Source: Clostridia bacterium (GTDB taxonomy: Bacteria; Bacillota; Clostridia; Christensenellales; UBA1242). From it: 41,758 nt of DNA. A program made the position numbers and the translations under genes. Location: assembly GCA_017501645.1 (NCBI GenBank), contig JAFVWN010000038.1, positions 1-41,758 on the forward strand. Direction: 5' to 3'. Positions 1 through 41,758 of the stretch are shown one piece after another (the first letter of the stretch is position 1; each line of letters starts with the position of its first letter). The notes beneath the pieces are model-generated. The model was not told where the DNA came from and searched no databases. It was given only the letters and a program-made list of their open reading frames with translations.

Positions 1-1
1 A

Positions 2-703
2 GGACACAATTACCGTTTATCTGGTTCATCATCTCCAAGTTGCGAAAGTGATGGCTATGATGAATACGAATGTAGTAATTGTGGAGATTCATATACTGAG
101 ACAATAGAAGCAACAGGTCACGATTATGATAGTGATTATACGGGGCCAACTTGTGAAGAGGATGGATATTATACTCACACATGTAGTAATTGTGGGGACT
201 CATACGAAACCTCAGGGGCTAGTGCAACTGGACACAGTTACGAATTAGTTGATGAGGGTGGCGGTTCAAACTGTCAAGACCAAGAATGGGAGGAATATGA
301 GTGTTCATATTGTGGTGATTCGTACACAACATGGGGTGGTTATGGCGGTCACGATTATGATAGTGATTATACAGGACCAACTTGTGAAGAGGACGGATAT
401 TATACATATTCTTGTAAATATTGTAGTGAAAGCTATACCGAGCCAGGACGCCCAGCAACTGGACACAACTGGGATTACTTGGATGATGAAACTGAAGAAT
501 GTACTTCTTGTGGTGCAACAAGGTCAACGCACGGATTTATAGCTTCAGGAGGCGAAGATTTAGAAATAGAAATTAAGGGATTTGCTGAAGAAGAAAGTTT
601 TGTGAGTGAAGAAATTGATTTTATTATTAAATCTCAAGAGCAAGTTTTAATCAGTCAAGATGATGACTTAATTGAAGAAATCAAAACTGTTACAGATGAT
701 TAA
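2..703 (+). CDS. Cys/His-repeat protein, 5' end outside window (partial)
   Basis: An open frame runs from base 2 to a TAA at 701-703, giving 233 residues with no start inside the window, so the gene begins upstream. It consists of tandem repeats of about 40 residues. Each has a Cys after Thr (PTCEEDGYY), a C-x2-C pair (CSNCGDSY, CSYCGDSY, CKYCSESY) and a closing Gly-His (TGH). The final C-x2-C is CTSCG at residues 163-166. A highly acidic tail of about 60 residues, rich in Glu and Ile, follows the repeats, with no LPXTG motif or membrane segment at the C-terminus. The repeat type matches the next gene (880-4635) and the common clostridial surface repeat ending in 'ALGH'. The paired Cys could bind metal or form disulfides. 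Function is unknown; an extracellular or surface role is inferred from the downstream paralogue, which has a signal peptide. Confidence 0.75.
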   Translation, partial: GHNYRLSGSSSPSCESDGYDEYECSNCGDSYTETIEATGHDYDSDYTGPTCEEDGYYTHTCSNCGDSYETSGASATGHSYELVDEGGGSNCQDQEWEEYECSYCGDSYTTWGGYGGHDYDSDYTGPTCEEDGYYTYSCKYCSESYTEPGRPATGHNWDYLDDETEECTSCGATRSTHGFIASGGEDLEIEIKGFAEEESFVSEEIDFIIKSQEQVLISQDDDLIEEIKTVTDD

Positions 704-752
704 AATCAGTAAGAAAAACAATAACACATAAACAAAAAAATAGATGTCAAAA

Positions 753-788
753 ACAAGGCTGGCAAAAATGCCGGCCCTGTTTTTTTTA
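753..788 (+). terminator. Rho-independent terminator of the partial Cys/His-repeat gene
   Basis: The stem pairs ACAAGGCTGGCA with TGCCGGCCCTGT around an AAAA loop, with one mismatch and one G-T pair, followed by a run of eight T. It lies 50 bases after the stop codon. Confidence 0.85.
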
Positions 789-841
789 TAAATTAATTTT
801 TACCTAAAAACTGTGTTTTTTTGTTTTTAACCTTAATTTAT

Positions 842-869
842 TTGACATAATGTTACGCATTGCTATACA
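842..869 (+). promoter_or_regulatory. Sigma-A-type promoter with extended -10 for the 1251-residue protein
   Basis: -35 TTGACA (842-847), 16-base spacer, -10 TATACA (864-869) preceded by TGC (extended -10). The predicted RNA start near 876 leaves only a few bases before the ATG at 880. The upstream AACCTTAATT (829-838) resembles motifs before two other surface-protein genes (13303 and 34060). Confidence 0.55.
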
Positions 870-879
870 ATTATAATGT

Positions 880-3800
880 ATGAATAACAAAAGACAAGAA
901 AGGAAGATTTCTGTGATAATAGGCATAATAATGGTGTGCCTATCTTTTCTTGTGTGTGGGGTTATAGTAAATAAAGAAAGGGTACAGTCTCAAAGTGCAT
1001 ACGCCATTGAAGAAGGTGGTTCTGTTTACATAAAAAGTGGAGCTACTTACACAATGGGTGGTGGTTCAATTTCAAATAAATTGGCAAGATTTGGTGGATT
1101 TATTTATGTTGCAGATGGTGGCACATTTATAATGAATGGTGGTACGCTTTCTGGAGGTTCTGCAGAGTTTGGTGGAGCTATTTATGTTGCTAGTGGAGGA
1201 AAAGCTTACCTCAATACAGGAACTATACAAAATTGTAATGCTTCTGGAGGAGGCAATGCTGTCTATGTTGAAGACGGCGGATACCTTGAAATGGGTGAGG
1301 GATTCGTCATAACTAGTAGCGGTACGGATTACACCGAGTCTATTAGAGCTGTTGATGCTACGAATGTAAAAAGACCAGTGTTAGTTACTCCTTATGTGAA
1401 TGGCGTTGAAAAAACAGCAATTAAAACTTTTTCAAATGTTAACCTCGGGGCAATAGGTCTTCCAAGTCAAACAGGTTGTGGTTGGTATCAAGAATCTACA
1501 TATAAAAATAAAGTATCGACAAACACTTTGGTTGGCACATATGCAGAAACAAACGAATTGAAAATATATTTCCCAAGCCATAATTATGGAAACTGGGTTA
1601 CAACAACTGTTGCTACTTGTACAGCAACAGGATTGCAAAATAAGACTTGTACAATATGTAGTGATGTTCAATCTCAAACCCTTCAAATAGACGCTTCAAA
1701 TCACGGCACTTGGGGTACATATACAGGAACAATCACTGCGGCAACTTGTTTAAAAACCGGAACAAAAGGAACATATTGTTCTGGTTGTAAGGTTTTAAAG
1801 TCTACAAGTGAAATTGCTATAGATGGAAGCAATCACGAAAAAACAACAACCCATACCAGCACAATCACTTTTGCAACTTGTATTGCAAAAGGAACAATGG
1901 GTCATTATTATGATTGTTGTAATGCATTGAAGAATACAACTGATATAGCAATTGATGCAAACAATCATACAAAAACAACAACTCATACAGGAACAATCAC
2001 TGCAGCAACTTGTATAGCAACAGGAACAATGGGGCATTATTATGATTGTTGTAATGCATTGAAGAATATAACAGATATAGCAATTGATGCCAACAATCAC
2101 ACAAAGACTACAACTTATAATTCAACAATTACAGCTTCAACCTGTACAGCAACAGGAACAATGGGGACATATTATGATTGTTGTAAAGCATTGAAATCTA
2201 CATCCACAATAGCAAAACAAGCACATGGATATGCAGGAACATACACGGGAACTATTACTGTTGCAACTTGTGTTGCAAAAGGAACAATGGGTACATACTG
2301 TACGAAGTGTGATCAACTTATGAGCACTGCAGATATAGCAATTAATGCAAATAATCATACAAAAACAACAACCCATACCAGCACAATCACTTTGGCAACT
2401 TGTATAGCAAAAGGAACAATGGGTCATTATTATGATTGTTGTAATGCATTGAAGAATACAACAGAAATTGCGATAGATGCTAATAATCATACAAAAACAA
2501 CAACTCATACTGGAACAATCACTGCGGCAACTTGTATAGCAACAGGAACAATGGGTCATTATTATGATTGTTGTAATGCATTGAAGAACACAACAGAAAT
2601 AGCAATAGATGCTAACAATCATACAAAAACAACAACTCATACAGAAACAATAACTGCGGCAACTTGTACAACAAACGGAACAACGGGGCATTATTATGAT
2701 TGTTGTAATGCGTTAAAAACAACTTCTTCAATTAATGCTCTAGGGCACAGTTATGGAAACTGGGCAACTACAACAACTGCAACTTGTTATAGGGCGGAAG
2801 TTCAAACGAGAGTATGTTCAAGAGATAGTTCTCATACGGAAACACAGACGCTAAGTAGGGCGAATCATAATTATAATGACTATATTTCAACAACAAATCC
2901 TACATGTGTGGATCAAGGTTATGACAAGTATGAATGTCAGTGGTGTACGAATTATATTTACAAAAATTACACTGCAGCGACAGGACATAACTGGCAAACA
3001 ACATCATACAATACAGGTGTAAATTGTGTAACACAAGGAAGCACAAATCAAACATGTTCGAGATGTAGTAGTACGCAAACTATTGCGGGTGGAGGATATT
3101 ATGGTCCTCATTCATACACAAGTTCAGTGACAAAAGCCGCAACTTGTAAAGCAGAAGGGGTTAGAAGTTACTCTTGTGCAAATAGTTCTTCACACGATTA
3201 TACTGAATCAATTGCGGTTAACAGTTCAAATCACGAAGAGTCTGCAACAACGAGTTATGGTAATGGATATACAAGTTGTACGACAACAGGATTTATTAAA
3301 AATTATTATCCTTGTTGTGATGCACTTATAAGTAATACAAGTTATTCTTCACACGCACAAGGAACATATTTTACAAATGATGCTACTTGTACTTATAAGG
3401 GATATGATAAATATTATTGTTCAAGAAAAGGAAACGGTTGTACAGGTCAAGTTTCAGTTGCGAGGTCATCATACGATACAGGATATCACTACCAATCATT
3501 AGGTGGTGCTGCTTGGGATACTTACACAAGTGTTATAACAGCAGCGACATGTACAGCAACAGGATCTTCTGGAACATATTGCTCTGGGTGTGGTGCTAGA
3601 ATTTCAACATCAACTATACCGATAGATAGTACTAATCACAGCTGGGGAAGTTGGTCAACAACAACAACCGCGACTTGCCAAAGGGCAGAAGTTCAAACGA
3701 GAGTATGTTCAAGAAGCAGTTCACATACGGAAACACAGACGCTAAGTAAGGCGAGTCATAATTATAATGACTATGTTTCAACAACGGCTGCAACATGTTC

Positions 3801-4635
3801 ATCGCAAGGTTATGATAAATATGAATGTCAATGGTGTACAGATTATGTTTACAAAAATTATACAGCAATAAACAGTTCAAACCATTCGGATATATCAAGA
3901 TCGGAAGGTTTGTTGTCAAGTTGTGTAATTACTGGATATATTCAAGAATATTGTTATGGGTGTAACAAAACAGTAAGTACTAGTAGTTATTCGGAACACA
4001 GTTTTGGAGATTATTATGTAACCAAGGAAGCAACATGTGTAGAAAAAGGAACTAAAAGGGCTGATTGTACGAGAAGTGCATGTACTAGCTATAGAACATC
4101 TCAGTTAGCTGTAAACTCAGGCAACCATGTAAATACAACCACACAGTCAGGGCTTACAACTGATTGTACAACTACAGGATATTTAAAAAATGTTTGTACA
4201 GATTGTGACACAATACTTAGTTCTTATTCATATTCAAGTCACAGTTATGGTTATTGGAAAACAACAACAGCCGCAACTTGTACAACAACAGGAACAAAAC
4301 GATATTATTGTAATAGAACGGGTTGTTCAAGTTATAATTCAACACAAACTATTGCGGCATTAGGGCATAATTATACAATTTCTGTATCGGCTGCAAAGCA
4401 TAAGTGTTCTCGTTGTTCAACAACTGCAGTACATATGTTAGTCATAGATGAACTTGGTAGATCTGTGTGTTCATTGTGCGGATATACTACTGCAATAAAT
4501 TTCGCACCTACAGGCAATTGTGTTTGTAAAGAATTTGAGTGTGATAATACGATTTATTATCCAGAAACAACAATATTCATAAAAAAAGAAACAGCGTTTT
4601 TAAATGATGAGGATGGTGTAATAAAAATAGAATAA
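880..4635 (+). CDS. Secreted Cys/His tandem-repeat surface protein
   Basis: 1251 residues. A basic N-terminus (KRQERK) and hydrophobic segment (about 10-30) form a signal peptide or anchor, with possible cleavage after AYA (42). Residues about 45-145 are Gly-rich repeats of the GGTLSGGSAEFGGAIYV type, like right-handed beta-helix adhesins. Residues about 234-1163 hold some 22 tandem units of 38-50 residues with the pattern ATC-x3-G-x(4-6)-C-x2-C-x(10-14)-H; in many units the C-x2-C has become YDCC. A Cys-rich segment and acidic tail end the protein; no LPXTG is seen. Neighbouring repeat blocks are nearly identical at DNA level (for example 1970-2100 and 2480-2650), and a three-unit block near 2740-2995 recurs near 3640-3880, so the gene grew by duplication. 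It is a paralogue of the gene ending at 703. There is no Shine-Dalgarno before ATG 880; GTG 913 has AGGAAG upstream but would lose the basic n-region. A surface or adhesive role is inferred; the repeats may bind metal or form disulfides. Confidence 0.8.
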   Translation: MNNKRQERKISVIIGIIMVCLSFLVCGVIVNKERVQSQSAYAIEEGGSVYIKSGATYTMGGGSISNKLARFGGFIYVADGGTFIMNGGTLSGGSAEFGGAIYVASGGKAYLNTGTIQNCNASGGGNAVYVEDGGYLEMGEGFVITSSGTDYTESIRAVDATNVKRPVLVTPYVNGVEKTAIKTFSNVNLGAIGLPSQTGCGWYQESTYKNKVSTNTLVGTYAETNELKIYFPSHNYGNWVTTTVATCTATGLQNKTCTICSDVQSQTLQIDASNHGTWGTYTGTITAATCLKTGTKGTYCSGCKVLKSTSEIAIDGSNHEKTTTHTSTITFATCIAKGTMGHYYDCCNALKNTTDIAIDANNHTKTTTHTGTITAATCIATGTMGHYYDCCNALKNITDIAIDANNHTKTTTYNSTITASTCTATGTMGTYYDCCKALKSTSTIAKQAHGYAGTYTGTITVATCVAKGTMGTYCTKCDQLMSTADIAINANNHTKTTTHTSTITLATCIAKGTMGHYYDCCNALKNTTEIAIDANNHTKTTTHTGTITAATCIATGTMGHYYDCCNALKNTTEIAIDANNHTKTTTHTETITAATCTTNGTTGHYYDCCNALKTTSSINALGHSYGNWATTTTATCYRAEVQTRVCSRDSSHTETQTLSRANHNYNDYISTTNPTCVDQGYDKYECQWCTNYIYKNYTAATGHNWQTTSYNTGVNCVTQGSTNQTCSRCSSTQTIAGGGYYGPHSYTSSVTKAATCKAEGVRSYSCANSSSHDYTESIAVNSSNHEESATTSYGNGYTSCTTTGFIKNYYPCCDALISNTSYSSHAQGTYFTNDATCTYKGYDKYYCSRKGNGCTGQVSVARSSYDTGYHYQSLGGAAWDTYTSVITAATCTATGSSGTYCSGCGARISTSTIPIDSTNHSWGSWSTTTTATCQRAEVQTRVCSRSSSHTETQTLSKASHNYNDYVSTTAATCSSQGYDKYECQWCTDYVYKNYTAINSSNHSDISRSEGLLSSCVITGYIQEYCYGCNKTVSTSSYSEHSFGDYYVTKEATCVEKGTKRADCTRSACTSYRTSQLAVNSGNHVNTTTQSGLTTDCTTTGYLKNVCTDCDTILSSYSYSSHSYGYWKTTTAATCTTTGTKRYYCNRTGCSSYNSTQTIAALGHNYTISVSAAKHKCSRCSTTAVHMLVIDELGRSVCSLCGYTTAINFAPTGNCVCKEFECDNTIYYPETTIFIKKETAFLNDEDGVIKIE
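1579..4368 (+). repeat. About 22 intragenic tandem repeats (~126 bp each) encoding Cys/His units
   Basis: Units of roughly 115-150 bp encode the ATC...C-x2-C...NH or GH motif. The units between about 1830 and 2730 are the most alike; later units diverge. The array would be prone to recombination and copy-number change. Short-read assemblies often collapse such arrays. Confidence 0.8.
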
Positions 4636-4638
4636 TGT

Positions 4639-4670
4639 AAAAGAACCATATTTTATGGTTCTTTTCTTTT
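4639..4670 (+). terminator. Rho-independent terminator
   Basis: Perfect 12-bp stem AAAAGAACCATA / TATGGTTCTTTT with a TTT loop, then TCTTTT, starting 4 bases after the stop of the repeat protein. Confidence 0.9.
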
Positions 4671-4705
4671 GCGACATAAAAAGTTTGAGAAATTTTAGAT
4701 AATGA

Positions 4706-4734
4706 TTGATTTTGCTTTTGCTGTGGTGTATAAT
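4706..4734 (+). promoter_or_regulatory. Sigma-A-type promoter of ppdK
   Basis: -35 TTGATT (4706-4711), 17-base spacer, -10 TATAAT (4729-4734), about 40 bases before the gene. Confidence 0.7.
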
Positions 4735-4782
4735 TGAAATTGTGTTAAACAATATATAAAACATAAGGAGAAAATGCATTTT

Positions 4783-7413
4783 ATGACTAAGAAATTTGTT
4801 TACAAGTTTGCCGAAGGTAAAGCTGATATGCGTGAACTTCTTGGTGGTAAGGGTGCTAACCTTGCAGAAATGACTAACATTGGTCTTCCTGTTCCTCAAG
4901 GTTTCACTGTAACAACAGAAGCATGTATTAAGTATTATGATGATGGCAGAAAAATCGACGAATCTATCCAAAAGGAAATTTTCACAAATCTTGCAGACCT
5001 TGAAAAGTTAACTGGCAAGGGCTTTGGTGACAAAAAGAACCCATTGCTTGTTTCAGTTCGTTCAGGTGCTAGAGCTTCTATGCCTGGTATGATGGATACT
5101 ATTTTGAACCTTGGTTTAAATAGTGAAACAGTTGAAGGTTTAGCTGCTCTTACTGGTAACCCAAGATTTGCTTATGACAGCTACAGAAGATTTATTCAAA
5201 TGTTTGCTGATGTAGTTATGGAAGTTCCAAAGCCATTATTCGAAGCAATTCTTGATGAAGAAAAAGAAAAGAAAGGTGTAACTCTTGACACTGACCTTGA
5301 TGCTGATGATATGAAGGAAATTGTTAAGAAGTTCAAAGCTCTTTATAAGAAAGAAAAGGGCGAGGATTTCCCTGAAGATGTTAAAACTCAACTTATTCTT
5401 GCAGTTGAAGCTGTATTTAGAAGCTGGGAAAACCCAAGAGCTATCGTATACCGCAGAATGAACGATATCCCATCAAGCTGGGGTACTGCAGTTAATGTTC
5501 AATCAATGGTATTTGGTAACGCTGGTGAAGATTCTGGTACAGGTGTTGCATTCACTCGTAACCCTGCTACTGGTGAAAATGTTCTTTATGGTGAATACCT
5601 AATGAACGCACAAGGTGAGGATGTCGTTGCTGGTATCCGTACACCAAGCCCAATTGCTGAACTTAAAAAGCAAAACAAGGCTGTTTATGAGCAATTCGAA
5701 AAGATTTCTCAAACTCTTGAGAATCACTACAAAGATATGCAAGATATGGAATTCACTATCGAGCATGGTAAGCTTTATATGCTTCAAACTCGTAACGGTA
5801 AGAGAACTGCTAAAGCTGCTCTTAAGATTGCGGTTGATATGGTTAAAGCTGGTATGTGGACTGAACAAGAAGCTCTTCTTAAGATTGAGCCAAAACAACT
5901 TGACAGTCTTCTTCACCCAACATTTGAAGCTGCTGCATTAAAGAAAGCTACTCCTGTTGCTCAAGGTTTACCTGCATCTCCAGGTGCTGCAACTGGTAAA
6001 GTTTGCTTCACTAGTGCTGAAGCTATTGAAAGAGCTAACAACGGCGAAAAAGTTGTTCTTGTTAGACTTGAAACTTCTCCAGAAGATATCGAAGGTATGG
6101 AAAAGAGCCAAGGTATCTTAACAGTTCGTGGTGGTATGACATCTCACGCAGCCGTAGTTGCTCGTGGTATGGGTACTTGTTGCGTTTCTGGTTGTTCTGC
6201 AATTGCTGTAGATGAAGAAACTAAGACAATGACTGTTGCTGGTAAGACATACACTGCTAACGATTACATCTCAATTGATGGTGTAACTGGTAATGTTTAT
6301 GGCGAGCAAATCGCTACAGTTCCAGCTTCACTTTCTGGTGACTTTGGAAAGATTATGGCTTGGGCTGATAAGTATCGTGCTTTAAGCGTTAGAACAAACG
6401 CTGATAACCCAAGAGATGCTAGACAAGCTTACGAATTTGGTGCTGAAGGTGTTGGTTTGTGTAGAACTGAGCATATGTTCTTCGAAGCAGACAGAATTAA
6501 AGCCGTTCGTGAAATGATTGTTTCTAAATCTGTAGAGGAAAGAAAGAAAGCTCTTGCTAAGATTCTTCCAATGCAAAGAAAAGATTTCGAAGGCATCTAC
6601 AAAGAAATGAAGGGTAACCCTGTAACAGTTCGTCTTCTTGACCCACCTCTACACGAGTTCCTTCCACACACAGATGTTGAAATCGCTGAACTTGCAAAAG
6701 AAATGGGCTTAACATTCGAAGACCTTAAGGCAACTGTTGAATCTCTTCACGAGTTCAACCCAATGCTTGGTCACAGAGGTTGTCGTCTTTGCGTTACATA
6801 TCCTGAAATTGCAGAGATGCAAACTCGTGCTATTATGGAAGCTGCTGTTGCTGTTAAGAAAGAAAATGGCTACAACATTGTTCCAGAAATTATGGTTCCA
6901 CTTGTTGGCGAAAAGAACGAACTTGACTATGTAAGAGACTTCATTGTTAAAACTGCTGATGCTGTTATCGCTGAATCAGGCATTGAAATGACTTACAAAG
7001 TTGGTACAATGATTGAAATCCCAAGAGCTGCTCTAACTGCAGACAAGATTGCTGAAACTGCAGAATTCTTCAGCTTTGGTACAAATGACCTTACTCAAAT
7101 GACTTATGGCTTCAGCCGTGATGATGCTGGTAAGTTCTTAAAAGATTACTATGCTAAGAAAATCTTTGAACAAGACCCATTCGCAAGAATTGACGAAAAT
7201 GGTGTTGGTAAACTTGTTGCTATGGCTTCTAAACTTGGAAGAGAAACAAGAAAAGACCTTAAGCTTGGTATCTGTGGTGAGCACGGTGGTGACCCTGCAA
7301 CAATCGAGTTCTGTCATAATGTTGGTTTAACTTATGTTTCATGTTCTCCATTTAGAGTTCCTATTGCTCGCTTAGCTGCTGCTCAAGCAAACATTAAGAA
7401 CCCTCGTTCTTAG
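4783..7413 (+). CDS. ppdK: Pyruvate, phosphate dikinase
   Basis: 876 residues, the usual family length. PPDK interconverts pyruvate, ATP and phosphate with phosphoenolpyruvate, AMP and pyrophosphate in the cytosol, and in anaerobes often runs toward pyruvate in pyrophosphate-based glycolysis. Visible are the N-terminal nucleotide-binding start (LLGGKGANLAEM), the swivelling phosphohistidine domain (GGMTSHAAVVARG) and the C-terminal PEP/pyruvate barrel with GICGEHGGDP. Using ATG 4783, the catalytic His is residue 455 and the active-site Cys residue 831, the same numbers as in the Clostridium symbiosum enzyme. I therefore prefer this start to ATG 4774, which lies only 3 bases after AAGGAG. Codon use (GGT, AAC, CTT, GTT, CGT) is stronger and more uniform than in its neighbours, suggesting high expression. 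The gene is monocistronic, with its own promoter and terminator. Confidence 0.97.
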   Translation: MTKKFVYKFAEGKADMRELLGGKGANLAEMTNIGLPVPQGFTVTTEACIKYYDDGRKIDESIQKEIFTNLADLEKLTGKGFGDKKNPLLVSVRSGARASMPGMMDTILNLGLNSETVEGLAALTGNPRFAYDSYRRFIQMFADVVMEVPKPLFEAILDEEKEKKGVTLDTDLDADDMKEIVKKFKALYKKEKGEDFPEDVKTQLILAVEAVFRSWENPRAIVYRRMNDIPSSWGTAVNVQSMVFGNAGEDSGTGVAFTRNPATGENVLYGEYLMNAQGEDVVAGIRTPSPIAELKKQNKAVYEQFEKISQTLENHYKDMQDMEFTIEHGKLYMLQTRNGKRTAKAALKIAVDMVKAGMWTEQEALLKIEPKQLDSLLHPTFEAAALKKATPVAQGLPASPGAATGKVCFTSAEAIERANNGEKVVLVRLETSPEDIEGMEKSQGILTVRGGMTSHAAVVARGMGTCCVSGCSAIAVDEETKTMTVAGKTYTANDYISIDGVTGNVYGEQIATVPASLSGDFGKIMAWADKYRALSVRTNADNPRDARQAYEFGAEGVGLCRTEHMFFEADRIKAVREMIVSKSVEERKKALAKILPMQRKDFEGIYKEMKGNPVTVRLLDPPLHEFLPHTDVEIAELAKEMGLTFEDLKATVESLHEFNPMLGHRGCRLCVTYPEIAEMQTRAIMEAAVAVKKENGYNIVPEIMVPLVGEKNELDYVRDFIVKTADAVIAESGIEMTYKVGTMIEIPRAALTADKIAETAEFFSFGTNDLTQMTYGFSRDDAGKFLKDYYAKKIFEQDPFARIDENGVGKLVAMASKLGRETRKDLKLGICGEHGGDPATIEFCHNVGLTYVSCSPFRVPIARLAAAQANIKNPRS

Positions 7414-7427
7414 TTTAATAAAATTTA

Positions 7428-7458
7428 GAAAGTCGAGATTTCTCGGCTTTCTTTTTTT
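7428..7458 (+). terminator. Rho-independent terminator of ppdK
   Basis: Stem GAAAGTCGAGA / TCTCGGCTTTC with a TT loop and one G-T pair, followed by TTTTTTT, 14 bases after the stop. Confidence 0.9.
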
Positions 7459-7471
7459 ATGAAAAAAACTA

Positions 7472-7600
7472 AATTGGCTTTGTTAAAAAAGCTAAATAAC
7501 TTTAAGTTTGTTTAGATTAGCCTTGTAAAAAAAACTAAATAACTTTAAGTTTGTTTAAATTGGCTTTGTAAAAAAAACAAATAACTTTAAGTTTTGTTTG
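7472..7600 (+). repeat. Three tandem ~43-bp direct repeats, intergenic
   Basis: Units start at about 7472, 7515 and 7558. Each contains a variant of TTGGCTTTGTAAAAA followed by AAATAACTTTAAGTTTGTTT. They differ by a few substitutions and small indels. Together with the AT-rich stretch to 7741 this makes a gene-free interval of about 340 bp after ppdK. No coding frame is supported. Confidence 0.8.
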
Positions 7601-7741
7601 GGCTGAAAAATTTTTCTTATTCATAATCAAAAATAAATTAAAATTTTTTAACACACAAAAAGGTGGTGGGGGATTTTGAAAAATTTATAAATTTCAACAA
7701 AAAGTAATTACAAATATATTACAAAAAGTATTAAAAATTAG

Positions 7742-7770
7742 TTGACATAATAACTTATATTTTGTATCAT
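7742..7770 (+). promoter_or_regulatory. Sigma-A-type promoter of the ribbon-helix-helix gene
   Basis: -35 TTGACA (7742-7747), 17-base spacer, -10 TATCAT (7765-7770). Confidence 0.75.
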
Positions 7771-7800
7771 AGTTGTAATAATAATACGAGGTGAAAATAT

Positions 7801-7971
7801 ATGGCAAAATTTAAAATTGATAAAAATAAAGTAAACGCAAAAACTATTAACAGAACTATAAGAATTAAGCAAGAAACTTTTGATAAGCTAATGGAACTTA
7901 GCAATGGTAATGAAATTTCATTCAATAAAGTTGTTAATGAATGTATTGAGTATGCATTAAGTCATATGTAA
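7801..7971 (+). CDS. Small ribbon-helix-helix DNA-binding protein
   Basis: 56 residues, starting at ATG 7801 behind a GAGGTG ribosome site with 7-base spacing. The strand-helix-helix pattern of the Arc/MetJ/CopG fold is readable. The segment INRTIRIKQETFDKLMEL forms the beta strand and first helix, and ISFNKVVNECIEYALSH forms the turn and second helix; the 'SFNKVV' turn is typical of the family. Such proteins dimerise, insert the paired strands in the DNA major groove and often act as autorepressors or antitoxins. No toxin-like gene is adjacent: the next gene, 82 bases downstream without an intervening terminator, is a flavin-binding oxidase-like protein that it may be co-transcribed with. 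The target is unknown; autoregulation is inference. Confidence 0.8.
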   Translation: MAKFKIDKNKVNAKTINRTIRIKQETFDKLMELSNGNEISFNKVVNECIEYALSHM

Positions 7972-8053
7972 TAGTTATATCTGTGAGTAATAAAGCTAAA
8001 AACTAAGTGTTGTTAACTTGATGCTTTTTTGGTATGTTTGATAGGAGAAAAAT

Positions 8054-8449
8054 ATGGTAAATCCAGATAATAAAACAAGCATTTTAGATGAAGTAAAGCT
8101 TTCTCAGTATGTAAGTTTGATTGAAAACAACCCTTGTCATATTGCTACTGTTAGCAAAAATAACACGCCCAATTTGTCTGTTGCAACGGATATAAAGGTC
8201 TTAGATGATACAACAATTCTAATTTCTAACAATGAAATGATTCATACGCCAGATAATGTAATGGCAAATGGAAATGTAGTATTAACATCTTTTAATGATA
8301 AATGGGCTGGATTAAGGTTGACAGGTAAAGCGAATTATTATACTAGTGGGCATTATTTTGATGTTTGTAATGAGTTTTTTAATAATGAAACAGCAACTCC
8401 AAAAGGTGTTATAATAATACATATAATAAAGGTAGAAGGGATTGCATAA
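8054..8449 (+). CDS. Pyridoxamine 5'-phosphate oxidase-like FMN-binding protein
   Basis: 131 residues with ATG behind GGAG at good spacing. The sequence follows the small split-barrel flavoprotein pattern: an N-terminal helix (LSQYVSLIENNP), CHIATVSKNNTPNLSVATDI as the first barrel strands and the flavin-contacting turn, ISNNEMIHTPDNV, then VVLTSFNDKWAGLRLTGKA. It belongs to the broad PNPOx-like group, whose members bind FMN, F420 or haem; it need not be a vitamin B6 enzyme. Substrate is not predictable. The upstream ribbon-helix-helix gene is close and in the same direction with no terminator between, so a shared transcript is likely. Confidence 0.75.
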   Translation: MVNPDNKTSILDEVKLSQYVSLIENNPCHIATVSKNNTPNLSVATDIKVLDDTTILISNNEMIHTPDNVMANGNVVLTSFNDKWAGLRLTGKANYYTSGHYFDVCNEFFNNETATPKGVIIIHIIKVEGIA

Positions 8450-8453
8450 TATG

Positions 8454-8491
8454 AATACACATCATTTTTTTGATGTGTATTTTGTTTTTTT
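8454..8491 (+). terminator. Rho-independent terminator
   Basis: Stem AATACACATCA / TGATGTGTATT with a T-rich loop, then TTGTTTTTTT, directly after the PNPOx-like gene. Confidence 0.9.
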
Positions 8492-8955
8492 ATAATATAC
8501 GAATATTCAAATTTTTAGTGTAGCGCTATTGTTTTTGTAAATGAGGTTTCAATTATATTTTGTAAGTTTTTTGTTTATAAAGATAGTGATTTTATAATAA
8601 AAATTTTAAACAAAAAAATGTATAAAGTTATTGACATTTTAATGCTGTTTTTGTAATAAAACTGTTTAAAATTTAAAATAAAAAAACAGTTATGACCGTA
8701 ATTTTTTGGTTTGGCAAAGAAAAATATTAAAATTTTCAAAAAAATATTGAAAGAAAAAAAAGACATTTTTGAAAGTTTGTCGAATATATCTATTGTATAT
8801 GCAATAGTCTTATTGAAAATTATACATTTTAACAATTTTTTGTTAATACTTAAATGAGGTCTAAAACTGTTGTTTTACACTTGATTTAAGTACCATAAAT
8901 TTTCATTATGCATTTACATTTGAAATATTTCAATGTTTTTAAAGGGAATATAGCT
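8492..8955 (+). other. Gene-free AT-rich interval upstream of dnaG
   Basis: About 460 bp of very AT-rich sequence. An 86-codon minus-strand frame here is low-complexity, lacks a ribosome site and looks spurious. TTGATT (8881-8886) followed 17 bases later by CATTAT (8904-8909) is a weak promoter candidate for dnaG; it would start RNA after the ATG at 8908. I see no structured RNA. Confidence 0.4.
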
Positions 8956-10836
8956 TTGGTAGATAATGAAATCTGGTCCAAATTTATTGAAGAACTAAAA
9001 ACAAAGACCGACTTTGTTGGAGTAATTTCAAGATATGTCCAACTTGAAAGGAAAGGTCGTTTGTTTTGGGGCAGGTGTCCTTTTCACGCGGAAAAGACGC
9101 CTTCTTTTGCTGTCAACGATTATGACCAGTTTTATCATTGTTTTGGTTGTGGTGTTGGCGGAGATGTTATTAAGTTTGTAAAAGAAATAGAGTCTGTTGA
9201 TTATATGGGGGCTATTCATATTTTGGCAGAACAAGCTCATTTGGAAGTTCCAGCCAGATATACTTCATCAAGTGAAGAGCAAAATATCAAAAAAAGAAAA
9301 GAACAAAAAGATAGGCTAGTTGCACTTATGAAAGATGCAGCAATGCATTATGTTGAAAACTTAAGTTCTCCAAGGGCAAAAGCTGGAGTTGAGTATATGC
9401 ACAAAAGGGCAATTGATGGTCAAATTGGGAGAGCTTTTGGTTTAGGTTTTGCTCTTGATTTCAATGATATGCCAAAATTTTTAGCTTCTAAAGGTTATAC
9501 TCAAGAAGAGATGGTTTTATCTGGAGTTGTAAAAGTTAAAGATGGAAGACCTTATGATGCATTAGGTGGAAGAGTTATCTTTCCGATCATTGATGTGAAT
9601 TCAAATGTTGTTGCGTTTGGCGGAAGAACTTTAGATCCTCATCCGGATTTTGCAAAGTACTTAAACACCGCTGAGACATTGCTTTTTAACAAGTCTAAAA
9701 ATTTATATGCAATTAACCTTATAAAAAAGATGAAGACAAAATCAATCAAGTTTGATTCTCTTATAGTTGTTGAAGGTTATATGGATGTTATAAGTTTGCA
9801 CAAAGCTGGTTTCAATACGGCAGTTGCAAGTATGGGAACAGCGCTAACGACTGAGCAGGCAAAACTTATAAAGAGATTTGTTGATAAAGTTTATATTTGT
9901 TATGATGGTGATACTGCTGGTAAAAAAGCAACGCTTCGAGGTCTTGATATATTAAAAGATAACGGTCTTGATGTTTATGTAATGAGTTTGCCTGAAGGAT
10001 TAGATCCTGATGATGTTATCAATAAATATGGTCAAGCCGGTTACAGAAAGATTATGGAACAAGCATTGCCGCTTATTGATTTCAAATTAGAATTTCTTAA
10101 GAAACTTTATGATGTTAAATCATCAGAGGGAAAAACCAAATATCTCAATGATGCTATTGAAGTACTAAATTCTTTAACAGATGTTGAAAAAGAGGTTTAT
10201 ATTTCAAAGGTTAGTGAAACATCTGGTATAATGAAAGACTTTATTAAGAGACAGTTGGTTTCAAGTACCGGTGAAACAAAAAATGTTCAAAATAAATTAT
10301 CTTCTGTGGGTGCTGTTAAAGTTGAACAAACGGAGTTTAGAGAAAAGGCACCGCTAGATAAAAAAGTTGTGCAAGCAGAAAAATTTATTTTGTCTGCAAT
10401 GTTACATAGAAAGCCTTATGCACATTTCAAAACAGATTTGACAGAATATTTTACAGATGGCAGAGAGGATTTTTATAAGACGATTATGGAACTTTCAAAT
10501 ATAGCAAACGAAAAGGATTTACCAAAACTTTTTTTTGAAAAGTATGCTGGAATTCATAATGATGAAGCTGAAGAAACCTCTCAAGATAAAGCAAAAAACG
10601 AAACGGCAGAAAAGGCAATTGAAATTATTAACTATATATTAAAAAATGTTAGTGATGAAAATGACTTGAGTTATTTCAAAGATTGTGTTCAGCATCTTTA
10701 TAAGGGTTATGCTGAAAGGCGTATACAAAAACTTAATGAACAATATGTAAAAGAAATTGAAAAAGATAAAAGAGCTGAAATTCTTAAAGAAATTGGAGAA
10801 TTGACGGCAAATAAAAATAAAAAGGTGGATTTGTAA
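8956..10836 (+). CDS. dnaG: DNA primase DnaG
   Basis: Synthesises RNA primers for DNA replication at the fork. The CHC2 zinc finger (C41-P-F-H44, C62-F-G-C65) is followed by the primase core with the Toprim motif VVEGYMD (Glu at about 273) and [11 protein letters not shown], then the less conserved C-terminal helicase-binding region. An in-frame ATG exists at 8908 but has no ribosome site and adds 16 residues that do not look like DnaG. TTG 8956, with AAAGGG about 8 bases upstream, puts the first zinc Cys at residue 41 (40 in E. coli), so I chose it: 626 residues. The TAA overlaps the rpoD ATG by one base (TAATG), indicating translational coupling in the classic dnaG-rpoD operon. Confidence 0.95.
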
Positions 10837-11888
10837 TGGCTATGAAGTCAAAAGTTGAAGCTGAAGTTAATAAAATAATTGAGGCTGGCAAAAGAACTGG
10901 AAGTATTAATATTGAAGATGTTTCCGAAAAATTTGCAAAACTTGGAGCTGATGAAATTGATGAAATTTTATCAAAAATTCAAGAGAGTGGAATTAAATTA
11001 ATTGAAAACACAGTAATTCAAAGTGATGATGAAATTGAAGAATTAATGAACAAGGCCAGCATTGATGACCCTGTAAAAATGTATCTTAAGGATATTGGTA
11101 AAGTTCCTTTACTTACACCTGAAGGTGAAGTGGAACTTGCTGTAAGAATGTTGGAAGGTGACGAGACTGCAAAAAGAAGGCTTTCAGAGTCTAACCTTAG
11201 GCTTGTTGTTAGTATTGCTAAGAGATATGTTGGAAGAGGACTTTTATTCCTTGATTTAATTCAAGAAGGAAATTTTGGATTAATGAAAGCTGTTGAAAAG
11301 TTTGATTATACAAAGGGTTATAGATTTTCAACCTATGCAACTTGGTGGATTCGTCAATCAATCACAAGAGCTATTGCAGATCAGGCGAGAACAATTAGAA
11401 TTCCTGTTCATATGGTTGAAACAATTAATAAACAATTAAGGGTTGCAAGAGGTTTGCTTCAAACGCTAGGAAGAGAACCAACTACTGAAGAAATTGCAAA
11501 AGAAATGGGGATTACTGAAGAAAAGGTTAGAGAGGTTCAAAAAATTGCTCAAGAAACAGTTTCTTTAGATACTCCGGTTGGTGAAGAAGAAGATAGTAAT
11601 CTTGGAACATTCTTACAAGATGAGTCAGCTGCGAACCCTGCTGAGTCAGCAACAGCAATGATGTTAAAAGAACAACTTCTTGATGTTCTTAACACATTAA
11701 CCCCTCGTGAACAAAAAGTAATTATGTTGCGATATGGTGTTGATGATGGACACCCAAGAACTCTTGAAGAAGTTGGTAGAGAGTTTAATGTTACTCGTGA
11801 ACGCATTAGACAAATTGAAGCTAAAGCTCTTAAGAAATTGAGACATCCTTCAAGAAGTAAAAGACTTAAAGATTTCTTAGAAGATTAA
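10836..11888 (+). CDS. rpoD: Primary sigma factor RpoD/SigA
   Basis: 350 residues. It directs RNA polymerase to housekeeping promoters. Region 1.1-like N-terminus is followed by region 1.2 ([21 protein letters not shown]), region 2 with [25 protein letters not shown] and the -10 recognition helix [19 protein letters not shown], region 3 ([11 protein letters not shown]) and region 4 with the -35 recognition helix ([30 protein letters not shown]). The complete region 2 and 4 set and the absence of specialised features mark the primary sigma, in keeping with the many TTGACA/TATAAT promoters in this window. AAGGTGG lies 7 bases before the ATG, inside the end of dnaG. No terminator separates it from the next gene, although a promoter lies between. 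Confidence 0.97.
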
Positions 11889-11909
11889 TATTGTAAACCA
11901 ATTATATAT

Positions 11910-11938
11910 TTGACTTACTTTGACTTTTGTTGTATGGT
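11910..11938 (+). promoter_or_regulatory. Possible promoter of the zinc-ribbon protein gene
   Basis: -35 TTGACT (11910-11915), 17-base spacer, -10 TATGGT (11933-11938). Read-through from rpoD is also possible, since no terminator is seen in the gap. Confidence 0.5.
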
Positions 11939-11965
11939 TAAGGTAGTAATTGTAAAGGAGTTATT

Positions 11966-12655
11966 ATGCAAGAATTATTAAGATATCAAGATATTGATGC
12001 AAGAATTAGAAAACTTGAAACAAAAATAAATGAAAGTGAAAATCGAAAAAATGCTGGAAGTATGCAGGCAATTGTTAAATCTTGTCAAGAGGAAATTGGT
12101 AAGCTTGATTCAGTTGCAAATATGCTTGTTGAGAAATATGAACAAGCTACAGTTTTATATAATGAATTTGTAAAAAAACTTGAGAAGTTAGAAAAAGATA
12201 TTGCTTCTTTAGGGGATGAAAATTTGGGTGCTTTGCAGGAGACTGTAAAGAGTGTTACAAAAAATGCTGAAGTTTTGGAAAGCAATATCGAGATGCTTCA
12301 AAAGAAGATTGAGGCTGCAAACAAAAAGCATAATGAGATGATGAAAAAGGCAACAATTGCGAGAGGAAAGTATGATGAATACAAAGCAGTCTTCTTGAAA
12401 GAAAAAGCAACTTGCGAGCCAGAAATTCAAAGATTAAAACTTGAACTAGCAAAACAAGGCGAAAAAGTAAAACCAACACTTTTAACGAAATATAAAACAA
12501 AGGTTGAGGGGAAAATGTTTCCTGTTTTGGTTCAAGAAAATAAGGGAATGTGTCCAAGTTGTAGAATGCAAATACCAGCAGGTAAATTAGTTGAACTTGT
12601 AAAAACTGGAATTATTGAATGTGAAAATTGTGGAAAAATGATTTATAAATTATAA
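11966..12655 (+). CDS. Coiled-coil protein with C-terminal C4 zinc ribbon
   Basis: 229 residues with AAGGAG ribosome site. Residues about 1-160 are heptad-rich and highly charged, predicted to form a long antiparallel coiled-coil hairpin. The C-terminus carries CPSC (196-199) and CENC (219-222), a C4 zinc ribbon. This is the widespread bacterial family of coiled-coil/zinc-ribbon proteins (zf-RING_7 type, CT398-like) often found just downstream of rpoD in clostridia. In many clostridia, genes for tRNA methyltransferase TrmK and a Nif3-like protein sit between; they are absent here. Proposed roles for the family (nucleic-acid or sigma-factor/secretion association) are unsettled, so no function is assigned. 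Confidence 0.85.
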   Translation: MQELLRYQDIDARIRKLETKINESENRKNAGSMQAIVKSCQEEIGKLDSVANMLVEKYEQATVLYNEFVKKLEKLEKDIASLGDENLGALQETVKSVTKNAEVLESNIEMLQKKIEAANKKHNEMMKKATIARGKYDEYKAVFLKEKATCEPEIQRLKLELAKQGEKVKPTLLTKYKTKVEGKMFPVLVQENKGMCPSCRMQIPAGKLVELVKTGIIECENCGKMIYKL

Positions 12656-12664
12656 TACAAAAAG

Positions 12665-12699
12665 AAGAGATTGCTAAAAAAAGCCATCTCTTTTTTTTG
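12665..12699 (+). terminator. Rho-independent terminator of the dnaG-rpoD cluster
   Basis: Stem AAGAGATTGCT / AGCCATCTCTT with one mismatch and an A-rich loop, then a run of eight T. Confidence 0.85.
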
Positions 12700-13302
12700 T
12701 GTTTTTTAAGAAAATAGTTCTTTTTAGTTTATCAAGTTTTTTTTTCAAATTTCTTTTATGTGAATTGTTTATGTTTTTTTTGAATGCCAGAAAATGTTAT
12801 ATATACATTTATAAATAAAAGTCATAAAAATAAAAACTGCAAATGACATAAATATGTGTTAAAATACGGCTCTAAAGTGGTGTTTTGTAAGATAAAATAG
12901 GTGGGTATTCTATGTGTTTTAAATATATATGGCAGTAGTGTGTTGTTTTGTGTTTTGTTCTTGTGTAAAACCGTTGAAGATGGGTGTGTGTTTAATTATA
13001 AATATAATAAAAAACGCAAAAATAAAGAAAAACAAGTGAAAAACAATATCAAAACAACAAAATATAAAAATATTGTGCGTTTTTTTAGTTTTGGTGTTTT
13101 TGTCTTTGTGCTTTCAATTATGAGATAAAAAGCATATAAGTTAGGGTGTTTTTTTGTAGATTTAAAAAAGTAAAAAAAATATAAAATAACCCCTTAATTC
13201 GTTTGGAGTTTTTAAAAATATTTGATAAACTATAAATATATATAATATATATTTTGTCACAGGTGGTACATACTAAAGATAGTGGCAATAAAGGAAAGAG
13301 AT
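12700..13302 (+). other. Gene-free interval before the giant surface protein, with a long-loop hairpin
   Basis: About 600 bp of AT-rich sequence without a convincing gene. A 75-codon frame starting GTG at 12901 has two hydrophobic stretches but no good ribosome site or recognisable family. AAAAAACGCA (13009-13018) and TGCGTTTTTT (13076-13085) form a perfect 10-bp stem with a 57-base loop and a T-run, possibly a terminator for an unseen short transcript. A block at 13171-13197 resembles one upstream of the lipoprotein gene at 34060. Confidence 0.4.
13171..13231 (+). promoter_or_regulatory. Candidate regulatory block and promoter of the giant surface protein
   Basis: AAAATAACCCCTTAA (13183-13197) closely matches AAAATACCCCTTAA (33923-33936) before the collagen-like lipoprotein gene. 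A weak -35 TTGGAG (13203-13208), 17-base spacer and -10 TAAACT (13226-13231) follow, aligned like TTGACA/TAGACT at the other gene. An AT-only stretch with TATAAT at 13241 also exists, but without a well-spaced -35. Confidence 0.4.
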
Positions 13303-16300
13303 ATGTTTGCAACAACAAAGAAAAAAAGAATATTTTTATTATCAATGTTGATAACATTAATTGCTATAGTTTTTGTGGGGGTGGGGCTCGGAGTCTTCTT
13401 CTTAGTAAGAGACAATAACTCAATGACTCTAGCAAAGAGACAGGCTGTCTTTGGGCGGACTGTTAATTCTGCTGTGGTTGTTCCTGAGCAGGCAGAAATA
13501 GATTTGTCAAACCTTCCATCTGGTGTTGAAGCTAAAAATGTTGTTATGGCATCAGATAGATATTTTGTAATCAAAACAAATTCTTCAATCTATGTTGTGT
13601 ACGACAAAGAAACTTCTTCTTATGTTGATATTGGGTCAAAAGTAAACTTTAATAAGGTTGATGCAATATATGGTTCTTTAGTTGTTTTATCTTATGGTTC
13701 ACACATTACCTTATTTAATCTTACATCTTTAGAAGTTGTTGCCAATCTTTTGAATGTGAATATTATTTATGATAGCGGATTCTTACTATTGACATCTAAT
13801 AATAAAAACCCAATAACTGTTTATCAAGATTCAGTTGCTTTGGTTGATACATATGTTGCATTATTAAATGTTGAGAGTGGCGAGGTTGTTTTTGAGGCTA
13901 AGGGCAGTGATGATATTATTAATGTGACAATGTCTTATGGTATGTTGGTTGCATCTTATCCTTCTCGTACTGAGGTTTATAAATTATCAAACTCTTTAGT
14001 TTTGAAAAAGAGTTTTGAAAATAAAAATGAAATACAAGAAGGGACAAATGTTACAAGTTTAATCACAAACAAGGCTTATTATATGTCAAGTTATTACAGA
14101 GTGTTTGCAATTCATAATAACCTTGTGCTTATAGAAAAGTCTTATGTGGTTTCTAGTGCAGAGTATGATATTACAGGTCTACTATCTAATGGTGAGCATA
14201 GAAATTATAAAAACAGTTATTATGTTTGGGACTTGTCAAAAAATGTTCAATTTGATATTGACAATAACGGAATGATTCTTGAGGCCTTAGATGTTGATAT
14301 TTCAAGAAACTATTTTGCATTAGTTAGAGTGCCAATTAACCAAAAGACAGCTTTAGATAGTGAAAACAAGTTGATAACTTACTATCAAATAGTGAAAACA
14401 AAGAAAGGATATAAACTCGTTCAACTTGTTGAATACGATTATTCAAAGTTTGGACAAGTTATAGGTTATAACGGAAAAGGTTTATTTACAACTGGTACAT
14501 CAAATTCTGCTTATATTGGTTTTGATGGAGAAAAGGAGGATTTCAAAGCTCTTGAAGTTGAAAACTCAAAGATAACTCAAAGTACATACAATGATGTTGT
14601 GGTTGTTTCATCTGTACAAGGTGAAAAGAAACTTTATGACAATAAAGGTAATCTTCTTGTAGGAAAATTATTTACACAAATTTCACCATTTGTAGACGGT
14701 GGAGCTGTTGCATTATATGGAGACCAATACTATTTGGTTTCAAATTCAGGTCTTACAAGAATGATTAATGGCTTTGCCGAAGAGTTCTCGCAATATGTTT
14801 TTATGGGTATTGGATATTTCTTTGTTGGTGAAGAGGGTGCGTATAAAGTCTGTGATCACACAGGTGAAATTGTATACGATGATGTTAATGTCTCTCTTGA
14901 ATATAATCTAAACGCTCACAAAGTTATAATGGTTGTGCAAAGTGATAGTGTAAGTAAGGTAATAGAAATTACTCCAACCGAAGATGTTTTCTCTTCTAAA
15001 AACTTGATTGAGTATTTTAATACTTTCCAACAAGAAAGAAATTTTGCTCCGGCAAAAACTGCAGATGCAAGCGAGTCTATCCGTATAGATAGAACAGTAA
15101 ACTATCTTACAAAAACTGAAGACCAAAATGTTGGTGGTGTTGCTCAAATTTCGTACAATATAGGTTTTAGTAATTTGGATGCGTTGACATTTAAGCCGTA
15201 TGCTTCCCTTAACACAAAAGAAGCAAGTATGATACCTGGGTTTAACCAGGGGGCGACAGGGCAATATACATATAAGGTTGATGCTCCAAATGCTGGTGAC
15301 GGAAAGGAGCATACATATGTGTTTGAAGGTGCTTACTTTGTTGGTGATGAGGATTCTTATTATTCTCTTGCTCTTATGAGGCTTAACGAGAATGGTACTT
15401 TTTATTATATGGTTACTTTAGCGGTTAGAGATTCGTACTTGTCTAAGGTTCAAGCAGAAACAGCAAATAAATCAGGAGCAACAACAAATATGCTGTTCTA
15501 TGATTATAGAGTTGGTGTTATTAGAGAAGTTGATGTTCTTAGCGGAAATGATACTTTAGCGTTGTCTTATGCAGAGATGAAAACCAAGTTAGTTGCGACA
15601 ATGTGGCAGGAAGGCGGGTTGCCAAATCAAACGCCATATAAACCTAGTGGACAGGATAATATTACAATAACTCCAAGACAGGTCGATTTGGAATATGCAG
15701 GCTTTGATGGTGGACTTATATTTACTTCAACAGAAGCTAGTGCAATGAGCATTCAATTTACAATAAGAAACACTTATGAAGCGACTAATCAAAAATCAAA
15801 AGTTGTTGGCAATGGGGAAACTAAAGATTGCGGAAGATATACACTTTCTTATAGCGGTTCAACATTATCTGTTAATGTAAAACCAGGTTACTTCTTAACA
15901 TATTTTGATATTAATGTTGGAAACGCAACTGATGCTTTATATACAAATCTTACATCGGGCTCTTTAATAGGGTCAAGTGTAAATATAATTTCTTCGGCAA
16001 CATTTACTGTTCCGTACGCAAGTTATATTCAACTTACAGGAGTTACTATAGTTGAAAGTTTCTCACATCTTAATCTTATTAGATATAATAAGGATATAAG
16101 GGAGAAATTAGATGCAAGCGGAAATGTCGTGATGGATGAGGAAGACGAAGAACCAATTCTTGAGGTTTATGAGCTTGAAGAGTATGAAGAATTGGGAATG
16201 CTTTATTTCTATTATGGATATGGCTCAGATGTAAGAACTGAAAGAAATCCTGCGCAAATAGGATTTTTAGACTTTAAGAAAAGAACAAGTGTAGAAATAC

Positions 16301-19300
16301 CAGAAAAAGATGGTTATACATTTAAGAGTTATACACTTGTTAATATAGAAGAGAAAAATGTGCGTACGCAAGTCGTAGAAATTATTAACAAAGAAGGTAA
16401 TCTTACTATAATTCCAGGAACAGATGCGGTTGCTGGAGAAGAAAAGTATTATGCAGATAATTACTTGTTGCCAACATCAGGGTTAAGTGCTTATTTCTTA
16501 GAGGCAATATACGAAGCTAAAACATATACTATTAACTATTATATGGATAAGCACAACTATGATTTGGGAAGAAATGAATTGTGGGATTCAAACGATAATT
16601 TAACAAGAAAACAAATTTTAACAGAAATTAAGTATTTTGATTATATTACTGAACTTCACGATATAACAACAGATGATTATAACCTTGATAATAATCCTGT
16701 TCCAATGGCAGAAAGTTGTATTTATAGAGGTTTTGATTTCCAAGGTTGGTTCTATTGGGATGCAGAAAACGAAGAAGAAGTAGAACTTGAAATTGGAGAT
16801 ATTTATACAACTGTTGGAAATCTTAGAGTTTATGCTAAGTGGGAGGCTCAAGTTTACACCTTAGAATTTGATGCGAATGTGGGTGAAAATGGGGCATATC
16901 AAGATATAACTGTTGGTGGATATCCTTATAATATAGATTCTGCTTATTTTACAAAAGATTTTGATTACTATAATGACGAAGATCCAACATTGAATGTAAA
17001 TATTACAGCAGGATCGGAATTTGATCAAGATCAACCTATTGTTAAACAGATAACATATGCTGGTATGTATGGTTCTCTTCCAGCACTAGAAGGAAGGTCT
17101 GTTCAACCTAATAGTGGAATTGAAGAATATGTATTCCTTGGCTGGTATTTACATAAAGATTTGAATGCTGTAAATGATAGTTATGAATCACTAATTACAG
17201 GCGAAGATACTAATGGAAATCCAATAGTTAACTTGACAAGTGGTTCATTGGTTAACATTATTCCTCCAATTGTAGATGCGGAAACGGAGGAAAGAAAACT
17301 AACTATTTATGCACATTATAGAAGAATTGTTTATTCTTATACATTAACCTCTACTGTTGATTCAATGGCTTTAGGTGATGACAATAAGGAGTTGCCATTC
17401 GCATTAAAGTATACAGTTGAGGGCTCTACTGCAAAAGGTGTTAAAGCTCTATATTCTACAGATTCTAAATATGAATCTTATAATAAAGGTTCTTCTTATG
17501 AAGGACAGGATTGTAATAAGTGGTCTTTACAAGATGCGATAGATCCAACTTACACATTCTATATGGTTCAAGGTGAACAAGTAAAAATAAATGCCTTTGT
17601 TGGTGAAGGTTATTATGTTTCAGCAGTTGTATTCAAATTGCCTGATTACCGAGGTGGACAATATGAGGCAGTGATGAGAGGTCTTTGGGAGGCAGAAACG
17701 CAAGACCAATTTGAATTTGCTGAAGAATTAGAAGGGGAAATAGGTTCTGGTGTTGGTAATATAGAATGTTACTCTTCTGGTTTTAATATTCAGGTAATGA
17801 TGGAAGAGTTCTATGCTTCAATAGCAAACCATACAGATGTAAATCCTCTTTGTATAGATGTTGAAATTCAATTCTCGTCTATGAAATTTACTAATGAGTT
17901 TAATGTTTCAGGCGTTTATAAAGGAGAGGTTAAAGAGGGACAAGAACCTCCTGTTGTTGCGGGTGATGGTAGAGTAACAAATGAAAATGGTGAAATTATA
18001 ACAAAACAAGAGAACATTATATATGGATACACCAATACATATAAAACAATGTCAGGAGCATCTAGTACAAGTTCGAATGTTGCAAATTCATATTTAAAAA
18101 GCGTTACTTTAGATGATGTGACACTTATTACTTTTGAATACGAGTATGGATATGAAAGTGTTCCGTCAATTATTTCAACAACTCCAGTGTTCTATCATAT
18201 TATGTCTGCAAATGTTTCTCCAAAATCATCCGAGTGGAAAAAAGAGGGTGATGGAACTACTTATAAGACAGATACTTATGAGCTTGCTTTTGAGACAGAA
18301 ACAGGAACTTTAATATTTACATTGAAGTCAATTTATTATTATGTTAAGGCCGACACAAGCCTAAACTACTATGTTTACGAGTTAAAAATAAAGAGTAAAA
18401 AAGACCATTTAGTAGATGTTTGTTATGAAGATGTAAGGTCTATAGTTGAATTTAAACTTTATGATGTGGATTATTCAACTGAAGACAATGGCTTAATTCC
18501 AAACGAAGATACTGCAAGTATTCAAAAAAGAGCAACAATAACTGTTGCAGAGGGAACAAATAACTATAATGGTTATTACACTCAAGGAGAAGATACAATT
18601 TCTCCAACACAATATATAAGATATAATATATTACCAACAGAGAATTACTTTATTAGTAGTATATCTATTTCTTATAACGGAAGCGAAAGATATATTATTG
18701 CATTCCCAACAATAGCAATAAATAATGATGGTGGAAGTATTAACATTTCTCAAACGGCAGGCTTTGAAATTTATGGTGCGTCAAGTCCGTTGTTAAGAAA
18801 TGAAAATACAGTATTGTTTAAGTCAACAAATATAAGTGTGTCTTGGTTGAGCGGTAGAGGTTTTGCCGTAACAATTAATCAAATTAGACACAAAGTGGCA
18901 ATATCATTAACAATGCTTGAATATAAGTTATTCCAAGTTCAAACTCCGGGTTCAAATGATACAACTTTTGAAATCAATCAGGAATTAGCGAGTGCTAAAG
19001 GAAATAATTTCCCTACAAATGTTGCTATCCCTGCTGGGGTATATTACTATAAAGAAACGGGTGTTGTTGGTACAAGTCAAGAAACGATTACTTATTGTAA
19101 CTGGGTTATTGCCGGCAAGCAAGACGGGTTAGATACTATTACTGTTAAGCCTGATATTTCAGGTAAGATTGCTTATAAAGTAAGAAGTGTAATTCCTTCT
19201 GGAATGAATGATGTAATTAGAGTAGACGAAGATGGTTTTGCTCAATATGATACAACAAACACTTCTCAAAATGGTCATAAAGCTGCTGTTGAACTAGCTG

Positions 19301-22300
19301 TAGATACTGCAGGATTTTTGGTAAATAGCTATCTTGGTAGAGGCACTAAGAAACTTGACAGTATCATTGATTCAGGGATTGTTCCAAAAAATGATACAGA
19401 GGTTGGACATATTTACACTCTTGACTCAAACGCTTTTGTGTTTGGTGGCAAGCAAGGTCCGTTCTCTACAATTATGGCTACATATTGTGACCCAACGACT
19501 GCAGAATATGCAAACAAACAGTATGACAACGCATATATTAATGTTTCATTTACTGGTGGAACAATAACATTAAGTGTTCACGAAATTGAGGGCTATATGT
19601 TGTCTTCAATAATTGTTGAACTTTATATTGTAGAAGCTGGTACTGGTGGTGTTGGTGAGGCAACAAAAATTTACACAATTTTACCAGATGCTGTTGAGGT
19701 TTCATCATCTGGTTCACGAGTGAATATAACTATAACAATACCAAAACTTAAAAACTCACAATATGAGTTAAGAATCTTCCAAAAGCCAATTGAATATGAA
19801 GTAGTTTATGATAGTGCAAATAGTGCGGGAGATACAAATCCAGCAACGGGTACTGTTGAAAAAACTAAACATTTGTATAATGTTCCTTCAACTGTAAGAA
19901 CTGATGCAACTTATATTAAAGAGGGTTATACGGCTATTGGTTATTCTAAAGAAAAGAAAACAGGAAGTGACCTAACCGAAGCAGATTGTTATTTCTTATT
20001 GCCGGGTTTTGTTGATGATGCAGACAAAAATAAAAGTTCTGCCATAAATGAGAATTTATGGACTGGTACTGAGGCAACAGCGAATAAAACAGTGATTTTA
20101 TATGCTGTGTATAAAGCTAACGAATATAACATCATATATAATACTAATGATAATACAATGGGTAATGGTTCTTCACCAGCGGAGACAACTACCGAGATAA
20201 GCAAAACTGTTGTATTTGATAAACAATTTGGGGCACTTAATGTAATAAAGAGATTTGGTTATACTTTCAATGGTTGGTTTACAGCTAAAGAGGGGGGAAT
20301 CAAAGTTCAAGAAGGTAATACTTTAGATATTGAATTATTCAATAAGATAAAAAATCCTGAAGACGATAAATCTGTAATATTGTATGCTCAATATACGGCA
20401 AAAAGTTATACAATATCAATTATCCTAAATGATAGAGCGAATGGTAATGGTTCGTCTGATGCAGTTTGTGAGTCAGGAAGTTTAAGTCAAACGCTAACAT
20501 TTGATGATGACTCTAAAAAATTTGTTTATCCAACAATTACAAGAGTTGGTTATGATTACAAAGGTTTAAGAAGTGAAATGACTAATGCCATCGATGCAAA
20601 GGCGTTAACATCAGCAGACTATCTAAGTGCAACAGATTTCAATTGGCAATTTATGGTGTCAAGCGGGTTTGATAATGACCAAATAAATCAAATTGATAAT
20701 GCTCAAAGTATGATGGTTTATTGTACATATACACCAAAAGCGTTTAAGATGTATGTCAACTTAAACAACACAAAAATGGCAAATTATGGTGATGAAGTTA
20801 CTGTTGTATATGATGGTAGAAGTTATGTAGAAAAAGACCATTATGTAGACGGTTTAGAAATTACTATTGAATTTGATGCATTGCTTGGAACATTACCAAC
20901 TATTACAATGCAAGGTTATTCATTAATAGGTTTTTATCAATCTAAGTCATATGATAAAGAAAATATTGGCGTAGGTGCATTAAATGAGACTACACCATTA
21001 GATTTTGAATTGTTTGAAGTCTTAACATATACAAATTCTTCAAATGTAGATACGGCACTTAAGTCATTATATGAAAGCGGTAAATACACATTCTCAATTT
21101 ATGCTCAATACGGTATTAAAGAAATGGAAATTTCAACTACAGGTTCAACCGCAAGTATTGTCAAACTTGTGAATGGTGTAGGTAGTTATTCCGTAACAAA
21201 TGGTGCGTCATTTGGAAGTGGAAGCAATAGTGTTATTGGTGAGTATGGTTGTGATGCAATTGTTGATATTTTGCCAGCCACAGGATATTTTGTTTCTTCA
21301 TTAACAATATCATATGTTGGAGAGACTGGTGCAGGTGTTATTACAGTAATATTCACATTTGACAACCAAAAAGAACAAGTTTCATATGTTGCAAGCGGTG
21401 GTGTTTCAAGTGGGATTGGCTCATTTGGAAAGTTGAATGGTGATTATGCAACTGTTGCTGAGGGAATGTATCTAATGCATACCGGATATAGTCAGTATAC
21501 AAATAGCTTAAAAACTTTTAGGGTTGTTTTAGGCTTTGAGTATGTAATGGAAAGCATATCTGTTGAGGTTACAGAAACACCATTATTGTTTACTGCAACA
21601 TTTATGGTTCCAAATACTAGCGGTTGGGAACAATACACGCAAAAGCTAGTGCCATATGGCTCTAAAAACTTTGATAGTGATATAACAAACCCTTCATTAG
21701 TAGGAAAATCATTTATGTATTGGAGTACTGACAAATCAGGAAATGGAGTGTTAGACTCATCTGTAACAATTGTTACCAATACATCTTATTATGCACACTT
21801 TGTTGATGAAAGTGCTTCAGCTTCTGTGTCATTCTGGATATGGAATCCAGAGGCTGGATATTATGAACTTATAGAAACCGTCAATGGTAGTGGGGAGTTC
21901 TCAGGGGCTATGCCTAGTCCATCAACAGATGCTTGGCCTGGTGGAAGCTCTTACTATTTCTCAGGATGGCAGGTTTTAGGATATAAACCAAGTTCTCCTA
22001 TATATAGAGAAAGAGGTAACTTTGATGGTGAGTATCAAGTTTACGGAGAACTAAATGTTTATGCTTGTTATCATAACAAAGGATTTACAGAACCATCTTA
22101 TTCTACATCAGTAAAAGCAGTGACAGGAAATGCTACTTCTAACGGGTCACCATCAATTAGTAGTAATAAAAACTTTACTTTGAGTGATGTTGGAAAAACA
22201 GTCAAAGATTATTATTACTATAAGAAAAAAGTTACTTTCAGAGTTACTATTAAAACTGTAGATTTATACAAGTATGAATATAATAGGACGGGAGAGTATT

Positions 22301-22767
22301 CACCTGTTAGATTCTATGATTATGTTACATATGTTGCAGAAATTCCTTCTTCAAGTTCTGGAAACATTTCGTCTGCGTTAAGCAGTAGGCAACGAACAGT
22401 TTCGTCTCCAAGTGGTAGTCAAGATATTGATATTGATTCTTATACATATTCTTATACAGTAACTTATACATATAAGGTAGTAAAAAAGACGAGAACGGTA
22501 AAAAAACAAGAAGCAATAAAAGATGAGGAAGGAAATGTAACTGGATATAAGGATGTTTATGTGAAAGAAGATTACGCAACAACAAGTTATCAAGGTTCCT
22601 CAAGTACTGAATCAACTAGGAAAAAAGAGGCGTATAATGCATTAACCACAAAGACACATTACTTTGTTGCATATCTTTCTCCAAGAGAAAAAGGGGTTAA
22701 TCATGAGTCATTTAAGTATTTGAGTAGATTCCCAGTTTTCTTTACTTTGAAGTTCCCTTCTCCATAA
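13303..22767 (+). CDS. Giant membrane-anchored surface protein with InlB-type repeats
   Basis: 3154 residues, starting at ATG 13303 behind AAGGA with 7-base spacing; an in-frame GTG at 13282 is poorer. KKKR followed by a hydrophobic segment (10-34) forms a signal anchor, so the rest is probably outside. Residues about 40-600 alternate short beta strands (YDNKGNLLVGKLFTQISPFV type), suggesting WG- or propeller-like repeats. From about 1075 come InlB B-repeat/Listeria-Bacteroides (Flg_new) units: YTINYY...FQGWFYW...LRVYAKW, YTLEFDANVG...FLGWYL...LTIYAHY, then more near 2163-2370, 2480-2595 and 2763-2920 (FNGWFTAKEGG...ILYAQYTAKSYTI). The last ~230 residues are Ser/Tyr/Lys-rich. There is no LPXTG or second membrane segment, so anchoring is by the N-terminus. 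These repeats are known in adhesins and internalins of Gram-positive bacteria; adhesion is inferred. No frameshift is seen in 9.5 kb. The next lipoprotein gene carries a related repeat. Confidence 0.8.
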   Translation: MFATTKKKRIFLLSMLITLIAIVFVGVGLGVFFLVRDNNSMTLAKRQAVFGRTVNSAVVVPEQAEIDLSNLPSGVEAKNVVMASDRYFVIKTNSSIYVVYDKETSSYVDIGSKVNFNKVDAIYGSLVVLSYGSHITLFNLTSLEVVANLLNVNIIYDSGFLLLTSNNKNPITVYQDSVALVDTYVALLNVESGEVVFEAKGSDDIINVTMSYGMLVASYPSRTEVYKLSNSLVLKKSFENKNEIQEGTNVTSLITNKAYYMSSYYRVFAIHNNLVLIEKSYVVSSAEYDITGLLSNGEHRNYKNSYYVWDLSKNVQFDIDNNGMILEALDVDISRNYFALVRVPINQKTALDSENKLITYYQIVKTKKGYKLVQLVEYDYSKFGQVIGYNGKGLFTTGTSNSAYIGFDGEKEDFKALEVENSKITQSTYNDVVVVSSVQGEKKLYDNKGNLLVGKLFTQISPFVDGGAVALYGDQYYLVSNSGLTRMINGFAEEFSQYVFMGIGYFFVGEEGAYKVCDHTGEIVYDDVNVSLEYNLNAHKVIMVVQSDSVSKVIEITPTEDVFSSKNLIEYFNTFQQERNFAPAKTADASESIRIDRTVNYLTKTEDQNVGGVAQISYNIGFSNLDALTFKPYASLNTKEASMIPGFNQGATGQYTYKVDAPNAGDGKEHTYVFEGAYFVGDEDSYYSLALMRLNENGTFYYMVTLAVRDSYLSKVQAETANKSGATTNMLFYDYRVGVIREVDVLSGNDTLALSYAEMKTKLVATMWQEGGLPNQTPYKPSGQDNITITPRQVDLEYAGFDGGLIFTSTEASAMSIQFTIRNTYEATNQKSKVVGNGETKDCGRYTLSYSGSTLSVNVKPGYFLTYFDINVGNATDALYTNLTSGSLIGSSVNIISSATFTVPYASYIQLTGVTIVESFSHLNLIRYNKDIREKLDASGNVVMDEEDEEPILEVYELEEYEELGMLYFYYGYGSDVRTERNPAQIGFLDFKKRTSVEIPEKDGYTFKSYTLVNIEEKNVRTQVVEIINKEGNLTIIPGTDAVAGEEKYYADNYLLPTSGLSAYFLEAIYEAKTYTINYYMDKHNYDLGRNELWDSNDNLTRKQILTEIKYFDYITELHDITTDDYNLDNNPVPMAESCIYRGFDFQGWFYWDAENEEEVELEIGDIYTTVGNLRVYAKWEAQVYTLEFDANVGENGAYQDITVGGYPYNIDSAYFTKDFDYYNDEDPTLNVNITAGSEFDQDQPIVKQITYAGMYGSLPALEGRSVQPNSGIEEYVFLGWYLHKDLNAVNDSYESLITGEDTNGNPIVNLTSGSLVNIIPPIVDAETEERKLTIYAHYRRIVYSYTLTSTVDSMALGDDNKELPFALKYTVEGSTAKGVKALYSTDSKYESYNKGSSYEGQDCNKWSLQDAIDPTYTFYMVQGEQVKINAFVGEGYYVSAVVFKLPDYRGGQYEAVMRGLWEAETQDQFEFAEELEGEIGSGVGNIECYSSGFNIQVMMEEFYASIANHTDVNPLCIDVEIQFSSMKFTNEFNVSGVYKGEVKEGQEPPVVAGDGRVTNENGEIITKQENIIYGYTNTYKTMSGASSTSSNVANSYLKSVTLDDVTLITFEYEYGYESVPSIISTTPVFYHIMSANVSPKSSEWKKEGDGTTYKTDTYELAFETETGTLIFTLKSIYYYVKADTSLNYYVYELKIKSKKDHLVDVCYEDVRSIVEFKLYDVDYSTEDNGLIPNEDTASIQKRATITVAEGTNNYNGYYTQGEDTISPTQYIRYNILPTENYFISSISISYNGSERYIIAFPTIAINNDGGSINISQTAGFEIYGASSPLLRNENTVLFKSTNISVSWLSGRGFAVTINQIRHKVAISLTMLEYKLFQVQTPGSNDTTFEINQELASAKGNNFPTNVAIPAGVYYYKETGVVGTSQETITYCNWVIAGKQDGLDTITVKPDISGKIAYKVRSVIPSGMNDVIRVDEDGFAQYDTTNTSQNGHKAAVELAVDTAGFLVNSYLGRGTKKLDSIIDSGIVPKNDTEVGHIYTLDSNAFVFGGKQGPFSTIMATYCDPTTAEYANKQYDNAYINVSFTGGTITLSVHEIEGYMLSSIIVELYIVEAGTGGVGEATKIYTILPDAVEVSSSGSRVNITITIPKLKNSQYELRIFQKPIEYEVVYDSANSAGDTNPATGTVEKTKHLYNVPSTVRTDATYIKEGYTAIGYSKEKKTGSDLTEADCYFLLPGFVDDADKNKSSAINENLWTGTEATANKTVILYAVYKANEYNIIYNTNDNTMGNGSSPAETTTEISKTVVFDKQFGALNVIKRFGYTFNGWFTAKEGGIKVQEGNTLDIELFNKIKNPEDDKSVILYAQYTAKSYTISIILNDRANGNGSSDAVCESGSLSQTLTFDDDSKKFVYPTITRVGYDYKGLRSEMTNAIDAKALTSADYLSATDFNWQFMVSSGFDNDQINQIDNAQSMMVYCTYTPKAFKMYVNLNNTKMANYGDEVTVVYDGRSYVEKDHYVDGLEITIEFDALLGTLPTITMQGYSLIGFYQSKSYDKENIGVGALNETTPLDFELFEVLTYTNSSNVDTALKSLYESGKYTFSIYAQYGIKEMEISTTGSTASIVKLVNGVGSYSVTNGASFGSGSNSVIGEYGCDAIVDILPATGYFVSSLTISYVGETGAGVITVIFTFDNQKEQVSYVASGGVSSGIGSFGKLNGDYATVAEGMYLMHTGYSQYTNSLKTFRVVLGFEYVMESISVEVTETPLLFTATFMVPNTSGWEQYTQKLVPYGSKNFDSDITNPSLVGKSFMYWSTDKSGNGVLDSSVTIVTNTSYYAHFVDESASASVSFWIWNPEAGYYELIETVNGSGEFSGAMPSPSTDAWPGGSSYYFSGWQVLGYKPSSPIYRERGNFDGEYQVYGELNVYACYHNKGFTEPSYSTSVKAVTGNATSNGSPSISSNKNFTLSDVGKTVKDYYYYKKKVTFRVTIKTVDLYKYEYNRTGEYSPVRFYDYVTYVAEIPSSSSGNISSALSSRQRTVSSPSGSQDIDIDSYTYSYTVTYTYKVVKKTRTVKKQEAIKDEEGNVTGYKDVYVKEDYATTSYQGSSSTESTRKKEAYNALTTKTHYFVAYLSPREKGVNHESFKYLSRFPVFFTLKFPSP

Positions 22768-22783
22768 AATTATAAAATATTTC

Positions 22784-22833
22784 AAAAACATAGAAAAAAT
22801 AGTTGATTTAGTTTGACACTTTTCTATGTTTTT
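22784..22833 (+). terminator. 14-bp inverted repeat: terminator of the giant gene or operator
   Basis: AAAAACATAGAAAA (22784-22797) and TTTTCTATGTTTTT (22820-22833) are perfect inverted copies with a 22-base loop. The right arm ends in five T, as for a terminator. It also occupies the spacer between -35 and -10 of the next promoter, so it could be an operator. Confidence 0.55.
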
Positions 22834-22841
22834 GAGATAAT
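22813..22841 (+). promoter_or_regulatory. Sigma-A-type promoter of the lipoprotein gene
   Basis: -35 TTGACA (22813-22818), 17-base spacer, -10 GATAAT (22836-22841). It overlaps the inverted repeat at 22784-22833. Confidence 0.7.
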
Positions 22842-22877
22842 ATATTTAGAGTATGCTAAAATAAAGAGGTTAAAAAA

Positions 22878-23531
22878 ATGAAAAAATTTATTAAAAGTTT
22901 ATCTTTAATATGCTTGGCTATTTTAATGGTGTGTCCATTAATGCTTGCAGGTTGTTCTAAGAACTATACTGTAACTGTTGAAAAGGTTGGAGGTGGAACA
23001 AGTCAAATCCTATCTCACGCAACAGAGGGTGTTAATGTAGTAGGTAATAACACTGTTGAAAAAGGTGACAAGTTTGAAATTGCAATTAAGCCAGAAAATG
23101 GTTATGTGATTGGGGAAATCTATATTGATAATGAAGAATATACTGAGACATTTACTCCAGAATACCACGAGTTGTATATTGATGATATTAAAGCAGACCA
23201 CAAGATAAAAGTAGTATTTGAAGCTATTGATAGATTTGTTACTTTCCAATGTCTTGAAGATGGTAACACTGGTGTGTATGTTACATATAACCAAACAATC
23301 ACTCAAGGAACAACTGTTATCTTATATAATGGTGTTGCAACTGTAAAACACGATATGGTATTAGACCTTGAGCAAAAGTTTGCTTATGGTACAGGCGAAG
23401 GTAAGATTGCTTGGAAGTTATGGAATGGCACAACAGAAATCACTCCTGAACCACAAATGTTAATCAAAGGTAACTATATCTTTAGAGTGGCAATGACAAA
23501 AGCTGAAATTGATGCGATTTTAGTAGGTTAA
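22878..23531 (+). CDS. Lipoprotein with divergent InlB-type repeat
   Basis: 217 residues; AGAGG lies 8 bases before the ATG. Signal peptide with lipobox LAGC (Cys 26), so it is predicted to be lipid-anchored on the outer face of the membrane. Residues about 30-115 read YTVTVEKVGGG...GDKFEIAIKPENGYVIGEIYID...DHKIKVVFEA, the pattern of the divergent InlB B-repeat domain (Flg_new_2 type): a GDK turn, an ENGY turn and a terminal V-x-F strand. The second half (about 116-217) is a beta-rich domain I do not recognise. It lies directly after the giant InlB-repeat protein with its own promoter, and may share its surface role. Function unknown. Confidence 0.75.
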   Translation: MKKFIKSLSLICLAILMVCPLMLAGCSKNYTVTVEKVGGGTSQILSHATEGVNVVGNNTVEKGDKFEIAIKPENGYVIGEIYIDNEEYTETFTPEYHELYIDDIKADHKIKVVFEAIDRFVTFQCLEDGNTGVYVTYNQTITQGTTVILYNGVATVKHDMVLDLEQKFAYGTGEGKIAWKLWNGTTEITPEPQMLIKGNYIFRVAMTKAEIDAILVG

Positions 23532-23543
23532 TTTAAAAATAAT

Positions 23544-23601
23544 AAAAAGACAGCAAAAAAAGTGAACTTTAGGGTTTGCATTGGTATTGCTGTCTTTTTT
23601 T
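23544..23601 (+). terminator. Rho-independent terminator
   Basis: Stem AAAAAGACAGCAA / TTGCTGTCTTTTT with a 30-base loop and a long T-run, after the lipoprotein gene. Confidence 0.8.
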
Positions 23602-23750
23602 TGTGTTTTTATAACAATATTGAATAACAGATACATAAAGAAAAACAGATATTCTTCTAAAAAATTAATGTTGTAAAAAAAGTTAACACAAATTCGTTTT
23701 TTAGGATATAAACTCTGTTATTAATGGATGTATTTATCAAATAGGAAAAC

Positions 23751-23783
23751 AAAAAAACAAACCGAATATGGCTTGTTTTTTTT
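23751..23783 (-). terminator. Terminator of the permease gene (minus strand)
   Basis: On the minus strand AAAAAACAAGCC pairs with GGTTTGTTTTTT (one G-U pair). It lies about 77 bases beyond the permease stop. It could also work on the plus strand with one mismatch. No gene is seen between 23602 and 23859. Confidence 0.75.
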
Positions 23784-23859
23784 TGTTGTTTATAGTTGGT
23801 AAATATAGGTTAGCTTTAGTGAAAAAAACAGGATTGTATATTAATTTTAAATTATTATA

Positions 23860-24912
23860 TTAAAATCCTATTAGTTGGATTATGTAACCAATGGTTATAC
23901 CAATGGCGAGCATTGCTCCAAGTAAAGCAAAGTTCTGCTTGATATTTTTATTTTGTTTGAATAGTACTACAAAACCAATACCTGCATTGACTATAAGACC
24001 TGCAACATATGCACCAAATCCAATGCCTCCAATAGTATAAAGTTCAGTTATAAGTACGGAGCTTGCACAGTTAGGTATAAGTCCAACAACTGCTGAGAGG
24101 AGAGGTGCGAAAGCTTTACTGCTGAGTAGGAAGTTTTTGATACTGTCCTCGCCAACAAGTTCTACAAGTCCCTCAAAAATTATGTTAATAATTAAAATGA
24201 ATGCAAAAATTTTAAGTGTATGTATAAGTGGATGAAGAAGAAATCTTTTTGCTTTTGCTTTTTTGGAATCATCTTCAATATCGTGTCCACAACATCCAGT
24301 GTGATGAGATTTATTGTGTTCGTCAGTTTCTTGGTTATCGTGATTGTGTTCTTCTTCGTGATTATGATGGGGTTCGGTTTCGTTGTGTTCGTGATTATGT
24401 TCTTCGCTGTGTTCTTGTGTTTGAGTAAGTTGTTCTTCGTTTGATTTAAGTTCTTGAGAAGTTTCATTTTGTTTTTTGTCTGTCTTTTTATGATAATCTT
24501 CTAGCGAAAGGTGTTTTTCATTTGCTTTTTTAAAAATCAAATCAACTAAGTAACCTACAAGTATAGCCACGAAAAATTTTATTAAAAGCAAAGGTATTAA
24601 TGAAAGTGCTTTATCTGGGTTTACAATCAAAAGAGGAATAGCTTCATCACTTGTTGCAATATAGACTGCAAGAAGTGTACCAATCTTGATTTTCCTTGAT
24701 GCAAAAAGGTCTGTTGCAACAACTGAGAACCCGCATTGCGGTACAAGTCCAAATCCCGCACCAAAAAGAGTAGCCCACTTTCCGGATAATAACTTAGAGT
24801 GTTGCATTTTGCGTGCAGAAAAATACTCGATTACTTCAATCAAGATGTAAGACAAAAGTAGCCAAGGAAGAAGTATGGCTGAGTGTTTTAGTGCGTGTAA
24901 AATAAAATGCAT
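23860..24912 (-). CDS. Putative heavy-metal/manganese exporter, ArsP_2-type permease
   Basis: 350 residues from the ATG at 24912-24910, which has AGAGGT upstream; an earlier ATG at 24939 would add 9 residues and has no ribosome site. The two halves carry the paired signature loops GLVPQCGFSVVATDLF and GLIPNCASSVLITELY, inside an internal repeat of hydrophobic helices. This is the fold of the putative 10-TM heavy-metal exporter family (ArsP_2, often called putative manganese transporter). The halves are joined by a long cytosolic loop with more than 15 His in HNHEH/HHNHEEEHNHD-type runs and TGCCGH, a likely metal-sensing or buffering segment. It sits alone, divergent from the unknown membrane protein at 25108. 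Substrate is uncertain: Mn, Zn, Co/Ni and arsenicals are all possible. Confidence 0.8.
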   Translation of the reverse strand: MHFILHALKHSAILLPWLLLSYILIEVIEYFSARKMQHSKLLSGKWATLFGAGFGLVPQCGFSVVATDLFASRKIKIGTLLAVYIATSDEAIPLLIVNPDKALSLIPLLLIKFFVAILVGYLVDLIFKKANEKHLSLEDYHKKTDKKQNETSQELKSNEEQLTQTQEHSEEHNHEHNETEPHHNHEEEHNHDNQETDEHNKSHHTGCCGHDIEDDSKKAKAKRFLLHPLIHTLKIFAFILIINIIFEGLVELVGEDSIKNFLLSSKAFAPLLSAVVGLIPNCASSVLITELYTIGGIGFGAYVAGLIVNAGIGFVVLFKQNKNIKQNFALLGAMLAIGITIGYIIQLIGF

Positions 24913-24974
24913 TTTTGTACCTCTTATATAATATACCACATTTTTAAGAAAATGCCTAATATATTAACTGAATT

Positions 24975-25003
24975 AATATAAATTTTTCGTCAAAAAATGT
25001 CAA
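24975..25003 (-). promoter_or_regulatory. Promoter of the permease gene (minus strand)
   Basis: On the minus strand: -35 TTGACA (25003-24998), 17-base spacer, -10 TATATT (24980-24975). I found no yybP-ykoY (Mn) riboswitch in the short leader. Confidence 0.7.
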
Positions 25004-25049
25004 TAGATTTCAAAAAATAAATAATGTTTTTTAAGGTTGCTCATTTTGT

Positions 25050-25078
25050 TTTACTTGCAGAAATGTTTATGATATAAT
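25050..25078 (+). promoter_or_regulatory. Promoter with extended -10 of the membrane protein gene
   Basis: -35 TTTACT (25050-25055), 17-base spacer, -10 TATAAT (25073-25078) preceded by TGA. Confidence 0.7.
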
Positions 25079-25107
25079 AACCATAATAATAAATAAAAGA
25101 GGATTTT

Positions 25108-26319
25108 ATGAAAGATAATATTGAACAAATTGAGGATGCTGTTTACAAACCGGGCAAGCGTTCTGTGGTTACAGGTGAAAAGATAAAACATAAGAGTGTT
25201 AGAAGAATAAAAAAAGAGCATAAAGAAAGAGCTAAAGAGGATAGAAAAGAACAAAAAATCTTAGATAAAAAGATTGAAAAGATGGACAGAAAGTTCAAAA
25301 AGACTCAAGTTACTGTTGAATCAACAACAATCTCTCAAAATGATGCAGACGAGGGCTTTTTAAAAGAAGGTATAAATAATGAGGCTGTAAGTGATGGGGT
25401 TGAAGTGAAAAATTCTGCTCAAGAAAAAATCCTAATAGTAAGAAGAGTTGAAAAGGGCGGGCCTGTAACACTAAAAAGAAAAGTGCTAAATGTTATAAGT
25501 TTCTTTTTGGTTGGTATTGTTGCTGTTGTTTTTGGATATATGGCAGGAAACTTCTATATAGCAAATGTTCTTAACAAAGTAGACTATGGTGCGTTTAAAG
25601 AGGCTGAGTTAAGGCAAGACGGACAATTAATGTATAACACAATTAAGACATCAGGAAGGGCTATTGACCAGTTTAGTGCTGTTGAACTTTTTGTTGGTGC
25701 AGAGTATATGCTCGGCACACAAGTAAATTACTATGCGGATATAGAGGGTTCTATTCAACCAAGTATTGGTAGTACTCAGGTTATTTGGGGTTATAAGAGT
25801 AAGCAAGACAATATCTATGATTGTGAACAAGTTTCTAAAGGTATGGTTTCTGTAGCTGAAAGATACACTTGGGATGTAAGCACTCAAACAGCTAATATTT
25901 ATAAAGCAAGCAAGATTGCAACCAATAAAGCAGAGTATCCAAGTGACCCAACTTGGGTTATGGATTTGGATGAATACAGAGATGAATACGGAACCGCTCC
26001 GGATTCTCCTTGTGTTCCATATATTGTTTCAAACAAAACATATTTAGAGGGAACTGATAAGGTTACAAAATTAAAAGACGGAACTTATCAATTAACATTC
26101 CAACTTAAAACAGATGCTTCAGTAATTAACTATATTAAACAAATGAAGCATATGGCAGGACTTCCTGATTATCCAAACTTTAAAAGCATATATGTAACAG
26201 CAATTATTGATAGTGATTTGAAGTTAACATATTTAAGATATGACGAATCTTACAATGTAATGTACTTTGGTGTAATGGCAAGTTGTTCTGGATTTGTTCA
26301 ATATGACTTTTCTTATTAA
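25108..26319 (+). CDS. Single-pass membrane protein of unknown function
   Basis: 403 residues; AGAGGA ribosome site. The N-terminal ~125 residues are cytoplasmic and very rich in Lys, Arg and Glu (RRIKKEHKERAKEDRKEQK), likely helical or coiled-coil. One membrane helix follows at about 127-150 (VISFFLVGIVAVVFGYMAG), after a basic stretch that fits an N-in topology. The outer ~250 residues form a beta-rich domain with few Cys and no catalytic motif I recognise. The downstream dehydrogenase begins 32 bases after the stop without a terminator, so both are probably one transcript. I do not recognise the family; a cell-envelope role is a guess from topology. Confidence 0.65.
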   Translation: MKDNIEQIEDAVYKPGKRSVVTGEKIKHKSVRRIKKEHKERAKEDRKEQKILDKKIEKMDRKFKKTQVTVESTTISQNDADEGFLKEGINNEAVSDGVEVKNSAQEKILIVRRVEKGGPVTLKRKVLNVISFFLVGIVAVVFGYMAGNFYIANVLNKVDYGAFKEAELRQDGQLMYNTIKTSGRAIDQFSAVELFVGAEYMLGTQVNYYADIEGSIQPSIGSTQVIWGYKSKQDNIYDCEQVSKGMVSVAERYTWDVSTQTANIYKASKIATNKAEYPSDPTWVMDLDEYRDEYGTAPDSPCVPYIVSNKTYLEGTDKVTKLKDGTYQLTFQLKTDASVINYIKQMKHMAGLPDYPNFKSIYVTAIIDSDLKLTYLRYDESYNVMYFGVMASCSGFVQYDFSY

Positions 26320-26351
26320 AAACGCAAAAATAAATGCATAAATGGTGAAAA

Positions 26352-27239
26352 ATGGCTAAAAAACACTGGTTTTACGGAAAAAATATACTTTTGACAGGTG
26401 TTTCAAGTGGTATTGGTTTTTATATGGCAAAGATGTTTGCGAGCAAATATTCTTGCAATGTTTTTGGTGTTGGACGAAATATAGAGAAACTTGAAAACGC
26501 AAAAAAAGTAATAGATGAAGAGATAGAAAAATTTTCTAAAACAAAAAAAGGCAAACTTTCAAAGAGGGGTAGTTTTGAGTATTTAAGCAAAGATATTTCT
26601 TCTTTTGAAAGTTGGCAGGATATTAAAAAAATATTAGGTGAAAGAGATTTTTCTGTTGATATCTTAATTAATAATGCTGGGATAATGCTTCCATTTGATA
26701 GGTTTGAAAATCAAACGCCTGAAGATGTTAAAAAGGTTTTTGAGACAAATTTCTTTGCACATATTTATTCTTATAAAGTTTTTTTAGAAGACTTGAAAAG
26801 GGTAAAGGGTGCGATTATAAACATCTCAAGTTCCTCAGCCCTCTGTCCAGTTGCGGGTGAGGCTGTATATGGAGCTAGTAAGTCAGCCGATAAAAGTTTT
26901 ACAGAGGCAATCTCAATTGAGCATAAAAAACAACTTTATATCGCATATGTTTGCCCTGGGTTTACAAGTACTGATTTGTTTAGAAACGAAGAGGGTATGA
27001 GTAAGCTTGTAAAGAGTGTTTGTATGCCTGCTGAGAAAATGGCGAAGAAGATTATTAGGAGGCTGGCAAGAAAAAAGAGAAGAATTGTGCTTGGTATTGA
27101 CGCACATTTTATGAGTGGTCTTAATAGGCTTGCTCCAAGAACTGCATCTAGTACAATTAGTGGAGTTTTAAAAGTAAGTAAAGACCCAATGTTTGATAAA
27201 GTATATCCGGAAAATAAACAAAAAAGAAAAGTAAAATAG
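26352..27239 (+). CDS. Short-chain dehydrogenase/reductase
   Basis: 295 residues. Rossmann-fold oxidoreductase of the classical SDR type: cofactor-binding TGVSSGIG (15-22), NNAG in strand 4, NISSSSA with the catalytic Ser, and Y173-x3-K177 (YGASK). GRN after strand 2 suggests NADPH preference, an inference only. The C-terminal ~60 residues are Lys/Arg-rich and longer than in the core family, resembling membrane-associated 3-ketosphinganine or acyl-type reductases, but substrate cannot be read. The ribosome site is weak (GGTG), consistent with coupling to the upstream membrane protein gene 32 bases away. Confidence 0.85.
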   Translation: MAKKHWFYGKNILLTGVSSGIGFYMAKMFASKYSCNVFGVGRNIEKLENAKKVIDEEIEKFSKTKKGKLSKRGSFEYLSKDISSFESWQDIKKILGERDFSVDILINNAGIMLPFDRFENQTPEDVKKVFETNFFAHIYSYKVFLEDLKRVKGAIINISSSSALCPVAGEAVYGASKSADKSFTEAISIEHKKQLYIAYVCPGFTSTDLFRNEEGMSKLVKSVCMPAEKMAKKIIRRLARKKRRIVLGIDAHFMSGLNRLAPRTASSTISGVLKVSKDPMFDKVYPENKQKRKVK

Positions 27240-27266
27240 GAGGAGTGAAACGCTCTTCCTTTTTTA
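27238..27266 (+). terminator. Rho-independent terminator overlapping the SDR stop codon
   Basis: Stem AGGAGGAGTG / CGCTCTTCCT with an AAA loop, then TTTTTT. The first two bases are the end of the TAG. Confidence 0.85.
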
Positions 27267-27313
27267 ATGTAAAAAGAAAGAATTATAATTTTTTTGAATA
27301 AATTCAAAATAAG

Positions 27314-27343
27314 TTGCTCAATAAGTTTTAAGTATGTTATTAT
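27314..27343 (+). promoter_or_regulatory. Promoter of the flavin oxidoreductase-cysS operon
   Basis: -35 TTGCTC (27314-27319), 18-base spacer, -10 TATTAT (27338-27343) with the extended element TGT. Confidence 0.6.
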
Positions 27344-27379
27344 GTATTTAAGTTAAAAATTGTCCTTGGAGGGAATTTT

Positions 27380-29668
27380 ATGGCAGAGAAGTACGATATC
27401 GAAAAAGCCACAGAGTATGAAAAGGTTTTAGCAAGGCTAGAAAACACTTTTGGTGATTGGTTTAATGGAAAAATGGAATCTCCTAGTATGACTAGCAACC
27501 TTTATCCGTACACTAAAATTTTTGAGCCAATTAAGATTAATAGGCTTGAAGTAAAAAATAGGATAGTTATGGGTCCAATGGGAAATATTAACATTGCTGA
27601 TGAAGATGGTAGACCGAGTGAAAAAATGATTGCCTATTTTGAAGCAAGAGCAAAAGGTGGGGTTGGATTGATAACAACAGGGCTTGTTCCAACATCTCAC
27701 GGAATAGACCCAACAGTTACAGAAAAAGACAATCTTTCATATTTCCCTCGTATTGATAGAAGTAGAACAAATTTAGTCGGCTGGAGAAATTTAGCTTATG
27801 CGGTGCATAACTATGGATCAAAGATTTTTATCCAATTAACACCGGGGCTTGGTAGGGTTGGTAATCCAGAGTGTTTGCTAAGTAAACTTAAATTGCCAGT
27901 TTCTGCATCAATGAATCCAAACTTTTATATTCCAGCAATTCCTTGTAAGAAGTTGTCAACGGGTGCTTGTAAGAAGATTATTAAGAAAACAGCTCAGGCT
28001 GCCGCCGATGCAAAAGCTTGCAATATTGATGGTGTTTATTTGCACGGTCACGAAGGGTATCTTTTAGAGCAAATGACAAACACTGCATACAACAGGAGAT
28101 TGCTTGGAAGATATTCAAATTGGCAACAATTTGGTTTGGATATGGTTGCTAAAATTCGTGAAAGATGTGGTGCTAAGTATCCAATTATGTATAGAATTGA
28201 TTTGTCGTTGATGCTTAATGCTACTTATGGTGAAAATCTAAAGAAAATCAAGAGCCTTAAAAAGTTTAGAGATGAAAGACTAGTGATTGAAACTTTAGAA
28301 TATATGGAGAACCTCGTAAAAGCAGGTGTTGACATTTTTGATGTTGACCTTGGAAGTTATGACAACTGGTGGTTGCCACATCCACCATCAAGTATGCCTT
28401 CAGGTTGTTACTTAGAGATTTCTCAAATTGTTAAAGATTATTTCAAAGAAAAGAATATTAAGAGCAATGCCGGACTTGAAGTTCCTGTTGTTGCTGTTGG
28501 TAAACTTGGTTATCCTGATTTAGCAGAACAAGCTTTAAGGGACGATAAGTGCGATATGGTAATGCTTGCAAGACCTCTTCTTGCAGACCCAGAGTGGGCA
28601 AATAAGGCATATGCAGGCAAGACTCAAGATATTAGACCTTGTATTGGATGTCACGAAGCTTGTATCAAAGAGTTTGTTGATGGAGGTCATCCACAATGTG
28701 CGGTTTGTCCAACTACAGCTTTTGAGACTGGTATGCTTGACGGAATTAAAAAAGCAGAAACAAAGAAAAAGGTTGCAGTTATTGGTGCTGGTCCTGCAGG
28801 TGTTGTTGCTTCGAAGACTCTTGTTTTGCGTGGGTATGATGTAACTTTATATGAAAAAGAAGATGTTGTTGGCGGAACGCTAAATGTTGCAAGTGTTCCA
28901 AAGATTAAGTATGAGCTTAAAAACTATGTTAAGTACTTGACAAAACTTGTTGACGATATGAAGAAAGAAAAGAACTTCAAAGTTGTATTTGGAAAGAAAG
29001 TAACAGCGGAAGAATTAAAAGAAGAAAAATATGATGCAATTATAACTGCGACAGGTTCTTCTCAAGTTGGTCTTCCAATAAAGGGTGCGGTGCAAAAGCA
29101 TGTATGCTCAGCAGTTGAAGCTCTTAAAGATGTTGAAAAACTTAAAAATGCCAAGAATATTGTGATTGTTGGTGGTGGAGATTCGGGTTGTGAACTTGCT
29201 TATATGCTTAAGTACGAGATGGATAAGAATGTAACAATTGTAGAAATAGCTCCAACTCTTATGACAAATTCTTGCACTGCAAATAGAGGACATATTCTTC
29301 ACTATCTTGACAAAGCTGGCGTAAAGTGTTATAACTGCTCTACAGTGAGTGAGATTGGTACAGATACTGTCGAGATTATGACAAACTCAAGCAAAACAGT
29401 GCCTTCTCCTTATGATACATGGACGCCAGTGCTTCCGGATAATATTCATAATCCGCTTGCGAAAAAGATTAAAAGCATTCCAAAGGCTGTGAGTGTTGAG
29501 GCGGATTTGGTTGTTCTTGCTGCGGGAACAGTTTCAAATAATGAACTTTATAAGAAACTTCAAGAAATAGTTGCTGCACCAGTTATTTATAATGTTGGTG
29601 ATAGCAATGCTTGTGGAAAGGTGTTTACCGCAGTTAAGTCTGCGTTCAATGTTGCAAAAAATATTTAG
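27380..29668 (+). CDS. Old Yellow Enzyme-type NADH:flavin oxidoreductase (FadH/BaiCD-like)
   Basis: 762 residues; GGAGGG ribosome site. Three parts are visible. An FMN-binding TIM barrel (about 45-400) contains FEPIKINRLEVKNRIVMGPM, HGHEGYLLEQ and MLARPLLADPEW. The 4Fe-4S motif C421-x2-C424-x3-C428-x11-C440 follows. A C-terminal two-dinucleotide-domain module has VAVIGAGPAGVVAS for FAD and IVIVGGGDSGCELAY for NAD(P)H. This is the 2,4-dienoyl-CoA reductase, bile-acid BaiCD/BaiH and trimethylamine dehydrogenase-like group, which reduces activated C=C bonds. It is about 90 residues longer than typical members, mainly in an N-terminal extension and barrel inserts. Substrate is unknown. cysS follows 25 bases later without a terminator, so they share a transcript. 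Confidence 0.9.
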   Translation: MAEKYDIEKATEYEKVLARLENTFGDWFNGKMESPSMTSNLYPYTKIFEPIKINRLEVKNRIVMGPMGNINIADEDGRPSEKMIAYFEARAKGGVGLITTGLVPTSHGIDPTVTEKDNLSYFPRIDRSRTNLVGWRNLAYAVHNYGSKIFIQLTPGLGRVGNPECLLSKLKLPVSASMNPNFYIPAIPCKKLSTGACKKIIKKTAQAAADAKACNIDGVYLHGHEGYLLEQMTNTAYNRRLLGRYSNWQQFGLDMVAKIRERCGAKYPIMYRIDLSLMLNATYGENLKKIKSLKKFRDERLVIETLEYMENLVKAGVDIFDVDLGSYDNWWLPHPPSSMPSGCYLEISQIVKDYFKEKNIKSNAGLEVPVVAVGKLGYPDLAEQALRDDKCDMVMLARPLLADPEWANKAYAGKTQDIRPCIGCHEACIKEFVDGGHPQCAVCPTTAFETGMLDGIKKAETKKKVAVIGAGPAGVVASKTLVLRGYDVTLYEKEDVVGGTLNVASVPKIKYELKNYVKYLTKLVDDMKKEKNFKVVFGKKVTAEELKEEKYDAIITATGSSQVGLPIKGAVQKHVCSAVEALKDVEKLKNAKNIVIVGGGDSGCELAYMLKYEMDKNVTIVEIAPTLMTNSCTANRGHILHYLDKAGVKCYNCSTVSEIGTDTVEIMTNSSKTVPSPYDTWTPVLPDNIHNPLAKKIKSIPKAVSVEADLVVLAAGTVSNNELYKKLQEIVAAPVIYNVGDSNACGKVFTAVKSAFNVAKNI

Positions 29669-29693
29669 CTAAAGAAAATTTACGAGGATTATT

Positions 29694-31091
29694 ATGGCTT
29701 TAAAAATTTATAATTCATTTACTAAACAAAAAGAAGTGTTTAAACCAATTCACGAGGGAATGGTTGGTATGTATGTGTGTGGGCCTACAGTTTATGGGCC
29801 TCCACACTTAGGTCACGCCAGAAGCTACACTAATTTTGATGTTATTTTTAGATATTTTCAATTTTTGGGATATAAAGTTAAGTATGTTCAAAACATTACA
29901 GATGTAGGGCATCTTGTTGGTGATGGTGATGATGGAGAGGATAAAATTTTAAAACAAGCAAGAGCTGAACAAGTTGACCCATATCAAATTGCTTATAAGT
30001 ATGAAACAATGTATTTTGATGCAATGGCAAAATTAAATATTATGAAGCCAAGCATCAGTGCGAGAGCAACTGCATTTATTCCTGAAATGATTGAAATGGT
30101 TGAAGATATCGTTGCTAAAGGATATGGCTATATAACTGAAAGAGGAAACATTTATTTTGATGTTAGAAAATTCTCTAAGTATGGTCAACTTTCCAATAGA
30201 AAACTAGACAATAATGTTTCTGGTGAAAGAATTGATATCGCTGATGATAAAAGAGCTCCAGAGGACTTTGCTTTGTGGAAAAAAGCAGAGGGTGGTCACT
30301 TAATGAAGTGGAAATCTCCTTGGGGTGAAGGTTATCCTGGTTGGCACTTAGAGTGTTCAACTTTAAGTAGGAAATTTTTAGGTAAAACTTTTGACATTCA
30401 CGGTGGCGGAATTGACAATATTTTCCCACATCACGAATGTGAATGTGCTCAAAGTGAAGTTGCAAATGGAGTTAAGTTTGTCAACTACTTTGTTCACAAC
30501 AATTTAGTGACAGTGAATGGAACAAAGATGGGTAAATCTCTTGGAAACTTTATTACTTTAGATGAGTTGTTTGCAAAGTTTGACCCAATGTATGTAAGAT
30601 ATTTCATTTTACAGTTTAACTATAGAACACCTGTCGACTTTACAATGAAAGCTATTGAAGATGCCGGTGTGCAATTTGAAAAAATTAGAGATAGTTATGC
30701 AAAACTAGAAGAACTTGCTGGAGGAGAAAGGGTTGAACCAAAAACTGCAGAGGCTGTAAACCTACTTAAAGGTTTTGTTTGTGCTATGGATGAGGACTTT
30801 AATACCCCAGTTGCAATTGCTGAAATGTTAAAAATTAATAAACTTGCTTCTTTGGTAAAGAACAGTGCTGAAGCAAAAGAACTTTTATCTGTTATGGATA
30901 AAATCGGTTTTGTTCTTGGATTAGATTTTAAGAAAGAAGATAAGAAAGACAACGGCAATGAAGAGATTTTAGCAAACATTATTGCTGATATAAGAACTAA
31001 ACTTAGAAGTGAAAAGAATTATGTATTAAGTGATTATATTCGTGATGAACTTGCGAAAAATGGTATTGTTGTAAGCGATAAAAAAATATAA
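29694..31091 (+). CDS. cysS: Cysteinyl-tRNA synthetase
   Basis: 465 residues, normal length; CGAGGA ribosome site. Class I synthetase charging tRNA-Cys. Visible are MYVCGPTVYG with the first zinc Cys, the HIGH-type motif HLGHAR, the zinc ligands in WHLECS and FPHHECE, and the KMSKS-type loop as KMGKSLGN. The sequence is unlike usual Bacillota CysRS, which have HIGNAR, FTDVDDKI and KMSKS. HLGHAR, ITDVGHLVGD..DGEDKI, FALWKKAEGGH and KMGKS are hallmarks I associate with Bacteroidota-type enzymes, suggesting horizontal transfer. It is transcribed with the upstream flavin oxidoreductase; the 25-base gap excludes a T-box leader. Confidence 0.95.
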   Translation: MALKIYNSFTKQKEVFKPIHEGMVGMYVCGPTVYGPPHLGHARSYTNFDVIFRYFQFLGYKVKYVQNITDVGHLVGDGDDGEDKILKQARAEQVDPYQIAYKYETMYFDAMAKLNIMKPSISARATAFIPEMIEMVEDIVAKGYGYITERGNIYFDVRKFSKYGQLSNRKLDNNVSGERIDIADDKRAPEDFALWKKAEGGHLMKWKSPWGEGYPGWHLECSTLSRKFLGKTFDIHGGGIDNIFPHHECECAQSEVANGVKFVNYFVHNNLVTVNGTKMGKSLGNFITLDELFAKFDPMYVRYFILQFNYRTPVDFTMKAIEDAGVQFEKIRDSYAKLEELAGGERVEPKTAEAVNLLKGFVCAMDEDFNTPVAIAEMLKINKLASLVKNSAEAKELLSVMDKIGFVLGLDFKKEDKKDNGNEEILANIIADIRTKLRSEKNYVLSDYIRDELAKNGIVVSDKKI

Positions 31092-31096
31092 CAAAG

Positions 31097-31130
31097 AAGC
31101 ACCAAACCAACAAAGGTGAGGTGCTTTTTA
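31097..31130 (+). terminator. Rho-independent terminator of cysS
   Basis: Outer stem AAGCACC / GGTGCTT with a possible inner ACC/GGT pairing, then TTTTATTT, six bases after the stop. Confidence 0.75.
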
Positions 31131-31139
31131 TTTGCTTTC

Positions 31140-31168
31140 TTGACAGATTTTTTATAAAAGAGTATAAT
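31140..31168 (+). promoter_or_regulatory. Perfect-consensus sigma-A promoter
   Basis: TTGACA (31140-31145), exactly 17 bases, TATAAT (31163-31168). It is the best promoter in the window, and drives the unknown gene at 31197. Confidence 0.9.
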
Positions 31169-31196
31169 ACCAATGCTCTAAAACACGGAGGTGCAA

Positions 31197-32498
31197 ATGG
31201 GTATTATTAATAGACTGAAGAATAAAAGAAAATTTGATGCCGTTGAGTATGTAGATGATGAATTCATATTTAGTGTTGGAAAACAGAAAGACGGAAAGTA
31301 CAGTCTTATGAAAAATGATAAGATAATAAAAGAAGATTTAGATTTTGTTTCTATGAACCTTAGAACTAAAGATGTTGGGGAAAATAGAGAATTTTTTTAT
31401 GCAATGCAAAATGGGGTTTTGTTCCTTTATAGTTGGTTTGGAGAGGAGTTGACACCAAACGGACTTTTGACAGGCAAAGATTATTTGAATATATCAGGAT
31501 ATGAAGCTGAAAGATATAGTGAAAGTGAGATTTGCTTAAAAAATTATGCAACGGGTCATATTGTAACTCCTCAACAAATATTTATTTATCCAAAGAAAAG
31601 AAAAATTACAGAGCCTTTTGAAAAAGTTGAGTATTTTGGTAGAGAAAAAAGGGTTACGGCAGAAAGAACAGGAGAGAAATATTATCTAGATAAAGAGGGG
31701 AATCAAACCTCTGCAAGATTTGAGGATGAAGGCAATCAAAATAAATACGGAATATCTGTTGTAACAATGTTTACCAAGCGACATGAAAAAAGACAAGTGT
31801 TATGGGACAAAAAACATAAACTCCTTAGTCGTCTTTGTTTTGAAATGAAAGAAATAGACATTGGTTTTTTGGGTGAAATGTTTTTACTTCGTAGTAAAGA
31901 TGGTTCAATTGTGCATTTTCTTTATGATCAAAACGGAAAAGAATATGAGCGTGCAGTAGAGTCTGTTTCTTGCTTGGGTAAAAGCGGGGCTGTGTTAAAA
32001 CTTGCTGACGGTGGTTACCATTTAGTAGATGGAGACTGCTCTTTTGTAACAGAAGCAGACTGGTTTTTTATGGATAAGTGGAGAGGATTTATTCTTTTTA
32101 GGAAAGATGATGATTATCATATTGTCGGGAGGGATTTTAGTAAAATCTTTCAAGTTAACGGAGATGTTGCAAGACTTATGATTAATAAAATCGCAGGAAG
32201 GGTAGAGTTTGAAATGGGGAACAAAGTGATTGCTTCTCATGAAGATATTGAAACAACTGCGATGGCATTTGATGTTATTTTAGAAGATAATAAAAAATAT
32301 GTTGAAAAACACGAAAAAACGCAAATTGCAGGTATAAACAATGCAAAAAGCGTGTTATATTCATTAAAAAGAGCAAAATTGGCGAGAGCGAAGAAGTGTG
32401 ATAAAAAAGATGCAATGTGTGAATTATTTATCAAAACAACTTCTAATAAAAATCAAGATGATGATGAAATAGAAATTACTCCAATAGAAAAAGAATAA
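31197..32498 (+). CDS. Cytoplasmic protein of unknown function, possibly WG/propeller-like
   Basis: 433 residues from ATG 31197, which lies 5 bases after GGAGG; the in-frame GTG at 31191 lies within the ribosome site. No signal peptide or membrane helix. The chain repeats short beta-hairpin patterns such as VGKQKDGKYSLMKNDKIIKE, GEKYYLDKEGNQTSARFEDE and GGYHLVDGDCSFVTEADWFF, reminiscent of WG-like beta-propeller repeats. The last ~90 residues are helical and basic, then acidic. I do not recognise the family. A perfect-consensus promoter suggests substantial constitutive transcription. It stands alone between cysS and a convergent gene. Confidence 0.6.
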   Translation: MGIINRLKNKRKFDAVEYVDDEFIFSVGKQKDGKYSLMKNDKIIKEDLDFVSMNLRTKDVGENREFFYAMQNGVLFLYSWFGEELTPNGLLTGKDYLNISGYEAERYSESEICLKNYATGHIVTPQQIFIYPKKRKITEPFEKVEYFGREKRVTAERTGEKYYLDKEGNQTSARFEDEGNQNKYGISVVTMFTKRHEKRQVLWDKKHKLLSRLCFEMKEIDIGFLGEMFLLRSKDGSIVHFLYDQNGKEYERAVESVSCLGKSGAVLKLADGGYHLVDGDCSFVTEADWFFMDKWRGFILFRKDDDYHIVGRDFSKIFQVNGDVARLMINKIAGRVEFEMGNKVIASHEDIETTAMAFDVILEDNKKYVEKHEKTQIAGINNAKSVLYSLKRAKLARAKKCDKKDAMCELFIKTTSNKNQDDDEIEITPIEKE

Positions 32499-32511
32499 AA
32501 TATTCATAATA

Positions 32512-32549
32512 AAAAAACTCTTTCATTAGAAAAAATGGAAGAGTTTTTA
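32512..32549. terminator. Bidirectional terminator between convergent genes
   Basis: Stem AAAAACTCTT-T-CAT / ATG-G-AAGAGTTTTT around an A-rich loop. A-run and T-run on opposite sides let it serve the gene ending at 32498 (+) and the gene ending at 32556 (-). Confidence 0.85.
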
Positions 32550-32555
32550 TTGTGT

Positions 32556-33368
32556 TTATTCTGCCAAAAATGAACCGTTTATTGTAATCAAAGATTGACT
32601 TTGTGCTGGTATGTCTAGCACGGCTGGATTAACTGGAAGTGTTAATACATTTTGATAAATTGAGTAGTCTGTTGCATCAAAACTTCTTGTTCCGTATTGG
32701 TCATTTATTGTTATTGAATTTACAGAAAAACCAGTTGGAAGATTGTCAGTGATAACTAAATTTTTAGCGTCTGCAAGTCCGGTGTTTGTTACTAATAAAG
32801 TATAGCTGTAGTTGTCTGTTGAAGTGATTTGACTTTTGCTAACATCTTTATTAATTGTTATGTTTGCAGATAATAATCTGGGTATATTTGTTTCACTGGT
32901 GTAGGTTGAACCATCATTAATAGTAAAAGTTGTTCTGTTTATAACATTATTAAAAGTCATAGGGATGTTTTCGTCAACCTTTGCTATATATGTAAGTAAA
33001 ATGCTTCCGTTTGGGAGGATTGTGTTTGTGATATTGTAAGTTAAAGGCTCTTGGTTTGTTGGTGTTATTTGAACCACTGAGTCGTTGATAAACAATCTTG
33101 AAGAGCTGTCAAGGTATGAAACATAATTTCCTAAATCAATAGAGACATTGAGATTGTTGATTTCTTTAGTTCCAGTGTTTTTTATAAGTAGAGAATATGT
33201 GATGTTTTCTCCTGGGCTAAATGATGTTTGGTATGTTATAGTAGAAATGTCTATGCTGTAATCATCAAGAAGAGTTGTGTTAGCAATGTTTGAAGAGGTT
33301 GTTAAAATTTGAGTTGAGCCATCAAAAGTATAGGTGGCGCTAGCTTGGTTGCTGATAATGGTTGCCAT
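32556..33368 (-). CDS. DUF11-type repeat protein without signal peptide
   Basis: 270 residues; AAGGAG before the ATG on the minus strand. The start MATIISNQASATYTFDG with a nearby SNIAN matches a frequent clostridial family opening. Two DUF11-like beta-sandwich domains follow: about 50-160 (YSLLIKNTGTKEINNLNVSI) and about 165-270 (YTLLVTNTGLADAKNLVITD, LPTGFSVNSITI). DUF11 domains usually sit in extracellular or cell-surface proteins, yet no signal peptide, membrane helix or anchor is present. It may be released by a non-classical route, or in a spore or sheath context; this is inference. Just upstream, GATAC-x6-GTATC (33389-33404 region) is an imperfect dyad that might be an operator. Function unknown. 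Confidence 0.7.
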   Translation of the reverse strand: MATIISNQASATYTFDGSTQILTTSSNIANTTLLDDYSIDISTITYQTSFSPGENITYSLLIKNTGTKEINNLNVSIDLGNYVSYLDSSSRLFINDSVVQITPTNQEPLTYNITNTILPNGSILLTYIAKVDENIPMTFNNVINRTTFTINDGSTYTSETNIPRLLSANITINKDVSKSQITSTDNYSYTLLVTNTGLADAKNLVITDNLPTGFSVNSITINDQYGTRSFDATDYSIYQNVLTLPVNPAVLDIPAQSQSLITINGSFLAE

Positions 33369-33458
33369 TAATTTTCTCCTTAAAAATATTGATACAAGTT
33401 GGTATCTGCTTTATCTTATGAAAGAACAAAAAAACTTGTGAAAATCTTGTTAATTTGT

Positions 33459-33487
33459 TTGTGTTATTTGAGTAATTCATTTATAAT
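33459..33487 (+). promoter_or_regulatory. Promoter of the small zinc-ribbon gene
   Basis: -35 TTGTGT (33459-33464), 17-base spacer, -10 TATAAT (33482-33487). Confidence 0.6.
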
Positions 33488-33531
33488 AAGAAAGCATTAT
33501 TTTTTGTGCGATAAAATATAAGGAGATTATT

Positions 33532-33840
33532 ATGGACGAGAAGAAATATACAATGGCTGAACTTCTTGCAGAGTTCGGTGATGGCTTTGATAAGATGGAA
33601 GATGATGAGGAAGAAGTTGTCATAGAACAAGTTGAAGAAGTAGAAGAAAAGAAAGTAGAACCTGAAGAAAAAGTTTTAAAAGATATAACAATCAAGTGTA
33701 AAAAGTGCGAACAAGATTTTGTTTGGACAGTAAGAGACCAAGAGTTTTATAAGGAAAAGGGTTTTTATAAACCAACAATCTGTAAGGATTGTAGAAAAAA
33801 AATAAAAACTGTCAATAACTTCCATAAGATTGATGATTAA
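33532..33840 (+). CDS. Small acidic protein with zinc-ribbon domain (zf-trcl-like)
   Basis: 102 residues; AAGGAG ribosome site. The N-terminal ~50 residues are strongly acidic (EDDEEEVVIEQVEEVEEK). The C-terminal half has C56-x2-C59 and C84-x2-C87 with FVWTVRDQEFYKEKGF between. This is the pattern of the 'probable zinc-ribbon' family (zf-trcl), where the hallmark EFY-x-EKGF joins the two Cys pairs. Family function is not established; protein or nucleic-acid contacts are likely. It is monocistronic with its own promoter and a strong terminator. Confidence 0.8.
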   Translation: MDEKKYTMAELLAEFGDGFDKMEDDEEEVVIEQVEEVEEKKVEPEEKVLKDITIKCKKCEQDFVWTVRDQEFYKEKGFYKPTICKDCRKKIKTVNNFHKIDD

Positions 33841-33846
33841 TAATGT

Positions 33847-33871
33847 AAGGAGGGCAAAGCCCTCCTTTTTT
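33847..33871 (+). terminator. Rho-independent terminator
   Basis: Perfect 9-bp stem AAGGAGGGC / GCCCTCCTT with AAA loop and T-run, just after the zinc-ribbon gene. Confidence 0.92.
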
Positions 33872-33911
33872 ATTGCATAAAATTACAAATTTTAACAAAT
33901 ACTAAAAACTG

Positions 33912-33971
33912 TAAAAAAATTTAAAATACCCCTTAAAATCATTTGACATTTTGTCGGGGGGGGGGTAGACT
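33912..33971 (+). promoter_or_regulatory. Promoter with a G10 run in the spacer (candidate phase-variable switch)
   Basis: AAAATACCCCTTAA (33923-33936), matching the block upstream of the giant gene, precedes -35 TTGACA (33943-33948). The 17-base spacer contains ten consecutive G (33956-33965), then -10 TAGACT (33966-33971). A better hexamer, TAGAAT (33971-33976), would have 22-base spacing. Slippage in the G run would change the spacing and thus promoter strength. Confidence 0.65.
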
Positions 33972-34059
33972 AGAATTGTTAAATTGTAATTAAGTAAAGG
34001 TATGTATTGATGCGGACATATTTTTGCTTGAAACAAAAATTTATACAATGGAGAAAAGT

Positions 34060-37000
34060 ATGAAAAAAGAAAAGAACACGAAAAAGAAAGGCTTTTTCAA
34101 AAAGGGACTAGCTCTTACTTTAACCGCTGGCATTATGGCAGTTGCGTCAGTTGGTTTGGTTGGTTGTTCTGGTGGAGAAGACGGAAAGAATGGTGCTACT
34201 TGGTTTAGTGGCCAGGATTCTCCGTTTGAGTCTACAGGAAAAGTAGGCGATTTTTACTTTGATACTGACGACTATAATATTTATACAAAAACGCAAATGG
34301 GTTGGGTAATTATATCTAACATTAAAGGCGCTCAAGGTGACGAGGGTGCCGTTGGTCCAGAAGGTCCACAGGGCGAAACAGGCGAGACTGGTCCTGAAGG
34401 ACCTCAAGGTGTACCGGGTGTAACACCAACGGTTGAAATAAATGACGAGGGTTACTGGGTTATTAATGGAGACAACACTGGAGTATTGGCTGAGGGTAAA
34501 AACGGCGAAACTGGTGAAATGCCAGAGATTACAATCAATAGTGAAGGTTATTGGGTAATTGACGGAGTGCCAACAACAACTAAAGCTCAAGGCGAAACAG
34601 GTGAGACCGGTCCAGAGGGGCCTAAAGGAGAGGCTGGAACTTCATTCTTAACAGGTGAGGGAACGCCTTCAAATACTTTAGGTAATAATAATGATGTTTA
34701 TTTGAACACAAATACATTTGACCTTTATAAAAAGGTGAGTGATGCGTGGACTTTAATTGGCAACATCAAAGGTGAAATTGGTGAGGCAGGTAAAGATGGT
34801 GTAGATGTTGGAACTTTAGATAGTTCTAATTATATGCATATTTCGTTTGATGATGTTCAAACTTGTTTCTCAAATTTGACAGCTAAAGGCTATGATAGTA
34901 TGTATGATGAACCATTCTTTGCTTGGTTAAAATCATTGCACGATAATTATGGAGCAAAGATTAGTTTATATGTGTATAATAACTCTCTTGGTAGTGTTCC
35001 TGACACATATAAAGAAGAATTTTTTGAAGCGAAAGATTGGTTAAAAATTGGTCTTCACGCGTCAAATGGTTCTTCAAACTATGGTTCTTCAACTTATGAG
35101 CAAGGTAAGAGTGCTTGGAACTCTTTTGTTGATAATGTAATAAGAATCACTGGTTCATATTTAAGTGTCGATAGAATGCCAAGACTTCACACCTTTGCGG
35201 GTTCTAAAGAGGCCTTAGAGGGTATGAGAGATGCAAACTATGGTGCTCTTGGTTTCTTGTCTGCTGATGATGATAGAAAATCATATTATTTTGATGATGA
35301 ACAAACAACTTATATGTATTCAAATGACCACTTTACAGACCATGTAAATGGTTTAACATTTGTTACAACAGACCTTAGAACAGATTGGTTTATGAGTAGT
35401 TTTTCAACTCAAAACACTTATAGAGCGCCAATCAAAGATAATGTTTATGATGAATTAGTTTACAGATACACAACTATTGATTTTGCAAACTCTATTAGTT
35501 CATACATTTTGTTTGGTCACGAGTGGCAAATTTATAATGGTTCAAGTATTACAGATACTGGTAAAGAATATTATGAAGATGCTTGTAAGTTTGCAAAAGA
35601 CTTTAATATTAATTTTGATTTCTCTCAAAACAAAGCATTCTCACCAACAATATATGATGTTTATCCAGAAAACACAGTGGTAATTCCTGACTCAGGTTCT
35701 GGAGACAATTCTGGAAGTGGTGGTGGAACAGAAGATGATAGTGGTTCTGGAGACCAAGACCCAAATGTTGAACAGGTTAATTACTATGATACAACAATGA
35801 CCGTTGTTGACAGCATTAGCGAAATGGTGTTTGATGGAAATTATGCTCCTCCAGGAGGTGCAACAGCCGATTTTTCAGCAGGAACAGTTGTTGGAAGAGC
35901 TACATGTATTACAGAAGTATTGGCTGTAAGTGGTGGAGAGACAATATCTTTTGCTTCTAATTTGGCTGAAATATTTGGCTCAACAAACTTATCTTTTGCA
36001 CTGATAGAATTTGCATCTGCACCATTGTCTAGAGATACTATGTCATTCCCAAATGTTACTTCTGGTACTGCTACAACAGAACAAAAAGCAGCTTGTGCAT
36101 ACGCTTGGCTCACTGAAGCCCATACATTACAAAGTAATACTAGATATGTGATACTCGCATTCAAAAATGGTGATGGCAGTGTTGCTTTTACAACTGAACA
36201 ACTAGCAAAACTACCAAATTGTTTAGTTCTTGGTGAAGCAACTACAACCCCTGGTGGCGGAGAAGGTGGTGGTTCTGGTACTGAAACTCCAGACCAAGGA
36301 GAAACAGAAGACCCAGAGGTTCCACCAATTGATGTAGATACAGCAACTACTACAACTTTTGACGGAACAACTTTGGCAATTGTTGATTCATTAGACCAAA
36401 TCACATATACTAACGGAATGTCAATTAATGGCGCAGGCTTAAGATATACCGCTACCGCAGGTAGAGCAGTTTCACAATCTCAAGTATTGAAGATTGGTGA
36501 AAATATGAGCAAACTAACATTATTACAGAACGCTAGTGTAAATCTTTCATTTACAGTTTATGAGTTCACAACTTTGCCTTTAGATTCGACTAGCTTTTTA
36601 GAATTAACTGCAGGAACTTGGACAACTGAACCTCATACTTTATCATCTGCAACAAAATTTGTTATGATTCTTTTCAAGAATGAGTCAAATACTTCAGCAA
36701 ACTTTTCAACTGAAGATTTAGCAATTCTAAACACTTGTGTAAGCTTTGAATCTGCTCCAGTAGCAACAACTGCAACATATTATGGTAACACACTCGATAT
36801 TGTTGACAGTGTAAGCGAAATGACATTTGTTGTTGGGGCTCCAGCTGGCGGTGCAGATGAGGGTTCAGCAGGTGACGGATTTGGCAACACTGCTGGTCGT
36901 GCGGTTTGTAAGACAGCAGTACTAAGAATTGAAGGTGGAGAAACTCTTAACCTTGTACAAGCAGTTGATGGAACAACTGTAACCTTTGCTGTTACAGAGT

Positions 37001-37218
37001 TTATAGGAGCGGATTTATCACCAACAACATTAACATATTCAGCATCTGCAAGCGATACAGCTTCGAAAAATGCAACCGCAAGAGCTTGGTTGTCAGGAAA
37101 TCATACAACATCAACAAACACAAGGTATGTTTTGGTTGCTTTTAAAAATGGAGATGGTTCAGTAGACTTTACTCCTGAACAACTTGAGCAATTGAAAAAC
37201 TGCATCACAATTTCTTAG
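34060..37218 (+). CDS. Collagen-like surface lipoprotein with polysaccharide deacetylase-like domain
   Basis: 1052 residues from ATG 34060, 5 bases after GGAGA; upstream in-frame TTG/ATG codons are less suitable. Very basic n-region, hydrophobic core and lipobox LVGC (Cys 36) give a lipid-anchored exported protein. Residues about 60-255 mix collagen-like Gly-x-y runs (11 triplets near 91-123, shorter ones later) with two DFYFDTDDYNIY/DVYLNTNTFDLY modules and two GYWVI modules. Residues about 259-536 resemble a NodB-type polysaccharide deacetylase: SFDD (262-265), LHAS (His 333), RMPRLHTFAG, ILFGHEW. The usual second His of motif 2 is missing, so activity is doubtful. After Gly/Ser/Asp linkers, three related C-terminal domains of ~140 residues follow (about 576-726, 766-901 and 907-1052). 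The promoter contains a G10 run. A surface-adhesion or glycan-modifying role is inferred. Confidence 0.75.
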   Translation: MKKEKNTKKKGFFKKGLALTLTAGIMAVASVGLVGCSGGEDGKNGATWFSGQDSPFESTGKVGDFYFDTDDYNIYTKTQMGWVIISNIKGAQGDEGAVGPEGPQGETGETGPEGPQGVPGVTPTVEINDEGYWVINGDNTGVLAEGKNGETGEMPEITINSEGYWVIDGVPTTTKAQGETGETGPEGPKGEAGTSFLTGEGTPSNTLGNNNDVYLNTNTFDLYKKVSDAWTLIGNIKGEIGEAGKDGVDVGTLDSSNYMHISFDDVQTCFSNLTAKGYDSMYDEPFFAWLKSLHDNYGAKISLYVYNNSLGSVPDTYKEEFFEAKDWLKIGLHASNGSSNYGSSTYEQGKSAWNSFVDNVIRITGSYLSVDRMPRLHTFAGSKEALEGMRDANYGALGFLSADDDRKSYYFDDEQTTYMYSNDHFTDHVNGLTFVTTDLRTDWFMSSFSTQNTYRAPIKDNVYDELVYRYTTIDFANSISSYILFGHEWQIYNGSSITDTGKEYYEDACKFAKDFNINFDFSQNKAFSPTIYDVYPENTVVIPDSGSGDNSGSGGGTEDDSGSGDQDPNVEQVNYYDTTMTVVDSISEMVFDGNYAPPGGATADFSAGTVVGRATCITEVLAVSGGETISFASNLAEIFGSTNLSFALIEFASAPLSRDTMSFPNVTSGTATTEQKAACAYAWLTEAHTLQSNTRYVILAFKNGDGSVAFTTEQLAKLPNCLVLGEATTTPGGGEGGGSGTETPDQGETEDPEVPPIDVDTATTTTFDGTTLAIVDSLDQITYTNGMSINGAGLRYTATAGRAVSQSQVLKIGENMSKLTLLQNASVNLSFTVYEFTTLPLDSTSFLELTAGTWTTEPHTLSSATKFVMILFKNESNTSANFSTEDLAILNTCVSFESAPVATTATYYGNTLDIVDSVSEMTFVVGAPAGGADEGSAGDGFGNTAGRAVCKTAVLRIEGGETLNLVQAVDGTTVTFAVTEFIGADLSPTTLTYSASASDTASKNATARAWLSGNHTTSTNTRYVLVAFKNGDGSVDFTPEQLEQLKNCITIS

Positions 37219-37259
37219 ATTAAAATTAAACAAAAAAATATTTAATTAAAAAATAGTAG

Positions 37260-37315
37260 AAGAGTCAAAACTGGGGTGAAAATGCTTTCGCCTTAGTTTT
37301 GTGACTCTTTTTTTG
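37260..37315 (+). terminator. Rho-independent terminator
   Basis: Long stem: AGAGTCA / TGACTCT continues as AAAACTGGGG / CCTTAGTTTT with G-T pairs; the T-run is TTTTTTT. It lies 42 bases after the lipoprotein stop. Confidence 0.85.
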
Positions 37316-37321
37316 TTTTGC

Positions 37322-37350
37322 TTGACTTAAAAAGGTAAATGTAACATAAT
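37322..37350 (+). promoter_or_regulatory. Promoter of the phosphatase gene
   Basis: -35 TTGACT (37322-37327), 17-base spacer, -10 CATAAT (37345-37350). Confidence 0.7.
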
Positions 37351-37367
37351 ATGCAAGAGGAAAATTT

Positions 37368-38060
37368 ATGGTATATTTGATTAGCGATATTCACGGTGAT
37401 TATGACTTATTTGTTAAACTTTTGAAAAAAATCAACTTTTCAAAAGAGGACAAAATGATTGTTGTTGGAGATATGCTTGATAAAGGCAAAAAGTCAGTTA
37501 AACTTTTGGAACTGTTTTTTGGTGAATATAGAAATAATTTTGAATGTGTAATGGGAAATCATGAACATAATTTTTTAAAGTATTACAATAAACTTCAGGA
37601 AGTAGATATATACACAGAAGACCAAATTGTTCAACATTGTAATGATTATGCAGACATTGAAGATGGTTTTTCTATTGAGTTTATAAAAAATCTTGAGGTG
37701 CTTCCGTATTTTATAGAAAAAGAAGATTATATTTGTGTTCACGCAGGTGTGCCTCTTGATGAAAATGATGTGATAAAAAATTTGGAAGAAGCAGAGATTG
37801 AAGAGCTTATCTATGACAGAAGTTTTAAAGCCCCACTAATATTGCCAATGAATAGTAAATGTGTTGTGTTTGGGCATACGCCTACAATATATTTAGGTGG
37901 CGACCCTGAGATAATTGCTTATAAAAAAGAGGGTGCAAAAGGCGACAAAATGAGCGATTATCACAAGATTCATTTAGACACTGGAAGTTACTTAACAGGA
38001 GTACTTGGATGTTGGTGTGTGGATGAATGTAAGCCTTATTATGTTCATAGATGGGAGTAA
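37368..38060 (+). CDS. PPP-family metallophosphatase
   Basis: 230 residues; AGAGG 8 bases upstream. All calcineurin-like/PPP metal and phosphate motifs are present in order: SDIHG (Asp7, His9), GDMLDKG (Asp35, Asp38), GNHE (Asn64, His65), VHAG, and GHTP. Bacterial members include Ser/Thr protein phosphatases (PrpA/PrpE type) and diadenosine tetraphosphatase-like enzymes, which share this core and length; the GDMLDKG form (GDxxDRG in most) fits this group. Whether the substrate is a phosphoprotein or a dinucleotide is not decidable here. It has its own promoter and terminator. Confidence 0.88.
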   Translation: MVYLISDIHGDYDLFVKLLKKINFSKEDKMIVVGDMLDKGKKSVKLLELFFGEYRNNFECVMGNHEHNFLKYYNKLQEVDIYTEDQIVQHCNDYADIEDGFSIEFIKNLEVLPYFIEKEDYICVHAGVPLDENDVIKNLEEAEIEELIYDRSFKAPLILPMNSKCVVFGHTPTIYLGGDPEIIAYKKEGAKGDKMSDYHKIHLDTGSYLTGVLGCWCVDECKPYYVHRWE

Positions 38061-38162
38061 TAATGACTTTCTGTAAAATGATTTGATATTCATTTGAGAG
38101 TAAATAAAAAACATAAAAGTATGCAGAGAAAACATAAATTTTGTATCTTTATAAAATTATTA

Positions 38163-38197
38163 AAAAACTTGAGGGGTGTTCTTCAAGTTTTTATTTT
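38163..38197 (+). terminator. Terminator of the phosphatase gene
   Basis: Stem AAAAACTTGA / TCAAGTTTTT, then TATTTT. The A-run on the other side would allow it to act as a second minus-strand terminator. Confidence 0.7.
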
Positions 38198-38200
38198 GCA

Positions 38201-38228
38201 AAAAAAATAAAAGCCACTAAGGGCTTTT
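38201..38228 (-). terminator. Terminator of the double R-x4-H gene (minus strand)
   Basis: On the minus strand AAAAGCC / GGCTTTT with a 6-base loop, followed by ATTTTTTTT, 5 bases past the stop. Confidence 0.75.
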
Positions 38229-38232
38229 ACAA

Positions 38233-39708
38233 TTATTCTTTGCCTAGTTCAACAGAAGATGAAGAGATACTTTCTTGTTTTTTGTCTTTCAAAGATTCAA
38301 GAAAAGAGTCTGCAATTTCCATAAGTTCTGCGGATGAAAGAGTTGCTGAAAAGGTTTGATTGTGTCTTCTGTCAAAATCGCAAAGGTTGTATTGATTGTT
38401 GTTTTTTGTAAATCTGTTAGGGTGAACTATGCAGTTTCTTAGGTGAACGATAAGTTCGCTCATAGAAGAAGCTCCGTTTATGTTTGGTGCAACTTTATTA
38501 AAAGTTGATTGAAGCTCTGTGTCAAGAGTTGTTGCGTTGGGTGTTGTTCTTTCGTAAATATAGTTGAATACAAAATTGAAATATGCTCTTTCTGTATAAT
38601 TTTGTAAAGAATCTATAGAAAGAGGTAAGAGGGAGTCGTTGAAATAATTGAACTTTTGTGCTTTTGTATCATTTGAGTTTATTGTGAATAACAACTCGCC
38701 AATTTGAACAGAAGGGAAAAAGTTTTCATTTCTTTGGTCGATAATTGAAGAGATAATATAAGAAAGGCGGTGTTGTTTGTTTTCGTCAAAGAGAATGTTT
38801 TGAGCATTAAAAAATTCTTTCAAGAAGAAATTTCCTTTGAATAAAACATCATTAGCTTCAAGTTTGTTAACATCTTGGGCAACCAGACCGCAAAGCCTTG
38901 CAATGTCTTGAATATCTTCAAGTTCAAGCACTCCAGTTGTGTTGAGCTTGCTGTTGATTACAATTTTAAAAAGGTTTGATTTATTGATAAGTGGAACGCC
39001 GTTAATAGATTCTTCATCTTTTAAATCTTGAAGTAAGTGTTCAATTGGTTGTATTGTTGGGTACTTACTTAGAGAAGAAAGGTCAAAAACATCATTTCTA
39101 ACATTTATATTGTAGAATTTTGGGTTTCTTGTTTCAAGGTTCAAGATATTGCAATTCACCATAGCTTCAGGGGAAGTGTAGCTTTCACTCAAGTTCCATA
39201 AAGACCAGGGGATACTGCATAAAAAGTTAAGGGGAAAAGAAACTTTGAATGTTCCGTTGTATGAATTAATGCTGAGTTGTTTGTTTTCAAAGTCATAAGA
39301 AAATTTAGAGTGTGCTATTGCGTTGCGGAGTTGTTTCAAAAAGTTTACATCAAAATTTTGATAGATGTGACCCCAAGATTCAACATTTACATCTGTCATA
39401 TTGAAGGTGTCGGGAATTTCTTGAATAGAGGATAAAACGGTGTCCCAATCTTGAGAGAAGCATAAAAGAGAGAGCACCAAATGTAGGTGTTCAATGTTTT
39501 TATCATCAAAAGAAATAAGTTCCTCGGTTGCGTGTCTAAGTGCTCTTTTTATAAAAAAGTTTCTTCCGTCTTGGTTTGTGTAACTAGAGTATTCTTTTTT
39601 TGTTTGCTCACTTGAAAGATTGCGAATATTTGCGTTTGTTCTTTCAAGGATTTTAGCGAGCTTTTTAGTAGACTCAGCAAGAGAAATAAGTTGTTCTTTA
39701 TTATCCAT
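38233..39708 (-). CDS. Protein with two R-x4-H (HEPN-type) motifs, candidate RNase or defence protein
   Basis: 491 residues; AGAGG ribosome site on the minus strand. No signal peptide or membrane helix. Two similar motifs stand in comparable helix-plus-strand contexts: FLKQLRNAIAHSKF (R128, H133) and VHLRNCIVHPNRF (R424, H429). Each is followed by a Tyr-containing strand and a Leu-rich helix. R-x4-6-H, with N or polar after R, is the catalytic signature of HEPN-domain ribonucleases, found in abortive-infection proteins, HEPN-MNT toxins and Cas13 (which also has two). The rest of the chain is helical and unfamiliar; no Cas13 resemblance beyond the motifs is claimed. It has its own promoter and no partner in the operon. 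An alternative is a non-catalytic HEPN-like protein of unknown role. Confidence 0.6.
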   Translation of the reverse strand: MDNKEQLISLAESTKKLAKILERTNANIRNLSSEQTKKEYSSYTNQDGRNFFIKRALRHATEELISFDDKNIEHLHLVLSLLCFSQDWDTVLSSIQEIPDTFNMTDVNVESWGHIYQNFDVNFLKQLRNAIAHSKFSYDFENKQLSINSYNGTFKVSFPLNFLCSIPWSLWNLSESYTSPEAMVNCNILNLETRNPKFYNINVRNDVFDLSSLSKYPTIQPIEHLLQDLKDEESINGVPLINKSNLFKIVINSKLNTTGVLELEDIQDIARLCGLVAQDVNKLEANDVLFKGNFFLKEFFNAQNILFDENKQHRLSYIISSIIDQRNENFFPSVQIGELLFTINSNDTKAQKFNYFNDSLLPLSIDSLQNYTERAYFNFVFNYIYERTTPNATTLDTELQSTFNKVAPNINGASSMSELIVHLRNCIVHPNRFTKNNNQYNLCDFDRRHNQTFSATLSSAELMEIADSFLESLKDKKQESISSSSVELGKE

Positions 39709-39737
39709 AATTGCCTCTGTTAGTTATTACAGTAGTT

Positions 39738-39766
39738 AATATAACATATAATTGTTATTTTTTCAA
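39738..39766 (-). promoter_or_regulatory. Promoter of the double R-x4-H gene (minus strand)
   Basis: On the minus strand: -35 TTGAAA (39766-39761), 17-base spacer, -10 TATATT (39743-39738) with extended TGT. Confidence 0.7.
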
Positions 39767-39813
39767 TATGAAATTTATTGCAGTTTTTCAAATAGAATTA
39801 AAAAACACAAAAT

Positions 39814-39848
39814 AAAAATCCATTCCAATAAATTGGTTTGGATTTTTT
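39814..39848 (-). terminator. Hairpin terminator, probably ending a lost gene
   Basis: AAAAATCCA-TT-CCAAT / ATTGG-TT-TGGATTTTT around AA, with A- and T-runs on either side. No intact gene enters it from the left. From the right it follows the stop of the remnant frame at 39853-40014 by 4 bases. Confidence 0.65.
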
Positions 39849-39852
39849 AGGT

Positions 39853-40014
39853 TTATAATATTGAGTCTAAATCGAATGTTAAATATAGTGTTTGATTTAA
39901 TTTATTCATTTGTTGATGTGTGGATATGCGTAGGAGTGAAGAGCCAACACTTGTATCAAGACAAGCACACGCGTTGGTGCCAAAAAAATAAAAATTACTA
40001 AATTTGTTAAATAA
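39853..40014 (-). pseudogene. Possible 3' remnant of a lost gene, GC-richer than its surroundings
   Basis: Within a 368-bp gap between genes, bases about 39920-39985 are clearly GC-richer than the flanks. On the minus strand an open frame of 53 codons with no start (GTNACACLDTSVGSSLLRIS near its middle) ends in TAA just before a terminator, like the 3' end of a truncated gene. A plus-strand frame of about 40 codons also crosses the island (VGVKSQHLYQDKHTRWCQ), so the strand is not certain. I do not recognise either. The island also contains CCAAC/GTTGG and CTTGT/ACAAG pairings that could be RNA structure. Confidence 0.3.
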
Positions 40015-40016
40015 TC

Positions 40017-40046
40017 AAGACAAATTATTATTGTTTATGTTATAAT
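40017..40046 (+). promoter_or_regulatory. Promoter with extended -10 of the lipoprotein/ART-like pair
   Basis: Weak -35 AAGACA (40017-40022), 18-base spacer, -10 TATAAT (40041-40046) preceded by TGT. Confidence 0.55.
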
Positions 40047-40076
40047 ATTTTCAATAAACATAAGAGGTATTTGATT

Positions 40077-40556
40077 ATGAAAAAAATAATTTATATTTTA
40101 TTATTACTTATAGTTCCGTTTTCCTTTTTAAGTGGTTGTAGTTTGTTTGGTGAAAGCAAAAAATATTATGATATGAATCAATCATTTACTTATAACGATG
40201 TAGAATTTAAAATCACAAATTTAAGAGAGGGACAAAGTTTTACAACGACAACAGGTTCAACAGAAACAACAGAAAACTACTTTATATTTATTGATATTTG
40301 GATGAAAAATAATGGTAAAAACGCATTCGATGTTAGGACTTCCACTTTTTCTATTGTGATAAAAGAAACCGAACAAGTAATTTCTTACTACCCAGGATAC
40401 ACTTATTTATATCCAAATAATATTGTAAGAGCAGAATTGAATCCAACCTTTTCTGGTTCGTATAGCATTGTTTTTGAGGTTTCACAACCAACTAGTTCTT
40501 GTAATTATCAATTAAGAGTTGGTGAAAATATTTTTGTTAATCTAAATGCAAATTAG
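40077..40556 (+). CDS. Lipoprotein with DUF4352-like Ig-fold domain
   Basis: 159 residues from ATG 40077, with AAGAGGT 8 bases upstream; an in-frame TTG at 40071 is less likely. Signal peptide with lipobox LSGC (Cys 21). The mature part has the DUF4352/telokin-like order: a strand VEFKITNLREG, a polar loop, then NYFIFIDIWMKNNGKNAFDV (the 'vdv.vkNng' core) and later strands ending VGENIFVNL. Such domains occur in exported Gram-positive lipoproteins of unknown role. The downstream gene starts one base after, or overlaps, its stop and lacks its own ribosome site, so the two are translationally coupled and probably work together, although one is exported and the other looks cytosolic. Confidence 0.75.
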   Translation: MKKIIYILLLLIVPFSFLSGCSLFGESKKYYDMNQSFTYNDVEFKITNLREGQSFTTTTGSTETTENYFIFIDIWMKNNGKNAFDVRTSTFSIVIKETEQVISYYPGYTYLYPNNIVRAELNPTFSGSYSIVFEVSQPTSSCNYQLRVGENIFVNLNAN

Positions 40557-40557
40557 T

Positions 40558-41391
40558 ATGAATGTATATATAGACAAGTATTTAAACGATGATACAATAA
40601 TTATTCATAAAAAAGATTCATATCCTAAATCTTGGATAGATTATTTAAATTCTAAAAAAAAGTTTTTGAAAAAATATAGATATGTGGAAACTTTTAATTT
40701 TAATAAATATGAAAAGTTAAAACAAACAACAGGATATGCAGACCCTTTTCTAAAAATGAATAAATACCATGTTAAGTATGAAGAATATTTTAATGAGTTT
40801 CATAATATTGTAAAAAATACCCATTTTACACTTATTTGTTATCATGCTACAAGACTAACAAAATATGAAGTTAATGACATAAGAGAAAATGGTCTAAGAT
40901 GTTTCGATAAAGAAACTATAACAAAAAAAATTGATTTGTTATACAACAATAAATATATCAGTTTAAAAGAAAAAAATTTTTTAATCAAAAAAAATCTATT
41001 AAATCAAGAACAAGATAGGGCTAATAAAATCTTTTATGTAACCGGTTATTATGACATATCATATAATAGCCATAACAAAAGTTTTATTTTCGATTGTTTA
41101 AATAATTATGGTGGAGAAATTATTTATAATTTAACAGAAAACGCCAAGTTGCTAGAAAAATTAAAAAGTCATAGTAATCCATATATAGTTATTTTACAAA
41201 TCAATAGTAAAAAAATAGATACTTATCAGTTAGCCAACTTGATATTTAAAAATTTTAATTCTAAAACTTTAAACTTTATCTCTTGTTGTGAAAATTCATG
41301 TACAAATATTTCATCAATTTTAGATATCGTAAGTGTAAATAAAAATAGTAAAATTGTATATGCTAATATAAATAAAAAAACAAGCCTTTAA
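40558..41391 (+). CDS. Unknown protein with possible ADP-ribosyltransferase fold
   Basis: 277 residues from ATG 40558, the second base after the upstream TAG; ATG 40546 would overlap that gene by 11 bases and add four residues. Neither has a ribosome site, so translation depends on coupling. The centre has ICYHATRL (Y95-H96-A97-T98) followed by EVNDIRENGLR and, near 160-190, IFYVTGY and NNYGGEIIY (E187). Y-H-x-T, then I-x3-GL, an aromatic strand and a later Glu are reminiscent of PARP/KptA-like ADP-ribosyltransferase folds (H-Y-E type). This is motif-level inference only. Very Lys/Asn/Ile-rich and AT-richer than most genes here, suggesting transfer. No signal peptide. Next to the double R-x4-H protein and an RNA-like array, a defence or toxin role is a reasonable hypothesis. 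Confidence 0.45.
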   Translation: MNVYIDKYLNDDTIIIHKKDSYPKSWIDYLNSKKKFLKKYRYVETFNFNKYEKLKQTTGYADPFLKMNKYHVKYEEYFNEFHNIVKNTHFTLICYHATRLTKYEVNDIRENGLRCFDKETITKKIDLLYNNKYISLKEKNFLIKKNLLNQEQDRANKIFYVTGYYDISYNSHNKSFIFDCLNNYGGEIIYNLTENAKLLEKLKSHSNPYIVILQINSKKIDTYQLANLIFKNFNSKTLNFISCCENSCTNISSILDIVSVNKNSKIVYANINKKTSL

Positions 41392-41411
41392 AATTATTGG
41401 TTTGTTTTTTA
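41374..41411 (+). terminator. Rho-independent terminator overlapping the end of the ART-like gene
   Basis: Stem AAAAAACAAGCC / GGTTTGTTTTTT with one G-U pair. The left arm includes the last codons of the gene. Confidence 0.8.
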
Positions 41412-41430
41412 TATTTTGATATATAATTTA

Positions 41431-41467
41431 TAAATAAAAAAGACTAAATCGGGGTTCGATTTAGTCT
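41431..41467 (-). terminator. Hairpin terminator after conserved RNA element copy 1 (minus strand)
   Basis: AGACTAAATCG / CGATTTAGTCT is a perfect 11-bp stem with a 5-base loop (41441-41467). On the minus strand it is followed by TTTTTTATTT, as expected of an intrinsic terminator. On the plus strand no T-run follows. Confidence 0.75.
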
Positions 41468-41472
41468 CAATA

Positions 41473-41590
41473 TGGTGCTGGTGGGGCGACTCGTTAAGAA
41501 AACTCACCAGTGGTGAGTTTTTAGACAAAGCCGAGTGTGATTTATAATCATACTCCGGAGGGCGCTAGGCGACCACCTAAAAACGCTTAA
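41473..41590 (-). ncRNA. Unrecognised structured RNA element, copy 1
   Basis: 118 bp, about half GC in AT-rich surroundings and with no open frame of interest. Identical at all 118 positions to 41641-41758. It can fold as several helices: a perfect hairpin ACTCACC-AGT-GGTGAGT extended by A/T pairs, a second hairpin GAGTGTGAT / ATCATACTC with flanking CC/GG, and an outer GGTGG / CCACC pairing that would close a three-way arrangement. Minus-strand orientation is chosen because a hairpin with a U-tract follows the element only in that direction. No promoter was seen immediately before this copy. It does not match any riboswitch, tRNA, tmRNA, SRP or 6S pattern that I know. Confidence 0.55.
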
Positions 41591-41592
41591 TT

Positions 41593-41633
41593 TAAATAAA
41601 GAAAAAAACGATTGTATACCGTCACAATCGTTC
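41593..41633 (-). terminator. Hairpin terminator after conserved RNA element copy 2 (minus strand)
   Basis: AACGATTGT / ACAATCGTT is a perfect 9-bp stem with an 8-base loop (41607-41632), extended by GAAG/TTTC-type pairs. On the minus strand it leads into TTTTTTTCTTTATTT. Its sequence is unrelated to the terminator of copy 1. Confidence 0.75.
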
Positions 41634-41640
41634 TTCTAGT

Positions 41641-41758
41641 TGGTGCTGGTGGGGCGACTCGTTAAGAAAACTCACCAGTGGTGAGTTTTTAGACAAAGCC
41701 GAGTGTGATTTATAATCATACTCCGGAGGGCGCTAGGCGACCACCTAAAAACGCTTAA
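41641..41758 (-). ncRNA. Unrecognised structured RNA element, copy 2
   Basis: Second copy of the 118-bp element, identical to 41473-41590, ending exactly at the window edge, so it may be longer or followed by more copies. The period is 168 bp, with 50 bp of unrelated sequence between copies. See copy 1 for structure and orientation. Confidence 0.55.

What the first reader, a model, noticed from the sequence alone, without database searches (positions are those of the whole stretch)
41431..41758. Tandem, perfectly identical 118-bp structured elements of unknown class
Two copies match at all 118 bases, are GC-richer than the surroundings, carry no frame, and contain several strong inverted repeats (ACTCACC/GGTGAGT, GAGTGTGAT/ATCATACTC, GGTGG/CCACC). 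On the minus strand each is followed by a hairpin and U-tract. This looks like an array of small RNA genes of a family I do not recognise, next to possible defence genes.
Basis: partly seen in the sequence, partly recalled or inferred. Interest (0 to 1): 0.85.

Follow-up and report, generated by a model that had tools for sequence, protein, structure and literature searches.

The report
tRNA-hugging mobile hairpin repeats
The two identical 118-bp sequences are probably not small-RNA genes but copies of a short, non-coding, hairpin-rich repeat that, across many related gut Clostridia, sits beside tRNA genes (and in other hairpin repeats) and carries a copy of the tRNA's own end, with no enzyme yet found that could move it.

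Summary
In detail: two 118/118 identical copies (41473-41590, 41641-41758), 48% GC against 30% around, no frame, strong inverted repeats. The contig ends exactly at the second copy; a further copy starts at the end of contig C38 of the same genome, directly behind tRNA-Leu(CAA). On the minus strand every unit ends with that tRNA's own 3' end (CCACCAGCACCA) and a terminator, so this is a 168-bp tandem array at a tRNA 3' end. The same genome has diverged copies at tRNA-Thr(CGT) and tRNA-Gly(CCC). A covariance model finds the core in 136 of 396 Christensenellales genomes, its stems supported by compensatory changes. In the window's family most copies lie within 400 bp of an intact tRNA, of many isotypes, and end in a piece of it. 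Elsewhere the core interrupts unrelated palindromic repeats, another core, or phage DNA. Rfam has no match. Dispersed identical copies and empty sites indicate a mobile REP/MITE-like element. Y1/RAYT, IS110, reverse transcriptase, TnpB and extra tyrosine recombinases were tested as partners; none fits. What moves it is unknown. The sRNA-gene and defence readings are not supported.

The parts
41641..41758 (-). Copy 2 of the element (118 bp), at the contig end; minus strand reads H1-H2-H3 and then the tRNA-Leu(CAA) 3'-end copy
41473..41590 (-). Copy 1 of the element (118 bp), 100% identical
41485..41531 (-). H3 hairpin with conserved asymmetric internal loop CTA / CTTAACG (also 41653-41699 in copy 2): the class-wide conserved core
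41473..41484 (-). Copy of the 3' end of tRNA-Leu(CAA), CCACCAGCACCA (also 41641-41652)
   Evidence: sequence directly
41591..41640 (-). Spacer of the 168-bp unit with rho-independent terminator; with the tRNA end 88% identical to the stretch behind the intact tRNA in contig C38
41440..41472 (-). Last terminator of the array, unrelated to the unit terminator; probably the original terminator of the tRNA
   Evidence: sequence directly; inference

Best explanation
A tandem array of a short (about 80-120 bp core, 168-bp unit) non-coding mobile element of REP/MITE type, installed at the 3' end of a tRNA-Leu(CAA) gene. The core folds into hairpins H1-H2-H3; H3 has a nearly invariant asymmetric internal loop (CTA / CTTAACG) closed by variable but complementary pairs. 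Shown: dispersal, hairpin conservation, a precise H3 end nearly always abutting CC, a variable other end, preference for the loops of tRNA genes and for other palindromes, and a duplicated tRNA end that leaves the tRNA gene intact. Inferred: the element moves as a folded single strand, its H3 end being cut and joined next to CC beside a target stem-loop, the other end being set loosely and picking up or copying target sequence (one-ended, rolling-circle-like or replication-coupled); arrays grow by repeated insertion or by recombination between units. The enzyme is unknown; a trans-acting or host enzyme is inferred because none of five usual families fits.
For: Further copy behind tRNA-Leu(CAA) in C38; own-genome copies at tRNA-Thr(CGT) (159-bp tandem) and tRNA-Gly(CCC). 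Six genus-mates have the same tRNA-Leu without the element. Order: 136/396 genomes, 53/143 genera; family: 38/297 by BLAST. In the family 39 of 53 pattern hits (38 of 49 after dropping four weak matches) lie within 400 bp of an intact tRNA, about 4% expected if 45 tRNAs/Mb are assumed. Flanks contain antisense and sense pieces of the adjacent tRNA's T-, anticodon- or D-loop. Covariation 0/500 shuffles, collapses when slid; lower stem CGC/GCG 81, GGC/GCC 38, CGT/ACG 3. The two bases after the element are CC in 128/137. Empty and filled palindrome of one kind in one locus. Identical stretches of about 90-120 nt at separate sites with different flanks.
Against: No mobilising enzyme found, no autonomous copy, no insertion caught between strains. 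The units of the window's array could have arisen by recombination rather than insertion. Conserved hairpins are equally expected of an RNA. One-ended, single-strand transfer is inferred from end anatomy only. Several features (antisense tRNA pieces, duplicated terminators) could come from replication template switching with no element-specific enzyme.
Confidence: 0.6

Rival explanations
1. Array of small RNA genes: the minus strand is transcribed into structured RNAs ended by the terminators.
For: Strong covariation; terminators behind each unit.
Against: No strand mark: G-T 6 against A-C 5 in the H3 stem. Occurs in both orientations to tRNAs, inside other palindromes and phage DNA. The promoter-like matches within the copies are on the plus strand, the terminators mainly on the minus strand. 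No conserved gene neighbour other than tRNAs.
Confidence: 0.1
2. Attachment-site scars: repeated integration of tyrosine-integrase elements at the tRNA 3' end, the elements since lost, leaving attL/attR-like units.
For: tRNA 3' ends restored by a short identity block, at T-loop and anticodon-loop positions typical of integrases (established knowledge).
Against: The same core sits behind many isotypes, at tRNA 5' ends in antisense and in non-tRNA palindromes. Several copy-rich genomes have only one tyrosine recombinase of Xer-like size and one has none.
Confidence: 0.12
3. REP elements moved by a RAYT/IS200-type Y1 transposase.
For: Short palindromes, clustered, intergenic, behind genes, as REPs are (PMC3733652).
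Against: Y1_Tnp found in 18 of 80 genomes, not clearly more often with the element than without, and in none of the window's family examined. No GTAG tag.
Confidence: 0.07
4. By-product of replication: template switching at tRNA and terminator hairpins creates foldbacks and tandem units; no dedicated enzyme.
For: Antisense tRNA loop, 2-4 nt turn, sense tRNA loop in most family units; duplicated terminators (L033, L035, L098); no partner enzyme.
Against: Does not explain a conserved core shared by unrelated sites and genera, nor its nearly invariant internal loop.
Confidence: 0.11

Closest known systems
GTAG-tagged REPs and their RAYT transposases (Di Nocera 2013, PMC3733652)
   Same: Short, non-coding, hairpin-forming, clustered, intergenic, behind genes
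   Different: No GTAG tag, no Y1 transposase in most carriers, conserved internal loop, tRNA pieces carried in the unit, 80-120 bp instead of 20-40
CGTC-tagged REPs (same paper)
   Same: Palindromic, dispersed, described as lacking a dedicated transposase; many copies here read CGTC near the H3 foot
   Different: CGTC is not conserved: the window's copies read GAGTC, the changed base co-varying with its partner; three hairpins and tRNA-derived flanks
tRNA-integrating genetic elements (tyrosine integrases; from established knowledge)
   Same: Sit at tRNA 3' ends and restore them from a carried copy; T-loop and anticodon-loop positions
   Different: No integrase, no cargo, about 100-170 bp, many isotypes with one core, also non-tRNA palindromes
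IS91/ISCR and Helitron rolling-circle elements (from established knowledge)
   Same: One precise hairpin end next to a short fixed target motif, loose other end, tandem copies, capture of flanking DNA
   Different: No autonomous copy seen here; Y2 enzymes were not searched for

Membership tests
REP/RAYT (GTAG) | GTAG tetranucleotide at one end of the palindrome | tested here: not met
   Alignments A1 and A3: no GTAG at either foot of H3
REP/RAYT (GTAG) | RAYT (Y1_Tnp) gene in the genome | tested here: not met
   18 of 80 genomes, none of the window's family examined; the own genome was not in that set
CGTC REP | Unpaired CGTC tag at one end | tested here: not met
   Present in most order-level copies, absent in the window's (GAGTC) and in most class-level relatives
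CGTC REP | No dedicated transposase | tested here: met
   Five families tested, none fits, no recurrent neighbour gene; other families untested
MITE | Short, non-coding, dispersed, identical copies with empty sites | tested here: met
MITE | Terminal inverted repeats shared with an autonomous transposon, fixed-length target duplication | tested here: not met
   No fixed terminal repeats or constant duplication seen; flanks vary with the target; no autonomous copy found
Known RNA family (Rfam 15) | Match above gathering score | tested here: not met
   sub-threshold matches only, e.g. GP20-b 16.1 against 36.2 bits
Integron attC | R'' RYYYAAC and R' GTTRRRY boxes pairing at the foot of the hairpin | tested here: not met
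   By inspection only: GTTAAG lies in the internal loop and has no complementary RYYYAAC partner
IS110 bridge-RNA elements | IS110 recombinase present | tested here: not met
   2 of 44 genomes

The most novel reading that the evidence does not exclude
A Clostridia-wide class of minimal mobile DNA that recognises stem-loops rather than a fixed sequence, copies pieces of its target tRNA into itself so that the tRNA gene survives, and is moved by an enzyme not yet known that recognises the CTA/CTTAACG internal loop.
Probability: 0.3. Interest if true: 0.85.

Novelty: new variant of a known kind. Interest (0 to 1): 0.62.

Why it matters
It is a common and, as far as the papers held show, undescribed repeat of gut Clostridia, with a clear structural signature and a searchable model. 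It breaks assemblies at tRNA genes, as in this very window. It also poses a testable question: what moves a 100-bp hairpin that adapts its ends to tRNA genes of many isotypes when none of the usual transposases or integrases accompanies it.

Tried and rejected
Rfam at gathering and relaxed thresholds: nothing for the element. Phage and plasmid records with the window repeat: none; with a class-level copy, no phage and one Subdoligranulum plasmid. Viral contigs: none for the order-type pattern, 8 stretches for the class-type hairpin, in palindromes or genes. Group I/II introns, retrons and bridge RNA were considered because of the tRNA-loop position: the element is too small, and reverse transcriptase and IS110 genes are mostly absent. 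TnpB guide RNA was considered because of the precise end: TnpB in 2 of 44 genomes, one of them the window's own. Partner gene within 2.5 kb: the largest ORF cluster appears to be translation of the repeat itself; the rest look like housekeeping genes. Literature searches by concept and by sequence string gave no description.

Full report
What is there. The two copies are exact (118/118) and form a 168-bp tandem unit. They are GC-rich (48% against 30%) and non-coding. The window is contig C35 of a 1.46-Mb, 67-contig genome and ends where copy 2 ends, as assemblies do inside repeats.

The tRNA link. Contig C38 of the same genome ends in 50 bp of a further copy (98% identical), preceded by an intact tRNA-Leu(CAA) and a spacer 88% identical to the one between the window's copies. 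Read on the minus strand, each unit is: terminator, hairpins H1-H2-H3, then CCACCAGCACCA, the 3' end of that tRNA. The last unit is followed by an unrelated terminator, probably the tRNA's own. That C38 and C35 are neighbours is inferred from this match; the gap was not closed. Six genus-mates carry the same tRNA-Leu without the element. In the same genome a diverged pair of tandem units (159 bp apart) sits at tRNA-Thr(CGT) and one copy at tRNA-Gly(CCC), both on the 5' side of the tRNA in antisense.

Relatives. BLAST in the family finds 38 of 297 genomes, the match being mostly the core and not the tRNA piece. Of 53 pattern hits in these loci 39 lie within 400 bp of an intact tRNA; dropping four weak matches leaves 38 of 49, where about 4% would be expected if 45 tRNAs per Mb are assumed. 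Isotypes include Leu (TAA, CAA, CAG), Asn, Ser, Gln, Trp, Thr, Arg, Lys, His and Gly. Most copies without an intact tRNA close by still end in what looks like a tRNA 3' end, often at a contig edge. The unit usually holds, in order, an antisense piece of the tRNA's T-, anticodon- or D-loop, a turn of 2-4 nt, the sense piece, the core, and the rest of the tRNA outwards.

A model of the core (R1) hits 136 of 396 Christensenellales genomes; the order name rests on the labels of the public hits. A pattern scan of public genomes gives 106 stretches, nearly all labelled Clostridia, Christensenella, Ruminococcus or related MAGs. Weaker relatives occur across the class (29 of 291 sampled, the order included), with the same tRNA arrangement but often the core in the other orientation, and 5 of 398 at phylum level with a short model (that search has strict filters, and the five include the own genome).

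Structure. In 27 aligned cores 96.9% of cells pair, 9 of 17 pairs show double changes, and the covariation score is 0.375 against 0.114 in shuffles and at most 0.07 when slid. In the class-wide H3 the pair next to the internal loop occurs as G-C 15, C-G 5, T-A 4, A-T 3 with no exception. The loop (CTA / CTTAACG) is nearly invariant. G-T and A-C oddities are equally rare in the stem (6 and 5), so nothing marks one strand as RNA. This favours selection on DNA hairpins, weakly.

Mobility. Besides tRNAs the core interrupts palindromic repeats whose empty form is in the same locus (L073: GACAGC-TC-CCTCCCGG empty, GACAGC-core-CCTCCCGG filled), other cores head to tail, and phage DNA. Identical stretches of about 90-120 nt recur at separate sites with different flanks. 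The H3 end is precise and abuts CC in 128 of 137 cases; the H1 side is variable, and some copies lack H1-H2 (L089).

Who moves it. Y1 transposase: 18 of 80 genomes, none in the window's family as sampled. IS110: 2 of 44. Reverse transcriptase: 6 of 44. TnpB: 2 of 44, one in the own genome. Tyrosine recombinases: nearly universal, but G059, G001, G404, G601, G536 and G653 have a single one of about 350-380 aa, taken here as the housekeeping Xer, and G337 none. No recurrent neighbour gene. A dedicated enzyme of these families is therefore unlikely; untested families and host enzymes remain.

Verdict. Observation confirmed, sRNA-array reading not supported, real and interesting element. Kind: REP/MITE-like interspersed hairpin, new variant. 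Mechanism beyond that (folded single strand, one-ended joining next to CC at a stem-loop) is inference.

Noticed in passing
L011, L012, L028, L179 (between the tRNA terminator and the core): A second, unrelated structured insert of about 100-150 nt (GGGNNCCC AAAA..TTTT GGGAWAAAGGAG ...) placed in the same way, between antisense and sense copies of a tRNA segment.
   Followed up: no
L219 (genus-mate, behind tRNA-Leu TAA): A different insert of about 200 bp followed by a repeated tRNA-Leu 3' end, so this tRNA end-restoring layout may be used by more than one element.
   Followed up: no
L073, L174, L177 and other order-level loci: Abundant intergenic palindromes CCCTCAGTC..GACAGCTCCCTC..GAGGGAGCC, themselves dispersed and serving as targets of the element.
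   Followed up: partly
window 38233-39708 (-): 491-aa protein with a sub-threshold HEPN hit (PF18736, 22.6 against cut-off 26.6); no PADLOC match.
   Followed up: partly
window 40546-41391 (+): Roughly 280-aa protein without any Pfam or PADLOC match, ending about 80 bp from the array.
   Followed up: no
L070, L071, L073 and 12 further loci: Translation of the repeat gives a recurring peptide (AIIDCFPLWLKT...) that could be annotated as spurious hypothetical proteins.
   Followed up: no
L086: A contig labelled Candidatus Gastranaerophilales carries an order-type copy; probably a binning error.
   Followed up: no

Follow-up and report, generated by a model that had tools for sequence, protein, structure and literature searches.

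A probable gene-less mobile element at tRNA genes in a family of Clostridia

The window, by which we mean the whole stretch of 41,758 nucleotides from a Clostridia bacterium contig, ends in two identical units beside a tRNA gene end, and each unit contains a hairpin sequence that we call element X. We consider X probably to be a small, non-autonomous mobile element without genes, which inserts in the arms of tRNA genes and whose long target duplication keeps one tRNA whole. A more far-reaching proposal is offered tentatively: X might be a kind of mobile DNA that has not been described, in which a single strand folded into a hairpin of about 70-110 nt enters conserved tRNA arms on either strand at a CC step and a duplication of about 50 bp rebuilds the tRNA, with a host enzyme and a mechanism unlike those of standard transposases, integrases or integrons, the inverted copy at the left end being the trace of that mechanism.

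Results

The window locus and the source genome

The first-pass annotation of the window, made from the sequence, reported two identical 118-bp repeats followed by unrelated hairpins. The repeats (41473-41590 and 41641-41758, 168 nt apart) are indeed 100% identical over 118 nt, which is a lower bound for the repeat since the second copy stops at the window edge. The hairpins at 41441-41467 and about 41609-41634 are unrelated to each other, and both have their T runs on the minus strand, so the array locus reads leftwards. The statement about the hairpins holds for the outer one (41441-41467), the only one of the two that is unlike the terminator found on contig C38 of the same genome, but not for the spacer at 41591-41640: these 50 nt agree at 44 of 50 positions with the terminator that immediately follows the genuine tRNA-Leu(caa) of C38. 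Each repeat opens with 12 nt that are the reverse complement of the tRNA-Leu(caa) 3' end, and the boundary between repeat and spacer therefore differs from that drawn before. The features are as follows.

41437..41467, minus strand: distal terminator hairpin (41441-41467) with T run; sequence and fold
41473..41484, minus strand: copy of the tRNA-Leu(caa) 3' end (CCACCAGCACCA), with no difference from that of the C38 tRNA (59631-59716)
41483..41548, minus strand: first copy of element X over the 66 model positions, which take in the end of h1 and the core hairpin with its two internal loops; model R1, 82.1 bits, E 1.3e-19
41549..41590, minus strand: left part of the inserted unit (upstream hairpins); sequence and fold
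41591..41640, minus strand: spacer, a terminator hairpin with T run after the tRNA end copy; compared with the C38 tRNA-Leu terminator
41641..41652, minus strand: second copy of the tRNA-Leu(caa) 3' end; sequence and comparison with the C38 tRNA
41651..41716, minus strand: element X, copy 2; model R1, 82.1 bits
41717..41758, minus strand: left part of the second unit, incomplete at the contig end; comparison with the identical copy

The order on the minus strand is tRNA-Leu, terminator, unit, tRNA stub, terminator, unit, tRNA stub and an unrelated terminator, the last of which is taken as the chromosome's original terminator downstream of the tRNA-Leu gene.

Among the 67 contigs of the source genome one further match to the unit is found, at the very end of C38, where the real tRNA-Leu(caa) (59631-59716) is followed by the related terminator. 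After this comes the first part of another unit, with a single base different from the window copies. The array thus has at least two units, and probably three or more. Both contigs end inside the array; C38 and C35 can be placed side by side through it (end of C38, right end of the window), and the ending of the window contig fits tandem copies beyond short-read resolution. Contig C61 carries a second, strongly diverged two-unit array beside tRNA-Thr(cgt). The X of the two arrays are only 0.54 alike, and the arrays are old relative to each other.

Structure of element X

In the aligned sequences the hairpin of X begins with a closing stem, is interrupted by two conserved internal loops and ends in a variable tip, mostly with a 3-nt loop; a second hairpin precedes it. 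In the alignment 98.5% of the cells are paired, and the covariation is 0.403 as compared with 0.082 +/- 0.012 after shuffling, a level reached by 0 of 500 shuffles, with slid controls at 0.032 or less. The closing pair alternates between C-G and G-C across copies, and in the window X a rare U-A replaces an inner G-C pair, both sides being changed. Alignment A1 omits 7 of 58 sequences and A2 omits 10 of 58 (odd or variant parts); the invariance of the core on its 3' side is partly by construction, as the pattern used for selection fixes that side. The 66-position model R1 covers just half of hairpin h1.

The terminal stem pairs of X comprise 2 G-U, 284 Watson-Crick and 39 mismatched pairs, and those of tRNA acceptor stems 24, 617 and 3, respectively. 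The near lack of G-U in this variable stem is a weak hint that the folded form is DNA and not RNA.

Several variants were observed. In five loci (L013:1304-1391, L067, L098, L110 and L136) the first internal loop contains an extra insertion between GGCTT/CGCTT and GCTAAAAAC; the loop may be able to expand at this position. Partial, diverged X-like hairpins near the main X (L237:4125-4160, on the opposite strand, and L200:4150-4185) suggest a second subfamily. Copies of X stand in direct tandem with 74-100-nt spacing and no tRNA piece between them in L098, L079 and L082.

Distribution

A DNA search with the window unit in 197 genomes of the family gave matches in 53 of them (threshold E 0.01, weak matches counted), the better ones being to the shared core. 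With model R1 and strict filters X is found in 98 of the 197 genomes and in 30 of 42 genera. A pattern search yielded at least 118 stretches in named genomes, mostly of uncultured Clostridia and many from gut samples, and at least 90 distinct ones pass a loose core filter. Across the phylum, R1 at E 1e-5 finds X in only 2 of 299 genomes, namely the source genome and one weak match. Of 100 distinct X in other Clostridia, outside the family, 19 have a tRNA nearby and the remaining 81 have none. Among these 81 many stand, by inspection, directly before a short CCC-loop-GGG palindrome; this pattern rests on inspection, as a simple hairpin score of the flanks barely exceeds the control (median stem 5 vs 4).

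This distribution bears on two suggestions of the first-pass annotation: that the arrangement superficially resembles a repeat-spacer array, and that the identity could prove an assembly artefact at a contig end with only two copies in existence. Identical repeats at a contig end do look like either. The artefact is contradicted by the 98 genomes, some of them in few contigs (3 in G027 and 8 in G052). The likeness to a repeat-spacer array does not go beyond appearance: X is single at many tRNAs, the spacers are host tRNA ends and terminators and not foreign DNA, and the source genome is without Cas1. A CRISPR-like array or an artefact is refuted on these grounds, and we give it practically no weight.

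Carriage by phages or plasmids was rejected, since no X and no convincing match was found in phage and plasmid records; pattern searches in IMG/VR gave one match, which lacks the core, and no X. The open reading frames within 4 kb of 125 X (109 loci) show no shared protein family beyond ordinary genes. A known Rfam family was likewise rejected: the window end has weak matches only (E 3.7 or worse), and six other loci match tRNA only. One of the weak matches, to GP20-b at 41529-41589 (plus strand), is full-length with a similar 3' end, scores 16.1 bits against a gathering threshold of 36.2, and is probably due to chance; the left-end motif TTTTTAGG, which this match prompted us to count, occurs in 6 of 74 sequences against a shuffle mean of 3.3, not above chance. 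No published description of X was found in the literature covered, most subscription journals being outside this coverage, and X appears to be an element family that is nowhere described in that literature or in Rfam.

Linkage to tRNA genes and points of insertion

The flank statistics refer to the fetched loci, which were picked among the best matches. There, 67 of 88 X lie within 350 bp of a tRNA gene, mostly 56-128 nt away, while 21 have no ARAGORN tRNA within this distance. Of the linked copies 35 are on the 3' side on the same strand and 23 on the 5' side on the opposite strand; altogether 29 of the 67 are on the strand opposite to the tRNA.

X is bordered by pieces of the tRNA itself. 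Directly after X at least 10 nt of the neighbouring tRNA are present in 62 of 76 cases (9 of 1192 control stretches), and to the left of X a reverse-complement tRNA match of at least 10 nt is present in 41 of 76 (1 of 1192 controls). The left side often consists of the reverse complement of a tRNA arm followed by the 5' half of the arm; G128 provides examples in its copies at Ser, Leu and Arg tRNAs. The starts of the matches are concentrated at fixed points. On the same strand (n=36), the distance of the start from the tRNA 3' end is exactly 16 nt in 23 cases (T arm) and 47-48 nt in 7 (anticodon arm); on the opposite strand (n=24), the distance from the tRNA 5' end is 19-20 nt in 14 cases (D loop) and 44 nt in 3. 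The match begins with CC in 45 of 60 cases. No 10-nt tRNA match was found for 13 of the 73 X examined for start points.

The RNA-like covariation and the regular distance to the tRNA could be expected if X were an RNA gene or processing element of the host, functioning beside tRNA genes and inherited with them. We regard this reading as improbable: it has to accommodate the opposite orientation of so many linked copies, the frequent tandem arrangement, the failure to find X in half of the family genomes, and a likeness among copies that tracks the genome more than the isoacceptor.

Evidence on mobility

Within a genome, copies of X that lie beside different tRNAs can have an identity of 88-100% (up to 0.91-1.00 in G128, G071, G133, G013 and G022), each with flanks of the local tRNA. 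The mean for same-genome pairs is 0.763 (46 pairs, 8 of which are the own-genome comparison, repeated through overlapping loci); between genera the mean is 0.68, whatever the isoacceptor. The identity between loci strongly suggests that X moves from one tRNA locus to another, although gene conversion could also produce it.

The tRNA-Leu(caa) locus of genus g20 provides an orthologous comparison. X is present there in G059 (two copies), G025, G165, G172, G182 and G185, and was not found in G128:C28 and G158:C13, where the same gene lies upstream of the tRNA. Measured from the match ends, the distance to the downstream gene varies among the X-bearing species: 332 bp in G059, 1235 in G185, 2168 in G172, 3476 in G025 and 3920 in G182; the extra genes are not counted as cassettes, because no second X bounds them. 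An X-gene-X arrangement was seen twice (at tRNA-Ser of G128 and in G144). By its presence and absence at an orthologous site, together with target duplication, X would count as a mobile element in the broad sense.

Target duplication and terminators

In the best-preserved last copies the direct repeat continues past the tRNA end to a total of about 44-66 bp; long duplications are found in L201, L186, L180, L237, L228, L222, L184, L189, L182, L224 and L188. Earlier it had seemed that the duplication stops exactly where the mature tRNA ends, and hence derives from tRNA; this view is weakened, as the well-preserved cases span the terminator or the upstream region. In 32 last copies the terminator after the stub has a median identity of 0.60 to the tRNA terminator (background median 0.53, 95% at 0.62); about half of the terminal copies are at the background level, so a duplication that includes the terminator is only partly seen. 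The outer hairpin of the window is among the last copies with an unrelated terminator. Elsewhere, divergence or replacement has affected the terminators.

In L225:3978-4216 and L228:3813-4054 the tRNA terminators and their copies look homologous and differ by compensatory changes in the stems; owing to these changes, we presume that terminator stems may evolve fast.

Candidate enzymes

Five enzyme classes were counted in 25 genomes, all chosen as bearing X and considered with no X-free control set, and none of the five correlates cleanly with X. The tyrosine recombinase domain PF00589 is present in 24 of the 25; G027, which is 100% complete and has 5 X matches, contains just a broken PF00589 fragment. 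Serine recombinases are found in 14. The reverse transcriptase PF00078 is found in 8 and is absent from G007, G027 and G128, all of which have well-preserved X. Cas1 is absent from the source genome and from 22 of the 24 others (present in 2 of 25). The Y1 transposase PF01797 occurs in 4, the source genome included, and this count does not support derivation from RAYT/REP or IS200-IS605.

The tyrosine recombinases call for consideration of an integron-like site, i.e., of X as a folded single strand recombined in trans by such an enzyme, for which the tRNA arm would be the primary site, gene cassettes being present between X copies now and then. A folded hairpin with conserved internal loops, the PF00589 protein in nearly all X-bearing genomes and the genes between two X in G128 and G144 all agree with it, and tRNA arms are classic sites of tyrosine integrases. 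However, Xer proteins are nearly universal and hence uninformative, and G027 keeps its X with a fragment only. In most copies the tRNA piece next to X is that of the local tRNA even though X appears to move between tRNAs, so the tRNA part is made at the target and is not carried. Finally, an excerpt of PMC3053210 defines attC by an inverse core RYYYAAC and a core GTTRRRY that frame the palindrome. This pair is found in 0 of 88 X on either strand, and identity with attC was rejected. We find the integron-like site unlikely.

A retroposon-like element copied through RNA would account for the long, variable target duplications and for the inverted, target-derived sequence left of X. The scarcity of reverse transcriptase among X-bearing genomes and of G-U pairs in the terminal stem, as compared with tRNA acceptor stems, is against it, and we hold it to be slightly less likely still than the integron-like site.

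With one integrase as the query, relatives close to X were detected in two loci only, L274 and L237, in both cases after the stub. In L274:2730-3747 (G185) a tyrosine integrase gene starts directly after the truncated tRNA-Leu stub behind X; in L237:3963-5440 (G168) such a gene follows a third tRNA piece, near X. The tRNA stub behind X may thus be a landing site for other elements. A further proposal is that X with its stub is kept as a decoy that spares the true tRNA from integrating elements. We deem such a role very improbable, since there are no more than these two cases and the ends of tRNA genes are hot spots of insertion in any event.

Discussion

The first-pass annotation offered modular insertion of units with differing spacers as one of its explanations, and this is now well supported, the units having been inserted at a tRNA gene, where each is accompanied by a copied tRNA end and, usually, by a terminator. 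For the preferred reading, a non-autonomous mobile element, we infer the following order of events. X would insert at one of the defined points of the tRNA gene: in the T arm ahead of its 3' strand, in the anticodon arm, or in the D loop when it enters on the opposite strand. The insertion would produce a direct duplication of about 44-66 bp that begins at the insertion point, extends beyond the tRNA gene and takes in the terminator (or the upstream region). A whole, expressible tRNA gene would thereby remain on one side, and X with a tRNA stub on the other. Tandem arrays would arise by repeated insertion at one tRNA or by recombination between the direct repeats. In the window two X units would have been placed beside tRNA-Leu(caa) in this way; the inner spacer would be the terminator that was duplicated along with the tRNA end, and the old chromosomal terminator would survive as the outer, unrelated hairpin. 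A putative enzyme would act in trans on the folded single strand of X. Directly observed are the structure of X, its linkage to tRNA genes, the fixed points of insertion, the duplications and the presence or absence of X at one orthologous locus; movement, the sequence of events and an enzyme acting in trans are deduced from them.

X shares features with several known systems. Like integron attC sites and cassettes, it is a folded hairpin with conserved unpaired bases and a variable tip, forms tandem arrays and sometimes has genes in between; it differs in the absence of the RYYYAAC/GTTRRRY cores, in the tRNA target, in the duplication derived from this target and, apparently and as a rule, in having no linked integrase. 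Like palindromic repeats of the REP and MITE type (GTAG and CGTC REPs; RAYT), it is short, gene-less, intergenic and hairpin-forming; CGTC REPs also have no linked transposase, and the X outside the family are often beside palindromes. It differs from this type in the 3-nt loop, the two internal loops, the longer unit, the few copies per genome, the targeting of tRNA arms and the duplications of 44-66 bp. The CGTC REP, according to an excerpt of PMC3733652, has an 8-9-bp stem, a 4-5-nt loop, an unpaired CGTC tag and a CCA tail. X carries ...CGCGTCGC but, with its 3-nt loop and two internal loops, does not correspond to that description.

Phages and islands that integrate into tRNA genes by tyrosine integrases also use a tRNA target, regenerate one tRNA copy and come with a terminator of their own, as in X. 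X differs from them in being gene-less, about 110 nt long and able to use any of many tRNAs on both strands. Non-LTR retroposons and SINEs are non-autonomous and generate long, variable target duplications, again as in X, which is distinguished by the apparent lack of a consistent reverse transcriptase and perhaps by DNA-like pairing. CRISPR arrays and casposons have the same repeat-spacer look, and each insertion duplicates the target; the differences are that 23 of the 25 X-bearing genomes have no Cas1 and that the spacers of X are host tRNA ends. We know of no bacterial element that uses almost any tRNA gene with neither an integrase of its own nor a tie to a single tRNA.

Should X move in the way proposed here, a parasite without genes would have a safe harbour in bacterial tRNA genes, much like that which some eukaryotic elements find in theirs. 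Its mechanism can be put to a direct test by way of the fixed insertion points, the inverted left end and the duplications of about 50 bp. X may also account for the breaking of some gut assemblies of this family at tRNA genes.

Other features of the window

A DUF4352 lipoprotein-like gene and a gene for a 281-aa protein (40071-41391, plus strand) directly adjoin the array; the 281-aa protein has no Pfam or PADLOC match. An open reading frame of 3161 codons at 13282-22767 (plus strand) has a sub-threshold match to Flg_new (Listeria-Bacteroides repeat), and its product is probably a large surface protein.
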